Part shown: piece after piece, positions 1-64,000 of the stretch
How positions within the stretch are numbered: the first letter of the stretch is position 1
Layout: each line of letters starts with the position of its first letter
Assembly: GCF_007859635.1 (NCBI RefSeq)
Contig: NZ_CP042306.1
Location: 248,001-312,000 of the forward strand
DNA length: 64,000 nucleotides
Source of the DNA: Sphingomonas panacisoli
GTDB lineage: Bacteria > Pseudomonadota > Alphaproteobacteria > Sphingomonadales > Sphingomonadaceae
Direction of reading: 5' to 3'
Position numbers and translations under genes: made by a program
The notes under the pieces: generated by a model
What the model was told of the DNA's origin: nothing
Seen by the model: the letters and a program-made list of their open reading frames with translations, nothing else
The model's database searches: none

Positions 1-2
1 TC

Positions 3-1547
3 CATTGGAGCCGTATCGTCGATCTGCCGATCGCCGGGCTGATCCTGCTGCTGCGGCCGTTCGTCGGGACGCCGGAGGCCGAGCGGCTGGCGTGCGGAAT
101 CGCGCCGCTGTTGCCGCTATCGATCGCGTTCCTCGGCCTTGGCGCGACCGCGCGGCGGCTGATCGGGAAGCATGCCTGGCCGCTGGCGCTCGCGTTGATG
201 GCGTTCGCCTGCACGTCGACGATGCTGATGTTCGCGCCCGAGCGGATCGATCATCACGGCTGGCAGCTCGCGATGCTGAGCCTGACCGTGGCGGGCCTGT
301 CGGACCCGAAGCGCGCCCGAGGCGGGGCGATCGTCGGGGCGGCGAGCGCGGTCAGCCTGTCGATCGGGCTGGAGATGATGCCGTACGTCGCGATGGCGGG
401 GGCGATCATCACGTTGCAATGGATCTGGGATCGCGAGGAAGCGCCGCGCGTAGAGGGATATGCGCTGTCGCTCGGTGGCGGGACGGCGCTCGGCTATGCG
501 GCGTTCGGGTCGTACGCCAACAGCGTGATGCGCTGCGACGCGCTGACGCCGGTGTATCTGACGGTGATGATCGTCGCGGGTGCGCTGCTGTTCGCGATGG
601 CGCGGCTCAACCCGAGTTCGCGTTGGGTGCGTTTGGGGCTCGCCGTGGCTGCGGGCGCGGTGATCGTCGCGGGCTTCGCATTGCTGTTCCCGCAATGCCT
701 GGGGCGGCCGGAGCAAGTGTCGCCCGAGCTCGCGAAGAACTGGCTCAACAACGTGCGCGAGGCGAAGCCGGTCTATACGCACCCGTTCCGCACCGCGTTC
801 CCGATCGTAACCTTGCCGCTGATCGGCTTGCTCGGCGCATTCATCGCCGCGAAGCGCGCGATCGACGAGCGCGCGTCCAACACGGTCGGCTGGACCGCGG
901 TCGCGCTATTCACGCTGTTCGCTTGCCTGATGCTCCTATGGCAGACCCGCGCCGCGCCAGGTGCGCAGATGCTCGCGGTGCCCGGCGCTGCAGCGCTCAT
1001 CTGGATCGCGGTGCCGTTGACCTTGGGCAGCGGCAACATGCTGGTCCGCGTGTTCGGCACGGTTGCCGTCGTCATCTTCGCGTCGGGCGCGTTCGCCGCC
1101 TGGTCGATCCAGTATCTCCCGATCGACAAGCCCGACAAACGCGCCCAGGCGGTCAACAACGCCAGCGCGCGCTGCCCGTCGTACAATGCGATGATCGCGC
1201 TCAATCGCTATCCGCCCGGCACGATGTTCAGCTTCGTCGATCTCGGTCCGCGGATCATCGTGGTATCGCACCACAAGGCCGTGGCCGGGCCGTATCACCG
1301 CAACGGCGACGCTATCCTCGACGTCCAGCACGCGTTCGGCCGCTCGCCCGACGAATTCCGCGCGATCGCCGCGAAGCATGGCGCGGCCTATCTGCTGGTG
1401 TGCCCGAACATGGCCGAATCGACGATCTACCGCGCGCGCAATCCGGGCGGCTTCTACGATCGGTTGGCGAAGGGAGAGACGTTCGCGTTCCTGACGCCAT
1501 TGCCGCTGCCGAAGAACTCGCCGCTCCGGCTGTTCAGGATCAACTGA
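3..1547 (+). CDS. Multi-pass membrane protein, 5' end outside window
   Basis: The reading frame is open from the window edge and ends in TGA, giving 515 codons without a start, so the N terminus lies upstream. The visible protein has about ten hydrophobic segments, separated by a larger periplasmic-looking loop around residues 240-265, and a soluble C-terminal part of about 130 residues. Its general look (many membrane spans, then a soluble C-terminal domain) recalls the GT-C type of lipid-linked sugar glycosyltransferase, but I recognise no catalytic motif. Similar sphingomonad proteins are often labelled only as membrane proteins. Function is not assigned. It converges on marC, and the two coding ends overlap by 8 bases. 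Confidence 0.75.
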   Translation, partial: HWSRIVDLPIAGLILLLRPFVGTPEAERLACGIAPLLPLSIAFLGLGATARRLIGKHAWPLALALMAFACTSTMLMFAPERIDHHGWQLAMLSLTVAGLSDPKRARGGAIVGAASAVSLSIGLEMMPYVAMAGAIITLQWIWDREEAPRVEGYALSLGGGTALGYAAFGSYANSVMRCDALTPVYLTVMIVAGALLFAMARLNPSSRWVRLGLAVAAGAVIVAGFALLFPQCLGRPEQVSPELAKNWLNNVREAKPVYTHPFRTAFPIVTLPLIGLLGAFIAAKRAIDERASNTVGWTAVALFTLFACLMLLWQTRAAPGAQMLAVPGAAALIWIAVPLTLGSGNMLVRVFGTVAVVIFASGAFAAWSIQYLPIDKPDKRAQAVNNASARCPSYNAMIALNRYPPGTMFSFVDLGPRIIVVSHHKAVAGPYHRNGDAILDVQHAFGRSPDEFRAIAAKHGAAYLLVCPNMAESTIYRARNPGGFYDRLAKGETFAFLTPLPLPKNSPLRLFRIN

Positions 1548-2166
1548 GCCCGAACGCTTTGCCGATCCCGTCGATCACGAACTGAACCGCGAGCGCGCCG
1601 AGCAATACGCCGAGGATGCGCGTGATGACCGATTCGACACGCGCGCCGAGCAGCCGCATCAACGGCCCGGCCGCCAGCAGCGCGAGCAGGGTCAGCACCA
1701 GCACGGTCGCCAGCGCGGCGATCACCACCGCAACGCGCTCAAACCCGTGATTGCGACCCATCGTCAGCATGACGCTGGCGATCGAGCCCGGCCCGGCGAT
1801 CATCGGCATCGCCATTGGGAAGATGGAGACGTCCTCGACCTCCGGCGTCGAGGCGACCTTGGCGGCGCGGTCCTCGCGGCGCTCGGTGCGCTTCTCGAAC
1901 ACCATTTCGAGCGCGATCAGGAACAGCATGATCCCGCCCGCGATGCTGAATGCGGGCAGGCTGACGCCGAGCGCGTGGAGGATCGCTTCGCCGACCGCGG
2001 CGAACACGAACAGGATGATGGCCGCGACGATTACCGCGCGCACTGCCATTGCACGGCGATGCGCCGGCGTCGCGCCCTTGGTCAGCCCGGCATAGATCGG
2101 CGCGCAGCCGGGCGGGTCGATAACGACGAAGAACGTAACGAAGGCGGAAAGATAGAGTTCGATCAA
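1540..2166 (-). CDS. marC: MarC family integral membrane protein
   Basis: 208 residues with six predicted membrane spans, the usual MarC/UPF0056 size. The N terminus reads FVVIDPPGCAPIYAGLT, matching the family's typical first span and its DP-G-PI loop. A second related half begins after residue 110 (PMAMPMIAGPGSIA), which is the family's signature internal repeat. MarC proteins sit in the inner membrane. They were once linked to multiple antibiotic resistance, but no transport substrate is established. The start is TTG, overlapping the stop of the upstream secreted gene by four bases (TTGA), so the two are probably translated together from the dyad-containing promoter upstream. Confidence 0.9.
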   Translation of the reverse strand: MIELYLSAFVTFFVVIDPPGCAPIYAGLTKGATPAHRRAMAVRAVIVAAIILFVFAAVGEAILHALGVSLPAFSIAGGIMLFLIALEMVFEKRTERREDRAAKVASTPEVEDVSIFPMAMPMIAGPGSIASVMLTMGRNHGFERVAVVIAALATVLVLTLLALLAAGPLMRLLGARVESVITRILGVLLGALAVQFVIDGIGKAFGLS

Positions 2167-2768
2167 GCTTTTATCTTGTCCTCAATCACAGGCACGAACG
2201 CCTTGCCGTCCCATAGACGCGCGGTGAAGGTACGCGATCCATCGGGGGCGACCGACCACGACCAGGTCAGGCTGTGGTCACCCGACTCGCCCTGCGCCGA
2301 CTTGTTCGCCGGATCAAGCGGCGTGCCCGCATTTTGCCCCGGCTTGCGGCACGACGCGCGGCGAACCAACGGTTGCGCGGGACGCGCGCGGGCGGCTTCC
2401 AACCCGTCGCCGCCATCGACGGTCCATTTCCAACCACCGTCGGGCTGCCTCACCCATACCGTCGTGAAATAACCGTCCGAGCCGTCGGGGCGTTTCCATC
2501 CGCCGGTGTTGACCGCGAGCTTCCCGTCGCACGACAGGTAGCTCGCGGTCGGCCACCAATCGATCACCTTGGGCGGATCCTTGCGGTCTTTCAGGAACTC
2601 GTGGGTGTTGGTCGGCTGCGGCACGAACATCACCGAATCGTCGGTCGACCATTTGCGGAACGCGGTCCACTGACCGATCGTCTTGGCGTCGGCGGCAAAG
2701 GCGCGCTCGGCATCGACCGGCATTTGCGGTGCGGCGGCGGCAGCGGCGAGCAAAAGAATCGGCAGCAT
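2163..2768 (-). CDS. Secreted protein of unknown function, 201 aa
   Basis: The first 14 or so residues are a short hydrophobic leader (LPILLLAAAAAAP), suggesting export. The mature part has the size and motif style of NTF2/SnoaL-like (DUF4440) folds: AERAFAADAKTIGQWTAFRKW near the start, then aromatic-rich strands such as GYFTTVWVRQPDGGWKW. I infer that fold from look only. The ATG is well placed behind a GGGAGGG ribosome site. It is the first gene of a two-gene unit with marC (4-base overlap). A near-perfect 29-bp dyad lies 16 bases upstream of the start, so it is probably controlled by a dedicated repressor or activator not encoded beside it. Confidence 0.7.
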   Translation of the reverse strand: MLPILLLAAAAAAPQMPVDAERAFAADAKTIGQWTAFRKWSTDDSVMFVPQPTNTHEFLKDRKDPPKVIDWWPTASYLSCDGKLAVNTGGWKRPDGSDGYFTTVWVRQPDGGWKWTVDGGDGLEAARARPAQPLVRRASCRKPGQNAGTPLDPANKSAQGESGDHSLTWSWSVAPDGSRTFTARLWDGKAFVPVIEDKIKA

Positions 2769-2783
2769 CTAACCCTCCCTAGA

Positions 2784-2812
2784 CGTATATAATACGACAC
2801 GTACTATATACG
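2784..2812 (-). promoter_or_regulatory. 29-bp near-perfect dyad, likely operator
   Basis: Outer arms CGTATATA and TATATACG are exact inverted repeats, inner TACG/CGTA blocks also pair, and only the centre and one pair of positions break the symmetry. The element also splits into two 11-bp palindromes, GTATATAATAC and GTACTATATAC, centred 16 bases apart. It is very AT-rich against a high-GC background and includes -10-like TATA stretches. It lies just upstream of the secreted gene/marC unit and 50 bases from the 3' end of folD. A dimeric TetR- or GntR-like regulator is a plausible reader, by inference. Confidence 0.6.
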
Positions 2813-2862
2813 CCGCCAAGGTCATGTCGATGACATCGCTGCCCGGCCGGAAACGCACCCCA

Positions 2863-3759
2863 TCACAGCGCATCCTTGTCATAAGGAACGCGCGCACGGC
2901 GATGCGCCGATACCAACGTGTTCCTGAGCAGAACCGCGATCGTCATCGGTCCGACGCCGCCCGGCACCGGCGTCACCGCGCCGGCGACCTGCATTGCGCC
3001 GGCGAAATCGACGTCGCCGACCAGCCGCCCGTTGCTGCCCTCGACCGGCGCGGCCTCGCGGTTGATGCCGACGTCGATCACCGTCGCGCCCGGCTTGATC
3101 CAGTCACCCTTGATCATCTCGGCTCGGCCGACCGCCGCTACGACGATGTCGGCACGACGCACGACGCTCGACAGATCCTTGGTCTTCGAGTGCGCGAGCG
3201 TGACGGTGCAGCTTTCCTTGGTCAGCAGCGCCGCCATCGGCTTGCCGACGATGTTCGACCGGCCGATCACGACGGCGTCGAGCCCCGCCAGATCGCCGAG
3301 CTGATCCTTGAGCAGCATCAGGCACCCCAGCGGCGTGCACGGCACGAAGCCGTAGAGCCCGGTTGCCAGCCGCCCGGCATTGACCGGGTGGAAGCCGTCA
3401 ACATCCTTGTCGGGGTCGATCCGCGTCGTCACCGCGCGCTCGTCGATATGGTCGGGAAGCGGCAGCTGGACGAGGATGCCGTCGATCCGGTCGTCGGCGT
3501 TGAGCGTGTCGATCAGCGCGAGCAATTCGTCCTGCGAGACGTCGGCGGACAGCTTGTGCTCGAAACTCCCCATCCCCGCGGCGACGGTCGCCTTATGCTT
3601 GGACCGCACATAGACGGCGGAGGCCGGGTCTTCGCCGACCAGCACCACCGCTAGACCGGGGGCGCGGCCCGCCGCTTCGTGGAAGGACGCGACCTGCGTC
3701 GCGATCCGTTCGCGCAATGCTGCCGCGAACGCTTTGCCGTCGATGATGCTAGCCGTCAT
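2863..3759 (-). CDS. folD: Bifunctional methylenetetrahydrofolate dehydrogenase/cyclohydrolase FolD
   Basis: 298 residues, full length for FolD, which interconverts methylene-, methenyl- and formyl-tetrahydrofolate in cytosolic one-carbon metabolism. Family motifs are clear: [19 protein letters not shown] with the catalytic Y and K near residue 50-56, GILVQLPLP near residue 95, the NADP-binding stretch [17 protein letters not shown] around residue 165, and [15 protein letters not shown] near the end. It lies 38 bases downstream of the yggT homologue on the same strand and is probably co-transcribed with it. Confidence 0.97.
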
Positions 3760-3797
3760 GCCTCGGCCCTTACGGTCAAGCGCATGACGGCGCTAGA

Positions 3798-4103
3798 TCA
3801 GAGCGCGCCCTGGCTCAGATACCAGGCAGCAATGTTCGGGATAACGATCCGCGACAGGATGCCGATGATCAGCAGCACGACGAGCGGCGACAGGTCGAGC
3901 GCGCCGAAATCGGGCATGATGCGCCGGATCGGGCGATAGAGCGGCTCGGTCATCCGCTGCAGCGCCAGCCAGATCGAACGGACGGTGTCGTGGTACGTGT
4001 TGATCACGTTGAACGCGATCAGCCACGACATGATCGCCTGAACGACGATGATCCACCAGATGATGTCGAGAATGACCTGAAGGATTTGCAATATCGTGAT
4101 CAA
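3798..4103 (-). CDS. YggT family membrane protein
   Basis: 101 residues with two hydrophobic segments separated by a basic loop. The loop and second span match the YggT family: PLYRPIRRIMPDFGALDLSPLVVLLII. YggT proteins are small inner-membrane proteins, linked in some bacteria to osmotic tolerance or division, with no established biochemical role. The start is taken as TTG, because GGAGAG lies six bases upstream and the family begins with such a hydrophobic N terminus. It precedes folD and follows argB on the same strand. Confidence 0.9.
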   Translation of the reverse strand: MITILQILQVILDIIWWIIVVQAIMSWLIAFNVINTYHDTVRSIWLALQRMTEPLYRPIRRIMPDFGALDLSPLVVLLIIGILSRIVIPNIAAWYLSQGAL

Positions 4104-4147
4104 GTGGCTCTCCGTGCGACCGGTGTATTAGATATATAGGACGGTAG

Positions 4148-5047
4148 TTACGCTCTTACCAGCGTACCGGCACCGCGCCGGGTGAATATTTCGAGCAGCA
4201 TCGCATGCGGCACGCGGCCGTCGAGGATGACGGCGGCCTCGACCCCGGCCTCTACCGCGGTGACGCAGGTATCGACCTTGGGAATCATCCCGCCCGAAAT
4301 CGTGCCGTCGGCCTTCATCGCCTCGATCCCCGCGCGGTCGAGGTCGGTTTGCAACTCACCCGCTTTGTTGAGCACGCCCGCGACGTCGGTCAGCAGGAAG
4401 AACCGCGTCGCCCCCAGCGCCCCGGCAATCGCGCCGGCCATCGTGTCGGCGTTGATGTTGTAAGTCTCGCCGTCTGCGCCCAGCGCCACGGGGGCGACAA
4501 TCGGAATGAACCCGTCCTTGGCGAGGTTGGTCAAGATCGTCGGATCGACCTTCACCGGTTCGCCGACGAAGCCGAGGTCGACATGACGCTCGATCCCCGA
4601 ATTGGGGTCGGGCTCGCGGCCATGCACCTTCTCGGCGATGACCAGGTTCGCGTCCTTGCCCGAAATGCCGACCGCGCGGCCGCCGAGCGCGGCGATCCAG
4701 CCGACGATTTCCTTGTTGATCTTGCCCGCCAGCACCATTTCCGCGACCTCGGCGGTGGCGGCGTCGGTGACGCGCAAGCCGCCGACGAAACTCGATTCGA
4801 CGCCGAGCCGCTTGAGCATCGCGCCGATCTGCGGCCCGCCGCCGTGGACGACCACCGGGTTGATGCCGACCGCCTTGAGCAACACGACGTCCTCGGCGAA
4901 GTCGCGCTGCGCCTCCGGATCGCCCATCGCGTGGCCGCCGTACTTCACGACGAAGGTCTGCCCGGCGTAACGCTGCAGATAGGGCAGCGCCTCGACGAGC
5001 GTTTCGGCCTTGGCGAGGAGTGCCGGCGAGGGGGCGTGGTCGGTCAT
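4148..5047 (-). CDS. argB: Acetylglutamate kinase
   Basis: ArgB phosphorylates N-acetylglutamate in the second step of arginine synthesis. From the chosen ATG the protein has 299 residues, the usual length. An upstream in-frame ATG would add 18 residues that run into the yhhQ gene and resemble nothing in the family. Visible motifs are [10 protein letters not shown] (phosphate binding), [10 protein letters not shown], the [15 protein letters not shown] substrate loop and [10 protein letters not shown] with the conserved lysine. It lies 10 bases downstream of the YhhQ-type transporter gene; no other arginine gene is present. Confidence 0.97.
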
Positions 5048-5057
5048 GCCGCGCGCG

Positions 5058-5711
5058 TTAGGCCGCTGCGGTGTTTCCGTCCAGCCAGCGGCCGAGCGCA
5101 ACGAAGCCGGTGATCAGGAACGGCACGAGCACGATCGACAGCACGACCTTGGTCAGCATCTGCCCCTCCATCAGTCCCAGGATCGGGCGCTCGCCGTAGA
5201 AGGAGATGGTGATGAACAGAACGGTGTCGACGACCTGGCTGACGACGCTTGCCACCATGCCGCGGAACCAGACGAGGTGGCCCTTGCCCTCCTGGCCCTT
5301 GAGCTTGGAGAAGATGAAGACGTTCAGCGTCTGCGAAATGCCGTAGGAAATGAAGCCCGCCAGCATCATTCGCACGCTCTGTCCGACGACGATCGGGAAG
5401 GCGTCGATCGCGGGCGGATACATGCCGGGATCGTGCGGCAGCGCGAGGACGAGCTGGATCAGCGCGGCGGAGGTGAACAGCGGTACGAAGCCGAACCGGA
5501 CGAGCAAGGTCGCGGTCTTCTGACCGTGCAGTTCGGCGACCGCGCTCGACAGCACGACGAGCAACAAGAACCCGAAAATCCCCGCCTCGACCGCGAGCGG
5601 CCCCAGCGCGACCTGCTTCACCCCCAGCACGCCGGCCATGCAGACCATGCCGCCGTACAGGATCGAAAAGACGAACAGCGAGCGCGGGCTCGCGGGAGAG
5701 CTGGTTTCCAT
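5058..5711 (-). CDS. yhhQ: Queuosine precursor transporter (YhhQ/VUT family)
   Basis: 217 residues and about six membrane spans. The family is recognised from [18 protein letters not shown] near the start, [13 protein letters not shown] around residue 60, and [17 protein letters not shown] in the middle. Members import queuine precursors such as preQ0/preQ1 across the inner membrane for tRNA queuosine synthesis. The queuosine theme returns at 13 kb with gluQ, which modifies queuosine in tRNA-Asp. It is the first gene of a probable unit with argB, and the gap upstream of its start holds a two-hairpin repeat. Confidence 0.88.
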
Positions 5712-5771
5712 GCGCGCGAACGCTAGCGGGAAACGGGGCTACGTCAAACCGGAGCATCCCGATCACCCTTA

Positions 5772-5853
5772 CCGTCATGCCGGACTTGATCCGGCATCCC
5801 GCTTCTTCCGTCGCTCGAAGAAGCGGGACCCCGGCTCAAGGCCGGGGTGACGG
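5772..5853. repeat. Two-hairpin intergenic repeat (REP/BIME-like), copy 1
   Basis: Two facing palindromes. The left is GTCATGCCGGACTTGATCCGGC; the right ends in CCCCGGCTCAAGGCCGGGGTGAC. A further inverted pair, CCCGCTTCTT and AAGAAGCGGG, joins them, so the whole element can fold into one long structure. It sits between the starts/ends of yhhQ and the two-module secreted gene and carries no ORF. Confidence 0.75.
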
Positions 5854-5873
5854 TTGGGGTTAGGATCGGCCGC

Positions 5874-6311
5874 TCACTTCATCCGTTTGTTGCAGGCGCT
5901 CCAATATTGCGGCCAGGTCTCGCCCGCCGACACCTTCTTCGCGGCCTTGTCGGCCTTCCATTGCGTGCCGCATTGGCGTTCCCGGGCGTACATGGCGGAC
6001 TGCGCGGCGGTCGGTTGGCCCGGCGCGGTGGCGGGTTTCGCCGGGGTCACGACCTTCGCCGGTTTCGCCGCTACGGCCGGTGCCGGTTTGGCCGGTGTCG
6101 TCACCGCGGCCGGCTTGGCCATGCCGCCCCGGCATTGTGCCAGGAACTGGTTCCAGGTCTCGCCGGCGGGAATCGTCTTGGCGGTCTTCGCAGCCTGATA
6201 CTTCGCGCCGCACACCTTCATCGCATTGTCCGCCGCGAACGCCGGACTGGCGGCGGCGGCGCCGATCGTCATGGCGGCCGCGATCGCAATCGTCTTGAAT
6301 GCATCGGTCAT
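5874..6311 (-). CDS. Secreted two-module cysteine-repeat protein, 145 aa
   Basis: An N-terminal signal peptide ends around AFA-AD (residue 27). The mature protein contains the same 27-residue unit twice, at residues 34-60 and 114-140. Each unit begins CG, carries AGETW in the second half and ends in C, giving C-x25-C. The two units are joined by a low-complexity Ala/Pro/Lys linker of about 50 residues. Cysteine pairing within each unit in the periplasm is likely. The unit vaguely recalls the small PsiF-type repeat, but I do not assign that family. Function unknown. Confidence 0.75.
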   Translation of the reverse strand: MTDAFKTIAIAAAMTIGAAAASPAFAADNAMKVCGAKYQAAKTAKTIPAGETWNQFLAQCRGGMAKPAAVTTPAKPAPAVAAKPAKVVTPAKPATAPGQPTAAQSAMYARERQCGTQWKADKAAKKVSAGETWPQYWSACNKRMK

Positions 6312-6492
6312 CGCTTTGCTCCTCGTGACGGACGTCGATCGCGCGAGGGAAAGCGCGTGGTCCGCGCCGGACTAGGTGATCCTCCGAACATGAACCTCAG
6401 CTTACAGACTGTGCGCGGGGCGGGGCTGTGCATCGGCTTTTTTTGCCGCCATAACCGCGCGCAAGAACGAAAAGCCCGGGGGCCACTAATCC

Positions 6493-7797
6493 ATGCGTAT
6501 CCTGATCGGCCTGGCCGGTATCGCCGTCATCCTATTGATCGCGCTCGCACTGTCGAACAATCGCCGCGCGATCAGTCTGCGGGTGGTCGGTGCGGCGTTC
6601 GCGCTGCAGGCGTTGATCGCGGTGCTGGTATTGAAAGCGCCGTGGGGTGTCGCCGCGCTGAATGGCGCATCGGCCGGGGTCTCCAATCTGCTCGGCTATG
6701 CCCATAACGGCGTCGATTTCCTGTTCGGTCCGCTCGCCAAGCCGGAGATCGGCGGCACCAGCTTCGCGATCGCCGCGTTGCCCGTCATCATCTTCTTCGC
6801 CAGCCTGGTGTCGATCCTCTATTATCTCGGCGTGATGCAGCTCGTCGTACGCTGGATCGGCGGCGGCATCGAGAAAGTGATCGGCGTGTCGAAGGTCGAA
6901 AGCCTGTGCGCCGCCGCCAACATCTTCGTCGGTCAAAGCGAATCGCCACTGGTGATCAAGCCCTACCTCGCCGGCCTGACGCCCCCGCAATTGTTCACCG
7001 TGATGACCAGCGGCATGGCGGGCGTGGCGGGGACGATCCTGGCGGCCTACGCGTCGATGGGGATCAAGATCGACTATCTGCTCGCGGCCAGCTTCATGGC
7101 GGCGCCGGGCGGTATTCTGATGGCCAAGATCATCATGCCCGACACCAAGACTTTGGCCGAAGAAGATGCGGTGATCGCATTGCCCGAGGCGCGGGTCAGC
7201 GGGCAGGGACCCGCCGCGTTGCTGCCCGAAGGCGGCGTGCCCGGCGAGCCGTTGCCGGAAGCGACGCACGACGAAGAAAAGCCCGCCAACATCATCATGG
7301 CGGCGGCGCAGGGCGCGCAGACCGGCGTGCGGCTCGCGGTCGCGGTCGGCGCGATGGTGCTGGCGTTCGTCGCCCTGGTCGCGCTGGCCAACGGCATTCT
7401 CGGCGGAGTCGGCGGCTGGTTCGGCTATCCCGATCTCAGCTTCCAGGCGATCCTGGGGACTCTGTTCAAGCCCGTAATGTTCCTGCTCAACGTGCCGTGG
7501 AACGAAGCGGGCGCGGCGGGCGGATTCTTCGGCGAGAAGATCGTGCTCAACGAATTCGTGGCCTATATCGACCTCGGCAAACAGCAGGCGGCGCTCAGCC
7601 CGCATACCGTCGCGGTGGTGACGTTCGCGCTGTGCGGGTTCGCCAATTTCTCGTCGATCGCGATCCAGATGGCCGTTACCGGCAGCCTCGCGCCCAACCA
7701 GCGGCCGATGATCGCGAAGCTCGGTCTGCGCGCGCTGGCGGCGGGGAGCCTCGCGAACCTGATGTCGGCGGCGCTGGCGGGAATGTTGCTCGCCTAG
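6493..7797 (+). CDS. nupC: Concentrative nucleoside transporter (CNT/NupC family)
   Basis: 434 residues with the multi-span CNT architecture. Diagnostic motifs are FVGQSESPLVIKPYL (nucleoside and cation site) around residue 145, MTSGMAGVAGTILAAYA after it, and the C-terminal LNEFVAYIDL followed by ALCGFANFSSIAIQ. CNT proteins import nucleosides with H+ or Na+ across the inner membrane. It is a single-gene unit. The 180 bases upstream contain no gene and I see no convincing promoter. A two-hairpin repeat follows the stop and may help terminate transcription. Confidence 0.93.
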   Translation: MRILIGLAGIAVILLIALALSNNRRAISLRVVGAAFALQALIAVLVLKAPWGVAALNGASAGVSNLLGYAHNGVDFLFGPLAKPEIGGTSFAIAALPVIIFFASLVSILYYLGVMQLVVRWIGGGIEKVIGVSKVESLCAAANIFVGQSESPLVIKPYLAGLTPPQLFTVMTSGMAGVAGTILAAYASMGIKIDYLLAASFMAAPGGILMAKIIMPDTKTLAEEDAVIALPEARVSGQGPAALLPEGGVPGEPLPEATHDEEKPANIIMAAAQGAQTGVRLAVAVGAMVLAFVALVALANGILGGVGGWFGYPDLSFQAILGTLFKPVMFLLNVPWNEAGAAGGFFGEKIVLNEFVAYIDLGKQQAALSPHTVAVVTFALCGFANFSSIAIQMAVTGSLAPNQRPMIAKLGLRALAAGSLANLMSAALAGMLLA

Positions 7798-7814
7798 CGA
7801 TTCAAGTTGGTGAC

Positions 7815-7888
7815 TGTGCTCCGGCGACGGCCGGAGTGTCGGCAGCTCGCGCTTCGATCGCCTACGCTCCGGCCTTCGCCGGAGCACA
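7815..7888. repeat. Two-hairpin intergenic repeat, copy 2
   Basis: The left hairpin is built from TGTGCTCCGGCGACGGCCGGAG and the right from CTCCGGCCTTCGCCGGAGCACA. The outer ends are exact inverse complements, so the element is symmetric around a 25-30 base spacer. It lies between the convergent ends of nupC and the small CBU_0592-type gene. Closely related to the copy at 32.6 kb. Confidence 0.75.
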
Positions 7889-7896
7889 AGCGGGCT

Positions 7897-8136
7897 TCAG
7901 CGCTTCACCGCGAGGCGAATCAGTCCGATCCCAGCGATCAGCGCCCAGGCGGTCTCGATGACCGCGGCCGATAGGTTGAAGTCGTGGCTCAGGCTGATCA
8001 GCACCGCGCCCGCGCCCAGGAAATTGCCGGCGAGCGCGGGGCCGCGTTGCGGGTCGATCTTGCCGAGCACGGTCAGGCCGTAGGTGGCGAGCATCACCAC
8101 GGTGCCGCTCAACCCGATAACGTCGTAGATCGTCAT
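7897..8136 (-). CDS. Small membrane protein, CBU_0592-like
   Basis: 79 residues and three hydrophobic segments. The pattern MLATYGLTVLGKIDP followed by GPALAGNFLGAGAVLISLSHDFNLSAAVIE-AWALIAGIGLIRL fits the small CBU_0592-like domain found as a stand-alone membrane protein in many proteobacteria; its function is unknown. I chose the inner ATG (position 8136) because the 30 residues added by a longer reading overlap the dehydrogenase gene upstream. It begins 7 bases after that gene's stop, so the two are probably one transcript. Confidence 0.75.
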   Translation of the reverse strand: MTIYDVIGLSGTVVMLATYGLTVLGKIDPQRGPALAGNFLGAGAVLISLSHDFNLSAAVIETAWALIAGIGLIRLAVKR

Positions 8137-8143
8137 GCCATGG

Positions 8144-9013
8144 TCACCGGGTCGGCACCGGCTCGGCGCCCGAATAATCGTAGAAGCCGCGCCCGGTCTT
8201 CTTTCCGTACCAGCCCGCTTCGACATATTTCACCAGCAGCGGCGCGGGGCGGAACTTGGGGTCGCCGGTGCCCTCGAACAGCACGCGGGTGATTTCCAGG
8301 CACGTGTCGAGCCCAATGAAATCGGCCAGCGCCAGCGGCCCCATCGGGTGATTGAGCCCGAGCTGGCAGGCGAGGTCGATATCCTTGATCGTCGCGACGC
8401 CTTCGCCCAGCGCGAAGCACGCTTCGTTGAGCATCGGCATCAGCACGCGGTTGACGATGAAGCCCGGCGCGTCGTTGGCGCGCACCACCTGCTTGCCGAG
8501 GGCTGAAGCATAAGTTTCGATCGCGGCGACGGTCGCGTTGCTTGTCGCAAGGCCGCGGATGATCTCGATCAGGCCCATCACGGGCACGGGGTTGAAGAAG
8601 TGAACGCCGATGAACCGCGCCGGGTCGGGGCTCGCCTGCGCCAGCCGCGTGATCGGGATCGACGACGTGTTCGACGCCAGGATCGCGGAGGTCGTCATCA
8701 CCTTGCCGACCTCGGCGAAGATCGCGCGCTTAATGTCCTCGCGTTCGGTCGCGGCCTCGATGATCAGGTCGCACTTGCCCATCGCCGACGGGCCTTCGAT
8801 CGTCTCGATCCGGCCGAGCGCCTGATCCATCGCGGCCTGGTCGATCTTGCCCTTTTCGACCGCACGCGCGAGTTGGCGGGCGATGCCCGATTTACCCGCA
8901 TCGGCGCGTTCCTGGGTGACGTCGGACAGGAGCACGCGATAGCCGGCCTGCGCCGTCACCTGCGCGATCCCCGCGCCCATCTGTCCCGCCCCGATGACGC
9001 CGACCGTATGCAT
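8144..9013 (-). CDS. 3-hydroxybutyryl-CoA dehydrogenase
   Basis: 289 residues. The NAD-binding site is seen at the start ([21 protein letters not shown]), the catalytic region as [12 protein letters not shown] and [13 protein letters not shown] with its histidine, and the C-terminal domain as [15 protein letters not shown] and [16 protein letters not shown]. The enzyme oxidises (S)-3-hydroxyacyl-CoA to the 3-keto ester in the cytosol, in beta-oxidation or butyrate-type pathways. Together with phaC and the phasin further on it points to active C4 acyl-CoA metabolism, although PHB synthesis itself uses the (R) isomer. Common symbols are hbd, fadB2 or paaH; context does not decide between them. 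Confidence 0.93.
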
Positions 9014-9049
9014 TGCTCGCTCCCGAAAAGTTCGGGGCCGCCCTAGCGG

Positions 9050-9823
9050 TCAGTCCAGGCGGCGGCAATCGTAGGCGGTGGTGACGTAGGGGAAGACGAT
9101 CTCGTTTCGGTCCGCGAGCTCGGGCGTGCGGGCGATCAGGTCGCGGACCTCGGCCACGACCTCCGCCTTGGTCTCGTCGGGCAGCGCGGCGATGAAGCTG
9201 GTCGAAAGCGTGCGACCGACGATGACGTCCTCGGGCGAGCCGCGATGCTCGTAGCGCATGCAGGTTTCGTGAAGCGGTGTGAAGCCGGGCGCGGGGAACG
9301 GGCGACGCCAGGCACCGGTGCGCTGGCGCGGCTCCGCATCTTCGTAGCGGTCGGTGATCGCCGACAGTGCGGCGACCCACGGCACGCTCACGTCGCGAAC
9401 GTTCCAGATCAGCCCCAAGGTACCGCCCGGGCGCAGGACGCGCCGGAATTCGGCGACGGCCTCGACGGTCGCGAACCAGTGGAACGCGGTCGCGCACACG
9501 ACCGCGTCCATGCTGGCATCGCCGAGCGGCAGGCTTTGCGCCGAGGCGACTGCGGTGCGTGTGCCGGGCAACGCCGCTGCCAGCGCCGCAAGCATGGCCG
9601 GGACGGGATCGGTCGCAAGTATCTCCGCGCCGGTATCGGCCAGGAGCCGCGTGAACTTGCCGGGACCCGCGCCGACCTCGACCACCGTGCTGCCCGGACC
9701 GATCCGCAACCGGTCGCGCAGCCAATCCATCGCCGCGGGCGGATAGCTCGGTCGGCTCGCCGCGTAGATGCCCGCGCCGTTCGCGAACCCCCTTGCCGCG
9801 ACCGGATGGACGCCGTCGCTCAC
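9050..9823 (-). CDS. Class I SAM-dependent methyltransferase, third gene of egt unit
   Basis: 257 residues from a GTG start that overlaps the egtD stop by four bases (GTGA). Motif I is VVEVGAGPGKFTRLLA, followed by the acidic ATDPVPAML, then DAVVCATAFHWF and the FRRVLRPGGTLGLIWN strand, all typical of Methyltransf_11-type enzymes. The FHWF element is common in UbiE- or trans-aconitate-like enzymes acting on small molecules. The substrate is unknown. Its translational coupling to egtD suggests a role linked to ergothioneine metabolism or simply read-through expression; the sequence does not decide. Confidence 0.82.
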   Translation of the reverse strand: MSDGVHPVAARGFANGAGIYAASRPSYPPAAMDWLRDRLRIGPGSTVVEVGAGPGKFTRLLADTGAEILATDPVPAMLAALAAALPGTRTAVASAQSLPLGDASMDAVVCATAFHWFATVEAVAEFRRVLRPGGTLGLIWNVRDVSVPWVAALSAITDRYEDAEPRQRTGAWRRPFPAPGFTPLHETCMRYEHRGSPEDVIVGRTLSTSFIAALPDETKAEVVAEVRDLIARTPELADRNEIVFPYVTTAYDCRRLD

Positions 9824-10797
9824 GGCGCCGGGCGCGGCGCCTGGGCTTCGGCGAGGTATAGCGCGAACTGATCCTCGGGGTCGGTCCACTCCGCGATCGG
9901 GGTCCAGCCGCCGGCGCGGAGCAGGATGCGCGCGTCGCGCGGGCCGTATTTGTGACTATTCTCGGTGTGGATCGTCTCGCCCGCCGCGATCGAGAAGGGG
10001 CGTCCCTCGATCGTGAAGGTCATGTCGCGTGTCGCTTCCAGATGCATTTCGATCCGCGCGCGATCGTCGTTCCAGATCGCGCGGTGGCGGAACGCATCGA
10101 CCGGGATCGTGCCGTCGAGCTCGCGGTTGATACGCTCGAGCAGGTTGAGGTTGAACGCGGCGGTCACGCCTTGTGCGTCGTCATAGGCAGCCTCGAGCGT
10201 GGCGACGTCCTTGATCCGGTCCATGCCGATCAGCAACATCGCGCCCTCGCCGAGCGACGCCCGCATCGCGCGGAGCAGGTCGGCGGACGACAGCGGGATC
10301 ATATTGCCGATCGTCGAGCCGGGGAAGAAGCCGAGCTTTGGCAAGTCGCGGACTTGCGCGGGGAAAGGGATCGGCTTGAGGAAGTCGGCCTCGACCGGGA
10401 AAACCGGCAGGCCGGGGAAACGCTCGGCCAGCGCCTTCGACGATTCGCGCAGGAAATCGCCGGAGATGTCGATCGGCACATAGGCGGCGGGATCGACCGC
10501 GTGGAGCAGAATAGGCGTCTTGGTCGACGATCCCGAGCCGAACTCGACCACCGCGCGGCCCGCACCGACCTTCGCCACCACCTCGTGCGCGATCGAACGC
10601 AGCAATGCGGTTTCAGTGCGCGTCGGATAATATTCGGGGAGGTCGGTGATCGCCTCGAAGAGTTCCGATCCGCGATGGTCGTAGAACCACCGCGCCGGAA
10701 TCGCGCGGGGGCGGCGGGTCAGCCCGTCGATCACGTCGGCACGGAACGCCGGGTCCGCGAAACTGCGCGTGCCGTCTTCGATTTCCTGTTTGAGCAT
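9820..10797 (-). CDS. egtD: L-histidine N(alpha)-methyltransferase EgtD
   Basis: 325 residues from the ATG that overlaps the egtB stop by one base (TGATG). EgtD trimethylates histidine to hercynine using SAM, the first step of ergothioneine synthesis. Family motifs are RPRAIPARWFYDHRGSELFE near the N terminus, VVEFGSGSSTKT (SAM site), FFPGSTIGNM, and the histidine-binding C-terminal IHTENSHKYG, whose E and S match the substrate contacts known for mycobacterial EgtD. A longer start in the same frame would run 100 bases into egtB and is rejected. Confidence 0.95.
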   Translation of the reverse strand: MLKQEIEDGTRSFADPAFRADVIDGLTRRPRAIPARWFYDHRGSELFEAITDLPEYYPTRTETALLRSIAHEVVAKVGAGRAVVEFGSGSSTKTPILLHAVDPAAYVPIDISGDFLRESSKALAERFPGLPVFPVEADFLKPIPFPAQVRDLPKLGFFPGSTIGNMIPLSSADLLRAMRASLGEGAMLLIGMDRIKDVATLEAAYDDAQGVTAAFNLNLLERINRELDGTIPVDAFRHRAIWNDDRARIEMHLEATRDMTFTIEGRPFSIAAGETIHTENSHKYGPRDARILLRAGGWTPIAEWTDPEDQFALYLAEAQAPRPAP

Positions 10798-12056
10798 CAG
10801 ACGTCTTTCGCGAGGCGCACGCCAGTGAATTGCCAGCGCTGATGAGGGTAGAAGAAGTTGCGATAGCAAGCGCGGACGTGCCCGCGCGGCGTCGCGCACG
10901 ATCCGCCGCGCAGGACGAACTGACCGCTCATGAACTTGCCGTTATATTCGCCGACTGCACCGTCGGCGGGCGTGAAGCCGGGATAGGGGCGATACGCGCT
11001 GCCGGTCCATTCCCACACATCGCCGAAGAACGCCGGGCCGCTGGCCGAGGGGCGCGGTTCGACCGGGCCGGCGGTGTCGAGTTGATTGCCGCCGTCGGCA
11101 TCGTGGCTTGCGGCGGCGGCTTCCCATTCCATTTCGGTCGGCAGGCGCGCGCCGGCCCAGCTGGCATAGGCGTCGGCCTCTAAGAAACTGACATGCGTGA
11201 CGGGCGCGGCGGGATCGATCGCGCGGCGGCCGTCGAGGCCGAAACGCGTCCAGACATCGTCGCGCTTTTCCCAATAAAGCGGCGCGTCGATCCCTTCCGC
11301 CTTCACCCAGGCCCAGCCGTCCGACAACCAGTGCCGCGGATCGGTATAGCCGCCATCGGCGATGAACGCCGCCCATTCGCCGTTGGTCACGGTACGGTCG
11401 GCGATGGCGTGGCGGGTCAGCAACGCCTGGTGCCGCGGGCCTTCACAATCGAACGCGAAGTTGGGACTGTCATGCCCGATCTCGACCAAGCCGCCCTCAT
11501 GTTCGATCCAGCCGATCGGTCCCGGCATCGCCACCGGTACCTTGCGCGCGCCGGGCCAGATTTCGGGTTCGATCGGGTTTTCGGACATCAGGTGGAGGAT
11601 GTCGGTCAGCAGCAATTCCTGGTGCTGTTCCTCGTGATGGCAGCCCAACCGGACCAGCTCGCGCGCTGCTTCGGGCAGATCGGGCAATGCGTCGGCCAGC
11701 GCGGCATCCACATAGGCGCGATACGCCAGCACCTCCTCGAGTCCCGGGCGCGTGATCATCCCACGACGGTCGCGCGCGTGGCGACGCCCCTCCGCCTCGT
11801 AATAGGAGTTGAACAGGAACGGGAAGCGCTCGTCATGCAGCGCGTAACCGGACACGAAATCGCGCAACACGAACGTCTCGAAGAACCAGGTCGTGTGCGC
11901 GAGGTGCCATTTGGCCGGCGAGGCATCGGGCATCGACTGCACGCTGGCATCGGCATCAGAGAGCGGCGCGACCAATGCCACGCTCAGCGCGCGCACACCC
12001 GCCAGGCGCTCGGCCAGCGCTCCCGGTGTCGGCGAAAGGCCCAACCTCGTTCGCAT
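10797..12056 (-). CDS. egtB: Ergothioneine biosynthesis sulfoxide synthase EgtB
   Basis: 419 residues from an ATG with GGAG seven bases upstream. An N-terminal DinB-like domain carries WHLAHTTWFFE and the iron-binding H-x3-H-x-E in HHEEQHQELLLTD. A C-terminal FGE-sulfatase-type domain follows, with RLPTEMEWE, GDVWEWTGSAYRPYPGF and VLRGGSCATP near the end. EgtB is a non-heme iron oxygenase joining hercynine to a thiol (gamma-glutamylcysteine or cysteine). No egtA, egtC or egtE is adjacent, which fits either cysteine use or those genes lying elsewhere. First gene of the egtB-egtD-methyltransferase unit. Confidence 0.95.
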   Translation of the reverse strand: MRTRLGLSPTPGALAERLAGVRALSVALVAPLSDADASVQSMPDASPAKWHLAHTTWFFETFVLRDFVSGYALHDERFPFLFNSYYEAEGRRHARDRRGMITRPGLEEVLAYRAYVDAALADALPDLPEAARELVRLGCHHEEQHQELLLTDILHLMSENPIEPEIWPGARKVPVAMPGPIGWIEHEGGLVEIGHDSPNFAFDCEGPRHQALLTRHAIADRTVTNGEWAAFIADGGYTDPRHWLSDGWAWVKAEGIDAPLYWEKRDDVWTRFGLDGRRAIDPAAPVTHVSFLEADAYASWAGARLPTEMEWEAAAASHDADGGNQLDTAGPVEPRPSASGPAFFGDVWEWTGSAYRPYPGFTPADGAVGEYNGKFMSGQFVLRGGSCATPRGHVRACYRNFFYPHQRWQFTGVRLAKDV

Positions 12057-12133
12057 TATGTTCTCCGTAGGCGCTAAATTATGCCGCCGCAATGATCGAG
12101 ATCATTCAGCCCGGAAGAATCAGCGCCGAAAGT

Positions 12134-12688
12134 CTATCGGGAGCCGCCGGGCACCCAGAGAACGTCCCCGCCCGCCGATTGGTTCATCGCGCGCGCGGCA
12201 ACGAACAGCCAGTCGCTCAGGCGATTGATGTAACGCAAGGCGTCGGGGTTGAGGGGGGCTGCGGCATTGGCGGCGACCGCGCTGCGTTCGGCCCGGCGCG
12301 CGACGGCGCGGGCGAGGTGGAGATGCGCGGCTATGGCCACGCCACCGGGCAGGATGAAGCTGGTCAACGGCGCGAGCGCGGAATTCATTGCGTCGATCTC
12401 ATGCTCGAGCCGCGCGACCTGGTCGGGCGTGATGCGCAACGCGCCGTCGATCCCGTCGGGCGTCGCGATGTCCGCGCCGAGATCGAACAGGTCGTTCTGA
12501 ATGCGGGCGAGCGCGGCGTGCGTCTCGTCCCCGGCCAAGGTCGCCGCCACGCCGATCGCGGTGTTGGTTTCGTCGATATCGCCGATCGCCGCCATCAGCG
12601 GATCGGCCTTCGACACGCGTGAGCCATCGACCAGCCCGGTCGATCCGTCGTCGCCGGTTCGGGTGTAGATCTTGTTGAGCTTGACCAT
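12134..12688 (-). CDS. pduO: Cob(I)alamin adenosyltransferase, PduO type
   Basis: 184 residues, the usual length for PduO/MMAB-type enzymes, which attach the adenosyl group of ATP to cobalamin and often hand it directly to methylmalonyl-CoA mutase. Motifs are KIYTRTGDDGSTGLVDG (ATP-binding N terminus), GDIDETNTAIG, the FILPGG stretch, and the conserved HLARAVARRAER and LNRLSDWLF-like helix (here INRLSDWLFVAARA). The mutase that would use the product is in this window at 46.5 kb. Its neighbours (HIG1 protein, gluQ) have no evident link to it. Confidence 0.95.
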   Translation of the reverse strand: MVKLNKIYTRTGDDGSTGLVDGSRVSKADPLMAAIGDIDETNTAIGVAATLAGDETHAALARIQNDLFDLGADIATPDGIDGALRITPDQVARLEHEIDAMNSALAPLTSFILPGGVAIAAHLHLARAVARRAERSAVAANAAAPLNPDALRYINRLSDWLFVAARAMNQSAGGDVLWVPGGSR

Positions 12689-12720
12689 TTTAGTGTCGCG
12701 GCGCCGGAGAGCGCATCGAA

Positions 12721-12945
12721 CTAACGTTGCCCGGCGACGAACAGGATCAAGACGACGATCAGGATCGCGCCGGCCTGGAAGAAGATGCGGAACTGCATCG
12801 CCTTGTTCGATTTCAGCGCATATTCGCTCGGCCCGTCGCCGTGCACTTCGGCCGACGAATTCTTGAGGAACATCACCACGCCGTAGACGAGCGCGGCGAC
12901 CGTCGCGATCATCGCGGCGAGGAGCAGGATGGCGAGAAAGGTCAT
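12721..12945 (-). CDS. HIG1-domain small membrane protein
   Basis: 74 residues with two membrane spans joined by a polar loop. The second half, SNKAMQFRIFFQAGAILIVVLILF, follows the HIG1 pattern (small residues, then RxxFQ leading into the second span). HIG1 proteins in mitochondria and alphaproteobacteria assist respiratory complexes, notably cytochrome oxidase, but a role here is only inferred. It lies 9 bases downstream of gluQ and 32 upstream of pduO, so all three genes could form one transcript. Confidence 0.7.
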   Translation of the reverse strand: MTFLAILLLAAMIATVAALVYGVVMFLKNSSAEVHGDGPSEYALKSNKAMQFRIFFQAGAILIVVLILFVAGQR

Positions 12946-12954
12946 GGCGCCGAT

Positions 12955-13821
12955 CTAGGCGCTTCGATAGCCGTTGGGAAGCGTCCCGCTCCGCAACTGA
13001 TCGGCGAGGGCCCGGCCATCGGGATACGCCGCGCGCAAGTCGGCCAGCGTCGGCGCGCCATGACGTTTGGCGAGGCGATCGCCGTTTGCATCCACTAGCA
13101 AAGGATGGTGCCGATAGATCGGCGTCGGCAGGCCGAGCATCGCCTGCAACAAGCGGTGGACGTGCGTGGCCTCGAACAGATCGCGCCCGCGCACGACATG
13201 CGTCACGCCCTGCGCGGCATCATCGACCGTCACCGCGAGGTGATAGCTGGCCGGCGCGTCCTTGCGCCACAGCACGATGTCGCCCGCGGCGAACGGCCAG
13301 GCGGTCTGCGGCCCGGCGATCTCGTCTTCCCAGCCGATCCCGAAATGCGGCGCGAACGCATTCTCCATGTCGAGCCGCCATGCGAACGGCTCGCCGCGCG
13401 CCAGCCGCTTCGCGACGTCCTGCGGCTTGCGGTAGCGGCATTTGGCGGGATGCGGCGGCGGCTTGTCGCCCGCATGCGGCGCGGCGCCAGCGGCGGCGAT
13501 GTCGGCTTCGATCTCGGCGCGGGTGCAGAAACAGCGATAGGTGCGGCCGCTCGCGTGCAGCCGGTCGAGCGCCTCGGCATAGTCCGGCACGCGCTCCGAC
13601 TGGAACACGACCGGCCCGTCCCACACCAGCCCCAGCCAGGTCATGTCGTCCAGGATCGCCGCGACATGCTCGGGCCGCGACCGCGTGCCGTCGATATCCT
13701 CGATCCGCAACAGGAACTGTCCGCCTTCGTTCTTCGCGCGGTCGTGCGCCTGCACCGCCGACCAGGCGTGGCCCAAATGCAACCGTCCGGTCGGACTCGG
13801 CGCGAAGCGCGACGTAATCAC
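12955..13821 (-). CDS. gluQ: Glutamyl-Q tRNA(Asp) synthetase
   Basis: 288 residues, much shorter than a full glutamyl-tRNA synthetase because the anticodon-binding domain is absent, as is diagnostic for GluQ-RS. The N terminus is SRFAPSPTGRLHLGHAWSA (HIGH-type HLGH), then LLRIEDIDGTRS. A zinc-type cluster is visible as CFCTRAEIEAD with a later CRYR. The KMSKS counterpart is LAKRHGA. The enzyme glutamylates the queuosine base in tRNA-Asp. The start is GTG. It complements the queuosine-precursor transporter at 5 kb. Confidence 0.94.
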   Translation of the reverse strand: MITSRFAPSPTGRLHLGHAWSAVQAHDRAKNEGGQFLLRIEDIDGTRSRPEHVAAILDDMTWLGLVWDGPVVFQSERVPDYAEALDRLHASGRTYRCFCTRAEIEADIAAAGAAPHAGDKPPPHPAKCRYRKPQDVAKRLARGEPFAWRLDMENAFAPHFGIGWEDEIAGPQTAWPFAAGDIVLWRKDAPASYHLAVTVDDAAQGVTHVVRGRDLFEATHVHRLLQAMLGLPTPIYRHHPLLVDANGDRLAKRHGAPTLADLRAAYPDGRALADQLRSGTLPNGYRSA

Positions 13822-13917
13822 GCTGCCGACTCTTGACCGCGAGTCACGGCCTGTGCTGTCATCATGGCGTCATCCTAGTCGGGTTGAAGCCCGCTAGGAA
13901 AGCGAATGGGGGCGTGA

Positions 13918-14484
13918 GTGTTCCATCCCGACCTGATGCGACATCCGGACAGTTGCCCGGCCTTGGTGCTGAACGCGGACTATACCCCGCTCAGCTATTA
14001 CCCGCTTTCCGTCTGGCCCTGGCAGACCGCCGTCAAGGCGGTCTTTTTGGATCGGGTGGACATCGTCTCCCACTACGAACGCGAAGTGCGCAGCCCGACC
14101 CACGCGCTGAAGCTGCCGTCGGTGATCGCGCTCAAGCAATATGTCCGGCCCAGCCAGTTCCCGGCTTTCACCCGGTTCAACCTGTTCCTGCGCGACAAAT
14201 TCTCATGCCAATATTGCGGGACAGGGCGCGACCTGACGTTCGACCACGTCATTCCGCGGGCTTATGGCGGCCGCACGACGTGGGAGAATGTCGCGACCGC
14301 CTGCGCGCCGTGCAATCTGCGCAAGGGCGGCCGCACCCCGCGCGAGGCCAAGATGCCGCTCCATGTCGAGCCGATCCGCCCGACCAGCTGGCAGTTGCAG
14401 GACCATGGGAAGAGCTTCCCGCCAAACTATCTCCACGATACGTGGCGGGATTGGTTGTACTGGGATGTCGAGCTGGAGGCTTAG
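13918..14484 (+). CDS. HNH endonuclease family protein
   Basis: 188 residues. The C-terminal half holds a McrA-like HNH module: CQYCG, then the HNH core TFDHVIPRAYGGRTTWENVATAC, and CNLRKGGRTPREA. The N-terminal 90 residues (ALVLNADYTPLSYYPLSVWPWQTAVKAVFL) are a conserved part of a widespread bacterial family that is not restricted to mobile elements. The start is GTG; an ATG six codons in is an alternative. The family's role is uncertain (nucleic-acid processing or repair). It converges with the PEP-CTERM gene, overlapping by four bases. Confidence 0.9.
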   Translation: MFHPDLMRHPDSCPALVLNADYTPLSYYPLSVWPWQTAVKAVFLDRVDIVSHYEREVRSPTHALKLPSVIALKQYVRPSQFPAFTRFNLFLRDKFSCQYCGTGRDLTFDHVIPRAYGGRTTWENVATACAPCNLRKGGRTPREAKMPLHVEPIRPTSWQLQDHGKSFPPNYLHDTWRDWLYWDVELEA

Positions 14485-15179
14485 GCCAGCGCCATCGCGT
14501 CACGCTTGCGCCGGCGCAACACGCCCCCCATCGCGCCGAACCCGACGATGATCGACGCCCAGGTCGCCGGCTCCGGCACGCCGCCGGGTTGAGTTGCCGA
14601 CAGCTGCAGCACGACATTGTCGATCGCACTCGAATAGTCCGAGGTCGGATCGCCGTTCGAGATGCTGAACGTCGTCGTCGCGCTCGTTGCGACGAACGAC
14701 CGCCCGCAAGGCTGCCATGTCAGGTTCTGGGTCTGGGTCGTGTTGACGCAGGAAAAGCTGACGCCGTTGAGTACGACGTTGACCAGGCTCTGCGTGCCGA
14801 ACGCACCACCCGACACGTTGCCTAGGTAGAAATTGAAGTCGTAGCTCGCGCCGATCATCGTCGCGACCGTTTGCTGGACGCCGTCCGCCGCATTGTCCGA
14901 ATAGCCGGCGAGATCGACCCACAGTAAGCCGTCCTGCGCGGGAAAGGTGTAGCCGGCATTCCCGGCATAGTTCCTGTCGACCTGCGAGATATGCGTGCCG
15001 CTCGGGCCGATGATCGTCCATCCGGGCAGATCTGAACTGCCGACCAGCATGTCGCGATAGTTGCCAGACCCGAGAGTGTTGGTTTCGAAGCTGCCGTTGA
15101 CGACGAGATTCTGGGCCGATGCCGTGCCGGCGTGCAAACCGATCGCCGCGAGCCCGACAGCGATAATGGATCGAATCAT
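14481..15179 (-). CDS. PEPxxWA-CTERM sorted exported protein, 232 aa
   Basis: A signal peptide ends near ASA-QN (residue 22). The mature part opens NLVVNGSFETN, a beta-sandwich start typical of DUF642/CBM-like exported proteins. The C terminus is a canonical PEPxxWA sorting tail: VPEPATWASIIVGFGAMGG followed by RRRKR. Such tails are recognised by an exosortase-linked system and are typical of sphingomonads; no exosortase is in this window. Probably a surface or exopolysaccharide-associated protein. The 240 bases upstream, up to ppc, contain no gene. Confidence 0.85.
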   Translation of the reverse strand: MIRSIIAVGLAAIGLHAGTASAQNLVVNGSFETNTLGSGNYRDMLVGSSDLPGWTIIGPSGTHISQVDRNYAGNAGYTFPAQDGLLWVDLAGYSDNAADGVQQTVATMIGASYDFNFYLGNVSGGAFGTQSLVNVVLNGVSFSCVNTTQTQNLTWQPCGRSFVATSATTTFSISNGDPTSDYSSAIDNVVLQLSATQPGGVPEPATWASIIVGFGAMGGVLRRRKRDAMALA

Positions 15180-15420
15180 GAAGGACGCTCCCTGTTTTAC
15201 GATACGGATGCGACCATGTTTTCATGGAATCTGTCGGCTTTCGGGCCGCGATTGCCGGTAATTAGGCGCTTGGGACCCATTCGAGTCAACAGTTTCGTTA
15301 ACCAAGCGGCCCCGTGATGGGACAGGCGCGCGCCGCGATCGTCAGCGCAACAAAATACCATGTCCGCCCCAAGGATCGTAATCATTGACCTGCGGCGCGC
15401 TGCGGTGCAGCAAGAAAAGC

Positions 15421-18090
15421 ATGGCCGACCTCCCCGCGATCACCAACAATCCCGACATCCGCTTCCTGGGCAAACTGCTCGGCGACGTGATCCGTGCCTA
15501 TGGCGGGGACGAGCTGTTCCGGCGCACCGAATATATCCGCTCGGCTTCGGTCGATCGCCATCGCGGGGTGGGGGGCGATGTCGATCTCGGGCTGGACCGG
15601 CTGAGCCTCGACGAGACGCTCGATTTCGTGCGCGGGTTCATGCTGTTTTCGATGCTCGCCAACCTGGCGGAGGATCGCCAGGGCGTCGCCGCGGAACCGG
15701 GCGCCGATGTCGCCGCCGCGATCGACCGGCTGGCGAAGGAGGGGATCGGCAAGGACAGGGTCACGGCGTTGCTCGACCACGCGTTGATCGCGCCGGTGTT
15801 GACCGCGCACCCGACCGAGGTGCGGCGCAAGTCGATGATCGACCACCGCAATCGCATCGCCGCGCTGATGGCGCTGCGCGACGGCGGGGCCACCACGACG
15901 CCCGACGGCGACGATGTCGAACAGGCGATCACGCGGCAGATCGCGTTGCTGTGGCAGACGCGCGTGCTGCGCCGCGAGCGGCTCTATGTCACCGACGAGG
16001 TCGAGACCGCGCTGTCGTATCTGCGCGACGTCTTCCTGCCCGTGTTGCCCGGACTCTACCAGCGCTGGGACCGCGCGCTGGGCGAGCGGACGCCGAGTTT
16101 CCTCAAGCCCGGCAGTTGGATCGGCGGCGATCGCGACGGCAATCCCAACGTCGTGGCGGCGTCGCTGACTACGGCGCTCGCCAAGGCGTGCGAGGCGGTG
16201 CTCGGCTATTATCTCGATGCGGTGCATGCGCTCGGGGCCGAGCTGTCGATCTCGACCGAGCATGCCAGCGTCAGCGACGACCTGCTCGCGCTCGCCGCGC
16301 GCAGCGGCGACACCGCGCCGAGCCGCGACGACGAACCGTATCGCCGTGCACTGTCGGGGGTCTATGCGCGGCTTGCGGCGACGCACCTCGCGCTCACCGG
16401 CAAGCCCGCGCCGCGCCCGGGGACGCTCAAGGGCGAAGCCTGTTCGAGCCCGCAGGCGCTGCGCCGCGACCTCGTCACCATCGCCCACGCGCTGGCGGGC
16501 GAAGGCGAAGGACCGCTCGCGTCGGGCGGTGCGCTCGGCCGGCTGATCCGCGCGGTCGATACGTTCGGCTTCCACCTCGCGACGCTCGACCTGCGCCAGA
16601 ACAGCGCGGTGCACGAGCGCGTCGTCGCGGAAATGCTCGAGGTCGCGGGCGTGGAGCAGGACTATGCCGCGCTCGACGAGGCGGCACGGGTCGATCTGCT
16701 CCGCCGCGAACTCGCCAGCGCGCGACCGTTGGTCAGTCCCTACGCCACGTATTCCGACGAAACCGCGAGCGAACTCGCGATCCTCCGTGCCGCCGCCGAC
16801 GCGCACGCCACATACGGGCCGGCATGCATCCGCCAGTACATCGTGTCGATGGCGATGTCGGTCAGCGACCTGCTCGAAGTGCATCTGCTGCTCAAGGAAG
16901 TCGGGCTCTACGTCCCCGGCGATCCGCCCAGCGCGGCGATCATGGCGGTTCCGTTGTTCGAAACGGTCAGCGACCTGGAGGCCGCGCCGCAGATCATGAC
17001 CGACTGGTTCGCGCTCCCCGAAATCGCCGCCATCGCGGGGCTACGCGGCGTGCAGGAAGTGATGATCGGCTATTCGGATTCGAACAAGGACGGCGGCTAT
17101 CTCACCTCGACCTGGCAATTGAGCCGCGCGTCGGAGGCGCTGACGCCGGTATTCGAAGCGGCGGGCGTCGGTATGCAGCTGTTTCACGGTCGCGGCGGCG
17201 CGGTCGGGCGTGGTGGCGGGTCGGCCTTCGCCGCGATCCGCGCGCAGCCGCCCGGCACGGTGCAGGGCCGCATCCGCATCACCGAACAGGGCGAGGTTAT
17301 CGCCGCCAAATATGGCACGCGCGAAGCCGCCACGACCAACCTGGAGGCGATGGCGGCGGCGTCGTTGCTCGCGAGCCTCGAGCCGCCGGCTTTGTCCGAC
17401 GCCGACCGGGCGCGGTTCGGTGCGGCGATGGACGACCTCTCTGCCGGCGCGTTCAAGGCATATCGCGGGCTGGTCTATGAGACCGAGGGCTTCCGCACCT
17501 TCTTCCGCCAGATGACGCCGATCGCGGAGATCGCCAACCTCAAGATCGGCAGCCGTCCGGCGAGCCGCAAGAAATCCGATGCGATCGAGGATTTGCGTGC
17601 GATCCCCTGGGTGTTCAGCTGGGCGCAGGCACGCGTGATGCTGCCGGGCTGGTACGGCGTGGGGCAAGCGCTGACCGGATTTGCCGACAAGGGACTGCTG
17701 CGCGAAATGGCGGAGGGCTGGCCGTTCTTCGCCGCGACGCTCGCCAATATGGAGCAAGTGATCGCCAAGTCCGACATGGGCATCGCCGAGCGTTACGCCG
17801 CGTTGGTCGAGGACCGCGCACTGGCCGATGCAATCTTTCCGCGCATTCGCGACGGTTGGGAACTGGCGAAACAGGGCTTGCTCGACGCCACCGGTCAGTC
17901 GCGCCTACTCGAAAAGCACCCCGCGCTCGACGCCTCGATCCGGCTGCGCTTACCGTACATCGAGCCCCTCAACCTATTGCAGATCGAGTTGATGAAACGC
18001 CACCGCGCCGGGGAGCAGGACGATCGCGTCGCGGAGGGCATCCTGCTGTCGATCAACGCGATCGCGACGGCGTTGCGCAATTCGGGCTGA
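15421..18090 (+). CDS. ppc: Phosphoenolpyruvate carboxylase
   Basis: 889 residues, full length. PEPC adds bicarbonate to PEP to form oxaloacetate, refilling the TCA cycle. Catalytic blocks are all present: LTAHPTEVRRKS near residue 145, GSWIGGDRDGNPNV near 240, GYSDSNKDGGYLTS near 560, the glycine loop HGRGGAVGRGGGSAF near 595, and the C-terminal LRLPYIEPLNLLQIELMKRHR. I chose the inner ATG; the earlier in-frame codon adds twelve residues with no family resemblance. Transcribed alone, with the SleB hydrolase gene 40 bases behind it. Confidence 0.97.
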   Translation: MADLPAITNNPDIRFLGKLLGDVIRAYGGDELFRRTEYIRSASVDRHRGVGGDVDLGLDRLSLDETLDFVRGFMLFSMLANLAEDRQGVAAEPGADVAAAIDRLAKEGIGKDRVTALLDHALIAPVLTAHPTEVRRKSMIDHRNRIAALMALRDGGATTTPDGDDVEQAITRQIALLWQTRVLRRERLYVTDEVETALSYLRDVFLPVLPGLYQRWDRALGERTPSFLKPGSWIGGDRDGNPNVVAASLTTALAKACEAVLGYYLDAVHALGAELSISTEHASVSDDLLALAARSGDTAPSRDDEPYRRALSGVYARLAATHLALTGKPAPRPGTLKGEACSSPQALRRDLVTIAHALAGEGEGPLASGGALGRLIRAVDTFGFHLATLDLRQNSAVHERVVAEMLEVAGVEQDYAALDEAARVDLLRRELASARPLVSPYATYSDETASELAILRAAADAHATYGPACIRQYIVSMAMSVSDLLEVHLLLKEVGLYVPGDPPSAAIMAVPLFETVSDLEAAPQIMTDWFALPEIAAIAGLRGVQEVMIGYSDSNKDGGYLTSTWQLSRASEALTPVFEAAGVGMQLFHGRGGAVGRGGGSAFAAIRAQPPGTVQGRIRITEQGEVIAAKYGTREAATTNLEAMAAASLLASLEPPALSDADRARFGAAMDDLSAGAFKAYRGLVYETEGFRTFFRQMTPIAEIANLKIGSRPASRKKSDAIEDLRAIPWVFSWAQARVMLPGWYGVGQALTGFADKGLLREMAEGWPFFAATLANMEQVIAKSDMGIAERYAALVEDRALADAIFPRIRDGWELAKQGLLDATGQSRLLEKHPALDASIRLRLPYIEPLNLLQIELMKRHRAGEQDDRVAEGILLSINAIATALRNSG

Positions 18091-18091
18091 A

Positions 18092-18106
18092 TTAACTCGT
18101 CCCTAA
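18092..18106 (+). promoter_or_regulatory. CtrA-like motif TTAA-N7-CTAA before SleB hydrolase
   Basis: The sequence TTAACTCGTCCCTAA matches the CtrA consensus TTAA-N7-TTAA with one mismatch. It sits directly after the ppc stop and about 25 bases before the start of the cell wall hydrolase. CtrA controls cell-cycle and envelope genes in many alphaproteobacteria. The motif alone is weak evidence; it gains some weight because similar motifs precede the second SleB gene and the chemoreceptor pair. Confidence 0.35.
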
Positions 18107-18130
18107 CCCTGCGTCGTTACCGCAGGAGGC

Positions 18131-19123
18131 GTGAAACGGGGCGGGATCTTCCTGGCAGCGCGAATGGCGCTTGGCCTGATGGCTGCGCTGGCGGTGTCGG
18201 CGTGCGTGCAGGGCGACGACGGATCGACCGCGACGCTGATGATTCCCAAGCTGCCGCCCAAGGTCATGCTCGAAAAGCTCGACCTCAACGTACCCACCGA
18301 TCTGTCGATCCCCGAGGGCGCGGCGTCCGATGGCGCCGCGACCACAGAATTCGAGGCCGCGCCGGCGTTCAACGCGCTCGCATCCACCCAGAACCCCGAC
18401 GACGCCACGCGCGCGCTCGATTGCCTGACCCAGGCGGTCTATTACGAAGCGGGCAACCAGTCCGACGACGGCCAGCGCGCCGTCGCGCAAGTCGTGCTCA
18501 ACCGCGTCCGCGACCGGGCCTTTCCGTCCAGCGTATGCGGTGTGGTCTATCAGGGATCGCAGCGGACGACCGGGTGCCAGTTCACCTTCACCTGCGACGG
18601 TTCGCTCAACCGCACGCCGAGCGCCGCTGGTTGGGCGCGCGCCCGTGCGGTGGCCAGCTCGGCGCTGTCCGGCGCGGTCTATGCGCCGGTCGGGTCGGCG
18701 ACCTTCTACCACGCCAACTACGTCTCGCCCTGGTGGGCGAACAGCATGGACAAGGTCGCGACGGTCGGCGCGCATATCTTCTATCGCTGGCGCGCGGGCA
18801 TGGAACGCGCGCTCGCGTTCCGCCAGCCGTATTCGGGCACCGAGCCGACCGTCAGCGGACGTACCGGTGGCGGTGGCGGCGACATGACCTATGCCGGCGT
18901 CGAGAGCGTGGCGGGCGTGCAGATCTATCGCGGCGCGGTGGCGCCGGCGACCACCGTCGCCAAGTCGGGTACGACCAGCGCGGCGCTCGCGAAGCCGGCA
19001 CCGGCGCCGACGTCGAACGCCAAGATCATCCGCGTCGGCGGTGGTCGCGGCGTGAGCGTCTATCGCGGGGCAAGCGGTGCGGCGTCGGGCGAGGACCTGT
19101 CGGACCAGGCGACGGTCGACTAA
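18131..19123 (+). CDS. Cell wall hydrolase, SleB family, probable lipoprotein
   Basis: 330 residues if begun at GTG, which has AGGAGG only one base before it; an ATG at 18164 gives a better-placed start. The N terminus ends in a lipobox (LAVSAC), so the protein is probably lipid-anchored. The hydrolase_2/SleB domain covers residues 90-230: ALDCLTQAVYYEAGNQSDDGQRAVAQV with the catalytic-type glutamate, then VVLNRVRD, GCQFTFTCDG and a C-terminal HIFYRW. SleB-type enzymes cleave peptidoglycan. The last 80 residues are a low-complexity Gly/Ala/Ser tail. A paralogue lies at 41.6 kb. Confidence 0.9.
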   Translation: MKRGGIFLAARMALGLMAALAVSACVQGDDGSTATLMIPKLPPKVMLEKLDLNVPTDLSIPEGAASDGAATTEFEAAPAFNALASTQNPDDATRALDCLTQAVYYEAGNQSDDGQRAVAQVVLNRVRDRAFPSSVCGVVYQGSQRTTGCQFTFTCDGSLNRTPSAAGWARARAVASSALSGAVYAPVGSATFYHANYVSPWWANSMDKVATVGAHIFYRWRAGMERALAFRQPYSGTEPTVSGRTGGGGGDMTYAGVESVAGVQIYRGAVAPATTVAKSGTTSAALAKPAPAPTSNAKIIRVGGGRGVSVYRGASGAASGEDLSDQATVD

Positions 19124-19605
19124 GCCGCGCGTTGCTCGAGGTCGAGCAGGTACTTCTTGCCTTTCAGTCCACCGGCAAATCCCGTCAGCGATCCGTCGCT
19201 TCCGATCACGCGGTGACACGGGGCGACGATCGAGATCGGGTTCTTGCCGTTCGCCGCGCCCACTGCGCGACAGGCGCTCGGCCGGCCGATCTGCGCCGCG
19301 ATTTCGGCATAGCTGCGCGTTTCGCCGGCGGGGATCGTCAGCAGCGCGCCCCATACGCTTTTCTGGAAATCGGTGCCGTGGAAATCGAGCGGCAAGTCGA
19401 ATTGCGTGCGTTTGCCGGCGAAATATTCGTCGAGCTGGCGCTTCGTCTCGACCAGTACGGGATGATCGGGGCGTTCGGTCATCGCGCCGAGCGGCACGCG
19501 ATCCTCGCGATCGTTTTCCCACAGGATCGCGGCGAGCCCGGCGTCGTTCGCGACCAGCTTCAGCTTGCCGACGGGCGAGGGGTGGATGGCGTAGGCATAG
19601 GTCAT
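19120..19605 (-). CDS. ogt: Methylated-DNA-protein-cysteine methyltransferase (Ogt)
   Basis: 161 residues, the length of stand-alone Ogt. The active-site motif is IVAPCHRVIGSDGSLTGFAGG, with the acceptor cysteine; the DNA-binding helix region reads FQKSVWGALLTIPAGETRSYAEIA. The protein removes O6-alkylguanine damage by transferring the alkyl group to its own cysteine. There is no Ada-type regulatory domain. The chosen ATG starts MTYAYAIHPSPVGKL; the longer open frame upstream overlaps the cytochrome b561 gene and is a shadow. It converges with the SleB gene, overlapping by four bases. Confidence 0.95.
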   Translation of the reverse strand: MTYAYAIHPSPVGKLKLVANDAGLAAILWENDREDRVPLGAMTERPDHPVLVETKRQLDEYFAGKRTQFDLPLDFHGTDFQKSVWGALLTIPAGETRSYAEIAAQIGRPSACRAVGAANGKNPISIVAPCHRVIGSDGSLTGFAGGLKGKKYLLDLEQRAA

Positions 19606-19682
19606 GGCGGGGTCCTTCGTCGCTGCGACCAACGATCTAGGCGCCCCGCCCTTGGCTTGCTTCCCGCGACTTGCGGTCAATG

Positions 19683-20258
19683 TCAGTTCCCGATGCCCAT
19701 CCGCTGCAGTTCCGGATGCCCCTGGAACTGATGCTTGAGCGCGCCGCCCAGGTGCATCAGGAACAGGGCGTAGACGAGGTACGCGATATAGCCGTGCGCT
19801 GCACCGAACGTGCTGTGCACCCATTCCTTCGTGTCGTGCGGCAAGTTCATGATGAAGCCCAATCGCGGCCATTCGAATGTGCCGAAGAACAGCATTGGAT
19901 GCGTCGCCGCATCCTTCCATGCCGAGTCCATCACCCAGCCGGTGATCGGCATCGCGAGGATCACGAAATACAGTCCCCAATGAACCACGTGCGACAATGT
20001 CGCCTCCCACGCTTTGTAGCTGGCGGGATAGGGGGGCGGCTTGTGCCCCAGCCGCCACAGGAGGCGCAGGATGGCAAGCCCGAGCACCGTGACCCCGATC
20101 GACTTGTGGCTGTCGATCATCGGCCGGACATATGCGGCGATCGCGTCGTTATGGTCGCCGAGCGGCCAGATCCAGGCGAGCGCGATGTTGGCGATGATGC
20201 CCAAAGCCACCAGCCAGTGCAGGAGGATGGCGATTTTCGTGTAACGCTGCGTTTCCAA
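19683..20258 (-). CDS. Cytochrome b561 family protein
   Basis: 191 residues with four membrane spans. Heme-ligand-type histidines lie in the expected places: ILLHWLVALGI in span 1, IDSHKSIGVTVLGL in span 2, SHVVHWGLYFVILAMPITGW in span 3, and YALFLMHLGGALKHQF in span 4. The family moves electrons between quinol and periplasmic acceptors in the inner membrane. The start is TTG, with AGGAG well placed before it. Transcribed towards ogt, 77 bases away. Confidence 0.92.
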   Translation of the reverse strand: METQRYTKIAILLHWLVALGIIANIALAWIWPLGDHNDAIAAYVRPMIDSHKSIGVTVLGLAILRLLWRLGHKPPPYPASYKAWEATLSHVVHWGLYFVILAMPITGWVMDSAWKDAATHPMLFFGTFEWPRLGFIMNLPHDTKEWVHSTFGAAHGYIAYLVYALFLMHLGGALKHQFQGHPELQRMGIGN

Positions 20259-20350
20259 TTCTCACTCCTCGTCATCCGGCGTTCAGGCTAGTTCGGCCAC
20301 GTAACGAACGCTAGTAGGCTTTGTCCCTTCCCCAGGTGTTCAAACTCCCC

Positions 20351-21811
20351 ATGCTCCAGCGTACCGCGGCCGATGCGCTCGCTCAGACCTTCGCGAAGCA
20401 ATCGCCCCGGCTGAACCCGCGCCGCGTCGGTTGGCCCAGTCGTGCGATCACCGCGCTCGTATATGTGGCCTTCATCGCGCTGGTGGTTCAGGCGTTCCTG
20501 CGCCAGGGCATTTTGGTCTGGGCGGTCGGCGTCGCGTACATCCTGTACGATACCGCGCTGCTGATCTTCACCGCGATTGAGATTTGGCCGCTGCGTCATG
20601 GCGCGGGGCGGGCGGCGGCGAGCGACGCAACCGCCAGTCTGGCGATCATCGTCGCCGCGCGCAACGAAGCGGCGGTGCTCGACGTCACGATCGACCGGCT
20701 GGCGGCGCAGGACGGCGCGCCCGATTTGATCCTGATCGCCGACGACGGATCGGATGACGCCACCCCGGAGGCACTCGCGCGCTACGGCCTGACGCCGCCC
20801 GACATCGGGGCGATCAGTCCGCCGGCGCCGGGACTGCCGTCGTTGCGCTGGCTGCGGCTGCCGCACGGCGGCAAGGCGCGCGCGCTCAACGCCGCGTTGC
20901 TACATGTGCCGCAGGACATCGTCGTCACGGTCGATGCCGACACCCTGCTCGAACCCGGCGCGATCGCCGCGATGCGCGGGGCGTTCGCCGCCGAGCCGGC
21001 GCTGGTCGCGGCGACCGGCGTCATCCGCCCGATGTGCGGGCCGAGCCTGTCGGGGCGGCTGTTCGAGTGGTTCCAGACCTACGAATATGTCCGCAACTTC
21101 CTGTCGCGTTATGCCTGGGAGCGGTTGAACGGATTGCTGCTCGTGTCTGGCGCGTTTGCCGCGTTCCGGACCAAGGCGGTGATCGAGGTCGGCGGGTTCG
21201 ACCCCGATTGCCTGGTCGAGGATTACGAGCTGATCCATCGCTTGCACCGCTTCGCGCACGACAGCGGCCGCGACTGGCGCGTCCGGGTGGTCGGCGGCGC
21301 GCTGGCCAGTACCGACGCGCCCGCGACCTTGCCCGCTTTCCTGCGCCAGCGCCGTCGCTGGTTCGGCGGGTTCCTGCAGACGCAGCACTGGAACCGCGAC
21401 ATGGTCGCCAATCGCCGGTTCGGAAAGCTCGGCACCGCGATGCTGCCGGTCAAGGCGGCCGACACGATGCAGCCGGTGTTCGGGCTGACGGCGTTCGCGA
21501 TCCTGATCGTCGTGTTGGTCACCGGGCGGCTGCATATCGTGCTACCGATCCTGATCATCATGATCGCCAAGATCGCGATCGACCTGACCTTCCACCTCGC
21601 GTCGCTGACGCTCTATTCGCGCTGGACCGGCCAGACCAAGGGCCTGCGGTTCGGCCCGGCGCTGGCGGCGGCGATGCTCGAGCCGTTCAGCTTCCAGCTG
21701 TTCCGCCACTGGGGCGCGATCCTGGGGTGGAAGGCGTTCCTGACCGGCCGCGAGACGTGGGCGCGGCAAAGCCGGACGGCGATCGCCGAGGTGAAGCGGG
21801 ACGAGGCATAA
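20351..21811 (+). CDS. Membrane-bound family 2 glycosyltransferase
   Basis: 486 residues from the ATG; a TTG ten codons upstream is possible but unsupported. Two N-terminal spans are followed by the GT2 catalytic domain: LAIIVAARNEAAVLD, IADDGSDD, VVTVDADT, CLVEDYELIHRL and QRRRWFGGFLQTQ. These are the D, DxD, ED and Q-x2-RW motifs of processive, BcsA/IcaA-like synthases. Three or four further spans follow. It probably builds a beta-linked polysaccharide from a nucleotide sugar at the inner membrane. No PilZ domain or cellulose-type partner is adjacent, so the product is unknown. Confidence 0.88.
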   Translation: MLQRTAADALAQTFAKQSPRLNPRRVGWPSRAITALVYVAFIALVVQAFLRQGILVWAVGVAYILYDTALLIFTAIEIWPLRHGAGRAAASDATASLAIIVAARNEAAVLDVTIDRLAAQDGAPDLILIADDGSDDATPEALARYGLTPPDIGAISPPAPGLPSLRWLRLPHGGKARALNAALLHVPQDIVVTVDADTLLEPGAIAAMRGAFAAEPALVAATGVIRPMCGPSLSGRLFEWFQTYEYVRNFLSRYAWERLNGLLLVSGAFAAFRTKAVIEVGGFDPDCLVEDYELIHRLHRFAHDSGRDWRVRVVGGALASTDAPATLPAFLRQRRRWFGGFLQTQHWNRDMVANRRFGKLGTAMLPVKAADTMQPVFGLTAFAILIVVLVTGRLHIVLPILIIMIAKIAIDLTFHLASLTLYSRWTGQTKGLRFGPALAAAMLEPFSFQLFRHWGAILGWKAFLTGRETWARQSRTAIAEVKRDEA

Positions 21812-21815
21812 ACTC

Positions 21816-21893
21816 GTGTTCCTGCGAAAGCAGGAACCCAGAGCCCTAAGCGATGTCGCTGATGACCCTGGGCTCCTGCTTTCGCAGGAGCAC
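21816..21893. repeat. Two-hairpin intergenic repeat, copy 3
   Basis: The left hairpin is GTGTTCCTGCGAAAGCAGGAAC and the right is GCTCCTGCTTTCGCAGGAGCAC; a 30-base spacer includes complementary CCCAGAGCCC/GGGCTC. It lies between convergent genes, and its right edge touches the stop codon of the thioesterase gene. Nearly the same sequence recurs at 53.8 kb. Confidence 0.8.
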
Positions 21894-22282
21894 TAGGTCA
21901 GAAACGGCGCGGCCAGTTCCGGCCGGACGCGCATCAGGCGGCCAGTGGCGCGGTCGATCAGCGCCCAGGTCGTCACGGCCTGCACCTTCACCTTGCCGTC
22001 AGCGCCGGTGAACTTCACGTGCCGGTCGAACCGTGCGCCCTGCGGCGGGTCGCTGACCCAGGTTTCGGCGGTGACCGTCTCGCCCGCCGCCACGTTGCCG
22101 CGATAATCGATCTCGTGCCGGGTCACGACCCAGATCATCGCTGCGCGCTGCTCGGGCGTCGCGACATGGTTCCAGTGCGCGACCGCGATGTCCTGTATCC
22201 ACTTCACCCACACCGCATTGTTGACGTGGCCGAGTTCGTCGATGTCGGCGGCGGTCGCGGTGATCGGATAGGAGAAGGTCAT
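21893..22282 (-). CDS. Acyl-CoA thioesterase, 4HBT hot-dog fold
   Basis: 129 residues, the size of YbgC/4HBT-type thioesterases. The N terminus has the family signature ADIDELGHVNNAVWVKWIQD, including the catalytic-type aspartate-for-glutamate and asparagine positions, followed by a central strand region HEIDYRGNVAAGETVTAETWV. These enzymes hydrolyse acyl-CoA esters in the cytosol; the substrate is not predictable from sequence. It overlaps the small upstream gene by four bases. The last codons sit at the edge of an intergenic repeat. Confidence 0.87.
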   Translation of the reverse strand: MTFSYPITATAADIDELGHVNNAVWVKWIQDIAVAHWNHVATPEQRAAMIWVVTRHEIDYRGNVAAGETVTAETWVSDPPQGARFDRHVKFTGADGKVKVQAVTTWALIDRATGRLMRVRPELAAPFLT

Positions 22283-22626
22283 TCCGCGATCGTCCAGATC
22301 GTCGCGGATTCGGGCGCGCGGCTCAGCTTGGCGGCACGCGCGGCGACCTCGCCCCGCTCACCCTCCTCATAGAAGCTCCGCGTATCCGGCACCTTGCGCA
22401 GCCGCTCGCGAAAGGTCGGGCGCCAGCAATCGACGATCGTCAGCTTCGGCTTGGTCGAGGATAGGTTGGCGCTGAGGCCGTGGCGCCACTCCTCGCGGAT
22501 CGTGCGCAGCGCGAACATCTCCGACCCCGGCTGTTCGGGCTGGTCCACCGTCATCGTCGCGAAGAACCCGACCGCGCCCTTCGCCGTCAGGATCCCGGAG
22601 CCTTCGATCAGCACGCGGAACAGCAA
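22279..22626 (-). CDS. Conserved-looking small protein of unknown function, 115 aa
   Basis: Begins with TTG immediately after the oligopeptidase B stop (TAA-TTG), with no room for a longer start, and ends overlapping the thioesterase start by four bases. This tight packing supports it as real. The sequence has no signal peptide or membrane span. It opens LLFRVLIEGSGILTAKG, contains FFATMTVDQPEQPGSE and a charged RPTFRERLRKVPDT segment. I recognise no domain. Its place between a peptidase and a thioesterase gives no clear functional lead. Confidence 0.65.
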   Translation of the reverse strand: MLFRVLIEGSGILTAKGAVGFFATMTVDQPEQPGSEMFALRTIREEWRHGLSANLSSTKPKLTIVDCWRPTFRERLRKVPDTRSFYEEGERGEVAARAAKLSRAPESATIWTIAE

Positions 22627-24687
22627 TTACGCCTCGACGCCCAGTTGCCACAGTACGAAGGCATGTTCCTCGGCGCCCTCGTACAGGCTGTCGAACCGCC
22701 CCGATTTGCCGCCATGCCCAGCGCCCATGTTGGTCTTGAGCAGCAGGACGTTGTCGTCGGTCTTCGTCGCGCGCAGCTTCGCGGCCCATTTCGCCGGTTC
22801 CCAATAGGTAACGCGCGGATCGTTGAGCCCGCCCGAGATGAACATCGGCGGATAGGCCTGCGCGGTGACGTTGTCGTAAGGGCTGTAGGAGCGGATCAGT
22901 TCGAACGCCGCTTTGTCCTCGATCGGGTTGCCCCATTCGGGCCATTCGCCGGGCGTCAGCGGCAGACTCTCGTCGAGCATCGTGTTGAGCACATCGACGA
23001 ACGGCACGTCGGCGATCACCGCGCCCCACAATTCAGGGTCCGAATTGACCACCGCGCCCATCAACTCGCCGCCCGCCGAACGGCCCGCGATCGCGATCTT
23101 TCCGGCGCTGGTCCAGCCATCCGCGACCAGCGCCTTCGCCACGTCGACGAAATCGTTGAACGTATTCTCGCGCTTTTCGAGCTTGCCGTCGTGATACCAT
23201 TGCTGGCCCAGATCGTCGCCGCCGCGGATGTGTGCGATAGCATAGGCGAAACCGCGGTCGAGCAGGCTCAGCCGCCCGGTCGAGAAACCCGGTGGGATCG
23301 CATAACAGTACGCGCCATAGGCGTAGAGGAAGAGCGGGCGGCTGCCATCGCGCGGGAAGCCAGCCGGGTAGACGATCGACACCGGCACCTCGGTCCCGTC
23401 GCGCGCTTTGATCTTGAGCCGCTCGGTCGCGTATTTGCCCGCCTCGTACCCGCTCGGGATTTCCTGCACCTTGAGCACGGTCATCTCGCCGGTCGCGACG
23501 TCGTAGTCGTACACCGTCCCCGGCGTGACCATCGATTCATAGCCGAGCCGCAGCACCTGCTGGTCGTATTCGGGATTGTCGCCGAGGCCAGCGGCATAAC
23601 TCGCTTCGGGAAACACGATCCGCTGCGGCGCGATCGTCGGATCGTAGCGATATATATCGATCTGATCGAGCCCGTCCTCGCGCCCCTCGACGACGAAATA
23701 GTCGCGGTAGCATTCGATCCCGGTCATGTAGAAATGGGTCGATGGCGCGATCAGCTCGGCCCACGTGCCGGGGTCGGAAATCGGCGCGGTGACCAGGCGC
23801 CACATCGGATCGGTGTCGTTGGTGTGGATGTACAGCGTATCGCCATGCGTCTCGACATCGTATTCGCGGCCGGTCTTGCGCGGCGCGATCATCAGCGGCT
23901 TGGCGAGCGGATCGGTCGCGGGGAGCAGATAGACTTCGCTGGTGACGTGATCGCCGGTGCCGATCACGATCCATCGCCGGTCGCTGGTCTCGCTGACCGC
24001 GACGCGGAAACCTTCATCGGCTTCCTTGAACAACTCGATATCGCTGTCGATCGGGGTGCCCAGCCGGTGCAGCCGGGCATTGTCGGTCCGCCATTGTTCG
24101 TTGGCGAGCCCATAGAGGAACGCGCTGTCGTCGGCGGTCCACACGATCTCCGACAGCATGCCGGGGATCGTGTCGGGCAGATGCTCGCCGGTCGCGAGGT
24201 TCTTGACGCGGATGGTGAAGCGTTCCGATCCGTTGTCGTCGATCGCATAGGCGAGCAGCGTGCCGTCGTTCGACACCGAGAACGCGCCGAGCCGGAAATA
24301 TTCCTTGCCCTCGGCCAGCGCCGGCTCGTCGAGCAGCAATTCGTCGGGTCCGCCCGCGACGGGCTTGCGCCACCATTTGCGATACTGCCCGCCGGTTTCG
24401 AACGCGGTCCAGTACAGCCAGTCGCCGTCCTTTTGCGGCACCGAGGATTCGTCCTCCTTGATGCGGCCCTTCATCTCCTCGTACAGCCGATCGGTCAGCG
24501 CCTTGTGCGGCGCCATCATCGCGTCGAAATAGGCGTTCTCCTCCGCGAGATAGGCGAGCACGTCCTTGTCGGTGACCGTCGGATAGTTCGGGTCCTTCAG
24601 CCACGCCCAGGGATCGCTGATCGTCACGCCGTGCGTGGTGAAGTTGTGCGGGCGCGTCGCGGCGATGGGGGGCGTAAGGTCGGTCAT
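22627..24687 (-). CDS. ptrB: Oligopeptidase B, S9 family
   Basis: 686 residues, full length for oligopeptidase B, a cytosolic serine peptidase cutting short peptides after Arg/Lys. The N-terminal beta-propeller begins with the diagnostic DPWAWLKDPNYP. The C-terminal alpha/beta hydrolase domain carries AYGAYCYAIPPGFS, HIRGGDDLGQQWY, the nucleophile GRSAGGELMGAV, the aspartate in SGGLNDPRVTYWEPAKW and the histidine in GAGHGGKSGR. First gene of a run that includes the small unknown and the thioesterase. A two-hairpin repeat separates it from the divergent MFS gene. Confidence 0.95.
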   Translation of the reverse strand: MTDLTPPIAATRPHNFTTHGVTISDPWAWLKDPNYPTVTDKDVLAYLAEENAYFDAMMAPHKALTDRLYEEMKGRIKEDESSVPQKDGDWLYWTAFETGGQYRKWWRKPVAGGPDELLLDEPALAEGKEYFRLGAFSVSNDGTLLAYAIDDNGSERFTIRVKNLATGEHLPDTIPGMLSEIVWTADDSAFLYGLANEQWRTDNARLHRLGTPIDSDIELFKEADEGFRVAVSETSDRRWIVIGTGDHVTSEVYLLPATDPLAKPLMIAPRKTGREYDVETHGDTLYIHTNDTDPMWRLVTAPISDPGTWAELIAPSTHFYMTGIECYRDYFVVEGREDGLDQIDIYRYDPTIAPQRIVFPEASYAAGLGDNPEYDQQVLRLGYESMVTPGTVYDYDVATGEMTVLKVQEIPSGYEAGKYATERLKIKARDGTEVPVSIVYPAGFPRDGSRPLFLYAYGAYCYAIPPGFSTGRLSLLDRGFAYAIAHIRGGDDLGQQWYHDGKLEKRENTFNDFVDVAKALVADGWTSAGKIAIAGRSAGGELMGAVVNSDPELWGAVIADVPFVDVLNTMLDESLPLTPGEWPEWGNPIEDKAAFELIRSYSPYDNVTAQAYPPMFISGGLNDPRVTYWEPAKWAAKLRATKTDDNVLLLKTNMGAGHGGKSGRFDSLYEGAEEHAFVLWQLGVEA

Positions 24688-24706
24688 TGCGGTTCCCTAG
24701 CCTTGT

Positions 24707-24797
24707 CGTCATCCCCGCGAAAGCGGGGACCCATCTCGCGGACGCGCTTCTTGAAAGCCGACGTGGGAGATGGGTTCCCGCTTTCGCGGGAATGACG
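24707..24797. repeat. Two-hairpin intergenic repeat, copy 4
   Basis: Left hairpin CGTCATCCCCGCGAAAGCGG, right hairpin CCGCTTTCGCGGGAATGACG, with inverted inner parts GACCCATCTC and GAGATGGGTT. The whole element is one extended imperfect palindrome. Unusually, it lies between divergent starts (ptrB and the MFS exporter), so promoters for both genes must sit beside or within it. Confidence 0.8.
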
Positions 24798-24810
24798 GTA
24801 GAGGACAGGC

Positions 24811-26157
24811 ATGCTCACCCCCCGCCATCCGCGCCTGACCTTGCTTGCGACGATCCTGGCGTCGAGCCTGGCGTTCATCGACGGGTCGGTGGTCAACGTC
24901 GCGCTGCCCGCGATCGGGCGCGACCTGCAGGCGAGCGCGGCGGACTTGCAATGGACGATCAACGCCTACCTGCTGCCTTTGTCCGCGCTGTTGCTGCTCG
25001 GCGGGGCGGCGGGGGATCATTTCGGGCGGCGGCGGATGCTGGTCGGCGGGATCGTGCTGTTCGCGGCGGCGTCGCTGGCGTGCGCTGCGGCGCCGGGCCT
25101 CGAACTGCTGCTCGCTGCGCGGGTGGTTCAAGGGATCGGCGCGGCGATGCTGATGCCCAACAGCCTGTCGATCCTGAGCCATGCTTTCTCGGGCGAAGAT
25201 AAGGGCCGCGCGGTCGGTACGTGGGCGGCGGTCGGCGCGATCGCCAGCGCGTTCGGTCCGCCGCTCGGCGGCTGGCTAGTCGATGCGGTCGGGTGGCGCG
25301 CGATCTTCTACATCAACCTGCCGGTCGCGGCGCTGGCGATCGGGCTCGCGCTCAAGGGCGTCGAGGAAAGCGGCGAGGGCAAGCAACCACTCGACTGGAT
25401 CGGCGCCGCATTCGCGACGATCGCGCTCGGCGCGCTGACCTGGGCGTTGACCTTGTGGTCGAGCGAGCGGGTGATGACGCCAGAAGCGTGGATCGCGCTG
25501 ACTGCGGGGATCGTGACGCTCGCGCTGTTCGTCCTGGTCGAGCGTCGCCGCGGCGACCGCGCGATGATGCCGCTCGCGCTGTTCGGCACGCGCGCGTTCG
25601 TCGGGCTGACCGGCTATACTTTCCTGCTCTACGGCGCGCTCGGCGGGCTGATCGTGCTGTTGCCTTATGTGCTGATCACCGGTGGTTACTCGCCGGTCCA
25701 AGCAGGGTTCGCGCTGCTGCCGTTCTCGTTCGGGATCGGTCTCGGCTCGCGCGCGATGGGCAAGCTGACCGAACGGATCGGGCCGCGCTGGCCGCTGACG
25801 ATCGGGCCATTGGTGGTCGCGGGCGGCTTCGCGCTGATGCTCCGGGTCGATCCGCAAGCGAGTTACTGGACCAGCGTGCTGCCGGGGATCGCCGCGATCG
25901 CGCTCGGCATGGCGATGGCGGTCGCGCCGCTGACCACCGCGGTACTGTCCTCGGTCGACGACGATCACACCGGCACCGCCTCCGGCTTCAACAGCGCGAT
26001 CGCGCGGACCGGCGGGCTGATCGCGACCGCCGGATCGGGCGCGGTGATCGCCGCGAGCGGCCCGGCGTTGATCGGCGCGTTCCACGGCGCGGCGCTGGTC
26101 GGCGCGGCGCTGGCCGCCGGTGCGGCATCGTCGGCATTCCTCAGCCTCGGCGATTGA
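24811..26157 (+). CDS. MFS drug exporter, DHA2 (EmrB/QacA) type
   Basis: 448 residues with about fourteen hydrophobic spans. The DHA2 signature is visible: SLAFIDGSVVNVALPAIGRDL at the start, AGDHFGRRRMLVGG in the A-motif position, GIGAAMLMPNSLSIL and the motif C stretch GPPLGGWLVDAVGWRAIFYINLP. Such proteins expel toxic compounds using the proton gradient. There is no adjacent membrane-fusion (EmrA-like) gene or regulator. The ATG lies 14 bases after the repeat, leaving very little leader. Confidence 0.93.
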   Translation: MLTPRHPRLTLLATILASSLAFIDGSVVNVALPAIGRDLQASAADLQWTINAYLLPLSALLLLGGAAGDHFGRRRMLVGGIVLFAAASLACAAAPGLELLLAARVVQGIGAAMLMPNSLSILSHAFSGEDKGRAVGTWAAVGAIASAFGPPLGGWLVDAVGWRAIFYINLPVAALAIGLALKGVEESGEGKQPLDWIGAAFATIALGALTWALTLWSSERVMTPEAWIALTAGIVTLALFVLVERRRGDRAMMPLALFGTRAFVGLTGYTFLLYGALGGLIVLLPYVLITGGYSPVQAGFALLPFSFGIGLGSRAMGKLTERIGPRWPLTIGPLVVAGGFALMLRVDPQASYWTSVLPGIAAIALGMAMAVAPLTTAVLSSVDDDHTGTASGFNSAIARTGGLIATAGSGAVIAASGPALIGAFHGAALVGAALAAGAASSAFLSLGD

Positions 26158-26286
26158 ACTATTTTCCTACAGCGCCGCTTTCTGCCAAGGACGGATGACG
26201 TCGTTCGACGTGCTGCGCTCCGCCGATCCGGCGAGGCGCGGTTAGTGTAACCCTGGTGTCAACTTAAGCCTTTCGGGAATGCCTTG

Positions 26287-28086
26287 ATGTCCTCCTATTC
26301 CGACCGCCTCACGGCTTTACGCGAACAGCTCAAGCGCGACCGCCTCGACGGCTTTGTCGTCCCGCTGACCGACGAGCATATGTCCGAATATGTTGGCGCC
26401 TACGCCCAGCGTCTGGCCTGGCTGACCGGATTTCAGGGATCGGCGGGGACTGCTGTCGTACTGCCCGCCGAAGCCGCGATGTTCACCGATGGGCGCTATA
26501 CGTTGCAGGTCCGCGAGCAGGTCGATGGTGGGACGTGGCAGTTCGTCGAGGTGCCCGCGACCAGCGTCGCCGACTGGCTCGGCGGACACGCGCCGCAGGG
26601 CGGGCGGATCGGGTACGATCCCTGGCTGCACACGTCGGAATGGGTGAAGGCGGCCGAAAAGGCGCTGGCGGCGAAGGGCGCGACGTTGGTCGCGGTCGAC
26701 ACCAACCCGGTCGATGCGATCTGGCCCGATCGGCCGGCGCCGTCGGATGCGCGGTTGGTGGTTCAGCCGGACAGTCTGGCCGGCAAATCCTCCGCCGAAA
26801 AACGCGCCGAGATCGCTGACTGGCTGACCGAGCAGAAGGCTGACGCGGTCGTGCTGTCGGCGCTCGATTCGATCGCCTGGGCGCTCAACGTGCGTGGCGC
26901 GGACGTCGAGCGCACGCCGGTCGCCTTGGCCTATGCGATCGCCGATGCCGACGGGACGCTCGATCTGTTCGTCGCGCCGGAGAAGATGAGCGACGAGGTC
27001 GCCGCGCATCTCGGCAATGCGGTGCGCATTCACGATCGCACCGATTTCGCGCCCGCGCTGAGCAAGTACGCCGGCAAGCGCGTCGCCGCCGATCCCGAGC
27101 GTGCGGTGGCTGCGATCTTCGACGGGCTGAAGGCGGGCGGCGCGACGGTGCTTGCACTGCGCGATCCGGTCGTGCTGGCTAAGGCGATCAAGAACCCCGC
27201 CGAAGCCGCCGGTCACCGTGCCGCGAGCGTGCGCGACGGCGCGGCGCTGACGCGGTTCCTCAAATGGTGCGAGGAGACGTTCCCGAACGGTACCGAAACC
27301 GAATTGACGGCCGCCGCGAAGCTGCAGGAACTGCGCGAAGCGACGGGGCTGCTCAAGGATCTGAGCTTCGACACGATATCCGCGACCGGCCCGCACGGCG
27401 CCATACCGCACTATCGCGTCACCGAAGAATCGAGCCTGCCGATCAAGCCGGGCGAACTCTATCTGGTCGATTCGGGCGGGCAATATGCCGACGGCACCAC
27501 CGACGTGACGCGCGTCGTGCCGGTCGGCGAGCCGACGGCGGAGATGCGCGATCGCTTCACCCGCGTGTTGCAGGGGCATATAGCGCTCGCGACCGCTGTG
27601 TTTCCGGAAGGGACCAACGGTGGCCAGCTCGACAGCTTCGCGCGGCGGCCGCTCTGGGAAGCCGGCCTCGATTTCGCGCACGGCACCGGGCACGGCGTCG
27701 GCAGCTATCTCGCGGTGCACGAAGGACCGCAGCGGATCGCCAAGCCCAACTATCCCGGCGGTGGCCCCGCCGAGCCGTTGCGCCCCGGCATGATCATTTC
27801 GAACGAGCCGGGTTACTACAAGGCCGGCGATTACGGTATCCGCATCGAGAACCTGATTCTGGTCGAGCGCCGCGACGTCCCCGGCGCCGAACAGCCGATG
27901 ATGGGGTTCGAAACGCTGACCTACGCTCCGATCGAACGCCGCCTGATCGAACCGGCGCTGCTCAGCCAGGCCGAGCGCGCGTGGCTCGATGCGTATCATG
28001 GCCGCGTGCTCGACGTGCTCGGTCCGCAGCTCAATGCCGAGGAGCGGACCTGGCTCCTCGCGAAATGCGCGACGATCGGGGGGTAA
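26287..28086 (+). CDS. pepP: Xaa-Pro aminopeptidase (aminopeptidase P, M24B)
   Basis: 599 residues, the long, three-domain form like eukaryotic XPNPEP1. Two creatinase-type N-terminal domains (RLAWLTGFQGSAGTAVV near residue 45) precede the pita-bread catalytic domain. The metal ligands are in order: YLVDSGGQYADGTTDVTRV (two Asp), GTGHGVGSYLAVHEGP (His), ISNEPGYY (Glu) and YGIRIENLILVE (Glu). It removes N-terminal residues preceding proline. The start is the ATG at 26287; the TTG just before it is disregarded. Confidence 0.95.
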   Translation: MSSYSDRLTALREQLKRDRLDGFVVPLTDEHMSEYVGAYAQRLAWLTGFQGSAGTAVVLPAEAAMFTDGRYTLQVREQVDGGTWQFVEVPATSVADWLGGHAPQGGRIGYDPWLHTSEWVKAAEKALAAKGATLVAVDTNPVDAIWPDRPAPSDARLVVQPDSLAGKSSAEKRAEIADWLTEQKADAVVLSALDSIAWALNVRGADVERTPVALAYAIADADGTLDLFVAPEKMSDEVAAHLGNAVRIHDRTDFAPALSKYAGKRVAADPERAVAAIFDGLKAGGATVLALRDPVVLAKAIKNPAEAAGHRAASVRDGAALTRFLKWCEETFPNGTETELTAAAKLQELREATGLLKDLSFDTISATGPHGAIPHYRVTEESSLPIKPGELYLVDSGGQYADGTTDVTRVVPVGEPTAEMRDRFTRVLQGHIALATAVFPEGTNGGQLDSFARRPLWEAGLDFAHGTGHGVGSYLAVHEGPQRIAKPNYPGGGPAEPLRPGMIISNEPGYYKAGDYGIRIENLILVERRDVPGAEQPMMGFETLTYAPIERRLIEPALLSQAERAWLDAYHGRVLDVLGPQLNAEERTWLLAKCATIGG

Positions 28087-28089
28087 ATT

Positions 28090-28163
28090 CGTCGCGCCGG
28101 CGGAGGCCGGGGCCGGAAGCAGTCTTTCGTAACGCGGCGGCCCCGGCCTCCGCCGGGGCGACG
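28090..28163. repeat. Two-hairpin intergenic repeat, copy 5
   Basis: Left CGTCGCGCCGGCGGAGGCCG and right CGGCCTCCGCCGGGGCGACG with inverse inner GGGGCCG/CGGCCCC. It fills the whole gap between the convergent pepP and rsh genes, so it is well placed to act as a shared transcription end. Confidence 0.78.
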
Positions 28164-28164
28164 G

Positions 28165-30252
28165 CTAAGGCCTAGTCACCGCATTCACCGCGTCCGCCGC
28201 TCTCAGCGCGGTCATCAGCTTCTCCAGATGCGCGACGTCGCGCACTTCCAGGTCAACCTGATTGGTATGAAACCCGGTGTCGCTCGAATCGAAGCGGATG
28301 TTGATGATGTTGGCGCGGTGCTGGCCGATGATGGTCGACACGGTGCCGAGCGCGCCGGGCTCGTTCTTCAGCGTCACTTCGATCTGCGCCATCCCGCCTT
28401 CGGCCTTGTCGCCCCAGGCGAGGTCGACCCAGTCGGCGTCGTCCGACTTGGCAAGCACCGGGCAGTCGATGCGGTGGACTGCGATTTCCTCGTCGGGACG
28501 GCGCAGGCCGACGATGCGGTCGCCGGGGACGGGGTGGCAGCACGTGTCGAGCTTGTAGCCGACGCCGGCGGTCAGCCCGGTGATCGACACCGCCGATTGC
28601 TGGGGCAGCGCGCGGCCGGCGTCGGTGCCGGCCGATCCGGGCATCAGCGCTTCCATCAGCTCGGCGTCGGTGATGCGTCGGCGCGCCACCGCCTCCAGCA
28701 ACGCATCTTCATCGGCAAGTTTGAGTTTCTTGAGCGCGGTCTTCACGGCGTCGACGCTGAGCGGCGCGGGCAGGCGCTGAACGATCTCGTCGTAGAGCTT
28801 TCGGCCCAGCGTCAGCGTTTCCTTGCGCTCGGTCAGCCGCAGCTTGCGCCGGATCGCGGCGCGCGCCTTGCCGGTGATAGCGAAGTTGAGCCAGTTGGGC
28901 TGCGGCGCTTGCGCTTTCGACCGCAGGATCTGCACCTGGTCGCCATTCTCGATGATCGTGCGCAGCGGCACGTGGCGGCCGTTGATCTTGGCACCCACCG
29001 CCTGGTCGCCGAGATCGGTATGGACGGCATAGGCAAAGTCGATCGGCGTCGCGCCCTTGGGCAGCTGATGCAGTTCGCCCTTAGGCGTGAAGGCGAAGAT
29101 GCGATCCTGGTACATCGCCATCTTGGTGTGTTCGAGCAGTTCCTCGGCGCTCTCGGCGGTCTCGAGGATTTCGACCAGGTCGCTGATCCAGCTGTGCTGC
29201 GTGTCGGCGCGCACCTTGCCGGACTTGTACGCCCAGTGCGCGGCGAGACCGTATTCGGCCTCCGCGTGCATTTCTTCTGTGCGGATCTGGATTTCGACGC
29301 GGGTGTCGCCGGCATGCATTACCGACGTGTGAAGCGAACGATAGCCGTTGCGTTTCGGCGTCGAGATGTAGTCCTTGAATCGCCCCGGCACCATCGGCCA
29401 GCGGCGGTGGATGATGCCGAGCGCGCGGTAGCAATCCTCCTCGGTCGGCACCGTCACGCGGAACGCCATGATGTCCGAGAGTTGCTCGAAGCTGATGTGC
29501 CGCTCCTGCATCTTCTTCCAGATGCTGTACGGGTGCTTCTCGCGGCCGGTAATGTCGGCATCGACGCCCGCGCGCGACAGCAATAGCTTCAGGCCGGAAC
29601 CGATCTTCGCGATGCGATCGCCGCCGCCTTCCTTGAGCTGATCGAGCCGCTTGCTGATCGACGCGAACGCTTCGGGCTCGATCTGCGCGAAGGCGAGGCT
29701 CTGCATCTCCTTCATGAACTCGTACATACCGATCCGCTCGGCGAGTGGCGCGTAGATATCCATCGTCTCGCGCGCGATCCGCTTGCGTTTCTCGGGCTTT
29801 TCGATGTGGTGGAGCGTGCGCATGTTGTGCAGCCGGTCGGCCAGCTTGACCAGCAGCACGCGGATGTCGTCGGACATCGCGAGCAGGAACTTGCGCAGGT
29901 TCTCCGCGGCGCGCTCGGTGTCGCTTTGCGCCTCGATCTTCGACAGCTTCGTGACGCCGTCGACCATCCGCGCGACATTGTCGCCGAACATCTTCTGGAT
30001 CTGGTCGGGGGTGGCGACCGTATCCTCGATCGTATCGTGCAGGATCGCGGTCGCGATCGTTTCGTCGTCGAGGTGGAGGTCGGTCAGGATGCCCGCAACC
30101 TCGATCGGATGGCTGAAATACGGGTCGCCCGACGCGCGCTTCTGGCTGCCATGTGCCTGCAGCGAAAAGACATAAGCGCGGTTGAGCAACGCTTCGTCAG
30201 CGTCGGGATCGTAGCCCAGGACCCGATCGACCAGCTCGTATTGGCGCAGCAT
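28165..30252 (-). CDS. rsh: Bifunctional (p)ppGpp synthetase/hydrolase (Rsh/SpoT)
   Basis: 695 residues with the complete long-RSH order. The HD hydrolase is at residues 25-180 (GSQKRASGDPYFSHPIEVA, ILHDTIEDT, LADRLHNMRTL). The synthetase is at about 230-350 (TGREKHPYSIWKKM, DIMAFRV, KDYISTPKRNGYRSLHT). Then TGS near 390-450 (GELHQLPKGATPIDFAYAVHTDLG) and a C-terminal ACT domain (EPGALGTVSTIIGQHRANI). Alphaproteobacteria usually have this single enzyme to set the alarmone level in the stringent response. The hydrolase HD residues look intact, so both activities are expected. Confidence 0.96.
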   Translation of the reverse strand: MLRQYELVDRVLGYDPDADEALLNRAYVFSLQAHGSQKRASGDPYFSHPIEVAGILTDLHLDDETIATAILHDTIEDTVATPDQIQKMFGDNVARMVDGVTKLSKIEAQSDTERAAENLRKFLLAMSDDIRVLLVKLADRLHNMRTLHHIEKPEKRKRIARETMDIYAPLAERIGMYEFMKEMQSLAFAQIEPEAFASISKRLDQLKEGGGDRIAKIGSGLKLLLSRAGVDADITGREKHPYSIWKKMQERHISFEQLSDIMAFRVTVPTEEDCYRALGIIHRRWPMVPGRFKDYISTPKRNGYRSLHTSVMHAGDTRVEIQIRTEEMHAEAEYGLAAHWAYKSGKVRADTQHSWISDLVEILETAESAEELLEHTKMAMYQDRIFAFTPKGELHQLPKGATPIDFAYAVHTDLGDQAVGAKINGRHVPLRTIIENGDQVQILRSKAQAPQPNWLNFAITGKARAAIRRKLRLTERKETLTLGRKLYDEIVQRLPAPLSVDAVKTALKKLKLADEDALLEAVARRRITDAELMEALMPGSAGTDAGRALPQQSAVSITGLTAGVGYKLDTCCHPVPGDRIVGLRRPDEEIAVHRIDCPVLAKSDDADWVDLAWGDKAEGGMAQIEVTLKNEPGALGTVSTIIGQHRANIINIRFDSSDTGFHTNQVDLEVRDVAHLEKLMTALRAADAVNAVTRP

Positions 30253-30352
30253 CTATGACCTAAGATGCCGGGATCGCGCTGCTTTGCAACAAAAATGCTG
30301 AGCGCAGAAACGACGCCGGCCCGCTCCTCGGTCGAGGAACGGGCCAGCGGCG

Positions 30353-30387
30353 AAAAAGGGCCGCTTGCATGGGAGTGCAAGCGGCCC
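30353..30387 (-). terminator. Rho-independent terminator of the CC_3452-type gene
   Basis: Read on the minus strand: an 11-base GC-rich stem (GGGGCCGCTTGCA pairing with TGCAAGCGGCCC) around a short loop, followed by TTTTT. It begins 14 bases after the stop of the small secreted gene and lies upstream of rsh, so it insulates rsh from that gene. Confidence 0.85.
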
Positions 30388-30401
30388 CGAGGGGATGGGT
30401 C

Positions 30402-30719
30402 TCAGTTCGCCTTGGCGTTGCACTTCGCCAGGTCGTCGGCGGCGAGCGCCTGACCACCGGCGGTGAACGACGACAGCTTGCCGACGCGCTGGGCGACGAG
30501 CTGGCACAACACCATGTCACGTTCCGGCGCCTTGGCGGCCGTGAACGCGCCGTCGCGGAACTTCCACATCGTGTCGCGGGTGATGATGCTGGTCTTGGCC
30601 GGCGCCTCGACAGGGGTGGCGGCGTAGAAGCCGGAACCCTGGGGCTGCGCGAGAGCGACGGTCGAACCGAGCACGGTGGTGACGGCAACGGCGCCGATGA
30701 AAGCGAGAATGCGGGACAT
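30402..30719 (-). CDS. CC_3452-type small secreted protein
   Basis: 105 residues from an ATG with a strong AGGAGG site. A signal peptide (ILAFIGAVAVTTVLGSTVALA) ends near residue 25. The mature part reads TRDTMWKFRDGAFTAAKAPERDMVLCQLVAQRVGKLSSFTAGGQALAADDLAKCN, with two cysteines that could pair. The pattern fits the CC_3452 family of small exported proteins known from Caulobacter and sphingomonads, whose function is unknown. It is divergently transcribed from an HxlR regulator across a 144-base region with palindromes, and has its own terminator. Confidence 0.72.
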   Translation of the reverse strand: MSRILAFIGAVAVTTVLGSTVALAQPQGSGFYAATPVEAPAKTSIITRDTMWKFRDGAFTAAKAPERDMVLCQLVAQRVGKLSSFTAGGQALAADDLAKCNAKAN

Positions 30720-30785
30720 GTTTTCCTCCTTCGTCCTTGCAACGCACAATAGGTTGCGAATCACCACCTAGTGTATTAGGTAGCG

Positions 30786-30820
30786 AGTTGCAACTAAAAA
30801 CTTACATGGCATTTTCATGT
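30786..30820. promoter_or_regulatory. Palindromes between CC_3452-type gene and HxlR regulator
   Basis: AGTTGCAACT (30786-30795) is a perfect 10-bp palindrome. ACATG-N7-CATGT (30804-30820) is a second dyad beside it. The stretch is AT-rich relative to its surroundings and lies between divergent starts. HxlR-type proteins bind short inverted repeats near their own promoters, so these are candidate operator sites; no start site can be fixed from sequence. Confidence 0.4.
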
Positions 30821-30863
30821 CAGTTGAAATGCGATACGCTGGGTCGAGTAGAGAGGAATTCTG

Positions 30864-31364
30864 ATGGGCATGGGCGGACACCTGAGGGAACCGCTGCGCG
30901 ATCTGGTCGAATGCAGCCTGCCGGCCGCGCTCGAGGCGATGGGCGAGCGTTGGTCGTTCATGATCCTGCGCGCGTCGTTCAACGGCCTGCACCATTTCGA
31001 GGAGTTCCAGTCGGAACTCGGTATCGCGCGCAACATCCTCGCCAACCGTCTCGCACGCCTTGTCGAACACGGCATCCTGACTCGCGAGGCGCTGCCTGAG
31101 GATCGCCGCAAGATTCAGTATCTCCTGACCGACAAGGGCTTCGCGCTGCTGCCGACGATGGTGGCGCTGCGCCAATGGGGCGAACGCTGGGAGACCGGCA
31201 TGCCCGCGACGCCGGTGTTGGTCGACGCCCGCGACATGCGGCGAATCCAGCCGGTCCAAGTGCTCTCCCACGACGGCCGTGCGCTCGGCAAAGGCGACCT
31301 GCATTGGGCGCTGCCCGAAGACGTGATCGGCGAAAACGAGCCGCTGCAACAGGCGGCCGAGTGA
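30864..31364 (+). CDS. HxlR family winged-helix transcriptional regulator
   Basis: 166 residues. The HxlR domain fills the first 110: CSLPAALEAMGERWSFMILRASFNGLHHFEEFQSELGIARNILANRLARLVEHGILTRE, in which the usual metal- or redox-sensing cysteine after the start is present (VECSLPAAL). The family commonly senses electrophiles or redox state and represses neighbouring genes. The C-terminal 45 residues are outside the domain. The divergent small secreted gene is the obvious first target to suspect. It converges with the thioesterase gene, with one base between stops. Confidence 0.9.
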   Translation: MGMGGHLREPLRDLVECSLPAALEAMGERWSFMILRASFNGLHHFEEFQSELGIARNILANRLARLVEHGILTREALPEDRRKIQYLLTDKGFALLPTMVALRQWGERWETGMPATPVLVDARDMRRIQPVQVLSHDGRALGKGDLHWALPEDVIGENEPLQQAAE

Positions 31365-31365
31365 T

Positions 31366-31791
31366 CTAGCCGGGCAAATTCGCGATAAATTGCCGCACTG
31401 CGTCATCGATCGGCGCGGGTTTTCCGGTCGGCAAATGGACGTTCACGATCACCATATCGACCGCGCAGTGGAGTTCGCCGGTCGCTTCGTTCACCATCTC
31501 GTAGCGCTGCGTCATGCTGCTGTTGCCGACGCGGTCGATGCGCACCCAGATGCGGATCGTGTCGCCCCAGACGAACGGCTTGAGATAATCGACCTCGGCG
31601 CGGCGGACGTGGAATTCGGTATCGGTCCAAACACTGCCGAGTGCGTCGGCGATCGCGGTCCATTCCCAGAATTCGGTCGCCGCGACGTCGGTATATTCGA
31701 GGTAGCGCGAGTTGAAGACGACCTTCTGCCCGTCGATTTCGGCGTAACGGACCTTGAACGCGGTCGAAAAGGCGAAGCCGTCACGGACCAT
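31366..31791 (-). CDS. Acyl-CoA thioesterase, 4HBT type
   Basis: 141 residues. The hot-dog signature is FKVRYAEIDGQKVVFNSRYLEYTDVAATEFWEW near the N terminus, followed by YLKPFVWGDTIRIWVRIDRVGNSS. It is distinct from the other thioesterase at 21.9 kb: the catalytic-region residues read EIDGQKVVF instead of DELGHVNN. The ATG overlaps the stop of the TauE gene by one base (TGATG), so translation is probably coupled. Substrate not predictable. Confidence 0.87.
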   Translation of the reverse strand: MVRDGFAFSTAFKVRYAEIDGQKVVFNSRYLEYTDVAATEFWEWTAIADALGSVWTDTEFHVRRAEVDYLKPFVWGDTIRIWVRIDRVGNSSMTQRYEMVNEATGELHCAVDMVIVNVHLPTGKPAPIDDAVRQFIANLPG

Positions 31792-32558
31792 CAGAACAGC
31801 AACTTGATGCCCACGAGGAGCAATACGGTTGCCAGGATCGGGCTGAGGAAGCGGTCCGACACGCGCGACGAGATCAGGCTGCCGGCGATGATCCCCGGAA
31901 TCGATCCGCACAGCAAGGATACCAGCAGCGCGCCGTCGACCGATCCCAGCAGCCAATGCCCCGTCCCGGCGAGCAAGGTCAGCGGCACGGCGTGCGCGAT
32001 GTCCGACCCCACCAGCTTGTTCACCGGCAGGTCGGGATAGAGAATCAACAATGCGGTCATCCCCAGCGCGCCTGCCCCGACCGAGGTCAGCGACACCAGC
32101 GCGCCGAGCACCGCACCGAGCAGGATGGTCAGGATCACCGGATGCTCGCGCCCGACATTATCGACCCTTGGCGTCAGGTAGGCGACGATCCGCGATCGGA
32201 ACAGCGCCGCGATCGCCGACAGGATCAGCACTACGCCCAGCACGACCGAAATCGCATAACCGGTATGAGCTTTGCTCGACGCGCCAATTGCGAACAACGT
32301 TACAATTGTCGCCGGCACGCTGCCCATCGCCAACCGTGCGACCACCTTCCAACTGACCGTCCCGCGCCAGCCATGCACGGTGGTGCCGACCGCCTTGGTC
32401 GCCGATGCGTAGAGCAGGTCGGTGCCGACCGCGGTCGCCGGCGCCACGCCGAACACCAGCACCAGCAGCGGCGTCATCAATGATCCACCGCCGACGCCGG
32501 TCAGCCCGACGACCAGACCGACCAGCACGCCGGCCAGCGAATAATGCCAGTCGATCAT
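31791..32558 (-). CDS. TauE/SafE family sulfite/organic anion exporter
   Basis: 255 residues and about eight membrane spans in two related halves. The family signature GLVVGLTGVGGGSLMTPLLVLVFGVAP is at the start, and the second-half counterpart is LGALVSLTSVGAGALGMTALLILYP. TauE/SafE proteins export sulfite, sulfoacetate or other small anions, or taurine-derived products. No sulfur genes adjoin, so the substrate is open. First gene of the two-gene unit with the thioesterase. Confidence 0.9.
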   Translation of the reverse strand: MIDWHYSLAGVLVGLVVGLTGVGGGSLMTPLLVLVFGVAPATAVGTDLLYASATKAVGTTVHGWRGTVSWKVVARLAMGSVPATIVTLFAIGASSKAHTGYAISVVLGVVLILSAIAALFRSRIVAYLTPRVDNVGREHPVILTILLGAVLGALVSLTSVGAGALGMTALLILYPDLPVNKLVGSDIAHAVPLTLLAGTGHWLLGSVDGALLVSLLCGSIPGIIAGSLISSRVSDRFLSPILATVLLLVGIKLLF

Positions 32559-32565
32559 CGCTATC

Positions 32566-32638
32566 GTGCTCCGGCGAAGGCCGGAGCGGCGGCCGTCGCG
32601 CGGCCAGACTGCCAGCGTTCCGGCCTTCGCCGGAACAC
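32566..32638. repeat. Two-hairpin intergenic repeat, copy 6
   Basis: GTGCTCCGGCGAAGGCCGGAG on the left and GTTCCGGCCTTCGCCGGAAC on the right, with a 28-base spacer containing GGCCGTCGCGCGGCC, itself palindromic. Same subtype as the copy at 7.8 kb. It lies between the start of the TauE gene and the 3' end of alaC. Confidence 0.78.
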
Positions 32639-32673
32639 ACTGCTCTGTTTGTCAGCGGTCACGCGACTGTGGC

Positions 32674-33881
32674 TCAGCCCGCCGACGCGCCGGGAGTGTT
32701 GACCCCCATCGATTGCAGATAGCGCTTCACGTTGCGCGCCGCCTGGCGCAGCCGTTGCTCGTTTTCGACCATCGCTATGCGCACGAAGCCCTCGCCGTTT
32801 TCGCCATAGCCCACCCCTGGGGCAACCGCGACGTGAGCGTGAGTCAGCAATTGTTTGGAGAACTCAAGGCTGCCTAGGTGCGAGAGTGCCGGTGGCAACG
32901 GCGCCCAGGCGAACATCGACGCGCGGGGGCTGGGGATGTCCCACCCGGCGCGGCCGAAGCTTTCGACCAGCACGTCGCGGCGCTTGTGGTAGAGCAAGCG
33001 GTTCTTCTCGACGATATCCTGCGGGCCGTTGAGCGCGGCGCAGGCCGCCGCCTGGATCGGCGTGAAGGCGCCATAATCGAGATACGACTTCACCCGCGTC
33101 ATCGCGGCGATCAACTGCTTGTTGCCGACCGCAAACCCGATCCGCCAGCCGGCCATCGAATAGGTCTTGGACAGCGACGTGAACTCGACCGCGACGTCCT
33201 TCGCGCCTTTGACCTGCAGGATCGAGACGGTCGGGTTGCCGTCGTAATAGAGCTCCGAATAAGCGAGGTCGGAGATGATCCAGACCTTGTTCTCGCGCGC
33301 CCAAGCGACGAGGCGCTCGTAAAGGCGAGATCCACCGTCTCGGCGGTGGGGTTCGATGGGTAGTTGACCACCAGCACGCTGGGCCGTGGCACGGTATAGG
33401 CGATCGCGCGCTCCAGGCTTTCGAAATAATGCTCGTCGGGTGTGGTCGGCACCGCACGGATCGTGGCGCCGGCGATGATGAAGCCGAACGTGTGGATCGG
33501 GTAGCTCGGATTAGGGGCGAGCACCACATCGCCCGGCGCGGTGATCGCGGTGGCGAGGCTGGCGAGCCCCTCCTTCGATCCCATCGTAACGACGACTTCG
33601 GTTTCGGGATCGACCTCGACCCCGAAGCGGCGACCGTAATAGTTTGCCTGCGCGCGTCGGAGGCCGGGAATGCCCTTCGACTGCGAGTAACCGTGGGCGT
33701 CGGGCTTCTGCGCGACTTCGACCAGTTTCTCGATGACATGTGGCGGCGGGGGCAGGTCGGGATTGCCCATGCCGAGGTCGATGATGTCTTCGCCGCCTGC
33801 GCGCGCCGCAGCCCGCATGCCGTTGACCTCGGCGATGATGTAGGGCGGCAAGCGCTTGATGCGGTAGAAATCGTCGGACAT
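32674..33881 (-). pseudogene. alaC: alaC-type aminotransferase interrupted by one 1-base deletion
   Basis: Two frames together give a full-length class I/II aminotransferase of the AlaC (glutamate-pyruvate) group. The N-terminal part, from the ATG at 33881, reads FYRIKRLPPYIIAEVNGMRA, DIIDLGMGNPDLP, TMGSKEGLASL and NYPSNPTAETVDLAF. The frame is then lost. In the next frame the protein resumes at once: YERLVAWARENKVWIISDLAYSE, then the PLP lysine region SLSKTYSMAGWRIGF to the end. Restoring one base near 33320-33323 gives about 402 residues, close to E. coli AlaC (412). No other damage is seen, so a sequencing error is as likely as a true mutation. Confidence 0.85.
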
Positions 33882-33995
33882 GTCGGTGCTTCTGCACCGC
33901 GACGCGCGTCGGCGAAAGTCCAAACCGTCCGACGTGAAATTATCGTGCGCCGACCGAGGCGTGCAAATGTCACACGGATATTCTAGGACTCCGTC

Positions 33996-35573
33996 ATGGC
34001 CGACGATCCCACCCAGCCCGATCCCACCGCCACCCCCGCCGCGGGCGTCCGCGCGGTGCTCGATGCTTGGGGGCAAGTGCTGGCGCCGGTCGCCGCCGCC
34101 GGTCGCGACGCGGTCGATCCCAAGGACCGGCGTTTTGCGGGGCCGGAGTGGGAGCACCCCGTCTTCGACCTGATGCGCCAGGGCTATACGGTGATGGCCG
34201 ACGCGATGATGAAGTCGGTCGATCAGGCGCCGGGGCTCGACGATGCGGCGCGCGACCGGGCGCGGTTCGCGATGCGGACATTGGTCGAGGCGATGAGCCC
34301 GGCCAATTCGCCCTTCACCAACCCCAAAGCGCTCAACAAGGCGCTCGACACCGGCGGCGCGAGCCTGGCTGAGGGGTTCGCCAAGATGCTCGCCGATTTC
34401 CAGCGCGGCCAGCTGACGCATACCGACACGCAGGCCTTCGAGGTCGGCCGCAACATCGCGACGACGCCGGGCAAGGTCGTCCACGAAACGCCGCTCTACC
34501 AGTTGATCCAGTACAGCCCGACGACCGACGAGGTGGCGACGACCCCGCTCGTCATCTTCCCGCCCTGGATCAACCGCTTCTACATCCTCGATCTCTCGCC
34601 CGAGAAGAGCTTCATCCGCTGGGCGGTGGAGCAAGGGCTGACCGTGTTCATGGTCAGCTGGAAATCGGCCGATGCGTCGATGAAGGACGTGGTGTGGGAC
34701 GATTACATCGCCGCGCAGATCGACGCGATCGACACGATCCGCGACGCGCTGGACGTCAAGTCGGTGCACACGATCGGTTATTGCGTCGCGGGCACCACCC
34801 TCGCCGCGGCGCTCGCGGTGCTGGCGGCGAAGGGTGAGGCCAAGAAGGTCAAGAGCGCCACGTTCTTCACGGCGCAGATCGATTTCTCCGAAGCGGGCGA
34901 GTTGCTCAACTTCATCGACGATTCGTACCTGCAACTGATCGAAACGCTGTCCGGCGACGGCTATCTCGACGGGCGCTACCTTGCCGCGACGTTCAACCTG
35001 CTGCGCGGCAAGGATTTGATCTGGTCGCCGGTGGTCAACCACTACCTGATGGGCGACAAGCATCCGTCGTTCGACCTGCTCCACTGGAACGGCGACACGA
35101 CCAACCTGCCCGCCAAGTGGCACAAGGCGTATCTGACCGACCTGTATCGCGACAACAAGCTGGCGCAGGGTCTGGTCGAGGCGCTGGGCGAGACGATCGA
35201 CCTGTCGAAGGTCGAGACGCCGAGCTACATCCAGGCGGGCCGCGAGGATCATATCGCGCCGGCCGAGAGCGTGTGGAAGGTGACGCACCATTTCGTCGGG
35301 CCGCTCAAGTTCGTGCTGGCCGGGTCGGGACATATCGCCGGCGTCGTGAACCCGCCCGCCGCAGGTAAATATCAGTATTGGACCGGCGATTCCGACGCAA
35401 AGTCGCTCGCCGATTTCGTCAGCGGCGCGACCGAGCACAAGGGCAGCTGGTGGCCCGACTGGATCGAATGGATCCGCGATCTGGGCGCGAAACAAGTTCC
35501 CGCGCGTGTGCCGGGCGAGGGTAAGCTCGCCGCGATCGAGGATGCGCCGGGCCGCTATGTGAAGGCGCGCTAA
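33996..35573 (+). CDS. phaC: Class I poly(R)-hydroxyalkanoate synthase
   Basis: 525 residues; polymerises (R)-3-hydroxyacyl-CoA, mainly C4, into storage granules. The lipase-like box GYCVAGTTLAAAL (residue 265 region) carries the catalytic cysteine. Asp is in QAGREDHIAP and His in AGSGHIAGVVNPP. The PhaC N-terminal domain is present (FAGPEWEHPVFDLMRQGY; FINPKALNK-like TNPKALNKALDTGG). It is shorter than the Ralstonia enzyme (about 590) because the N-terminal extension is short. No phaA, phaB or phaZ adjoins; the phasin lies 2 kb downstream. Divergent from alaC, with a small GGTGC/GCACC dyad in the gap. Confidence 0.95.
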   Translation: MADDPTQPDPTATPAAGVRAVLDAWGQVLAPVAAAGRDAVDPKDRRFAGPEWEHPVFDLMRQGYTVMADAMMKSVDQAPGLDDAARDRARFAMRTLVEAMSPANSPFTNPKALNKALDTGGASLAEGFAKMLADFQRGQLTHTDTQAFEVGRNIATTPGKVVHETPLYQLIQYSPTTDEVATTPLVIFPPWINRFYILDLSPEKSFIRWAVEQGLTVFMVSWKSADASMKDVVWDDYIAAQIDAIDTIRDALDVKSVHTIGYCVAGTTLAAALAVLAAKGEAKKVKSATFFTAQIDFSEAGELLNFIDDSYLQLIETLSGDGYLDGRYLAATFNLLRGKDLIWSPVVNHYLMGDKHPSFDLLHWNGDTTNLPAKWHKAYLTDLYRDNKLAQGLVEALGETIDLSKVETPSYIQAGREDHIAPAESVWKVTHHFVGPLKFVLAGSGHIAGVVNPPAAGKYQYWTGDSDAKSLADFVSGATEHKGSWWPDWIEWIRDLGAKQVPARVPGEGKLAAIEDAPGRYVKAR

Positions 35574-35601
35574 TCGACGGCCGAGTGTTCGATTCCGGAC
35601 G

Positions 35602-35629
35602 ATGCCTGTTCGATATCGAACACAGGCAT
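35602..35629. repeat. 28-bp inverted repeat after phaC
   Basis: ATGCCTGT (35602-35609) and ACAGGCAT (35622-35629) pair, and the core TGTTCGATATCGAACA (35607-35622) is a perfect 16-bp palindrome. No T run follows, so it is a poor intrinsic terminator. It lies in the 147-base gap before the S41-type gene and could be an operator for it. A half-copy, GTGTTCGATTC, lies about 20 bases upstream. Confidence 0.5.
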
Positions 35630-35720
35630 GATTTCGGGTGCGTATCTAAACGTTGATTACATTCGTTTTCGATCATGGCATAGAACCTGCACCGCACACA
35701 GTGCTTGCCGGGGAGTGGAC

Positions 35721-37410
35721 ATGCACAAAGCTTTCGTAAATGCCGTGATGCTTTCGACTTTATGCTGCGGGTCGTTGCCGTCAGTCGCGATTGCGGCGCC
35801 GATGGGACAAGCGGTGCCGCCGGCACCGGCATCGGCGGCGGCGGTGCCGACATTGACCGCCGAACAATGGCGCGCCGATCTGCGGTTCATGGCCGCCGAA
35901 TTGGAACGGCGGCACGCGAATGTCTTTCATGCCGTCTCGCGACAGGCGTTCACAGCGGCGGTGGCCGATCTGGATGCCCGCATCCCCAGCTTGCAGCGCA
36001 ATGAGATCATCGTCGGGATGATGCGGATCGCGGCGATGGTCGGCGACGGACATACCCGCGTCGATCCGCGCAAGGATCGCAAGATGGCGTTCCCCCTCGC
36101 TGCCGCTCAAACTCTATCTGTTTGACGACGGGCTATTCGTCCGCGCCGCCACCCCGGCGCAAGCGGCGCTGATCGGCGCCGAGGTCGAAGCGATCGGCGG
36201 CGTGCCGGTAGACGAAGCGATCCGCCGCGCGTCCGAACTCGTTTCGCGCGACAATGCCATGGGGCCAAAGCTGATGGCGCCGTTATATCTCGGCATGCCG
36301 GACATCCTGCAGGCGTTAAAGCTGTCGGATCGCCGCGATGCGGCGACGCTGACGCTGCGGAAGGGGAATCGCAAGTGGACGGTCACCGTCGCCGCCGGGG
36401 CGGTCGATCCCCCCTGGCCGGCGGACACCGACATCTCGCTCGTCACGCCCGAGGGCTGGGTCGATGCCCGCACCGGCCCGCAGCCAATCTGGCTCCAGGC
36501 GCCGCTCGAGCTCCACCGCATGGTCGCGCTGCCGCAGAGCAATAGTCTCTACATCCAACTCAACCGGGTGGGCGATCTCGACGGGGAAAGTCTCGACCAG
36601 TTCGGCGCCAAGGTTCTCGCCCAGGCGCGCGCGCAGAAACCCCGCGCCGTCATTCTCGATCTGCGACTGAATCAGGGTGGCAACGGCGATCTCAGGAACG
36701 GGCTCGTCCGCGACCTGATCAAGATCGAGAACGACGATACGCACCTGTTCGTCTTGACCGCGCGCGGCACGTTTTCCGCCAGCCAATTCATCCTCGACGA
36801 CCTCGATCGCCTGAGCGGCGCGGTCTTCATCGGCGAGCCGGCGAGTTCGAAGCCGAATTCCTATGGCGACGCATTCAGGGCGACGCTGCCGAACAGCGGC
36901 ATCAACGTGCGATCGTCGATCTTCTGGTGGCAGACCGGACAGGGTAACGACCCGTGGACGTGGGTGGATGTAGCGGCACCGCTCACATTCGCCGATTACG
37001 CGGCAGGCCGCGACCCGGCACTGGCGACTGCTGTCGGCTATCAGCCGCGGGCATCGTTGCTGGCGCTGATCCGCAAGGCGGTCGAGACAGGGGGCGCCGG
37101 GCAGGTCCGCGGCGTCATGGAAACGTACCGCAACGACCCGGCGAACCGATACGCCAACATCGTGCAGGCCATTTGGGACGCCGCCGAGGCCATCGACGCG
37201 GACAAACGGACCGACCTGGCGTTCGAAGTGTCCGAACAGGGCGTGCGGCTGTTTCCGGCTAGTGCCGATACCTGGTATCTCCACGCGCTACTCGCCGAGG
37301 AGCTTGGACGGAAGGAGGCGGCCGCCACGGCGGCGAAACGCGTCCTGTCGATCGACCCGAGCAATCGCAATGCGGTATCGTTGCTGGAGCGCGTCCAGGC
37401 TCCCTCGTAA
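35721..37410 (+). pseudogene. Secreted S41-type peptidase homologue with a 1-base frameshift
   Basis: The first frame begins at ATG 35721 with a signal peptide (LSTLCCGSLPSVAIAA), a helical domain (LRFMAAELERRHANVFHAVS) and GDGHTRVDP, then reads into a stop at about 36125. The next frame continues without a gap: KLYLFDDGLFVRAATPAQA, a PDZ-like segment, then the S41 core IDLRLNQGGNGD-like LRLNQGGNGDL, TARGTFSASQFI with the serine position and IGEPASSKPNSYGD. The last 100 residues look TPR-like. Five Cs at 36092-36096 where four would keep the frame (562 residues) explain the break. A homopolymer sequencing error is quite possible. Confidence 0.78.
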
Positions 37411-37442
37411 CGGCGGCGGCGACGTGTGGATTGCAATTATGT

Positions 37443-37498
37443 TGCAGTGCACAAAAAACGCTTGACTATCGCGTCCCGATGACTATTTGTGCACTGCA
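37443..37498 (+). promoter_or_regulatory. Inverted-repeat operator and promoter of the phasin gene
   Basis: TGCAGTGCACAAA (37443-37455) and TTTGTGCACTGCA (37486-37498) are exact inverse complements, 30 bases apart. Each arm holds the quasi-palindrome TGCA-N-TGCA. A promoter-like TTGACT (37462-37467) lies between them, with a weak TATTTG 16 bases on. PhaR, the PHA-responsive repressor, binds TGC-rich sites before phasin genes in Paracoccus and relatives, so these arms are likely PhaR sites around the promoter. Confidence 0.65.
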
Positions 37499-37522
37499 GC
37501 AATGACGTTGCGGAGCACGATG

Positions 37523-38206
37523 ATGGCGAGCAAGACCCCCGTTTCGAAGACCCCGGCGCGCAAGCCCGCGGCCAAGAAGCCGGCCGTCGTGAAGGCGTCG
37601 CCGGTCGAGACCGCTCCCGTCGTCGTCGCCGAAGCGCCTGCCGCAGAGCAGCCGGTGTGGCCGGTCGTCGAGACCCCCGCCGCGAAAGCAGTTGTGACCG
37701 CAGTAACCGAAACCATTCCCGCCGCCGTCGCCGAAGCCGCGCCGGCCATCAAAAAGGAAGTGACCAAGATGACCGACACGATCAAGGACGCGGCCGAAAA
37801 GGGCCAGGCCTATTTCACCGACTTCACCGCCAAGGCGAAGGACGCAGCGGCCAAGGGCCAGAAGGCGTTCGAAGACATGAACGAATTCAACAAGGGCAAC
37901 GTCGAAGCGCTCGTCGAATCCGGCAAGATCGCCGCGACCGGCCTGCAGACGCTTGGCCAGGGCTATGCCGACTATGCGCGTAGGCAGTTCGAAGGCACCA
38001 CCGCGGCGTTCAAGAGCTTCGCCGGCGTGAAGTCGCCGACCGAATTCTTCAAGCTGCACTCGGACTTCGTCCGCAGTCAGTTCGATTCGATGGTCGCCGA
38101 GACCTCGAAGAACACCGAAGCCTTCATCAAGCTGGCCGGCGACGTCGCCAAGCCGATCTCGAACCGCGTCGCGGTTGCCGCCGAGAAGCTGAAGGTCGCC
38201 GCGTAA
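37523..38206 (+). CDS. phaP: Phasin family protein (PHA granule coat)
   Basis: 227 residues from the second of two adjacent ATGs, which has GGAG seven bases before it. The first 90 residues are a low-complexity Lys/Ala/Pro region like the histone-like tails of some phasins. The phasin domain proper follows: YFTDFTAKAKDAAAKGQKAFEDMNEFNKGNVEALVESGKIAATGLQTLGQGYADYARRQFE, all amphipathic helix. Phasins coat PHA granules. The gene has a strong inverted-repeat operator before it and a strong terminator after it, so it is a single-gene unit under PHA control. Confidence 0.92.
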   Translation: MASKTPVSKTPARKPAAKKPAVVKASPVETAPVVVAEAPAAEQPVWPVVETPAAKAVVTAVTETIPAAVAEAAPAIKKEVTKMTDTIKDAAEKGQAYFTDFTAKAKDAAAKGQKAFEDMNEFNKGNVEALVESGKIAATGLQTLGQGYADYARRQFEGTTAAFKSFAGVKSPTEFFKLHSDFVRSQFDSMVAETSKNTEAFIKLAGDVAKPISNRVAVAAEKLKVAA

Positions 38207-38237
38207 GCGATACCTTCGCCGCAAGGCTGAGAAATCG

Positions 38238-38272
38238 GGGCGGCCGCCGGGCAACCGGCGGCCGCCCTTTTT
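38238..38272 (+). terminator. Rho-independent terminator of the phasin gene
   Basis: A 13-base GC stem (GGGCGGCCGCCGG with CCGGCGGCCGCCC) around a GCAA loop, followed directly by TTTTT, 30 bases after the phasin stop. Confidence 0.93.
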
Positions 38273-38357
38273 CGTGCCCTCAACAAAAAACAATCGTCGT
38301 TGACGGTTCCAACCCGTGTGCTAATCACTTAACACAGCTTGACGAGGACGAGCTTCC

Positions 38358-38373
38358 GACTACAGATGTAGTC
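38358..38373 (+). promoter_or_regulatory. BlaI/CopY-type operator before TonB receptor
   Basis: GACTACA-GA-TGTAGTC is a perfect 7+7 palindrome with a two-base centre. It matches the TACA-N2-TGTA core read by the BlaI/MecI/CopY repressor family, including its flanking GACT/AGTC. It lies 38 bases before the TonB receptor start. No blaI or M56 (blaR1-like) gene is in the window, so the regulator would be encoded elsewhere. Confidence 0.55.
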
Positions 38374-38410
38374 ACAAACGCGTGGTCACGCGCGTGGGGA
38401 GGGTTCGTTG

Positions 38411-40525
38411 ATGTCGCGTCGGGTTGTTTTCGGATTGCGTACAGCATTGCTCGCAGGGGTCGCCTTGGCCAGCCCGTCGCTTGCCAGTGCGCAAGCCACC
38501 CCCACGACGTCGTCCGATCCCGCAGTCGCGCCCGCGCCCCAGCCGGTGTCGGATGCCTCCGCCAAGCGCGTTTATCTGCCTGCCGATTTCGCGCGGTTCG
38601 CGCCGCAGACCGCGTACGACATGCTGACCCAGGTGCCGGGTTTCACGATCAAGATCGCCGACGTGCTCGAGCGCGGGCTCGGCCAGGCGTCGGAGAACGT
38701 GCTGATCAACGGTGAGCGGATCGCCAACAAATCGGGCGGCGCGGTCGATGAACTGAAGAAGGTGCCTGCCGCCAACGTCCAACGGATCGAACTCGTCGAC
38801 GCTGCCAGTCTGGGGATTGCCGGGCTCGCCGGCCAGGTCGCCAACGTCATCGTCACGGCGAGCGGCGGCAAGGGTCAGTTCGAATGGACCCCCGATTTCC
38901 GCGCCCATTTCGCGCGGCTCAACCCGTTCAGTGGATCGGTCAGCTATTCGGGTAAGATCGATTGGCTCGACTATACGTTATCGGCGGAGGACCAGACCGG
39001 GCGCGGCGGGTTCGGCGGCCCGGTGGTGATCACCGACAGCCTCGGCGCGTTGACCGAACGGCGATACCAGATCTTCCACGCCGAAGACGAGGTGGTCACG
39101 TTCAAAGCCAAATTCGCTTTTCGAGGCCCCGGTTCGGCCAAGGGCAATTTGACGCTGTCGGGCACGCCGTATTGGGGACGTCAGTATAACGGCGACACGC
39201 GCGATCGGGTCGACGGGGACGACCGCAGTCGAATCATCCGCAACCGGGTCAACGGCTTTCTCTACGACGTCAGCGGGGACTATGATTTCCGGCTCGGCCC
39301 CGGCCGGCTCAAGTTGATCGGCGTCCGGCACCTCGATCACGAACCGCTCTTTCAGAAGCAGATCACGACGTTCGACAGCGGAGCGCCCGCCACGGGGACG
39401 CTGTTCGGGCGCATTTCGTATATCGGCGAGACCGTGGGTCGCGCCGAATATTCGTGGAAGACCGGCAAGAACGCCTGGCAGCTGTCGTTCGAGCGCGCCT
39501 ACAACTCGCTCGACCAGCGCGGTTCGTTGGCCTCGCTATCGACCGCCGGCGTGTTTGAGCCGATTCCGTTTCCCGGCGGATCGGGCAAGGTCGAGGAAAC
39601 GCGGTACGAAGGTACCGCGACGTTCAGCCGCCCGCTCGGCCCCAAGCTCGATCTTCAAGTCGTGCTCGGCGCCGAATCGAGCACGCTCACGCGCGTCGAC
39701 GGCAACCTCGCGCCGCGCAAATTCTTCCGGCCCAAGGGCAGCATCTCGCTCGGCTGGCGACCATCGGCGGGTTGGGATGCCAGCCTGAAGTTGCGCCGCC
39801 GTGTCGGGCAGATCAGCTTCTACGACTTCCTGTCGCAACCCAACCTCAACCAGGATCGGCAGAATGCCGGGAATCCCGACCTCGTCCCGCCGCAAAGCTG
39901 GGAGTTGGAGGGCGAAATCGGGCGCGAACTCGGTCCTTGGGGCAAGACCCGGCTGCGCGCCTATGCACACCGCATCACCGACATCATCGACATCGTCCCG
40001 ATCGGCGCCAGCGACGAAGGCGTGGGCAATCTACCGCAGGCAACGCGCTACGGGATCGTCAGTACCAGCACGTTGCAGTTCGACCCGATCGGCTGGCGCG
40101 GTGCCAAGCTGGACGCGACGATCGGTACGGAGCGCACCCGCGTCCGCGATCCGCTGACCGGCGTCGAACGATCGATCAGCGGCAATCACGATGCGTGGAT
40201 CGACTTCGCGTTCAGGCAGGACGTCCCGCGCAGCCGCTTCGCCTGGGGCGCAGAGGCGTCGTACGACCATTTCAACAAGTCCTATTACCCGACCCAGGTT
40301 CAACGCGCCTGGGAGGGGCCGTGGTGGATCAGCAGCTTCGTCGAGCGCAAGGGCCTGGCGGGAATGACCGTACGGCTGACGGTACTGAACTTGCTGAACG
40401 CGCGGCATCGGCTCGACCGCTTCGCCTATACCGGGTTCCGGACGACCTCGCCGCTGTCGTTCCGCGAGCAGCACAACCAATTGATCGGGCCGATCTTCGC
40501 TTTGTCGGTGCGCGGCAACTTCTAG
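38411..40525 (+). CDS. TonB-dependent outer-membrane receptor
   Basis: 704 residues. A signal peptide ends near SLASA-QA. The plug domain is recognised by AYDMLTQVPGFTIKIADVLERG, NVLINGERIANKSGGAVDELKKVPAANVQRIELVDAAS and QVANVIV. A long beta-barrel of alternating polar/aromatic strands follows and ends in ALSVRGNF, with the terminal phenylalanine required for outer-membrane insertion. These receptors import chelates, sugars or peptides with TonB energy. The substrate is unknown: no utilisation genes adjoin. The BlaI/CopY-type operator upstream suggests repression. Confidence 0.92.
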   Translation: MSRRVVFGLRTALLAGVALASPSLASAQATPTTSSDPAVAPAPQPVSDASAKRVYLPADFARFAPQTAYDMLTQVPGFTIKIADVLERGLGQASENVLINGERIANKSGGAVDELKKVPAANVQRIELVDAASLGIAGLAGQVANVIVTASGGKGQFEWTPDFRAHFARLNPFSGSVSYSGKIDWLDYTLSAEDQTGRGGFGGPVVITDSLGALTERRYQIFHAEDEVVTFKAKFAFRGPGSAKGNLTLSGTPYWGRQYNGDTRDRVDGDDRSRIIRNRVNGFLYDVSGDYDFRLGPGRLKLIGVRHLDHEPLFQKQITTFDSGAPATGTLFGRISYIGETVGRAEYSWKTGKNAWQLSFERAYNSLDQRGSLASLSTAGVFEPIPFPGGSGKVEETRYEGTATFSRPLGPKLDLQVVLGAESSTLTRVDGNLAPRKFFRPKGSISLGWRPSAGWDASLKLRRRVGQISFYDFLSQPNLNQDRQNAGNPDLVPPQSWELEGEIGRELGPWGKTRLRAYAHRITDIIDIVPIGASDEGVGNLPQATRYGIVSTSTLQFDPIGWRGAKLDATIGTERTRVRDPLTGVERSISGNHDAWIDFAFRQDVPRSRFAWGAEASYDHFNKSYYPTQVQRAWEGPWWISSFVERKGLAGMTVRLTVLNLLNARHRLDRFAYTGFRTTSPLSFREQHNQLIGPIFALSVRGNF

Positions 40526-40623
40526 ATCGAGGGTCGCATCGACCTACGTACCCGAAAAGCGGGGTTAATGCGGCGGTCACCCCTTGCCCTTGACGGCCGC
40601 AATGCCATATTTCCGCATCCGTC

Positions 40624-40980
40624 ATGCACGACTTTTCGACCATCAATATGGCTCTGCCGCCCGAACGGCCCGGTGACGACGAAGGCACCGGTGTCGGCGT
40701 TGCGACGCGCACGCGCACCAAGACCAAGCAGCCGACGCCATACCGCGTGCTGATGCTCAACGACGACTACACGCCGATGGAATTCGTCGTCCTGTGCCTT
40801 CAGCAATTCTTCCGCATGTCGGTGGAGGAGGCGACGCGGGTGATGTTCCACGTCCACCAGAAGGGCGTGGGCGTGTGCGGTGTGTTCACCTACGAAGTGG
40901 CGGAGACCAAGGTCAGCCAGGTGATGGACTTCGCCCGACAGAACCAGCATCCGCTGCAGTGTACTCTCGAGAAAGCGTGA
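40624..40980 (+). CDS. clpS: ATP-dependent Clp protease adaptor ClpS
   Basis: 118 residues. ClpS delivers N-end rule substrates to ClpAP. Core motifs are [46 protein letters not shown] and [10 protein letters not shown] at the end. The N-terminal 40 residues are a flexible, charged tail ([22 protein letters not shown]) as usual. clpA is commonly next to it, but here the downstream neighbour is a convergent MAPEG gene, so clpA must be elsewhere. Confidence 0.97.
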
Positions 40981-40987
40981 CCGAGGC

Positions 40988-41389
40988 TCAGGCGCTTACC
41001 GCCATCGTATAGACGATCTTCCCCAACGCACCGAGCAAGAGCACCAGCGTCGTCAGCGCCTGGATCAGGAACCCGGTGCTGCGCTTGGACGGGTCGGCCA
41101 TGTAGCCGCTCGAATAGAGCAAACGCCCGACGATCCAGACGACGCCCAGCCCCGCCGCGACCTTCTGGTTCCAGTAGATCGCGAAGAGCCACAGCGCCGT
41201 CAGGAATATCGGCAGCCATTCCAGTGTGTTGATGTGGACGCGGACCGCGCGCTCGAGCACCGGATGCCCGGTCATCGCGGGCGCCTCGATGCCCGATGTG
41301 CCGCGTGCCTTGGCGACCTGCAGGCCCAATCCGATATAGACCAGCAATGCGACGATCGTGACGATCGCGGTCCAGCTATACTGCATCAT
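40988..41389 (-). CDS. MAPEG family membrane protein
   Basis: 133 residues and four hydrophobic segments. The MAPEG pattern is seen as HPVLERAVRVHINTLEWLPIFLTALWLFAIYWNQ, then VWIVGRLLYSSGYMADPSKR. MAPEG proteins in eukaryotes are membrane glutathione transferases and eicosanoid enzymes; bacterial members may handle glutathione adducts. Convergent with clpS and divergent from the second SleB gene. Confidence 0.9.
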   Translation of the reverse strand: MMQYSWTAIVTIVALLVYIGLGLQVAKARGTSGIEAPAMTGHPVLERAVRVHINTLEWLPIFLTALWLFAIYWNQKVAAGLGVVWIVGRLLYSSGYMADPSKRSTGFLIQALTTLVLLLGALGKIVYTMAVSA

Positions 41390-41466
41390 GACGTTCCTCC
41401 CCGGTTGGCGCGCGTGCGCTCTTGGAAGAGTATGTCATGGCGGCGGCGGCGCGCGCAAATCTTGCC

Positions 41467-41474
41467 TTAACCAT
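41467..41474 (+). promoter_or_regulatory. CtrA-like half-site TTAACCAT
   Basis: TTAACCAT matches the extended CtrA half-site reported in Caulobacter and related genera. It lies about 100 bases upstream of the second SleB-family hydrolase in the 183-base divergent gap with the MAPEG gene. Support is statistical only. Confidence 0.35.
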
Positions 41475-41572
41475 CAATCGTTTCGCCTCGGGACACGGCG
41501 AAAATCGGCGGCGATCCGTTAGGGTTTTTGCGCTAGGCGCTCACGCGCCGGACGGGTCCGGCTGGGGCAGTG

Positions 41573-42652
41573 ATGACCAACTGGCGCACATCGACGATCC
41601 GGAACAGCCGCGCGGCGTTGTTCGCATTACTGATCGGGCTGCCCGTGCTCGCCGTCTCGGCCAAGGCAGCGGTGGTTGCGTATTATTCGCCGCCCGTCGC
41701 CGCGCCCGCGCCGCCGCTCCCACCGATCGGGTACGAGAGCGAGGATCATTTCCCGGGCGCCGCCGCGTTGTACGTCGCCGAAGAGGATGCCGCGCCGACC
41801 ACCGGTACGACCGGTACGATCGACATCAGCGCACTCGCGATCCCGACCAACGCCGTGCTGACCCCCGACCTCGACGGTACCGTGAAGCCGGCGCAGCCCT
41901 TCTCGATGGCGGGTGCCAGCGCGCTCGACCGCGGGCGGGCGCTCGATTGCCTGTCGACCGCGATCTATTACGAGGCGGCCTCGGAAAGCGACGACGGCCA
42001 GCGCGCCGTCGCGCAGGTCATCCTCAACCGCGTGCGGCACCCGGCCTTCCCCAGCACCGTGTGCGGCGTGATCTATCAAGGCTCCGAACGCGCGACCGGT
42101 TGCCAGTTCAGCTATGCCTGCGACGGCGCGATGGCGCGACCGCGGTCAGCTGCCGGCATGGCACGCGCGACGCGGATCGCGGCGGCGGCGCTCAACGGCT
42201 ATGTGATGGGCGCGGTCGGGCTCGCGACGCATTACCATACCTATGCCGTCACCCCGGCGTGGAACCGCGCGCTGGTGATGACCGATGCTATCGGGGCGCA
42301 CTTCTTCCACCGCTGGAAGGGCTATTGGGGCACCGCGGCGGCGTTCAGCAACGCGCGCTACCGCGGCGGCGAGCCGATGCCCGGCCCGTATCGCAAGATC
42401 GATCCGACGTTACCGCTGATACCTCCCACCAGTTTCGCGACCGGCACGACGCCGCTGATCCCTGGCGCTGCGCCGGTCGCGAAAACCGAGGTCTCGGCGA
42501 TCCAGCCGAAATATCAGGACGTCAGCGTGGCGAAGATCGACAACCTGCCCGGCGACTCGCAGATCCTCGACCGCTGGAAGGATTCTCGGGAAAGCCCCTG
42601 CGCTAGGCAGCAAAAAGGGGCCGGTGGACCGGCCCCTTCTCGCATCGTCTAA
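41573..42652 (+). CDS. Cell wall hydrolase, SleB family
   Basis: 359 residues. An N-terminal signal-anchor (ALFALLIGLPVLAVSAKA) and a long Pro/Ala/Thr linker precede the SleB domain at residues 120-245: ALDCLSTAIYYEAASESDDGQRAVAQVILNRVRHPAFPSTVCGVIYQGSERATGCQFSYACDG, then ATHYHTY and AHFFHRWKGYW. It is about as similar to the 18-kb enzyme as expected of paralogues and has no lipobox. The C-terminal linker is again low complexity. The last dozen codons run through the hairpin of a terminator that serves the opposite strand, so the true function of the tail is doubtful. Confidence 0.9.
   Translation: MTNWRTSTIRNSRAALFALLIGLPVLAVSAKAAVVAYYSPPVAAPAPPLPPIGYESEDHFPGAAALYVAEEDAAPTTGTTGTIDISALAIPTNAVLTPDLDGTVKPAQPFSMAGASALDRGRALDCLSTAIYYEAASESDDGQRAVAQVILNRVRHPAFPSTVCGVIYQGSERATGCQFSYACDGAMARPRSAAGMARATRIAAAALNGYVMGAVGLATHYHTYAVTPAWNRALVMTDAIGAHFFHRWKGYWGTAAAFSNARYRGGEPMPGPYRKIDPTLPLIPPTSFATGTTPLIPGAAPVAKTEVSAIQPKYQDVSVAKIDNLPGDSQILDRWKDSRESPCARQQKGAGGPAPSRIV
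42612..42638 (-). terminator. Terminator of the small exported gene, inside SleB 3' end
   Basis: On the minus strand: GGGGCCGGTCCACCGGCCCC hairpin followed by TTTTT, 18 bases after the stop of the small exported gene. The same bases code for the last residues of the convergent SleB protein. Confidence 0.85.
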
Positions 42653-42655
42653 CGA

Positions 42656-42985
42656 TTACCAGCGATGCTGGCGGTCGTGCTTTTCGAACTTCACCTGCGC
42701 GCTGATCGCGTCGTAGCGGCGGTCGAGGTCGGCGCGCTCGCGCATGTCGATGCGGCCGCCCGACCGGGCGTAGCGATATTCGAGCCCGACGACGTCGCGC
42801 AGCTGGCTCTTCAGCTGGAACGCCTCGCGGCGGTCGAGAGCGCCCGAACGCACACCCTGATCGATCCGCTGGCTCAGGTTCGCCTGGCGCTGCGAAATAC
42901 TGGTCCACGGCGCCGCGCTGGCGACCGAGGGGAGGGTGGCGGCGGCCATGCCCAGGCCCGCCAGTATAACAGTCAGCTTCTTCAT
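42656..42985 (-). CDS. Small exported protein, helical, unknown function
   Basis: 109 residues. A signal peptide ([21 protein letters not shown]) is cleaved near residue 25. The mature protein is short, charged and helical ([65 protein letters not shown]). This heptad-like helix with its R/D/Q-rich pattern is frequently seen in small periplasmic proteins of sphingomonads, but I know no function. It has its own terminator and lies divergent from pccB, 155 bases away. Confidence 0.78.
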
Positions 42986-43140
42986 GGTCCGTACTCCTTG
43001 TGGCGACCGATACGTCCGGTCGAGGAGCAATCTGGGATCGACGTGTCGCCGATCTGTGTCGCCGGTCGTGCCAATATGTCGCAACCGGTCGCCAGGCTGA
43101 GAGTTGCGTTCATCTTCGAAAAGGCCAAAAAGCCCGTTCC

Positions 43141-44667
43141 ATGTCATCGACCATCGCAGAACTCGCCCGTCGCCGCGAAGCCGCCAAGCTGGGCGGCGGC
43201 GAAAAACGCATCGCCGCGCAACACGCCAAGGGGAAGCTGACCGCGCGCGAGCGGCTCAGCGTCTTGCTCGACGAAGGATCGTTCGAGGAACTCGACATGT
43301 TCGTCGAGCATAACTGCGTCGATTTCGGAATGCAGGACACGGTCATTCCCGGCGACGGCGTGGTCACCGGAACCGGCACGATCAACGGCCGGCTGGTCTG
43401 CGTGTTCAGCCAGGATTTCACCGTGTTCGGCGGATCGCTGTCCGAGCGCCATGCGCAGAAGATCTGCAAGGTCATGGACCTGGCGATGAAGATCGGGGCG
43501 CCGGTCATCGGCTTGAACGACTCCGGCGGCGCGCGCATCCAGGAAGGCGTCGCGTCGCTCGGCGGCTATGCCGAAGTGTTTCAGCGCAACGTGCTGGCAT
43601 CGGGCGTCGTGCCGCAAATCAGCCTGATCATGGGGCCGTGCGCGGGCGGCGCGGTGTATTCGCCGGCGATGACCGACTTCATCTTCATGGTGAAGGATTC
43701 GAGCTACATGTTCGTCACGGGTCCCGACGTGGTGAAAACGGTGACCAATGAGGTCGTGACGCAAGAGGCTCTGGGCGGCGCGGTCACGCACACGACCAAG
43801 ACGAGCGTCGCCGACAATGCCTTCAACGACGATATCGAAGCGCTGCTCGCCGCGCGCGACTTCGTCGATTTTCTGCCGGCATCGAACCGCGAATCGGTGC
43901 CCGAGCGCCCGACCGCGGATCCGTGGGATCGCATCGAGAACAGCCTCGACACGCTGATCCCGGCATCGGCGAACCAGCCATACGACATGCACGAGCTGAT
44001 TCGGAAGACGGTAGACGAAGGCGATTTCTTCGAAGTGCAACCGGGCCATGCCGGCAACATCATCGTCGGCTTCGGGCGGATCGAGGGCAGGACGGTCGGC
44101 GTGGTCGCGAACCAGCCGATGGTGCTGGCCGGGGTGCTCGACATCAACTCCTCGAAAAAGGCCGCGCGCTTCGTCCGCTTCTGCGACGCGTTCGAGATTC
44201 CGATCGTGACCTTCGTCGATGTCCCCGGCTTCCTGCCCGGCACCGCGCAGGAGCATAACGGCATCATCAAACACGGCGCGAAGCTGCTATTCGCTTACGC
44301 CGAAGCGACGGTTCCCAAGATTACCGTCATCACCCGCAAGGCCTATGGCGGGGCGTATGACGTCATGGCGTCGAAGCATCTGCGCGGCGACTTGAACTAT
44401 GCCTGGCCGACCGCCGAGATCGCGGTGATGGGCGCGAAGGGCGCGGTCGAGATTATCTTCCGTGGGCGTACGCCCGAGGAAATCGCCGAACGAACCGCCG
44501 AGTACGAAGCCCGCTTCGCCAACCCGTTCGTGGCGGCGAGCAAGGGCTTCATCGACGAGGTGATCCAACCGCACTCGACTCGCCGCCGCATCGCGTTGGG
44601 CCTGCGCAAGCTACGCGGTAAGCAACTCGAGAATCCGTGGAAGAAGCACGACAATATCCCGCTGTGA
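43141..44667 (+). CDS. pccB: Propionyl-CoA carboxylase, carboxyltransferase (beta) subunit
   Basis: 508 residues; human and bacterial PccB are about 510-540. It transfers carboxyl from biotin to propionyl-CoA, giving (S)-methylmalonyl-CoA. Visible are the two crotonase-like halves: the acyl-CoA site [24 protein letters not shown] and [21 protein letters not shown] in the first, and [42 protein letters not shown] and [20 protein letters not shown] in the second. The start is ATG; a longer frame upstream is not supported. It opens the 10-kb propionate cluster, whose biotin-carrying partner is pccA at 50.4 kb. Confidence 0.95.
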
Positions 44668-44729
44668 CGAACTTTGCCGGCGCGCGTTGACCGGCTAGAA
44701 CACCGATACTCCAACCCGAAAGGTCGGCC

Positions 44730-45284
44730 ATGATCTCCATCCTCTCGCTACTGCTTCAGACCGCAGCCGCCCCGGCCCCTGCACCCGCACCCGCGCCTGC
44801 TGCTGCCCCGGTCGCGCCCTGGACCGTCGTCGTGCGACCCAAGACCGATCCGGCGATGACGACCACCGTCGTCAGCGCCCCGGCCAGCGACGGCAGCGGA
44901 CGACTGGTGGTCAAATGCGATTCGGGCGCGCAGCAGGTCGTGTCGGTTCAATTCCTCAGCAAAACCGCGCTTGGCGGCCCGCCCGACCGGCCGGTGACGC
45001 TGACGATTGACGGCGGCACGCCGATGGGCGCCAATTGGGAGTTCGTCGAAAAGGGCGCGTTCATTCGCGACGACATGGCGGTGACGACGATCACCGCCGC
45101 GCTGGCGACGAGCAAGGCGATCAAGCTGGCCACGACGACGGCGGCGGGTGTCGCGGTCAACGCGACCTTCGCCGGCCCGCCCTCGGCCGCGCCGATCACG
45201 AAGGTGCTCGCGGCATGCGGCTACACGCTCGGCACGCCGCCGGTCCGCGCGCCGCAGCCCGCCCCGACGCCCGCCGCGAAGTGA
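44730..45284 (+). CDS. Ala/Pro-rich secreted protein of unknown function, 184 aa
   Basis: A short hydrophobic start (ISILSLLLQTAAA) runs into an Ala/Pro linker, then about 140 residues with beta-type pattern (LVVKCDSGAQQVVSVQFLSKTALGG, MGANWEFVEKGAFIRDD). One cysteine lies in KCDSG and another in LAACGY near the end, so a disulfide is possible. I recognise no domain. Its stop overlaps the GTG of the epimerase gene (GTGA), so it is co-translated in the propionate cluster; no link to that pathway can be argued from sequence. Confidence 0.68.
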   Translation: MISILSLLLQTAAAPAPAPAPAPAAAPVAPWTVVVRPKTDPAMTTTVVSAPASDGSGRLVVKCDSGAQQVVSVQFLSKTALGGPPDRPVTLTIDGGTPMGANWEFVEKGAFIRDDMAVTTITAALATSKAIKLATTTAAGVAVNATFAGPPSAAPITKVLAACGYTLGTPPVRAPQPAPTPAAK

Positions 45285-45700
45285 AGCTCGGCCGGCTCAA
45301 CCATGTCGGGGTGGCGACGCCATCGATCGCCGACGCCATCCCCTATTGGCGCGACATGATGGGCGCGACCGCGATCGGCGAGCCGTTCGATCTGCCCGCG
45401 CAGGGGGTGAAGGTGTGCTTCATCGACACGCCCAACACGCAGATCGAGTTGATCGAGCCGTACGATGCAAGCTCGCCGATCGCTGCGTTCATCGCGAAGA
45501 ACCCGGCAGGCGGGCAGCATCATGTTTGTTACGAGGTGCCCGACATTTACGAAGCGAAGGCATGGTTCGAGGCGAAGGGCGCGAAGGTGCTCGGCGAACC
45601 GCGGATCGGGGCGCACGGCACGCCGATCTTCTTCGTCCACCCGCGCGACATGGGCGGTGTGCTGACCGAGTTCATGGAGACGCCGAAGGGCGACCACTGA
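45281..45700 (+). CDS. mce: Methylmalonyl-CoA epimerase
   Basis: 139 residues, a single glyoxalase-fold domain of the usual size. It converts (S)- to (R)-methylmalonyl-CoA, the substrate of the mutase. The metal ligands of the family are visible as LNHVGVAT (His), IELIEP (Glu), GGQHHVCYEVPD (His) and GVLTEFME (Glu). The start is GTG (position 45281), overlapping the upstream stop. The enoyl-CoA hydratase follows after 10 bases. Confidence 0.93.
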   Translation: MKLGRLNHVGVATPSIADAIPYWRDMMGATAIGEPFDLPAQGVKVCFIDTPNTQIELIEPYDASSPIAAFIAKNPAGGQHHVCYEVPDIYEAKAWFEAKGAKVLGEPRIGAHGTPIFFVHPRDMGGVLTEFMETPKGDH

Positions 45701-45710
45701 GGGGGATCGA

Positions 45711-46493
45711 ATGGCGTACGAGCATATCCTGACCGAGCGTCGCGGCGACGTGCTGGTCGTCACGCTCAACCGGCCCGATCGGCTGAACGCCGCACCGCCG
45801 GCGATGTTCGTCGAATTGCGCGCGGCGATCGCCGATCTCGGCGGTGCGCGTGCGGTGCTGGTAACGGGGGCGGGCCGGGCATTCTGTTCGGGCGCCGACG
45901 TCGGCGGCGGCGCGCTGGGGAGCGACGATCCCGGCAACGCGACCTACGCCGCGCTCACGCAGAGCTATAACCCGACGATGGCGGCGCTGGCGGATCTCGG
46001 CGTGCCGGTGGTCAGCGCCGTGCGCGGGCCGGCGGCCGGGATCGGGTGCAGCCTGGCGCTGGGTGCCGACTTCTGCGTCGCGAGCGAGGCCGCCTATTTC
46101 CTTCAGGCGTTCGTCAATATCGGGCTGGTCCCCGACGGCGGCGCCAGCTGGATGCTGCCCCGCCTGATCGGCAAGGCGCGCGCGACCGAGATGATGATGC
46201 TGGGCGAGCGCGTGCCGGCGACGAAGGCGCTGGAGTGGGGCATGATCCATCGCGTGGTGGCGGACGAGGCGCTCGATGCCGAAGCGTTCGCGCTGGCGGA
46301 GCGACTGGCGGCGGGGCCGACCGTCGCGCTGGGGCTGATGAAGCGCGGGCTCAACCATGCGTTCGAGGCCGGCTATGCGTCGGCGATGGAGCGCGAGGCC
46401 GAGAACCAGCGCGCCGCGCGCGGTACATCGGACTCGATGGAGGGCGGCATGGCGTTCCTCCAGAAGCGTAAGGCGGCGTTTAAGGGGGCATAG
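45711..46493 (+). CDS. Enoyl-CoA hydratase/isomerase family protein
   Basis: 260 residues, a single crotonase domain. The fold is read from VLVVTLNRPDRLNA, the oxyanion region GAGRAFCSGADVGGGALG, and VSAVRGPAAGIGCSLALGADFCVASEAAYFLQAFVNIGLVPDGGASWMLPRLIG. The PDGG stretch fits hydratases that lack one of the classical glutamates (the second position reads D), like PaaG-type enzymes, so the exact reaction is open. Located between mce and the mutase, so it probably helps feed branched or odd-chain acyl-CoA towards propionyl-CoA. Confidence 0.9.
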   Translation: MAYEHILTERRGDVLVVTLNRPDRLNAAPPAMFVELRAAIADLGGARAVLVTGAGRAFCSGADVGGGALGSDDPGNATYAALTQSYNPTMAALADLGVPVVSAVRGPAAGIGCSLALGADFCVASEAAYFLQAFVNIGLVPDGGASWMLPRLIGKARATEMMMLGERVPATKALEWGMIHRVVADEALDAEAFALAERLAAGPTVALGLMKRGLNHAFEAGYASAMEREAENQRAARGTSDSMEGGMAFLQKRKAAFKGA

Positions 46494-46528
46494 TGGCGTT
46501 TGCGTGCGGCCGGGCGTAAGGCACTGCG

Positions 46529-48667
46529 ATGACTGACAAGCCGACTTTGGACGACTGGCAAACGCTCGCTGCGAAGGAAGTGAAGGGCGCTGACCTGACG
46601 TGGCGGACGCCCGAGGGGATCGACGTCAAGCCGCTCTACACAGCTGCCGATGTCACGACCGATCCCGGCCTGCCGGGCTTCGCGCCGTTCACCCGCGGTG
46701 TGCGGGCATCGATGTACGCCGGGAGGCCGTGGACGATCCGCCAATATGCGGGCTTCTCGACCGCCGAAGCCTCCAACGCCTTCTATCGCCGCAACCTGGC
46801 GGCGGGGCAGAAAGGCCTCTCCGTCGCGTTCGACCTGGCGACCCACCGCGGTTACGACAGCGACCATCCGCGCGTGACTGGCGACGTCGGCAAGGCGGGG
46901 GTCGCGATCGACACGATCGACGACATGAAGATCCTGTTCGACGGTATCCCGCTCGATCAGATGTCGGTGTCGATGACGATGAACGGTGCGGTGATCCCGA
47001 TCCTCGCCTTCTTCATCGTCGCGGGCGAGGAACAGGGCGTGCCGATGGCGCAGCTCGACGGGACCATCCAGAACGACATCCTCAAGGAGTTCATGGTCCG
47101 CAACACGTATATCTATCCGCCCGAACCGAGCATGCGGATCATCTCGGACATCTTCGCCTTCACCAGCGCCAACATGCCGAAGTTCAACTCGATCTCGATC
47201 AGCGGCTATCACATGCAGGAAGCGGGGGCGACGCAGCTCCAGGAGCTCGCCTTCACCATCGCCGACGGCATGGAATATGTGAAATACGGCGTCGCCTCCG
47301 GGCTCGACATCGACAAGTTCGCCGGGCGACTCTCCTTCTTCTTCGCGATCGGCATGAACTTCTTCATGGAAGTCGCGAAGCTGCGCGCGGCGCGCGTGCT
47401 GTGGCATCGCGTGATGACGCAGCTCGGCGCGCAGGACGAGCGCAGCAAGATGCTGCGCACGCATTGCCAGACGTCGGGCGTCAGCCTCACCGAGCAAGAC
47501 CCGTACAACAACGTCATGCGTACGACGATCGAGGCGATGGCGGCGATGCTGGGAGGTACGCAGAGCCTTCACACCAACGCGCTCGACGAAGCCATCGCGC
47601 TGCCGACCGATTTCTCCGCCCGGATCGCGCGCAACACGCAGATCGTCATCCAGGAAGAGACCGGGATGACCAAGGTCGTCGATCCCCTGGGCGGTTCCTA
47701 TTATGTCGAGAGCCTGACCGAGCAACTGGTCGACGGCGCGTGGGAGATCATCGAGCGGGTCGAGCGCGAGGGCGGCATGGCGAAAGCGGTCGCGGCGGGC
47801 TGGCCCAAGGCGATGATCGAGGAAGCGTCCGCCGCGCGCGCCGCGCGGGTCGATCGCGGCGAGGACGTGATCGTCGGCGTCAACAAATACCGCAAGGCCG
47901 ACGAGGACCCGATCGACATCCTCGACGTTGACAACCACGCCGTTCGAGAAGCGCAGATCGCGCGCATCCGCAAGGTCAAGGTGGGCCGTGACGAGGCGGC
48001 GTGCCAGGCGGCGCTGGAGGCATTGAAAGCCGGCGCGGCGGGCAAGGCGAACCTGTTGGAGCTCGCGGTCGACTGCGCCCGTCAGCGCGCCACGCTCGGC
48101 GAAATCTCGTCGGCGATGGAGGCAGGCTTCGGCCGCTACGCGACGGTGCCGACTCCGGTGAAAGGCATCTACGGCGGCGCGTACGAGAACGACGCGCGCT
48201 GGGACAATCTCGTCGCCGGCGTCGCTGCGACCGAGCGCCGGCTGGGCCGCAAGCCGCGCATGCTCGTCGCCAAGATGGGCCAGGACGGCCATGATCGCGG
48301 CGCCAATCTGGTGAGCAGCATGTTCGGCGATCTTGGCTTCGAGGTGGTCCCGGGCCCGCTGTTCCAGACGCCACGGGAAGCCGCCGTCCTCGCGCTCGAA
48401 AGCGACGTCGACGTGGTCGGCGCGTCCAGCCTTGCCGCCGGGCACAAGACGCTGATTCCCGAACTGATCGGCCATCTGCGCGACGCCGGCCGCGCCGACA
48501 TCAAGGTCATCGCCGGCGGTGTGATCCCGGCGCAGGATTACGACTTCCTGCACGACGCCGGGGTCCAGGCGATTTTCGGCCCTGGCACCAACCTGATCAA
48601 GGCAGCGGAAGACGTATTGCGGCTGCTCGGTCACAACATGCCGCCCGAAAGCGAGGCGGCGGAATAA
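46529..48667 (+). CDS. scpA: Methylmalonyl-CoA mutase, adenosylcobalamin-dependent
   Basis: 712 residues, single-chain form with both domains. The N-terminal TIM barrel binds the substrate: [59 protein letters not shown]. The C-terminal cobalamin domain has [25 protein letters not shown], including the D-x-H-x2-G lower ligand histidine, then [14 protein letters not shown] and [19 protein letters not shown]. It rearranges (R)-methylmalonyl-CoA to succinyl-CoA. The cofactor-loading adenosyltransferase is at 12.1 kb. No MeaB-type chaperone gene is adjacent. Confidence 0.97.
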
Positions 48668-48668
48668 C

Positions 48669-48902
48669 ATGCCGACGGTGCTCAGGATCGGCGCATTCCG
48701 ACTCTATTTCTACAGCCACGAACCCAACGAACCGCCGCATATTCACGTCGATCGCGGTGAGGCGACGATCAAGGTCTGGCTCGACGGCATCGAAGTCGCA
48801 AAGAGCCGCGGCTTTCGCGCGCATGAGATTGGTGGCATCGTCGCCGTGGTCGAAGCACATCGCGAACAACTGCTGGAGGCATGGTATGAATATTTCGGCT
48901 AA
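48669..48902 (+). CDS. DUF4160 family protein
   Basis: 77 residues, beginning two bases after the mutase stop. It matches DUF4160: VLRIGAFRLYFYSHEPNEPPHIHVDRGEATIKVWLDG, with the conserved H-PPHIHV stretch. The family often stands directly before DUF2442, and the pair has been proposed as toxin-antitoxin-like, without firm biochemistry. The downstream DUF2442 gene overlaps it by 17 bases. The two conserved histidines near residue 30 might bind metal, by inference. Confidence 0.83.
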   Translation: MPTVLRIGAFRLYFYSHEPNEPPHIHVDRGEATIKVWLDGIEVAKSRGFRAHEIGGIVAVVEAHREQLLEAWYEYFG

Positions 48903-49149
48903 GGTGACCGATGAGCGCGTGCTCGACGTCCGTTTCGACGATGCCAGCCTAATCGTCGATTTGATGGACGGCCGCACGATCTCGGTGCCGTTGACGTGGT
49001 ATCCGCGCCTGTCGAAGGCGACGTCTGCGCAACGTGCCAAGTGGGAGAAAGCAGGCGCAGGCTACGGTATCCATTGGCCGGAAATCGACGAGGATTTGAG
49101 CACCGAGGGCTTGCTGCGTGGCGCGCCAGCCCCGGCGAAAGCAGCTTAA
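48886..49149 (+). CDS. DUF2442 family protein
   Basis: 87 residues from an ATG inside the preceding gene (17-base overlap). The DUF2442 pattern is seen in [67 protein letters not shown]. The family is compact, with a possible DNA-binding or partner-binding role when paired with DUF4160. It ends four bases before the best start of bioB. Confidence 0.83.
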
Positions 49150-49153
49150 GTAC

Positions 49154-50140
49154 GTGACTCGCAACGACTGGACGCGCGACGACATCGCGAAACTCTTCGA
49201 CCTGCCTTTCACCGAACTCGTGTTCCGCGCGGCCGAGGTGCATCGCCAGCATCACGCGGCGAACGAGGTTCAGCTGTCGACCCTCCTGTCGATCAAGACC
49301 GGCGGCTGTCCCGAGGATTGCGGCTATTGCTCGCAATCGTCGCACCATGAGACGGGCCTAAAGGCGACCAAATTGATGGACGTCCGCGCGGTGCTGCAGG
49401 CGGCGGCGCAGGCGCGCGACAACGGCTCGACGCGCTTTTGCATGGGGGCGGCGTGGCGCAATCCCAAGGATAAGGACATCCCCGCGCTGGCGGAGATGGT
49501 ACGCGGCGTGCGCCAGATGGGGATGGAAACCTGCATGACGCTCGGCATGCTGACGCCGGGCCAGGCGGCGGCGCTGGGCGAGGCTGGGCTCGATTACTAC
49601 AACCATAATATCGACACCTCGCCGGAGAATTACGCCAACGTCATTTCGACGCGGTCGTTCGATGAGCGGATCGAGACGCTGGAGAATGTCCGCGACGCCG
49701 GGATCAACGTGTGCTGCGGCGGGATCGTAGGTATGGGCGAGACGCGGAGCGACCGTGTCGGGTTCATCCACGCGCTGGCCAGCCTGCCGGTGCATCCGGA
49801 GAGCGTGCCGATCAACGCCTTGGTGCCGGTCAAGGGGACGGTGCTGGGCGACATGCTCGCCGACACGCCGCTTGCGAAAATTGACGATATCGAGTTCGTC
49901 CGCACGGTCGCGGTCGCGCGGATCACGATGCCGGGGAGCATGGTGCGACTGAGCGCGGGCCGCGAAAGCATGAGCGACGCGACGCAGGCATTGTGCTTCC
50001 TGGCAGGCGCGAATTCGATCTTCACCGGCGACAAGCTGCTGACCGCGGGCAATGCCGGCGAGGACAAGGACGCTGCTTTGTTCGCGAAGCTCGGGCTGGC
50101 ACCGATGGCGGCGGAGCAGCGCGTTGTGGAGGCGGTGTGA
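49154..50140 (+). CDS. bioB: Biotin synthase
   Basis: 328 residues from the GTG at 49154, which starts [19 protein letters not shown] like other BioB proteins. An earlier GTG (49118) would overlap the DUF2442 gene and gives no match. BioB is a radical-SAM enzyme inserting sulfur into dethiobiotin. The radical-SAM cluster is [16 protein letters not shown], and further motifs are [31 protein letters not shown] and the C-terminal [17 protein letters not shown]. It lies in the propionate cluster, just before the biotin-carrying pccA; bioA, bioD and bioF are not in the window. Confidence 0.96.
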
Positions 50141-50385
50141 GCGAAAAGCCCGTCTTCCGCGGTCCCTCAATCGTCGAATGTTCGATCGCGTGTGCGGTTC
50201 TGGCGGTAATCGCGTTCGCCGTCGTGCGAGGATCGGCCATTTGTCCTGTCAATGAGCCGCCACGTACGGAATGTGTTGCTGTGGCGAACGATATCGCGCT
50301 TCGCAGCGCCACGACCGTCACCATAATTTTCGCGCTGATCCTGCTTCTCGGGACGCTCCTGAGATCTTTCGTAAAGAGACGTTGA
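50137..50385 (+). CDS. Small two-span membrane protein, unknown function
   Basis: 82 residues with two hydrophobic segments ([19 protein letters not shown] and [18 protein letters not shown]) and a cysteine-containing loop ([15 protein letters not shown]) that probably faces the periplasm. It is translationally packed: GTG overlaps the bioB stop by four bases, and its own TGA overlaps the pccA ATG by one base (TGATG). No family is recognised. The position between the biotin enzyme and its target carboxylase could be chance or could mark a membrane accessory. Confidence 0.72.
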
Positions 50386-52397
50386 TGTTCAAGAAAATCC
50401 TGGTCGCCAATCGCGGCGAGATTGCGTGCCGCGTGATGCGCACCGCCAAGAAGATGGGACTTGCGACGGTCGCGGTCTATTCCGACGCCGACGCGCGCAG
50501 CCCGCACGTGCTGATGGCCGACGAAGCGGTGCGGCTCGGGCCGCCGCCGGCGGGTGAGAGCTACCTGCTCGCCGAACTGATCCTCGACGCGGCCAAGATC
50601 ACCGGGGCTGACTGCATCCATCCGGGCTACGGTTTTCTGTCGGAGCGCGAGAGTTTCGCGCGCGCATGTGCCGACGCCGGGATCGCGTTCGTCGGCCCGC
50701 CGCCCAACGCCATCGCCGCGATGGGCGACAAGATCGAATCGAAAAAGCTGGCCAAGGCCGCGGGCGTCAACGTCGTCCCCGGCTTCCTGGGCGAGATCGC
50801 CGACACCGACGAAGCGGTCAGGATCGCCGGCGACATCGGCTATCCGGTGATGATGAAGGCCAGTGCCGGCGGCGGCGGCAAGGGCATGCGGCTGGCCTAT
50901 AGCGAGCAGGACGTCCGCGAAGGGTTCGAGGCGACCAAGCGCGAGGGCCTCGCGTCGTTCGGCGACGATCGCGTGTTCATCGAGAAGTTCATCGAAAGCC
51001 CGCGCCACATCGAAATCCAGGTGATGGGCGACCAGCACGGCAACATCCTCTACCTCGGCGAGCGCGAATGCTCGGTGCAGCGCCGCCACCAGAAGGTCGT
51101 CGAGGAAGCGCCGTCGCCGTTCGTCACGCCGGCGATGCGCAAGGCGATGGGTGAGCAGGCCGTCGCGCTGGCCCGGGCGGTCGGATACTATTCCGCTGGC
51201 ACGGTCGAGCTGATCGTGTCGGGCGCGGACACCACCGGCCAGGGCTTCTACTTCCTCGAAATGAACACCCGGCTGCAGGTCGAGCATCCGGTGACCGAGG
51301 CGATCACCGGGCTCGATCTGGTCGAACTGATGATCCGCGTCGCGGCGGGCGAGAAATTGCCGCTGACGCAGGATCAGGTGCAGCTCGACGGCTGGGCGAT
51401 CGAGAACCGCGTCTATGCGGAGGACCCGTATCGCGGGTTCCTGCCCAGCATCGGTCGCCTCGTCCGCTACGACCCACCTGCGAGCGAGGACACACCCTAT
51501 GGCCAGGCGGCGACGGAGGCTTACGTCCGCGTCGATGACGGTGTCGCCGAGGGCGGCGAGGTGTCGATGTTCTACGACCCGATGATCGCCAAGCTGATCA
51601 CCTGGGCGCCGACCCGCGAGGCGGCAATCGATGAGCAGATCGCCGCGCTCGATGCCTTCGAGATCGACGGACCCGGCAACAATCTCGATTTCCTGTCGGC
51701 ACTCATGCAGCACCCACGCTTCCGCGACGGCGCGCTGACGACCGGATTCATCGCCGAAGAATATCCGGAAGGCTTCCACGGCGCACCGGCATCGTCCGAA
51801 TTGCTGAAGTCGCTCGCCGCGATCGCCGCCTTTGCCGCGACGGCGGAGGCAGACCGCGCGCGGCGAATCGACGGCCAGCTCGGCAAGCGCTTGCGCCCGC
51901 CCTCGGCCTGGACGGTGCGGATCGACGGGGTGGATCACGACGTGTCGATTTCGACCGACGGCGTGACGGTCGATGGCGCGGCGCACGCGATTGCGCTTGA
52001 GTACACTCCGGGCGACCGAGTCGTGAACGCCGAACTGGCCGATAGCGACCTGACCGTTCGCATCGCCCGCACGCGCACCGGCTTCAAGCTGACCGCGCGC
52101 GGTGCCAGCCATGTCGCGCGGGTATTGCCGACTGGTGTCGCCGCGTTCGCGCATCACTTGATCGAGAAGGTCCCGCCCGATCTTTCCAAGTTCCTCATCG
52201 CGCCGATGCCGGGCTTGCTCGTGCGGCTCGACGTCGGCGTCGGCGACGAAGTCCAGCCGGGCCAGCCGCTCGCGGTGGTCGAGGCGATGAAGATGGAGAA
52301 CATCCTGCGCGCGGAGAAGGCCGCGACGGTCAAGTCGGTAGAGGCCAAGGCCGGCGACAGCCTGGCGGTCGATCAGGTCATCCTGGAACTCGAATGA
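50385..52397 (+). CDS. pccA: Propionyl-CoA carboxylase, biotin-containing (alpha) subunit
   Basis: 670 residues, the PccA length. Biotin carboxylase domain first: ILVANRGEIACRVMRTAKKMG, the ATP loop MKASAGGGGKGMR, EKFIESPRHIEIQVMGD, GTVELIVSG and the catalytic EMNTRLQVEHPVTEAITGLDLVE. A linker/BT domain follows from residue 450 to 590. The C-terminal BCCP domain has the biotinyl lysine in VVEAMKMEN. It fixes bicarbonate onto biotin with ATP, then PccB passes it to propionyl-CoA. Note the GDPD gene overlaps its stop by four bases. Confidence 0.96.
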   Translation: MFKKILVANRGEIACRVMRTAKKMGLATVAVYSDADARSPHVLMADEAVRLGPPPAGESYLLAELILDAAKITGADCIHPGYGFLSERESFARACADAGIAFVGPPPNAIAAMGDKIESKKLAKAAGVNVVPGFLGEIADTDEAVRIAGDIGYPVMMKASAGGGGKGMRLAYSEQDVREGFEATKREGLASFGDDRVFIEKFIESPRHIEIQVMGDQHGNILYLGERECSVQRRHQKVVEEAPSPFVTPAMRKAMGEQAVALARAVGYYSAGTVELIVSGADTTGQGFYFLEMNTRLQVEHPVTEAITGLDLVELMIRVAAGEKLPLTQDQVQLDGWAIENRVYAEDPYRGFLPSIGRLVRYDPPASEDTPYGQAATEAYVRVDDGVAEGGEVSMFYDPMIAKLITWAPTREAAIDEQIAALDAFEIDGPGNNLDFLSALMQHPRFRDGALTTGFIAEEYPEGFHGAPASSELLKSLAAIAAFAATAEADRARRIDGQLGKRLRPPSAWTVRIDGVDHDVSISTDGVTVDGAAHAIALEYTPGDRVVNAELADSDLTVRIARTRTGFKLTARGASHVARVLPTGVAAFAHHLIEKVPPDLSKFLIAPMPGLLVRLDVGVGDEVQPGQPLAVVEAMKMENILRAEKAATVKSVEAKAGDSLAVDQVILELE

Positions 52398-53467
52398 CCG
52401 CGTTGCGCGCCTTCGCGATCGCGGCGCTCGCCATCGCGCTGGCGTCGCCGGGCGTGGCAGGGCAGAGTACGCGCATGGCATCGCTCTCACCCCCCATCGT
52501 CATCGGTCACCGCGGCGCGAGCGGCGAAAGACCCGAGCACACGCTGGCGAGCTACGAACTCGCGATCGACGAGGGCGCCGATTTTATCGAACCCGATTTG
52601 GTGCTGACCAAGGACAATGTCTTCGTCGCGCGGCACGAGAACGACATTACCGGCACCACCGACGTCGCCGACCATCCCGAATTCGCTGGCCGCAAGACGA
52701 CCAAGACGATCGACGGCGTCGCGCATACCGGCTGGTTCACCGAGGATTTCACGCTCGCCGAACTGAAGACGCTGCGCGCGAAGGAACGCCTGCCGCAACT
52801 GCGTCCCGACAATGCGAAATATGACGGCCTCTACACGATCCCGACACTGGCCGAGGTGATCGCGCTGGCGAAGAAACGGTCGCAGGAATTGGGCCGCACG
52901 ATCGGCATCTATCCCGAAACCAAGCACCCGACCTATTTCGCGTCGATCGGCCTGCCGATGGAAAAGCATCTGGTCGCCGAGCTGAAGGCGGCGGGCTGGG
53001 ATTCGGCCGACGCGCCGGTGTTCATCCAGAGCTTCGAGGTGAACAACCTCAAGCTGCTCCATACGCTGACCAAGAATCGTCTGATCCAGCTGATGGACTC
53101 GAGCGGCGGCCCCGCCGACAATGCGACGCCGAGCTATGCGGCGATGATCACGCCCGAGGGCCTGAGGGCGGTCGCGGCCTATGCCTGGGGGATCGGGCCG
53201 AACAAGGACATGGTCGATACGGGTGAAGGCACGCCGACGACCTTGGTCGCCGATGCGCACAAGGCTGGCCTGCGCGTCCATGTCTGGACCTTCCGCGCCG
53301 AGAATTTCTTCCTCCCCGCCAGCCTCAAGCGCGGTGCCGATCCCAAGGGTCATGGCGACGTGGATACGGCGATCCGACGCCAGCTTGCGGCGGGGATTGA
53401 TGGATTTTTCACCGATTTTCCGCTAATTGGCGCGACCGCGCGCGAGGCTTTCCGCGCCGGCAAGTAG
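52394..53467 (+). CDS. Glycerophosphodiester phosphodiesterase (GlpQ-like), exported
   Basis: 357 residues. A signal peptide (FAIAALAIALASPGVAG) is followed by the GDPD TIM barrel: VIGHRGASGERPEHTLASYELAIDEGADFIEPDLVLTKDNVFVARHEND, in which the catalytic HRG and E-x-D and the second histidine are all present, then YPETKHPTYFAS and WTFRAENFFLP. This periplasmic type releases glycerol-3-phosphate from deacylated phospholipids. Overlaps pccA by four bases (ATGA) but has no evident metabolic link to it. Confidence 0.93.
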   Translation: MTALRAFAIAALAIALASPGVAGQSTRMASLSPPIVIGHRGASGERPEHTLASYELAIDEGADFIEPDLVLTKDNVFVARHENDITGTTDVADHPEFAGRKTTKTIDGVAHTGWFTEDFTLAELKTLRAKERLPQLRPDNAKYDGLYTIPTLAEVIALAKKRSQELGRTIGIYPETKHPTYFASIGLPMEKHLVAELKAAGWDSADAPVFIQSFEVNNLKLLHTLTKNRLIQLMDSSGGPADNATPSYAAMITPEGLRAVAAYAWGIGPNKDMVDTGEGTPTTLVADAHKAGLRVHVWTFRAENFFLPASLKRGADPKGHGDVDTAIRRQLAAGIDGFFTDFPLIGATAREAFRAGK

Positions 53468-53472
53468 ATCGG

Positions 53473-53763
53473 ATGTGTATGCGTAAGTTCGCCATCGTCA
53501 CCCTGTTGCCGCTGCTGAGCGGCGGGTGTCTCTCCACCGTGGGCAGCGTCGTGACCGCGCCGGTCCGGGTCGCGGGCAAGGCGGTGGACTGGACGACGAC
53601 CAGCCAGTCGGAGGCCGATCGCAACTACGGCAAGAAGATGCGCAAGGCCGAGGAACGCGAAGGCCGCGAGCGTCGCGCCTGGCAAAAGGCCTGCAACAAG
53701 GACCCCGCCAATTGCGGGCCGTATGACGGCTATCGCGCGGACGAGGCGCGGCGGAACCGCTAG
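53473..53763 (+). CDS. Small lipoprotein, unknown function
   Basis: 96 residues, or 94 if begun at the second ATG (53479). The N terminus ends in a lipobox (LLSGGC), so it is probably acylated. The rest is short and charged: TSQSEADRNYGKKMRKAEEREGRERRAWQKACNKDPANCGPYDGYRADEARR. The C-N-K-D-P-A-N-C pattern gives two cysteines in the mature part. Begins 5 bases after the GDPD stop, so it ends the long unit. Confidence 0.75.
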   Translation: MCMRKFAIVTLLPLLSGGCLSTVGSVVTAPVRVAGKAVDWTTTSQSEADRNYGKKMRKAEEREGRERRAWQKACNKDPANCGPYDGYRADEARRNR

Positions 53764-53764
53764 C

Positions 53765-53842
53765 CGTGTTCCTGCGAAAGCAGGAACCCAGAGCCAAGAA
53801 CGGTGTGCTTGCGGCTTAGGCTCCTGCTTTCGCAGGAGCACG
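53765..53842. repeat. Two-hairpin intergenic repeat, copy 7
   Basis: Almost the same as the copy at 21.8 kb: CGTGTTCCTGCGAAAGCAGG on the left and GGCTCCTGCTTTCGCAGGAG on the right. It fills the gap between the convergent lipoprotein and hydrolase genes and starts immediately after the lipoprotein stop. Confidence 0.82.
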
Positions 53843-53847
53843 AGGCC

Positions 53848-54558
53848 TCAATTCCCGCCCAGCACCTCGGCGATTGCGCGGAGCGTCGCGGGGTGCATCT
53901 GGACGCCCATATGGCTGCTGACGATCTCGATCGACCGGGCATGGTCGTCGTGACAGATCGCGCCGTTGACCAAGCCGTCGCTCGCACTCCAGATCGCGGT
54001 GGCGGGGACCGGTAGCGGCGCGGCGATCTCTTCGCGGCGCGCCATCACGTCGGGGCTGTCGATCTTCTCGCCCGACAGCCATTCGAACGCGCGCCAGACG
54101 TTGGTTGCGCGCGGATCGCCGGCGAAAGGCGAACTGACGGTGATGACTTCACGGACCAGCGCAGGCTCGCGATGCGCCGCGAACCGCGCGATGATCCCGC
54201 CCAGACTCACGCCGATCAGCGTCACCGGCTGCCCTGCATCGTCGTGATACTGCCGCAACCGCGCGAGCAGTTTCTCGCCCTCGCCGCCGATCGCGCGCGC
54301 GCCGGTGTTGCGGCCGAGCTTCCACCCCTCGACGCGATAGCCGAGCGCGGTCAGATAGCGCTTCATGACGATGTTCGATCGGTCCGAATTGACCAGGCCG
54401 GGCAACAGCATGATCGGCCGGCCGTCACCCGGCGGCGCCTTCATCAATTCGGGCCAGGCCTTGGGGATGCTGGCGATCGTGCCGAGCATGCGGGGGAATT
54501 CGGCGGCCCATTGCGCCTTGGAGGGTGGACCGAGGTTCGTGGGAGAGGGGGCGTTCAT
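53848..54558 (-). CDS. Alpha/beta hydrolase (esterase/lipase-like)
   Basis: 236 residues. The fold is recognised from IMLLPGLVNSDRSN near residue 48 and the nucleophile elbow LIGVSLGGIIARFAAHRE around residue 117. The acid may be D in IWSASDGLVNG and the histidine in SSHMGVQMHP, which agrees with a complete catalytic triad. Similar enzymes include acyl-ester and triacylglycerol lipases; no secretion signal is seen. The substrate is unknown. It converges with the small lipoprotein gene across a repeat. Confidence 0.85.
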   Translation of the reverse strand: MNAPSPTNLGPPSKAQWAAEFPRMLGTIASIPKAWPELMKAPPGDGRPIMLLPGLVNSDRSNIVMKRYLTALGYRVEGWKLGRNTGARAIGGEGEKLLARLRQYHDDAGQPVTLIGVSLGGIIARFAAHREPALVREVITVSSPFAGDPRATNVWRAFEWLSGEKIDSPDVMARREEIAAPLPVPATAIWSASDGLVNGAICHDDHARSIEIVSSHMGVQMHPATLRAIAEVLGGN

Positions 54559-54588
54559 TCACGCATTCTCCACGCGGTGCGCGCAAAG

Positions 54589-54621
54589 AAAAGGGCGCCG
54601 CTCTGTCGAGCCGCGCCCCTT
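54589..54621 (-). terminator. Probable terminator of second PEP-CTERM gene
   Basis: On the minus strand: an imperfect stem, GGGGCGCGGCTC with GAGCGGCGCCC, then TTTTCTTT. It lies 20 bases after the stop of the PEP-CTERM gene. The stem has one bulge, so confidence is moderate. Confidence 0.65.
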
Positions 54622-54641
54622 CCTGAAACATTCCACCGCGA

Positions 54642-55382
54642 TCAGGCGTAGCGGAGCGTCGCCTTGCGACGGCTGCGCAGGGCACCGCCGACCGCGCCGA
54701 AGCCCATCACCATCATCGCCCACGTCGCCGGCTCGGGTACCGCGCCGTTGGCGTTGCCGTTCAGCGTGACGCTGAAATTGTCGAGGCCCCAGCTTTCATC
54801 GCTGCCGCCCTGCCAACCGCCGCCCGCCGCACGGAACCCGACGGTCAGGTTCGACCCGGTATGCGCGAACGTCGCCCAGGATGAGCCGGTGAAATCGACC
54901 AGCGTGTCGCTGTAGAACTGGTTGGTATCGACCTGCTGATACAGGGCGATCACGTTGCCGCCCTGCGCGTCGACGACCGAGCCGCTGGCGTTGTTGGCGG
55001 TCAACGTCGCGACGACGCTGCCGTTGATCAGCACTTCGAGCAGATCGGGCGCCGGGCTGCCGTTGGTCGAATCCCAGCTATCGAGCAGGCCGAGCACGCC
55101 GCCGAGCGATACCGACGTGTGCGATCCCAGTCCCGTGAACGAGAATTCGGTCGTCGTGATCGGGTTGACCGACGTGTTGATCAGGAAGTTGTTCTTCCAG
55201 CCATTGGCGTTCCACGTGCCGGTCGTCGCGCCCCGCGTATCGCCGCCATTGTCGATGGTGACACCGACGCCCGGCCCGGTGGTTGCACCGCCGTCGAAAT
55301 CGTTGGTGTAGACGACCTGCGCGCCCGCCGGCATTGCCGCGAACACTGCCGCGAACGTCGCTGCGGCCAGAAGATGCTTCAT
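54642..55382 (-). CDS. PEPxxWA-CTERM sorted exported protein, 246 aa
   Basis: Signal peptide (HLLAAATFAAVFAAMPAGA) and a beta-sandwich body opening with VVYTNDFDGGATTGPGV, followed by glycine-, serine- and threonine-rich strands and a carbohydrate-binding-like WGLDNFSVTLNG near the end. The C-terminal sorting tail is VPEPATWAMMVMGFGAVGGA with RSRRK after it. Unlike the protein at 14.5 kb it has a different body, but the tail is almost the same. Likely surface or matrix associated. Confidence 0.87.
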   Translation of the reverse strand: MKHLLAAATFAAVFAAMPAGAQVVYTNDFDGGATTGPGVGVTIDNGGDTRGATTGTWNANGWKNNFLINTSVNPITTTEFSFTGLGSHTSVSLGGVLGLLDSWDSTNGSPAPDLLEVLINGSVVATLTANNASGSVVDAQGGNVIALYQQVDTNQFYSDTLVDFTGSSWATFAHTGSNLTVGFRAAGGGWQGGSDESWGLDNFSVTLNGNANGAVPEPATWAMMVMGFGAVGGALRSRRKATLRYA

Positions 55383-55536
55383 CGATACTCCCCTTATTGC
55401 AGTATCATATGACCCCGACTGAATCGGATGGCCGTGATACAGCTGATTCTCCGGGAAACAGTCTATGATGAACGCAGCATTAGGTAAATGGTAAGACGAC
55501 CTGATGGTCCCGAAACGGGACGTTTCGCGCGGGGTG

Positions 55537-56208
55537 TCAGAACCATCCCATCACGGTGACCGGGAACGGCGTCCACGCGCCGACGCGCACCCCGGCATGG
55601 CGCAGCGCGCGGCCGGTCCATTCGTTGCAGGTGACGACCGCGCTGTACGTGCCGCGCGCGTCGTAGAATGCGTCGTCCGGGCCGTAGCCGCCCGCGATCT
55701 TGCCGCGCGGGCCAAGCGTCTCGCGAACGAACGCGGCGAGGCGGCGATACTGGTCCGGCGTCAGCACGATCGCGCGCACCGCGGTGCCGGTGGCGGGGGC
55801 CGGGACATGCTCGACATGCAGCACCGTGCGGTTGCTGCCGATCGCCGCGCGACCCACCACGGCCAGGTTGAGATCGCTCCAGGTCGGCGTCTCGATGTAG
55901 AAAGCGCGCTCGCCCCAGCCGACCGCGACATGATCGAAATTCGCGTAGCGCGGGTCGGACAGGTCGCTCGCCGGGAACGTGCCGCGCCACTCCACGCCCG
56001 CCGCCGACACCGGCATGACGATCCCGGTATGGATACCGTTATCCTCGATAAAGATGCGGATGCCCTCGGCCGGCTGGACCCATGCCGCGTTGGCGGGAAT
56101 GCTGCCGCCGATCATGCCCGTCGCCGCATAAGCGAGCACGATTCCCATCAGCCCCGTCGCGATCCGCCCCAGCCAACGTCGCACGCGCAATCCGATTTCG
56201 CTCGCCAC
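55537..56208 (-). CDS. DUF2459 (TIGR02117) family protein
   Basis: 223 residues from the GTG at 56208, which clears the start of the divergent phhA gene; longer starts overlap it. One membrane anchor (IATGLMGIVLAYAATGMIGG) precedes a periplasmic domain matching DUF2459: IRIFIEDNGIHTGIVMPVSAAGVEW, VAVGWGERAFYIETPTWSDL, HVEHVPAPATGTAVRAIVLTPDQYRRLAAFV and TYSAVVTCNEWTGRALRHAGV. The family was named from a location near urease genes in some bacteria; its role is unknown. A conserved cysteine lies in VTCNEWT. Confidence 0.85.
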   Translation of the reverse strand: MASEIGLRVRRWLGRIATGLMGIVLAYAATGMIGGSIPANAAWVQPAEGIRIFIEDNGIHTGIVMPVSAAGVEWRGTFPASDLSDPRYANFDHVAVGWGERAFYIETPTWSDLNLAVVGRAAIGSNRTVLHVEHVPAPATGTAVRAIVLTPDQYRRLAAFVRETLGPRGKIAGGYGPDDAFYDARGTYSAVVTCNEWTGRALRHAGVRVGAWTPFPVTVMGWF

Positions 56209-56222
56209 GTCGTCCGTGATAG

Positions 56223-57098
56223 ATGGTTTCAATGGCAACCGATACGCACGTTCTCGATTCCCCGCCGCCCGGCGCCTCGCCCGATTGGACGATCCCGCAG
56301 GACTGGTCGCACTACACGGCGCAAGAACATGCGACGTGGGACACCCTATTCGCGCGCCAGGCGAAATTGCTGCCCGGCCGTGCATCGGAAGCGTATCTGC
56401 GCGGGCTCGACGTGCTCAAATTGTCCAAGCCCGGCATTCCCGATTTCGAGGAACTCAGCGACCGCCTGATGGCGCTGACCGGGTGGCAGGTCGTGGCGGT
56501 GCCGGGCCTCGTTCCCGACGACGTGTTCTTCGATCACATGGCGAACCGCCGCTTCGTCGCGGGCAATTTCATCCGCCGGCCCGATCAGCTCGATTATCTC
56601 CAGGAACCCGACGTCTTCCACGACGTCTTCGGGCACGTCCCGATGCTCGCCGACCCGGTGTTCGCCGATTATCTCGAAGCATACGGCAAGGGCGGCCAGC
56701 GCGCGATGGGGATGGAGGCGCTGAAGTATCTCGGCCGGCTTTACTGGTACACGGTCGAATTCGGCCTGATCGCCGAACCGGAGGGCTTGCGGATCTACGG
56801 GTCGGGTATCGTGTCGAGCTATGCCGAAAGCCGCTTCGCGCTCGACGATCCCAGCCCCAACCGGATCGGGTTCGACTTGGCGCGGGTGATGCGCACCGAA
56901 TATCGGATCGACGATTTCCAGCAGAATTACTTCGTCATTCCGAGCTTCGACGAACTGCTCCGGGTGACCGTCGAAACCGACTTCGCCCCGCTGTACGATG
57001 AACAGAAGGCGCAGCCCGACATTCCGGTGGCGGAGATCGTGACGGGCGACGACGTGATCACTCACGGCACGCAGGACTACGCGCGCTCGAAAGCCTAG
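56223..57098 (+). CDS. phhA: Phenylalanine 4-monooxygenase
   Basis: 291 residues, the bacterial monomeric form. It hydroxylates phenylalanine to tyrosine with a pterin cofactor and non-heme iron. The iron ligands are in VFHDVFGHVPML (two histidines), with a glutamate in YWYTVEFGLI. The N terminus starts MVSMATDTH; ATG 56232 is an alternative. Other motifs include TGWQVVAVPGLVPDDVFF and RRFVAGNFIRRPDQLDYLQEPD. No phhB (dehydratase) or regulator adjoins. It ends overlapping the prmA end by four bases (convergent). Confidence 0.95.
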   Translation: MVSMATDTHVLDSPPPGASPDWTIPQDWSHYTAQEHATWDTLFARQAKLLPGRASEAYLRGLDVLKLSKPGIPDFEELSDRLMALTGWQVVAVPGLVPDDVFFDHMANRRFVAGNFIRRPDQLDYLQEPDVFHDVFGHVPMLADPVFADYLEAYGKGGQRAMGMEALKYLGRLYWYTVEFGLIAEPEGLRIYGSGIVSSYAESRFALDDPSPNRIGFDLARVMRTEYRIDDFQQNYFVIPSFDELLRVTVETDFAPLYDEQKAQPDIPVAEIVTGDDVITHGTQDYARSKA

Positions 57099-58093
57099 AT
57101 ATCGAGCGCCCAGCCGTCGCGCCCCTTGGGGTCGATTGGCTTGGTCGGGACGTAACGTTCGGCACCGGCGGTCAGCGTGAGGATCGTCCAGTCGCCACGT
57201 ATCTCCGCACCGGTCAGCGTGCAGCCGCAGACAGAATAGGCATCCACAACTTGCGCGCGCTGCGTTTCGAGCAGGCCGGCAAGCAGGATCGTCGCGCGCG
57301 GCGCGGCGATCGCGGCGAGTTCGGGCGCCATCGACACCAACGGCCCGGCCAGCACGTTGGCGATCACGAGGTCGTAGGGCGCCCCAGCGGTAATCGCGGG
57401 ATCGAGCGCGCCGTCGGCAACGATAAGGTCGATCCCGGCGATCCCGTTTGCCGTCATGTTCTCGCGCGTCACGTCGATCGCTGCCGGGTCGATATCGGTC
57501 GCGACGATCCGCGCCTCGGGCCACAAATGCGCGGCGGCGAAGGCGAGCAGGCCGGTGCCGGTGCCGATGTCGATGATGGAGGCGAAATCGCGTGCCGCCA
57601 TCGCGTCGAGCGCCTTGAGGCAGCCCGACGTCGTCGCATGATGCCCCGTCCCGAACGCCCGGCCGGCGTCGATCAGGAACGCGCGGCCGCCGGCGGGAGG
57701 GCTGACCGGATGCGCGCTGGTGTGAACGACGAAGCGGCCTTCGGCGATCGGCTCCAGACCCTCCTGGCTCATCGCGACCCAGTCCTCGGCGGTCAGCGCC
57801 TCGATCACCGGTGCCACCGCGGCCGCGCTCGGCACCAGCGCGCGGAATGCCGCGATCATCGCGGCGTCGGGCTCCGTCTCGGTGTAAGCATCGAGCCGCC
57901 AGCGCTCGCGGTCGTCTTCGATCTCCTCGGTCGTCATCAGCACCGCGTCGATCGCGATTTCCCCCGCGTCGATCGCCTCGGCCTCGGCGCGGGTGCAGGG
58001 AAACGACGTTTTCCAGGAATCGACGTTATCCGTGGTCGCGCCGCCGGACGCAAAACCGGTTCCCACTTTTGCTGGCGGACGCTCAGCGGACAT
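57095..58093 (-). CDS. prmA: Ribosomal protein L11 methyltransferase
   Basis: 332 residues. PrmA methylates ribosomal protein L11 with SAM. Motif I is IIDIGTGTGLLAFAAAHLWPEARIVATDIDPAAIDVTREN and the catalytic-region NVLAGPLVSMAPELA (NILA-type) is present, preceded by the substrate-positioning DAGRAFGTGHHATTSGCLKALDA. The N-terminal domain is more divergent. Its start overlaps the end of the SDR gene by 11 bases, so the two are probably one unit. Confidence 0.93.
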   Translation of the reverse strand: MSAERPPAKVGTGFASGGATTDNVDSWKTSFPCTRAEAEAIDAGEIAIDAVLMTTEEIEDDRERWRLDAYTETEPDAAMIAAFRALVPSAAAVAPVIEALTAEDWVAMSQEGLEPIAEGRFVVHTSAHPVSPPAGGRAFLIDAGRAFGTGHHATTSGCLKALDAMAARDFASIIDIGTGTGLLAFAAAHLWPEARIVATDIDPAAIDVTRENMTANGIAGIDLIVADGALDPAITAGAPYDLVIANVLAGPLVSMAPELAAIAAPRATILLAGLLETQRAQVVDAYSVCGCTLTGAEIRGDWTILTLTAGAERYVPTKPIDPKGRDGWALDI

Positions 58094-58781
58094 AGCTGGC
58101 CCCGTTCACGTCGATCACTGCCCCAGTCATCGACGGCGGCGCGGTCAGCGCGAGATAGCAGACGGCGTTGGCGACTTCCTCGGGATCGGCGACCTTGCCG
58201 AGCGGGATGTCGGCGAGCAGTTTGTCGCCGCCGCGGCTCGCCAGATAGTCCTCCGCCATGCCCGTCATCGTGAAGCCGGGACACACCGCGAAGGCGAGCA
58301 CGCCCTGCGCCGCATAGCCGCGCGCGATGCTCTTGGTCATCGCGACCATTCCGGCCTTGGAGGCGGCGTAGTGCCAATGCGCGGGCGAGTCCCCGCGATA
58401 GGCGGCGCGGCTGGCGACGTTGACGATGCGCCCGCCGACTCCGCGCTCCTGCCAATGCCGGATCGCGAAGCGGCACAATTCGGCGCTCGCGGTCAGGTTG
58501 ATCCGCATCGTGCGTTCCCAACCCGCCACCCATTCGGCGTCGTCGAGGTCGATCGGATTGGCCTCGAACACGCCGGCATTGTTGATGAGTACGTCGATGC
58601 TGCCGAGCTTCTCGATCGCCGTGTCCCACAATGCGCGCGGGCCAGCCGGGTCGGCGAAATCGGCGGGGATGCCGCTCGCGGTGCCGTGGCCGGCGAAGGT
58701 GACGTCGGGGGTCGCGGACAGGCTCGTCGCGATCGCCGCGCCGATACCGCGGCTGCTGCCGGTCAGGAGAATGTTGGTCAT
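58083..58781 (-). CDS. Short-chain dehydrogenase/reductase
   Basis: 232 residues from the ATG at 58781. Cofactor motif LTGSSRGIGAAIATSL, then INNAGVFEA, the catalytic serine in NVASRAAY and YAASKAG (Tyr and Lys), with the loop CPGFTMTGMAEDYLA and C-terminal MTGAVIDVNGASYVR. This is a FabG-like reductase of the classical family. NADP preference is suggested by no more than the general pattern. First gene of the pair with prmA; the substrate is unknown. Confidence 0.92.
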   Translation of the reverse strand: MTNILLTGSSRGIGAAIATSLSATPDVTFAGHGTASGIPADFADPAGPRALWDTAIEKLGSIDVLINNAGVFEANPIDLDDAEWVAGWERTMRINLTASAELCRFAIRHWQERGVGGRIVNVASRAAYRGDSPAHWHYAASKAGMVAMTKSIARGYAAQGVLAFAVCPGFTMTGMAEDYLASRGGDKLLADIPLGKVADPEEVANAVCYLALTAPPSMTGAVIDVNGASYVR

Positions 58782-58802
58782 GCGCGACTCATAACCCCAA
58801 CC

Positions 58803-58876
58803 GTCGCCCCAGCGAAAGCTGGGGTCTCGTGAGGTCACGCGATTAGGCTTGAGATCCCAGCTTTCGCTGGGATGAC
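58803..58876. repeat. Two-hairpin intergenic repeat, copy 8
   Basis: GTCGCCCCAGCGAAAGCTGG on the left and CCAGCTTTCGCTGGGATGAC on the right, inverse complements apart from a few bases, around a 28-base spacer. It lies between the SDR start and the 3' end of the first chemoreceptor gene, ending two bases before its stop. Confidence 0.8.
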
Positions 58877-58878
58877 AA

Positions 58879-60243
58879 CTACGCCGCCACACCAACCGAG
58901 AAATCGTCGGCCGCGCCCTTCAATCCGCCGAGCCGATCGTCGACGTCGCCGACATCGTCGGCCAGCACGCCCATCTCGCGCGCGACGTTCTCGGTGTCCT
59001 CGCGGATCGTCGCGATCGTGTGCGACATCGAATCCGCGGCGAGCGCGGTTTCATCGACGGCGGCGGTGATCGCGGTGACGGTCTGCGCCTGTGCTTCCAT
59101 CGCGAGCCGGATGCGCGCGGCGGATTCCTCGACCTCGGCGACGGTCGTCTTGATCGATGCGCTGGTATCGACCGTGGAGCGCGTGGCCGACTGGATCGCC
59201 GCGATCTTGGCGGCGATGTCGTCGGTGGCACGCGCGGTCTGGTTGGCGAGGCTCTTCACTTCCTGCGCGACGACCGCGAAGCCGCGGCCGGCATCGCCCG
59301 CTCGCGCCGCTTCGATCGTGGCGTTGAGCGCGAGCAAATTGGTCTGGCCCGCAATGTCGCGGATCAGGCCCAGGATCGATTCGATCGACTTGGCGTGGTC
59401 GCTGAGCGCTTCCGACATGCCGACCGCCTGGCCAGCCTGGCTCGATGCGCGGTTGGCGATATCGGCCGCCGCTTCGACCTCGGTACGGGCGTCCTCGATC
59501 GCGCGGATCAGGCCCGCCGCGGTCTGTGCGGCTTCGCGCATCGCGACCGCCGATTGCTCGGCGGCGGCGGCGACTTCGGATGTCTTGCCGATCATGCCCT
59601 TGGCCGACGCGGAGGTCCGGCCGGCCTGCGCGCGAATCCGTGTGCCGAGTTCGGCGGCGGCGCCGATCGACCCGGCGATCGATTCGCGGAATTTCTCCGA
59701 ACTCGCTTGCCGCGCCTTGCGCGACCGGTGCTCGATCAGTTGCGAAACGTAGCTGGTCAACAGATGGACTTCGACGAACGACAGCCGCTGCAGAGCGTCG
59801 GCATAGCGCGCCAGACGCGCCGTATCGGTGCCGCACGCGTCGGCGAGGATGATCAGCGTTTCCTGATAGCACGCCGTCAGCGCGGCGAGCAGTGGCGCGA
59901 GCGACACGCCGGCGCGATCCGAATTGCGCGCATTGGTGCACGCCATTTCCATCCATTCGCGCCCCATCGGATGCTCGAACTTGGCGCGCATGTACGCGGT
60001 GCTGGTCTCGATTTCCTGCGCGAGCTGCTCCGGCGTGTAATAGGCGCGGACGTGCGCGGTGCCGGGATGCGCGAGATAATGCCGCCAGAAGATTTCGCAG
60101 ACGCGGCGGTAATGCGGTGCAACGATCGGCGTGATCTCGGCCGTCAGCGGGCCGATCTGCCCGTCCCAGTCGAACGCGGGCAAATCACGCCGCAGCGCGT
60201 CTTCCAATTCCTGTGGCCAGGTTATCGGCCGTTGCTCGCTCAT
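58879..60243 (-). CDS. Soluble methyl-accepting chemotaxis protein, globin-sensor-like N terminus
   Basis: 454 residues and no membrane span, so a cytosolic receptor. Residues 1-175 are all-helical and resemble the sensor-globin (protoglobin) type of soluble MCP ([27 protein letters not shown]), but where a proximal heme histidine is expected, near residue 106, I see none (NARNSDRAG). Residues 216-440 are the MCP signalling domain, including the tip [28 protein letters not shown]. It signals to CheA/CheW in the cytosol. Sixteen bases separate it from its tandem partner upstream. No che genes adjoin. Confidence 0.88.
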
Positions 60244-60259
60244 CGTCCCCCTCCGGGAA

Positions 60260-61618
60260 TTACGCCGCTACCTTGACCACGAAATCGCTGGCGCTGGCCT
60301 TGAGATGGCCGAGCTGTCCGTCGAGCGAATCGAAGCCGCGACCGACGCTGTCGATTTCGGTCGCCACCGCTTCGGTATCCTCGCGAATGGTTGCGATTGT
60401 GTTCGACATCGAATCCGCGGCGAGCGCGGTCTCATCGACCGCCGCGGTGATCGCCGTCACGGTCTGCGCCTGGGCCTCCATCGCGAAGCGAATGCGGTTG
60501 GCCGATTCCTGGACTTCTGTGACGGTCGATTTGATCGACGCATTGGTATCAACGGTCGAACGGGTGGCCGACTGGATAGCCGCGATCTTGGCGGCGATGT
60601 CGTCGGTCGCGCGCGCGGTCTGGTTGGCGAGGCTTTTCACTTCCTGCGCGACGACCGCGAAGCCGCGGCCGGCGTCACCGGCACGCGCCGCTTCGATCGT
60701 GGCGTTGAGCGCGAGCAAATTGGTCTGGCCGGCAATGTCGCGGATCAGGCCAAGGATCGATTCGATTGACTTGGCGTGGTCGGACAGAGCTTCGGACATG
60801 CCGACGGCCTGGCCCGCCTGCGAACTGGCGCGATTGGCGATTTCGGCGGCGGCTTCGACTTCGGTACGGGCGTCCTCGATCGCGCGGATCAGGCCGGCCG
60901 CGGTCTGGGCGGCTTCGCGCATCGCGACCGCGGACTGCTCGGCGGCGGCGGCGACTTCGCTGGTCTTGCCGATCATGCCGCGCGCGGAGGTGGAGGTGCG
61001 GACCGACTGGTCGCGCAACGCATGGCTTTCCTGGCTCGAGCGTTCGACGACCTTGGCGATGCCGTCGCGGAATTCGGCGGCGAGCGCTTCGCGCGCGGTC
61101 TGCGCGGCATGCTCGACATAGCCGTTGTACAGCGCGACGGTGATGTCGCCTTCCATCGCCGAGAGACGGAGCAAGGTATCGATCATCGTCGGCAGCTTGG
61201 CGTCGTCGCGATCGACGCGGCGCATCAGGCTGTCGAGCGCGGCGCGATCGCTGGCATTGATCATCGAGAGCAGCGCCTCAGGCTCGACCTTGCCGGCATA
61301 AGCGGCGGCGACCGAACGCGCGATCGATTCGACCCAGCCGCGTTCGCTGGTCTTGAGGAAACGCAGGCGAAGGAAATCGACGCCGAGGTCGATCATCTTG
61401 GCGGTCTCGTGCGGCGCCCAGACGCGATCGTCGGCGAAGCACCGCAGCCACTGCTGCCAATAGGCTTCGGAAATGGCGTGCGCGTCGGGCTCGATCACGC
61501 TCCACACGTCGTGACTGGCGCTGGCCAGCGATCCGTCGAAATCGAAGATGCGTAGCCGTTCGGACAGGCGGACCTTCGCGGCCATCGAGTCGGACGGGGG
61601 CAGGTCGGTGGTGCTCAA
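60260..61618 (-). CDS. Soluble methyl-accepting chemotaxis protein, tandem paralogue
   Basis: 452 residues, no membrane span. The N-terminal 195 residues share only the helical, globin-sensor-like design with the neighbour ([33 protein letters not shown]) and again lack an obvious proximal histidine ([11 protein letters not shown]). Residues 212-420 are nearly identical to the other receptor; for example, [20 protein letters not shown] and all the following 60 residues match almost exactly. A second diverged stretch ends the protein. First gene of a two-gene unit, with a CtrA-like motif about 70 bases upstream. Confidence 0.88.
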
Positions 61619-61687
61619 GATCGAATGCTCCGGCTAACGTCTGACGGCGACGCGACAATTTACCGCCAAGGGCTACCCCGCTCTTGG

Positions 61688-61702
61688 TTAAAGACTGGTT
61701 AG
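61688..61702 (-). promoter_or_regulatory. CtrA-like motif TTAA-N7-TTAG before chemoreceptors
   Basis: TTAA-AGACTGG-TTAG fits the CtrA consensus TTAA-N7-TTAA with one mismatch. It is 70 bases upstream of the second chemoreceptor start and about 75 bases before sdhC on the other strand, in the shared 156-base divergent gap. CtrA governs motility genes in many alphaproteobacteria. Motif evidence only. Confidence 0.38.
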
Positions 61703-61774
61703 GAAACGGCGACGGCTTGCATCACTCACGCTGAGGGGTAAGAGGGCGCACGCATCCTTGCAGGGGTATTTTTC

Positions 61775-62206
61775 TTGGCCACCACACCGCCCAAACCAGA
61801 GCGTCCGATCTCGCCGCATCTCGGCCATTATCGCATGGGTCCCGCCATGCTGACCTCGATCGTCCATCGCATCACCGGCGACGGCCTGGCGATCGTCGGC
61901 GGGCTGCTGTTCACCTGGTGGCTGGCGGCGCTGGCGGCGGGCAAGGAAAGCTACGACTATTTCCTGTCCTGGTTCACCGGCCCGAGCTGGAACATTCTGG
62001 GCTACATCATCGGGGTCGGGCTGACCTTCTCGCTGTTCCAGCACATGATGAGCGGCATCCGCCATTTCGTGCTCGACACCGGCGCGGGGTACGAGCTCAA
62101 GACCAACAAGACCGGCGCGATCCTGACCTTCGTCGGCGCGCTCGTCCTCACCATCCTGTTCTGGGGCATCCTGCTCAAGGACGTCATTCTCGGGGTAGCG
62201 AAGTAA
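61775..62206 (+). CDS. sdhC: Succinate dehydrogenase cytochrome b556 subunit
   Basis: 143 residues from a TTG start; SdhC proteins typically begin with RPISPHLGHYR, and only this start gives that segment. Three membrane spans and the heme histidine region SIVHRITGDGLA and LFQHMMSGIRHFVLDTG. SdhC anchors the complex and binds heme b and quinone. The stop overlaps the sdhD ATG (TAATG). Confidence 0.95.
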   Translation: MATTPPKPERPISPHLGHYRMGPAMLTSIVHRITGDGLAIVGGLLFTWWLAALAAGKESYDYFLSWFTGPSWNILGYIIGVGLTFSLFQHMMSGIRHFVLDTGAGYELKTNKTGAILTFVGALVLTILFWGILLKDVILGVAK

Positions 62207-62610
62207 TGGGCGACGGCACCGAACTCGGCCGCGTCCGCGGTCTCGGCAGCGCGCAGGAAGGCGCGCATCACTGGTGGCGCCAGCGCGTTACCGCGGGGTC
62301 GAACCTGTTCTTCCTCGCCTGGTTCATGATCTCGCTGACGCGCCTCGGCGGGTTCGACTATGGCAGCATCCACAACTGGATCGCCTCGGCCTGGGTCGCG
62401 GTGCCGCTGATCATGCTGGTCATTTCGACCTGCTGGCACGCGCGGCTGGGGCTGCAGGTGCTGATCGAGGATTATCAGGATGACGAGGGCCGCGTGCTGT
62501 GGCTGCTCGTCGCCGAATATTTCCTGGCGATCATCGCGGTGACGGCGATCTTCTCGATCCTGAAGGCGGCGTTGGTCACGGTCGCGGCAGCGGGGCCGGC
62601 AGCAGGCTGA
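62206..62610 (+). CDS. sdhD: Succinate dehydrogenase hydrophobic anchor subunit
   Basis: 134 residues, three spans. The N-terminal soluble part [31 protein letters not shown] and the second-span [21 protein letters not shown] match alphaproteobacterial SdhD, with heme- and quinone-associated histidine and aspartate/tyrosine. It is linked to sdhA by a one-base overlap (TGATG). Confidence 0.94.
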
Positions 62611-64000
62611 TGAGCGACACGTACAAGATCATCGACCACACCTATGACGCGGTGGTGGTCGGCGCGGGCGGATCGGGCCTCCGCGCGGTCCAGGAATGCG
62701 CGCAGAGCGGCCTCAAGACCGCGTGCATCACCAAGGTGTTCCCGACCCGTAGCCATACCGTCGCGGCGCAGGGCGGCATCGCCGCCAGCCTCGGCAATAT
62801 GGGGCCGGACCATTGGACCTGGCACATGTACGACACCGTCAAGGGGTCGGACTGGCTCGGCGACCAGGACGCGATCGAATACATGGTCCGCGAAGCGCCC
62901 GCCGCGGTCTACGAACTCGAACATGCCGGCGTGCCGTTCAGCCGCACCGACGCAGGCAAGATCTATCAGCGTCCGTTCGGCGGCATGATGCAGAATATGG
63001 GCGAAGGGCCGCCCGCGCAGCGCACCTGCGCCGCGGCCGACCGTACGGGGCATGCGATGCTCCACGCACTCTATCAGCAGAGCCTGCGCTTCGACGCCGA
63101 TTTCTACATCGAATATTTCGCGCTCGACCTCATCATGGAGGACGGCGAGTGCAAGGGCGTCATCGCGCTCTGCATGGAAGACGGCAGCATCCATCGTTTC
63201 CGCAGCCACGCGACCGTGCTCGCGACGGGCGGCTACGGCCGCTGCTATTTCTCCGCGACCAGTGCGCATACCTGCACCGGCGACGGCGGCGGGATGGTGC
63301 TGCGCGCGGGCCTGCCGCTGCAGGACATGGAGTTCGTCCAGTTCCACCCGACCGGCATCTACGGCGCCGGCGTGCTGATCACCGAGGGCGCGCGCGGCGA
63401 GGGCGGGTACCTCACCAATTCCGAGGGCGAGCGGTTCATGGAACGCTACGCTCCGTCGGCGAAGGACCTGGCGTCGCGCGACGTCGTGTCACGGTCGATG
63501 GCGGCGGAAATCCGCGAAGGCCGCGGTGTCGGACCGAACAAGGATTACATCTACCTCCACCTCGATCACATCGATCCCAAGGTGCTGCACGAGCGTCTGC
63601 CCGGCATCACCGAGACGGGGAAGATCTTCGCCGGCGTCGATCTGACGCGCCAGCCGCTGCCGGTCACGCCGACCGTCCACTACAATATGGGCGGCATCCC
63701 GACCAACTATCACGGCGAGGTCGTCCATTTGAAGGACGGCGATCCCGACGCGGTCGTCCCCGGCCTGTTCGCGGTCGGCGAAGCGGCGTGCGTGTCGGTC
63801 CACGGTGCCAATCGCCTTGGGTCGAACAGCCTGATCGACCTCGTCGTCTTCGGCCGCGCGACCGGCAAGCGGATCGCCGAAATCCTGAAGCCCAATACCA
63901 AGCACGGTACGGTGGTGACCGCCGCCGACGACGCGGCGATCGCCCGGCTCGACCATTTCCGCAATGCCAAGGGTGCGGCGCCGACCGCGCAGATCCGCAA
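62610..64000 (+). CDS. sdhA: Succinate dehydrogenase flavoprotein subunit, 3' end outside window
   Basis: 463 codons are visible and the gene runs off the window; SdhA is normally about 600 residues. The FAD motif is [22 protein letters not shown], the covalent FAD histidine is in [13 protein letters not shown], and the active-site region includes [23 protein letters not shown] and [27 protein letters not shown] and the [19 protein letters not shown] stretch follow. SdhA oxidises succinate to fumarate and passes electrons to SdhB. sdhB is expected just beyond the window edge. Confidence 0.97.

Follow-up and report, generated by a model that had tools for sequence, protein, structure and literature searches.

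Why should a small gene pair of toxin-antitoxin appearance lie inside a metabolic operon, directly behind the gene of a core enzyme? This question is raised by a locus of Sphingomonas panacisoli contained in the 64,000-nucleotide stretch of DNA that we analysed (hereafter the window), in which all the genes concerned are on the + strand. The gene for methylmalonyl-CoA mutase (mcm, 46529..48667; 712 aa; PF01642 784.6 bits, NF006944 1203.1 bits) is the upstream host gene. It ends with a TAA codon at 48665-48667, and the single base 48668 separates it from the ATG at 48669 that opens the gene for a DUF4160 protein, the putative toxin (48669..48902; 77 aa), whose frame is intact (PF13711 67 bits, cut-off 23). 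The gene for a DUF2442 protein, the putative antitoxin (48886..49149; 87 aa; PF10387 87.8 bits, cut-off 23.9), starts with the ATG at 48886 and overlaps the former by 17 bases (48886..48902), as read from the sequence. The biotin synthase gene bioB follows (49154..50140; TIGR00433 392.9 bits for the open reading frame from 49118); by eye, it starts with GTG 49154, four bases past the DUF2442 stop, or with the in-frame GTG 49118. The conserved block mcm-bioB-pccA is closed by pccA, coding for the biotin-carrying subunit of propionyl-CoA carboxylase (50385..52397, ATG 50385), with matches to PF02786, PF18140 and PF00364 obtained with a Pfam query that began nine bases upstream of this ATG, in frame. 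An 82-residue open reading frame at 50137-50385, which overlaps both the end of bioB at its stop codon and the start of pccA, has no Pfam match and looks membrane-bound by eye; relatives have other small genes in that gap.

The initial annotation had placed the pair directly after the mutase gene with a 17-base overlap and proposed that it rides on the metabolic operon. Both statements hold, the distance to the mutase stop being exactly one base and the operon neighbours being mcm, bioB and pccA. The last codons of the mutase gene, GAGGCGGCGGAATAA, can serve as a candidate ribosome-binding site for DUF4160, as judged by eye, and a GGAGG motif at 48875-48879, within the toxin LLEAW codons, lies just 5' of the antitoxin ATG, also by eye. 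A consensus scan, which is a weak test for this organism, detected no promoter-like site between 48200 and bioB, and only one base separates the mutase stop from the toxin start where a promoter of the pair's own would be sought; such a promoter could also lie within mcm.

What kind of system is this? The PF13711 and PF10387 thresholds are both passed by adjacent, overlapping genes on the same strand, in agreement with the toxin-antitoxin-like nature that had been proposed. PF10387 was the sole Pfam match of the window DUF2442 protein, and no DNA-binding domain was matched. The S. panacisoli genome harbours a single copy of each family. The window DUF4160 protein scores 30.4 bits with the DhiT equivalog model NF048015 of NCBIfam, for a cut-off of 100, and because it misses this threshold we file the pair as a probable relative of the DUF4160-toxin/DUF2442-antitoxin kind rather than as DhiT itself. 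The function of such pairs, which the initial annotation took to be undescribed, has in fact been shown in Dickeya and is supported in Thermus. Overproduction of the toxin of Dickeya dadantii dhiTA is reported to inhibit the growth of Dickeya and Escherichia coli, and production of both proteins together is reported not to (PMC8198452). In Thermus, a plasmid devoid of the second open reading frame reportedly gave no transformants, and one devoid of the first did (PMC12724237, 2025). According to a survey table, one marine genome also carries a DUF4160/DUF2442 pair (PMC12654330). Many single-chain DUF4160-DUF2442 proteins were encountered as well (P0002-P0055 and P0101), with junctions that vary among those read; P0101 additionally bears a helix-turn-helix domain.

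We then asked how the pair is distributed in a sample of 201 genomes of the genus, that of S. panacisoli included. DUF4160 was found in 63 of them and DUF2442 in 60; the mutase is present in 192 (E<=1e-100) and bioB in 198 (E<=1e-60). The pair or its antitoxin is located inside the mcm-bioB-pccA operon, behind mcm or bioB, in 20 genomes. Among these operon copies, 18 have DUF4160 beside mcm or bioB, the window being one of them, and two (G122 and G192) have DUF2442 alone. For the 14 DUF4160 carriers without a listed mcm or bioB place, 15 stretches of about 6 kb around DUF4160 showed no mcm, bioB or pccA. Operon placement in the genus is conserved but patchy. High-scoring DUF4160 proteins also occur in genomes without a DUF2442 match (L004, L005, L007, L009 and L011, in G060, G189, G198, G061 and G139, respectively) and may act with a different partner; the DUF4160 gene of G061 has an nrdB-like neighbour at a distance of about 1.3 kb (L230).

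The operon was compared between 17 other DUF4160 operon loci, 23 hand-chosen pairless operon loci, and those of G122 and G192. The gene order mcm-bioB-pair-pccA was found in 16 of the 17 pair loci, and mcm-pair-bioB-pccA in G028 and in the window. The mcm-bioB gap ranges from -1 to 1356 nt and reaches at least 200 nt in 21 of 39 genomes (those up to G060 with both genes on one contig). Elsewhere it contains genes for LprI, a YdcZ-type exporter, a Cys/Met PLP enzyme, a redoxin, an esterase or a PIN/Rv0623-type pair. Since its length varies and its small-gene contents differ between loci, this gap is a spot with turnover of small genes. The mutase of the genus comes in two length types, those of L032, L044 and L046 being about 45 residues longer than that of the window over the same aligned part. 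The idea that the mutase tail was borrowed from bioB along with the pair was discarded, as EAAE-like ends are common in mutase and bioB genes, whether the pair is present or absent. We also rejected a swap of an mcm-plus-pair block between the window and G028: from 44001 to 52500, their DNA identity per 250-nt step varies between 66 and 94%, with no switch at the pair.

These data bear on the proposal of the initial annotation that the pair controls, or is controlled by, mutase or biotin synthase expression, i.e., that it is a metabolic control module. Its embedding in the operon in several genera, the clade-specific character of the operon copies and the low dN/dS values (see below for all three) would suit such a role. 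Against it, the operon contains the pair or its antitoxin in only 20 of the 201 genomes, for 192 with mcm and 198 with bioB. Moreover, in G163, the closest genome by its mutase (96%), the corresponding gap has an open reading frame without Pfam match, and in G012 it is just 2 nt long. Unrelated core genes also host related pairs, as described next, and the duplicated gene ends found behind some of them indicate a transfer route. As this route would explain the position of the pair, control of propionate or biotin metabolism is unnecessary as an explanation; we regard it as very unlikely.

A scan of one genome per species, from which the best 80 of at least 538 loci were taken, revealed the order mcm-pair-bioB in Porphyrobacter, Erythrobacter and Altererythrobacter, and mcm-pair-pccA, with bioB absent, in Novosphingobium. 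The conservation of position in sphingomonads, suggested as a check by the initial annotation, is thus found in other genera in addition to the 20 genomes of the genus sample. A tree was built with 104 rows, corresponding to 111 distinct loci minus one short reading and six divergent ones. All 43 operon-linked rows fall on one side of a branch, with 1 change compared with a mean of 33 after shuffling. Support for this clade was an SH-aLRT of 82 in a quick tree; in a careful tree, the bootstrap was 78, the SH-aLRT 80, and the clade occurred in 77% of the bootstrap trees, with a bootstrap that had not settled. The operon-linked copies probably form a single group, with moderate support. Its sister group comprises nine rows whose hosts are thiC or phaC. 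Of 42 operon rows, 36 have the toxin start within -2 to +2 nt of the stop of the upstream gene. Where the toxin is open, almost every operon row shows the 17-nt overlap of toxin and antitoxin. This overlap was rejected as a family-wide trait, as rows from other phyla mostly have overlaps of 26 or 29 nt.

Across the order, 32 of 396 genomes had a DUF2442 match (E<=1e-20), and 30 loci were analysed. Of these, 26 are preceded in the same orientation by one of six genes, thiC (11), mcm (5), bioB (5), nrdB (2), sdhA (2) or phaC (1), a host list that was compiled post hoc, after other loci had been read. For the 23 loci with the toxin also matched, its start is -1 to 126 nt past the stop of the gene in 22 cases and 700 nt past it in one. 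The loci outside the six-gene count are L178, with pccA directly downstream, L181 (the same as L116), with the pair behind thiC plus a recombinase-like open reading frame, L183, in which the pair overlaps a PhaC-like end, and L191. Hosts also include metH and gyrB, as named by Pfam, and in 40 of the 111 loci the upstream gene is none of bioB, mcm, thiC and phaC. Pairs were seen behind gyrB in L084, metH in L119 and L143, sdhA in L127 and nrdB in L176. The initial annotation had named random placement of the pair elsewhere as a finding that would speak against its reading; the placement elsewhere is non-random.

BioB, ThiC, the mutase, MetH and NrdB are radical or cobalamin enzymes. Their recurrence as hosts could mean that the pair is functionally tied to enzymes of this type, a reading that sdhA, phaC and gyrB do not fit. 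The host list was noticed post hoc, with no control for the expected frequency of such genes, and we consider this tie highly improbable.

If the pairs travel, their arrival may leave traces. We searched for a second copy of the 3' end of the upstream gene within 3 kb after the pair and retained matches that were collinear with the gene end and at least about 45 nt long. Such scars were found in 13 loci, 10 of 24 thiC rows (L098, L113, L117, L120, L122, L173, L177, L182, L190 and L192) and 3 of 42 mcm/bioB rows (L105 for mcm, L111 and L039 for bioB). The toxin is broken or absent in the thiC scar loci L113, L117 and L122. No scar follows the pair in the window, which is counted once among the 42 mcm/bioB rows, and none was found in the three phaC rows or in six rows at metH, sdhA, gyrB, nrdB and glmM. 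Pairless controls gave 0 of 23 for the operon, where the only matches were nucleotide ones of at most 27 bases and a reverse match of 10 residues, and 0 of 17 for thiC, all these control stretches being shorter than 3 kb (operon gaps of up to 1289 nt, thiC stretches of 0.5-1.5 kb). The thiC control set initially comprised 19 rows, of which two carried the pair, one of them with a scar, leaving 17.

The duplicate of L111 is 170 nt long, 90% identical and runs complete to the stop. Those of L105 and L190 cover 112 nt at 83% and 322 nt at 84%, respectively, and that of L039 50 nt at 80% or 99 nt at 69%. To determine which of the two ends came from outside, we compared them with those of relatives, leaving out L105, which had no close relative. 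In G403 (L190), G340 gives the closest match to both the thiC body (780 nt, 93.7%) and the displaced end (91.6%), and the in-gene end is 86.3% identical to that of G340 and up to 87.9% to those of genus members. This points fairly clearly to a native body, an imported end that came with the pair, and a displaced native end. The reverse reading of the G403 ends was rejected once body and ends had been compared over identical stretches; for the ends of G340 itself, the comparison decides neither way. With bioB of L111, identities to a congener are 80.0% for the displaced end, 75.7% for the in-gene end and 85.2% for the body, which weakly suggests the same direction as in G403; relative to the other rows, the differences are slight and of either sign. 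In L173, the displaced thiC end is followed by fragments that by eye resemble the end of a second DUF4160 gene and the start of a DUF2442 gene, as if pairs had arrived twice.

Location at 3' ends of core genes is also what would be expected if the pairs were remnants of integrase-driven islands that insert at such sites, and integrase genes were indeed found near 2 of the 111 pairs. In L139, from an alphaproteobacterial MAG, the pair has an integrase gene (2696-4003; PF00589 94.4 bits) 780 nt upstream. In L116, from Stakelama pacifica, the weaker recombinase-like open reading frame at 3445-4626, between thiC and the pair, scores 19.9 bits with PF00589, below the cut-off of 27.1. Islands may thus bring in some of the pairs. 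However, used as queries, the two integrases had no further match (E<=1e-6) in the other loci of the 111 or in the 64-kb window, in a search that misses unrelated integrases and covers short flanks. The duplicated ends begin 49 to 315 nt before the stop, depending on the locus, with only L098 and L173 sharing a start. Varying start points speak against a fixed attachment site, although decay can blur them. We therefore view integrase-driven islands as an unlikely general origin of the pairs.

Both proteins are under purifying selection. For 27 operon loci chosen for open pairs, with overlap codons omitted and only locus pairs with dS under 2 considered, the median dN/dS values (NG86) are 0.084 for DUF2442 and 0.145 for DUF4160, compared with 0.232 for mcm, 0.224 for bioB and 0.228 for pccA. 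Ten DUF4160 residues are invariant in the 45-row alignment A3, which includes the window: P2, R11, S16, H24, H26, D28, W37, L38, G48 and W72. This conservation suggests that H24, H26 and D28 might form the active site. A confident structure model of the DUF4160 protein (pLDDT 93.8, pTM 0.83) gave no clear PDB match, and a DUF2442 relative has a solved structure (PDB 3k8r, E 1.2e-8).

The two genes do not decay alike. With DUF4160 and DUF2442 searched independently in the genus genomes, neither family serving as bait, six of the 20 operon copies have a broken or missing toxin, and every one of the 20 has an open antitoxin frame. A frameshift affects the toxin gene of G028, G076 and G106, an internal TGA interrupts that of G114, and no DUF4160 was matched in the operon copies of G122 and G192. 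Six cases against none give p = 0.03 (sign test, hand arithmetic), with assembly errors a possible explanation for some of the frameshifts. Toxin-first decay would be as expected for a toxin-antitoxin pair. A PIN-domain/Rv0623-type pair lies between bioB and a complete DUF4160/DUF2442 pair in G143 (L044, 2895-3514), and a PIN/Rv0623-like pair was recognized by eye ahead of the orphan DUF2442 gene in G192 (L094, about 4250-5000); in these loci, the toxin of one toxin-antitoxin pair may have given way to another such pair.

Retention of the antitoxin where the toxin is broken or gone, together with the strong purifying selection, could alternatively reflect domestication, with the antitoxin or both proteins doing a housekeeping job and toxicity lost or secondary. 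Two open-frame toxins, both from genomes absent from A3, are altered at A3-invariant residues (H26Q in G008 and W72G in G016), in line with this idea. The patchy presence in the genus and the open toxin frame with its invariant residues, in the window as in many relatives, argue against it, and the broken toxins may be recent. Domestication is in our view quite unlikely.

We thus favour, at slightly better than even odds, the explanation that the window harbours an intact type II toxin-antitoxin pair, toxin first and without a visible promoter, which is probably transcribed and translated within the mcm-bioB-pccA operon and was spread by recombination. Several of its elements are apparent from the DNA itself, namely the gene identities, the overlap, the one-base spacing to the mutase gene, the single operon group with its moderate support, the pairs behind other core genes and the duplicated ends. 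In this explanation, one transcript from the operon promoter would cover mcm, the pair, bioB and pccA, and the overlap would couple the translation of toxin and antitoxin. DUF2442 would bind and block DUF4160 in an inert complex, and free DUF4160 would slow growth upon arrest of transcription or loss of the antitoxin. Steady transcription of the core operon would supply the antitoxin and substitute for autoregulation, and the pair would persist mainly because loss of the antitoxin in the presence of the toxin is harmful. Recombination inside the upstream gene would spread it, with import of a foreign 3' end plus the pair, the old 3' end being pushed downstream.

Some observations weigh against this explanation. 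The window has no scar, and few rows of the operon group carry one (3 of 42). The imported-end test is fairly clear at one thiC locus and weak at one bioB locus, and the operon clade has moderate support. The window protein, whose toxicity is proposed by analogy with its family, stays below the DhiT equivalog cut-off, and neither single deletion of the Thermus pair is reported to have had an effect in E. coli (PMC12724237).

More broadly, and far more tentatively, the pairs of Sphingomonadales might be promoterless units that dock at the 3' ends of a few core metabolic genes, move with a foreign 3' end as a homology arm, and punish silencing or loss of the operon by tying the antitoxin supply to core-gene transcription; we hold this generalization to be possible, at odds well below even. 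Docking as proposed for the window pair would offer chromosomal toxin-antitoxin pairs a concrete way of spreading that needs neither transposase nor promoter. It would also explain how such a pair can resemble a member of a metabolic operon, which calls for caution in deducing function from operon position. Related operons with an intact pair, with a lost toxin or with an empty site represent natural experiments.

The closest described system is DhiTA of Dickeya dadantii 3937. As in the window, the DUF4160 toxin gene comes first and the DUF2442 antitoxin gene second, on one strand with a short overlap (PMC8198452). The listed distance is -3 bp for DhiTA, compared with an overlap of 17 bp in the window, and dhiTA is reported to have its own promoter, repressed by its products, whereas none is visible for the window pair (PMC8198452, 2021). 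The plasmid persistence enhancing module of Thermus has the same order, DUF4160 then DUF2442, and toxin-antitoxin behaviour was reported in Thermus; however, it is found on plasmids, downstream of a replication gene (PMC12724237), and the pair of the window resides in a metabolic operon on the chromosome. For the docking of the pair, the nearest likeness is the displacement of T6SS effector-immunity genes in Vibrio cholerae, for which the authors' proposed model, homology-facilitated illegitimate recombination, has a shape matching that of the scars. In that model, an incoming toxin/immunity unit is anchored by upstream homology, old 3' material is shifted downstream and orphan immunity genes remain (PMC5361080). 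The Vibrio site is a secretion-system effector cluster (PMC5361080), whereas in the present case housekeeping metabolic genes serve as anchors, for a unit that is an intracellular pair. Recombination of this type has also been reported to occur, with low efficiency, during E. coli conjugation (PMC3240628). Relative to these systems, the kind of pair is already known; what is new here is its apparently promoterless placement behind core genes, together with the displaced gene ends.
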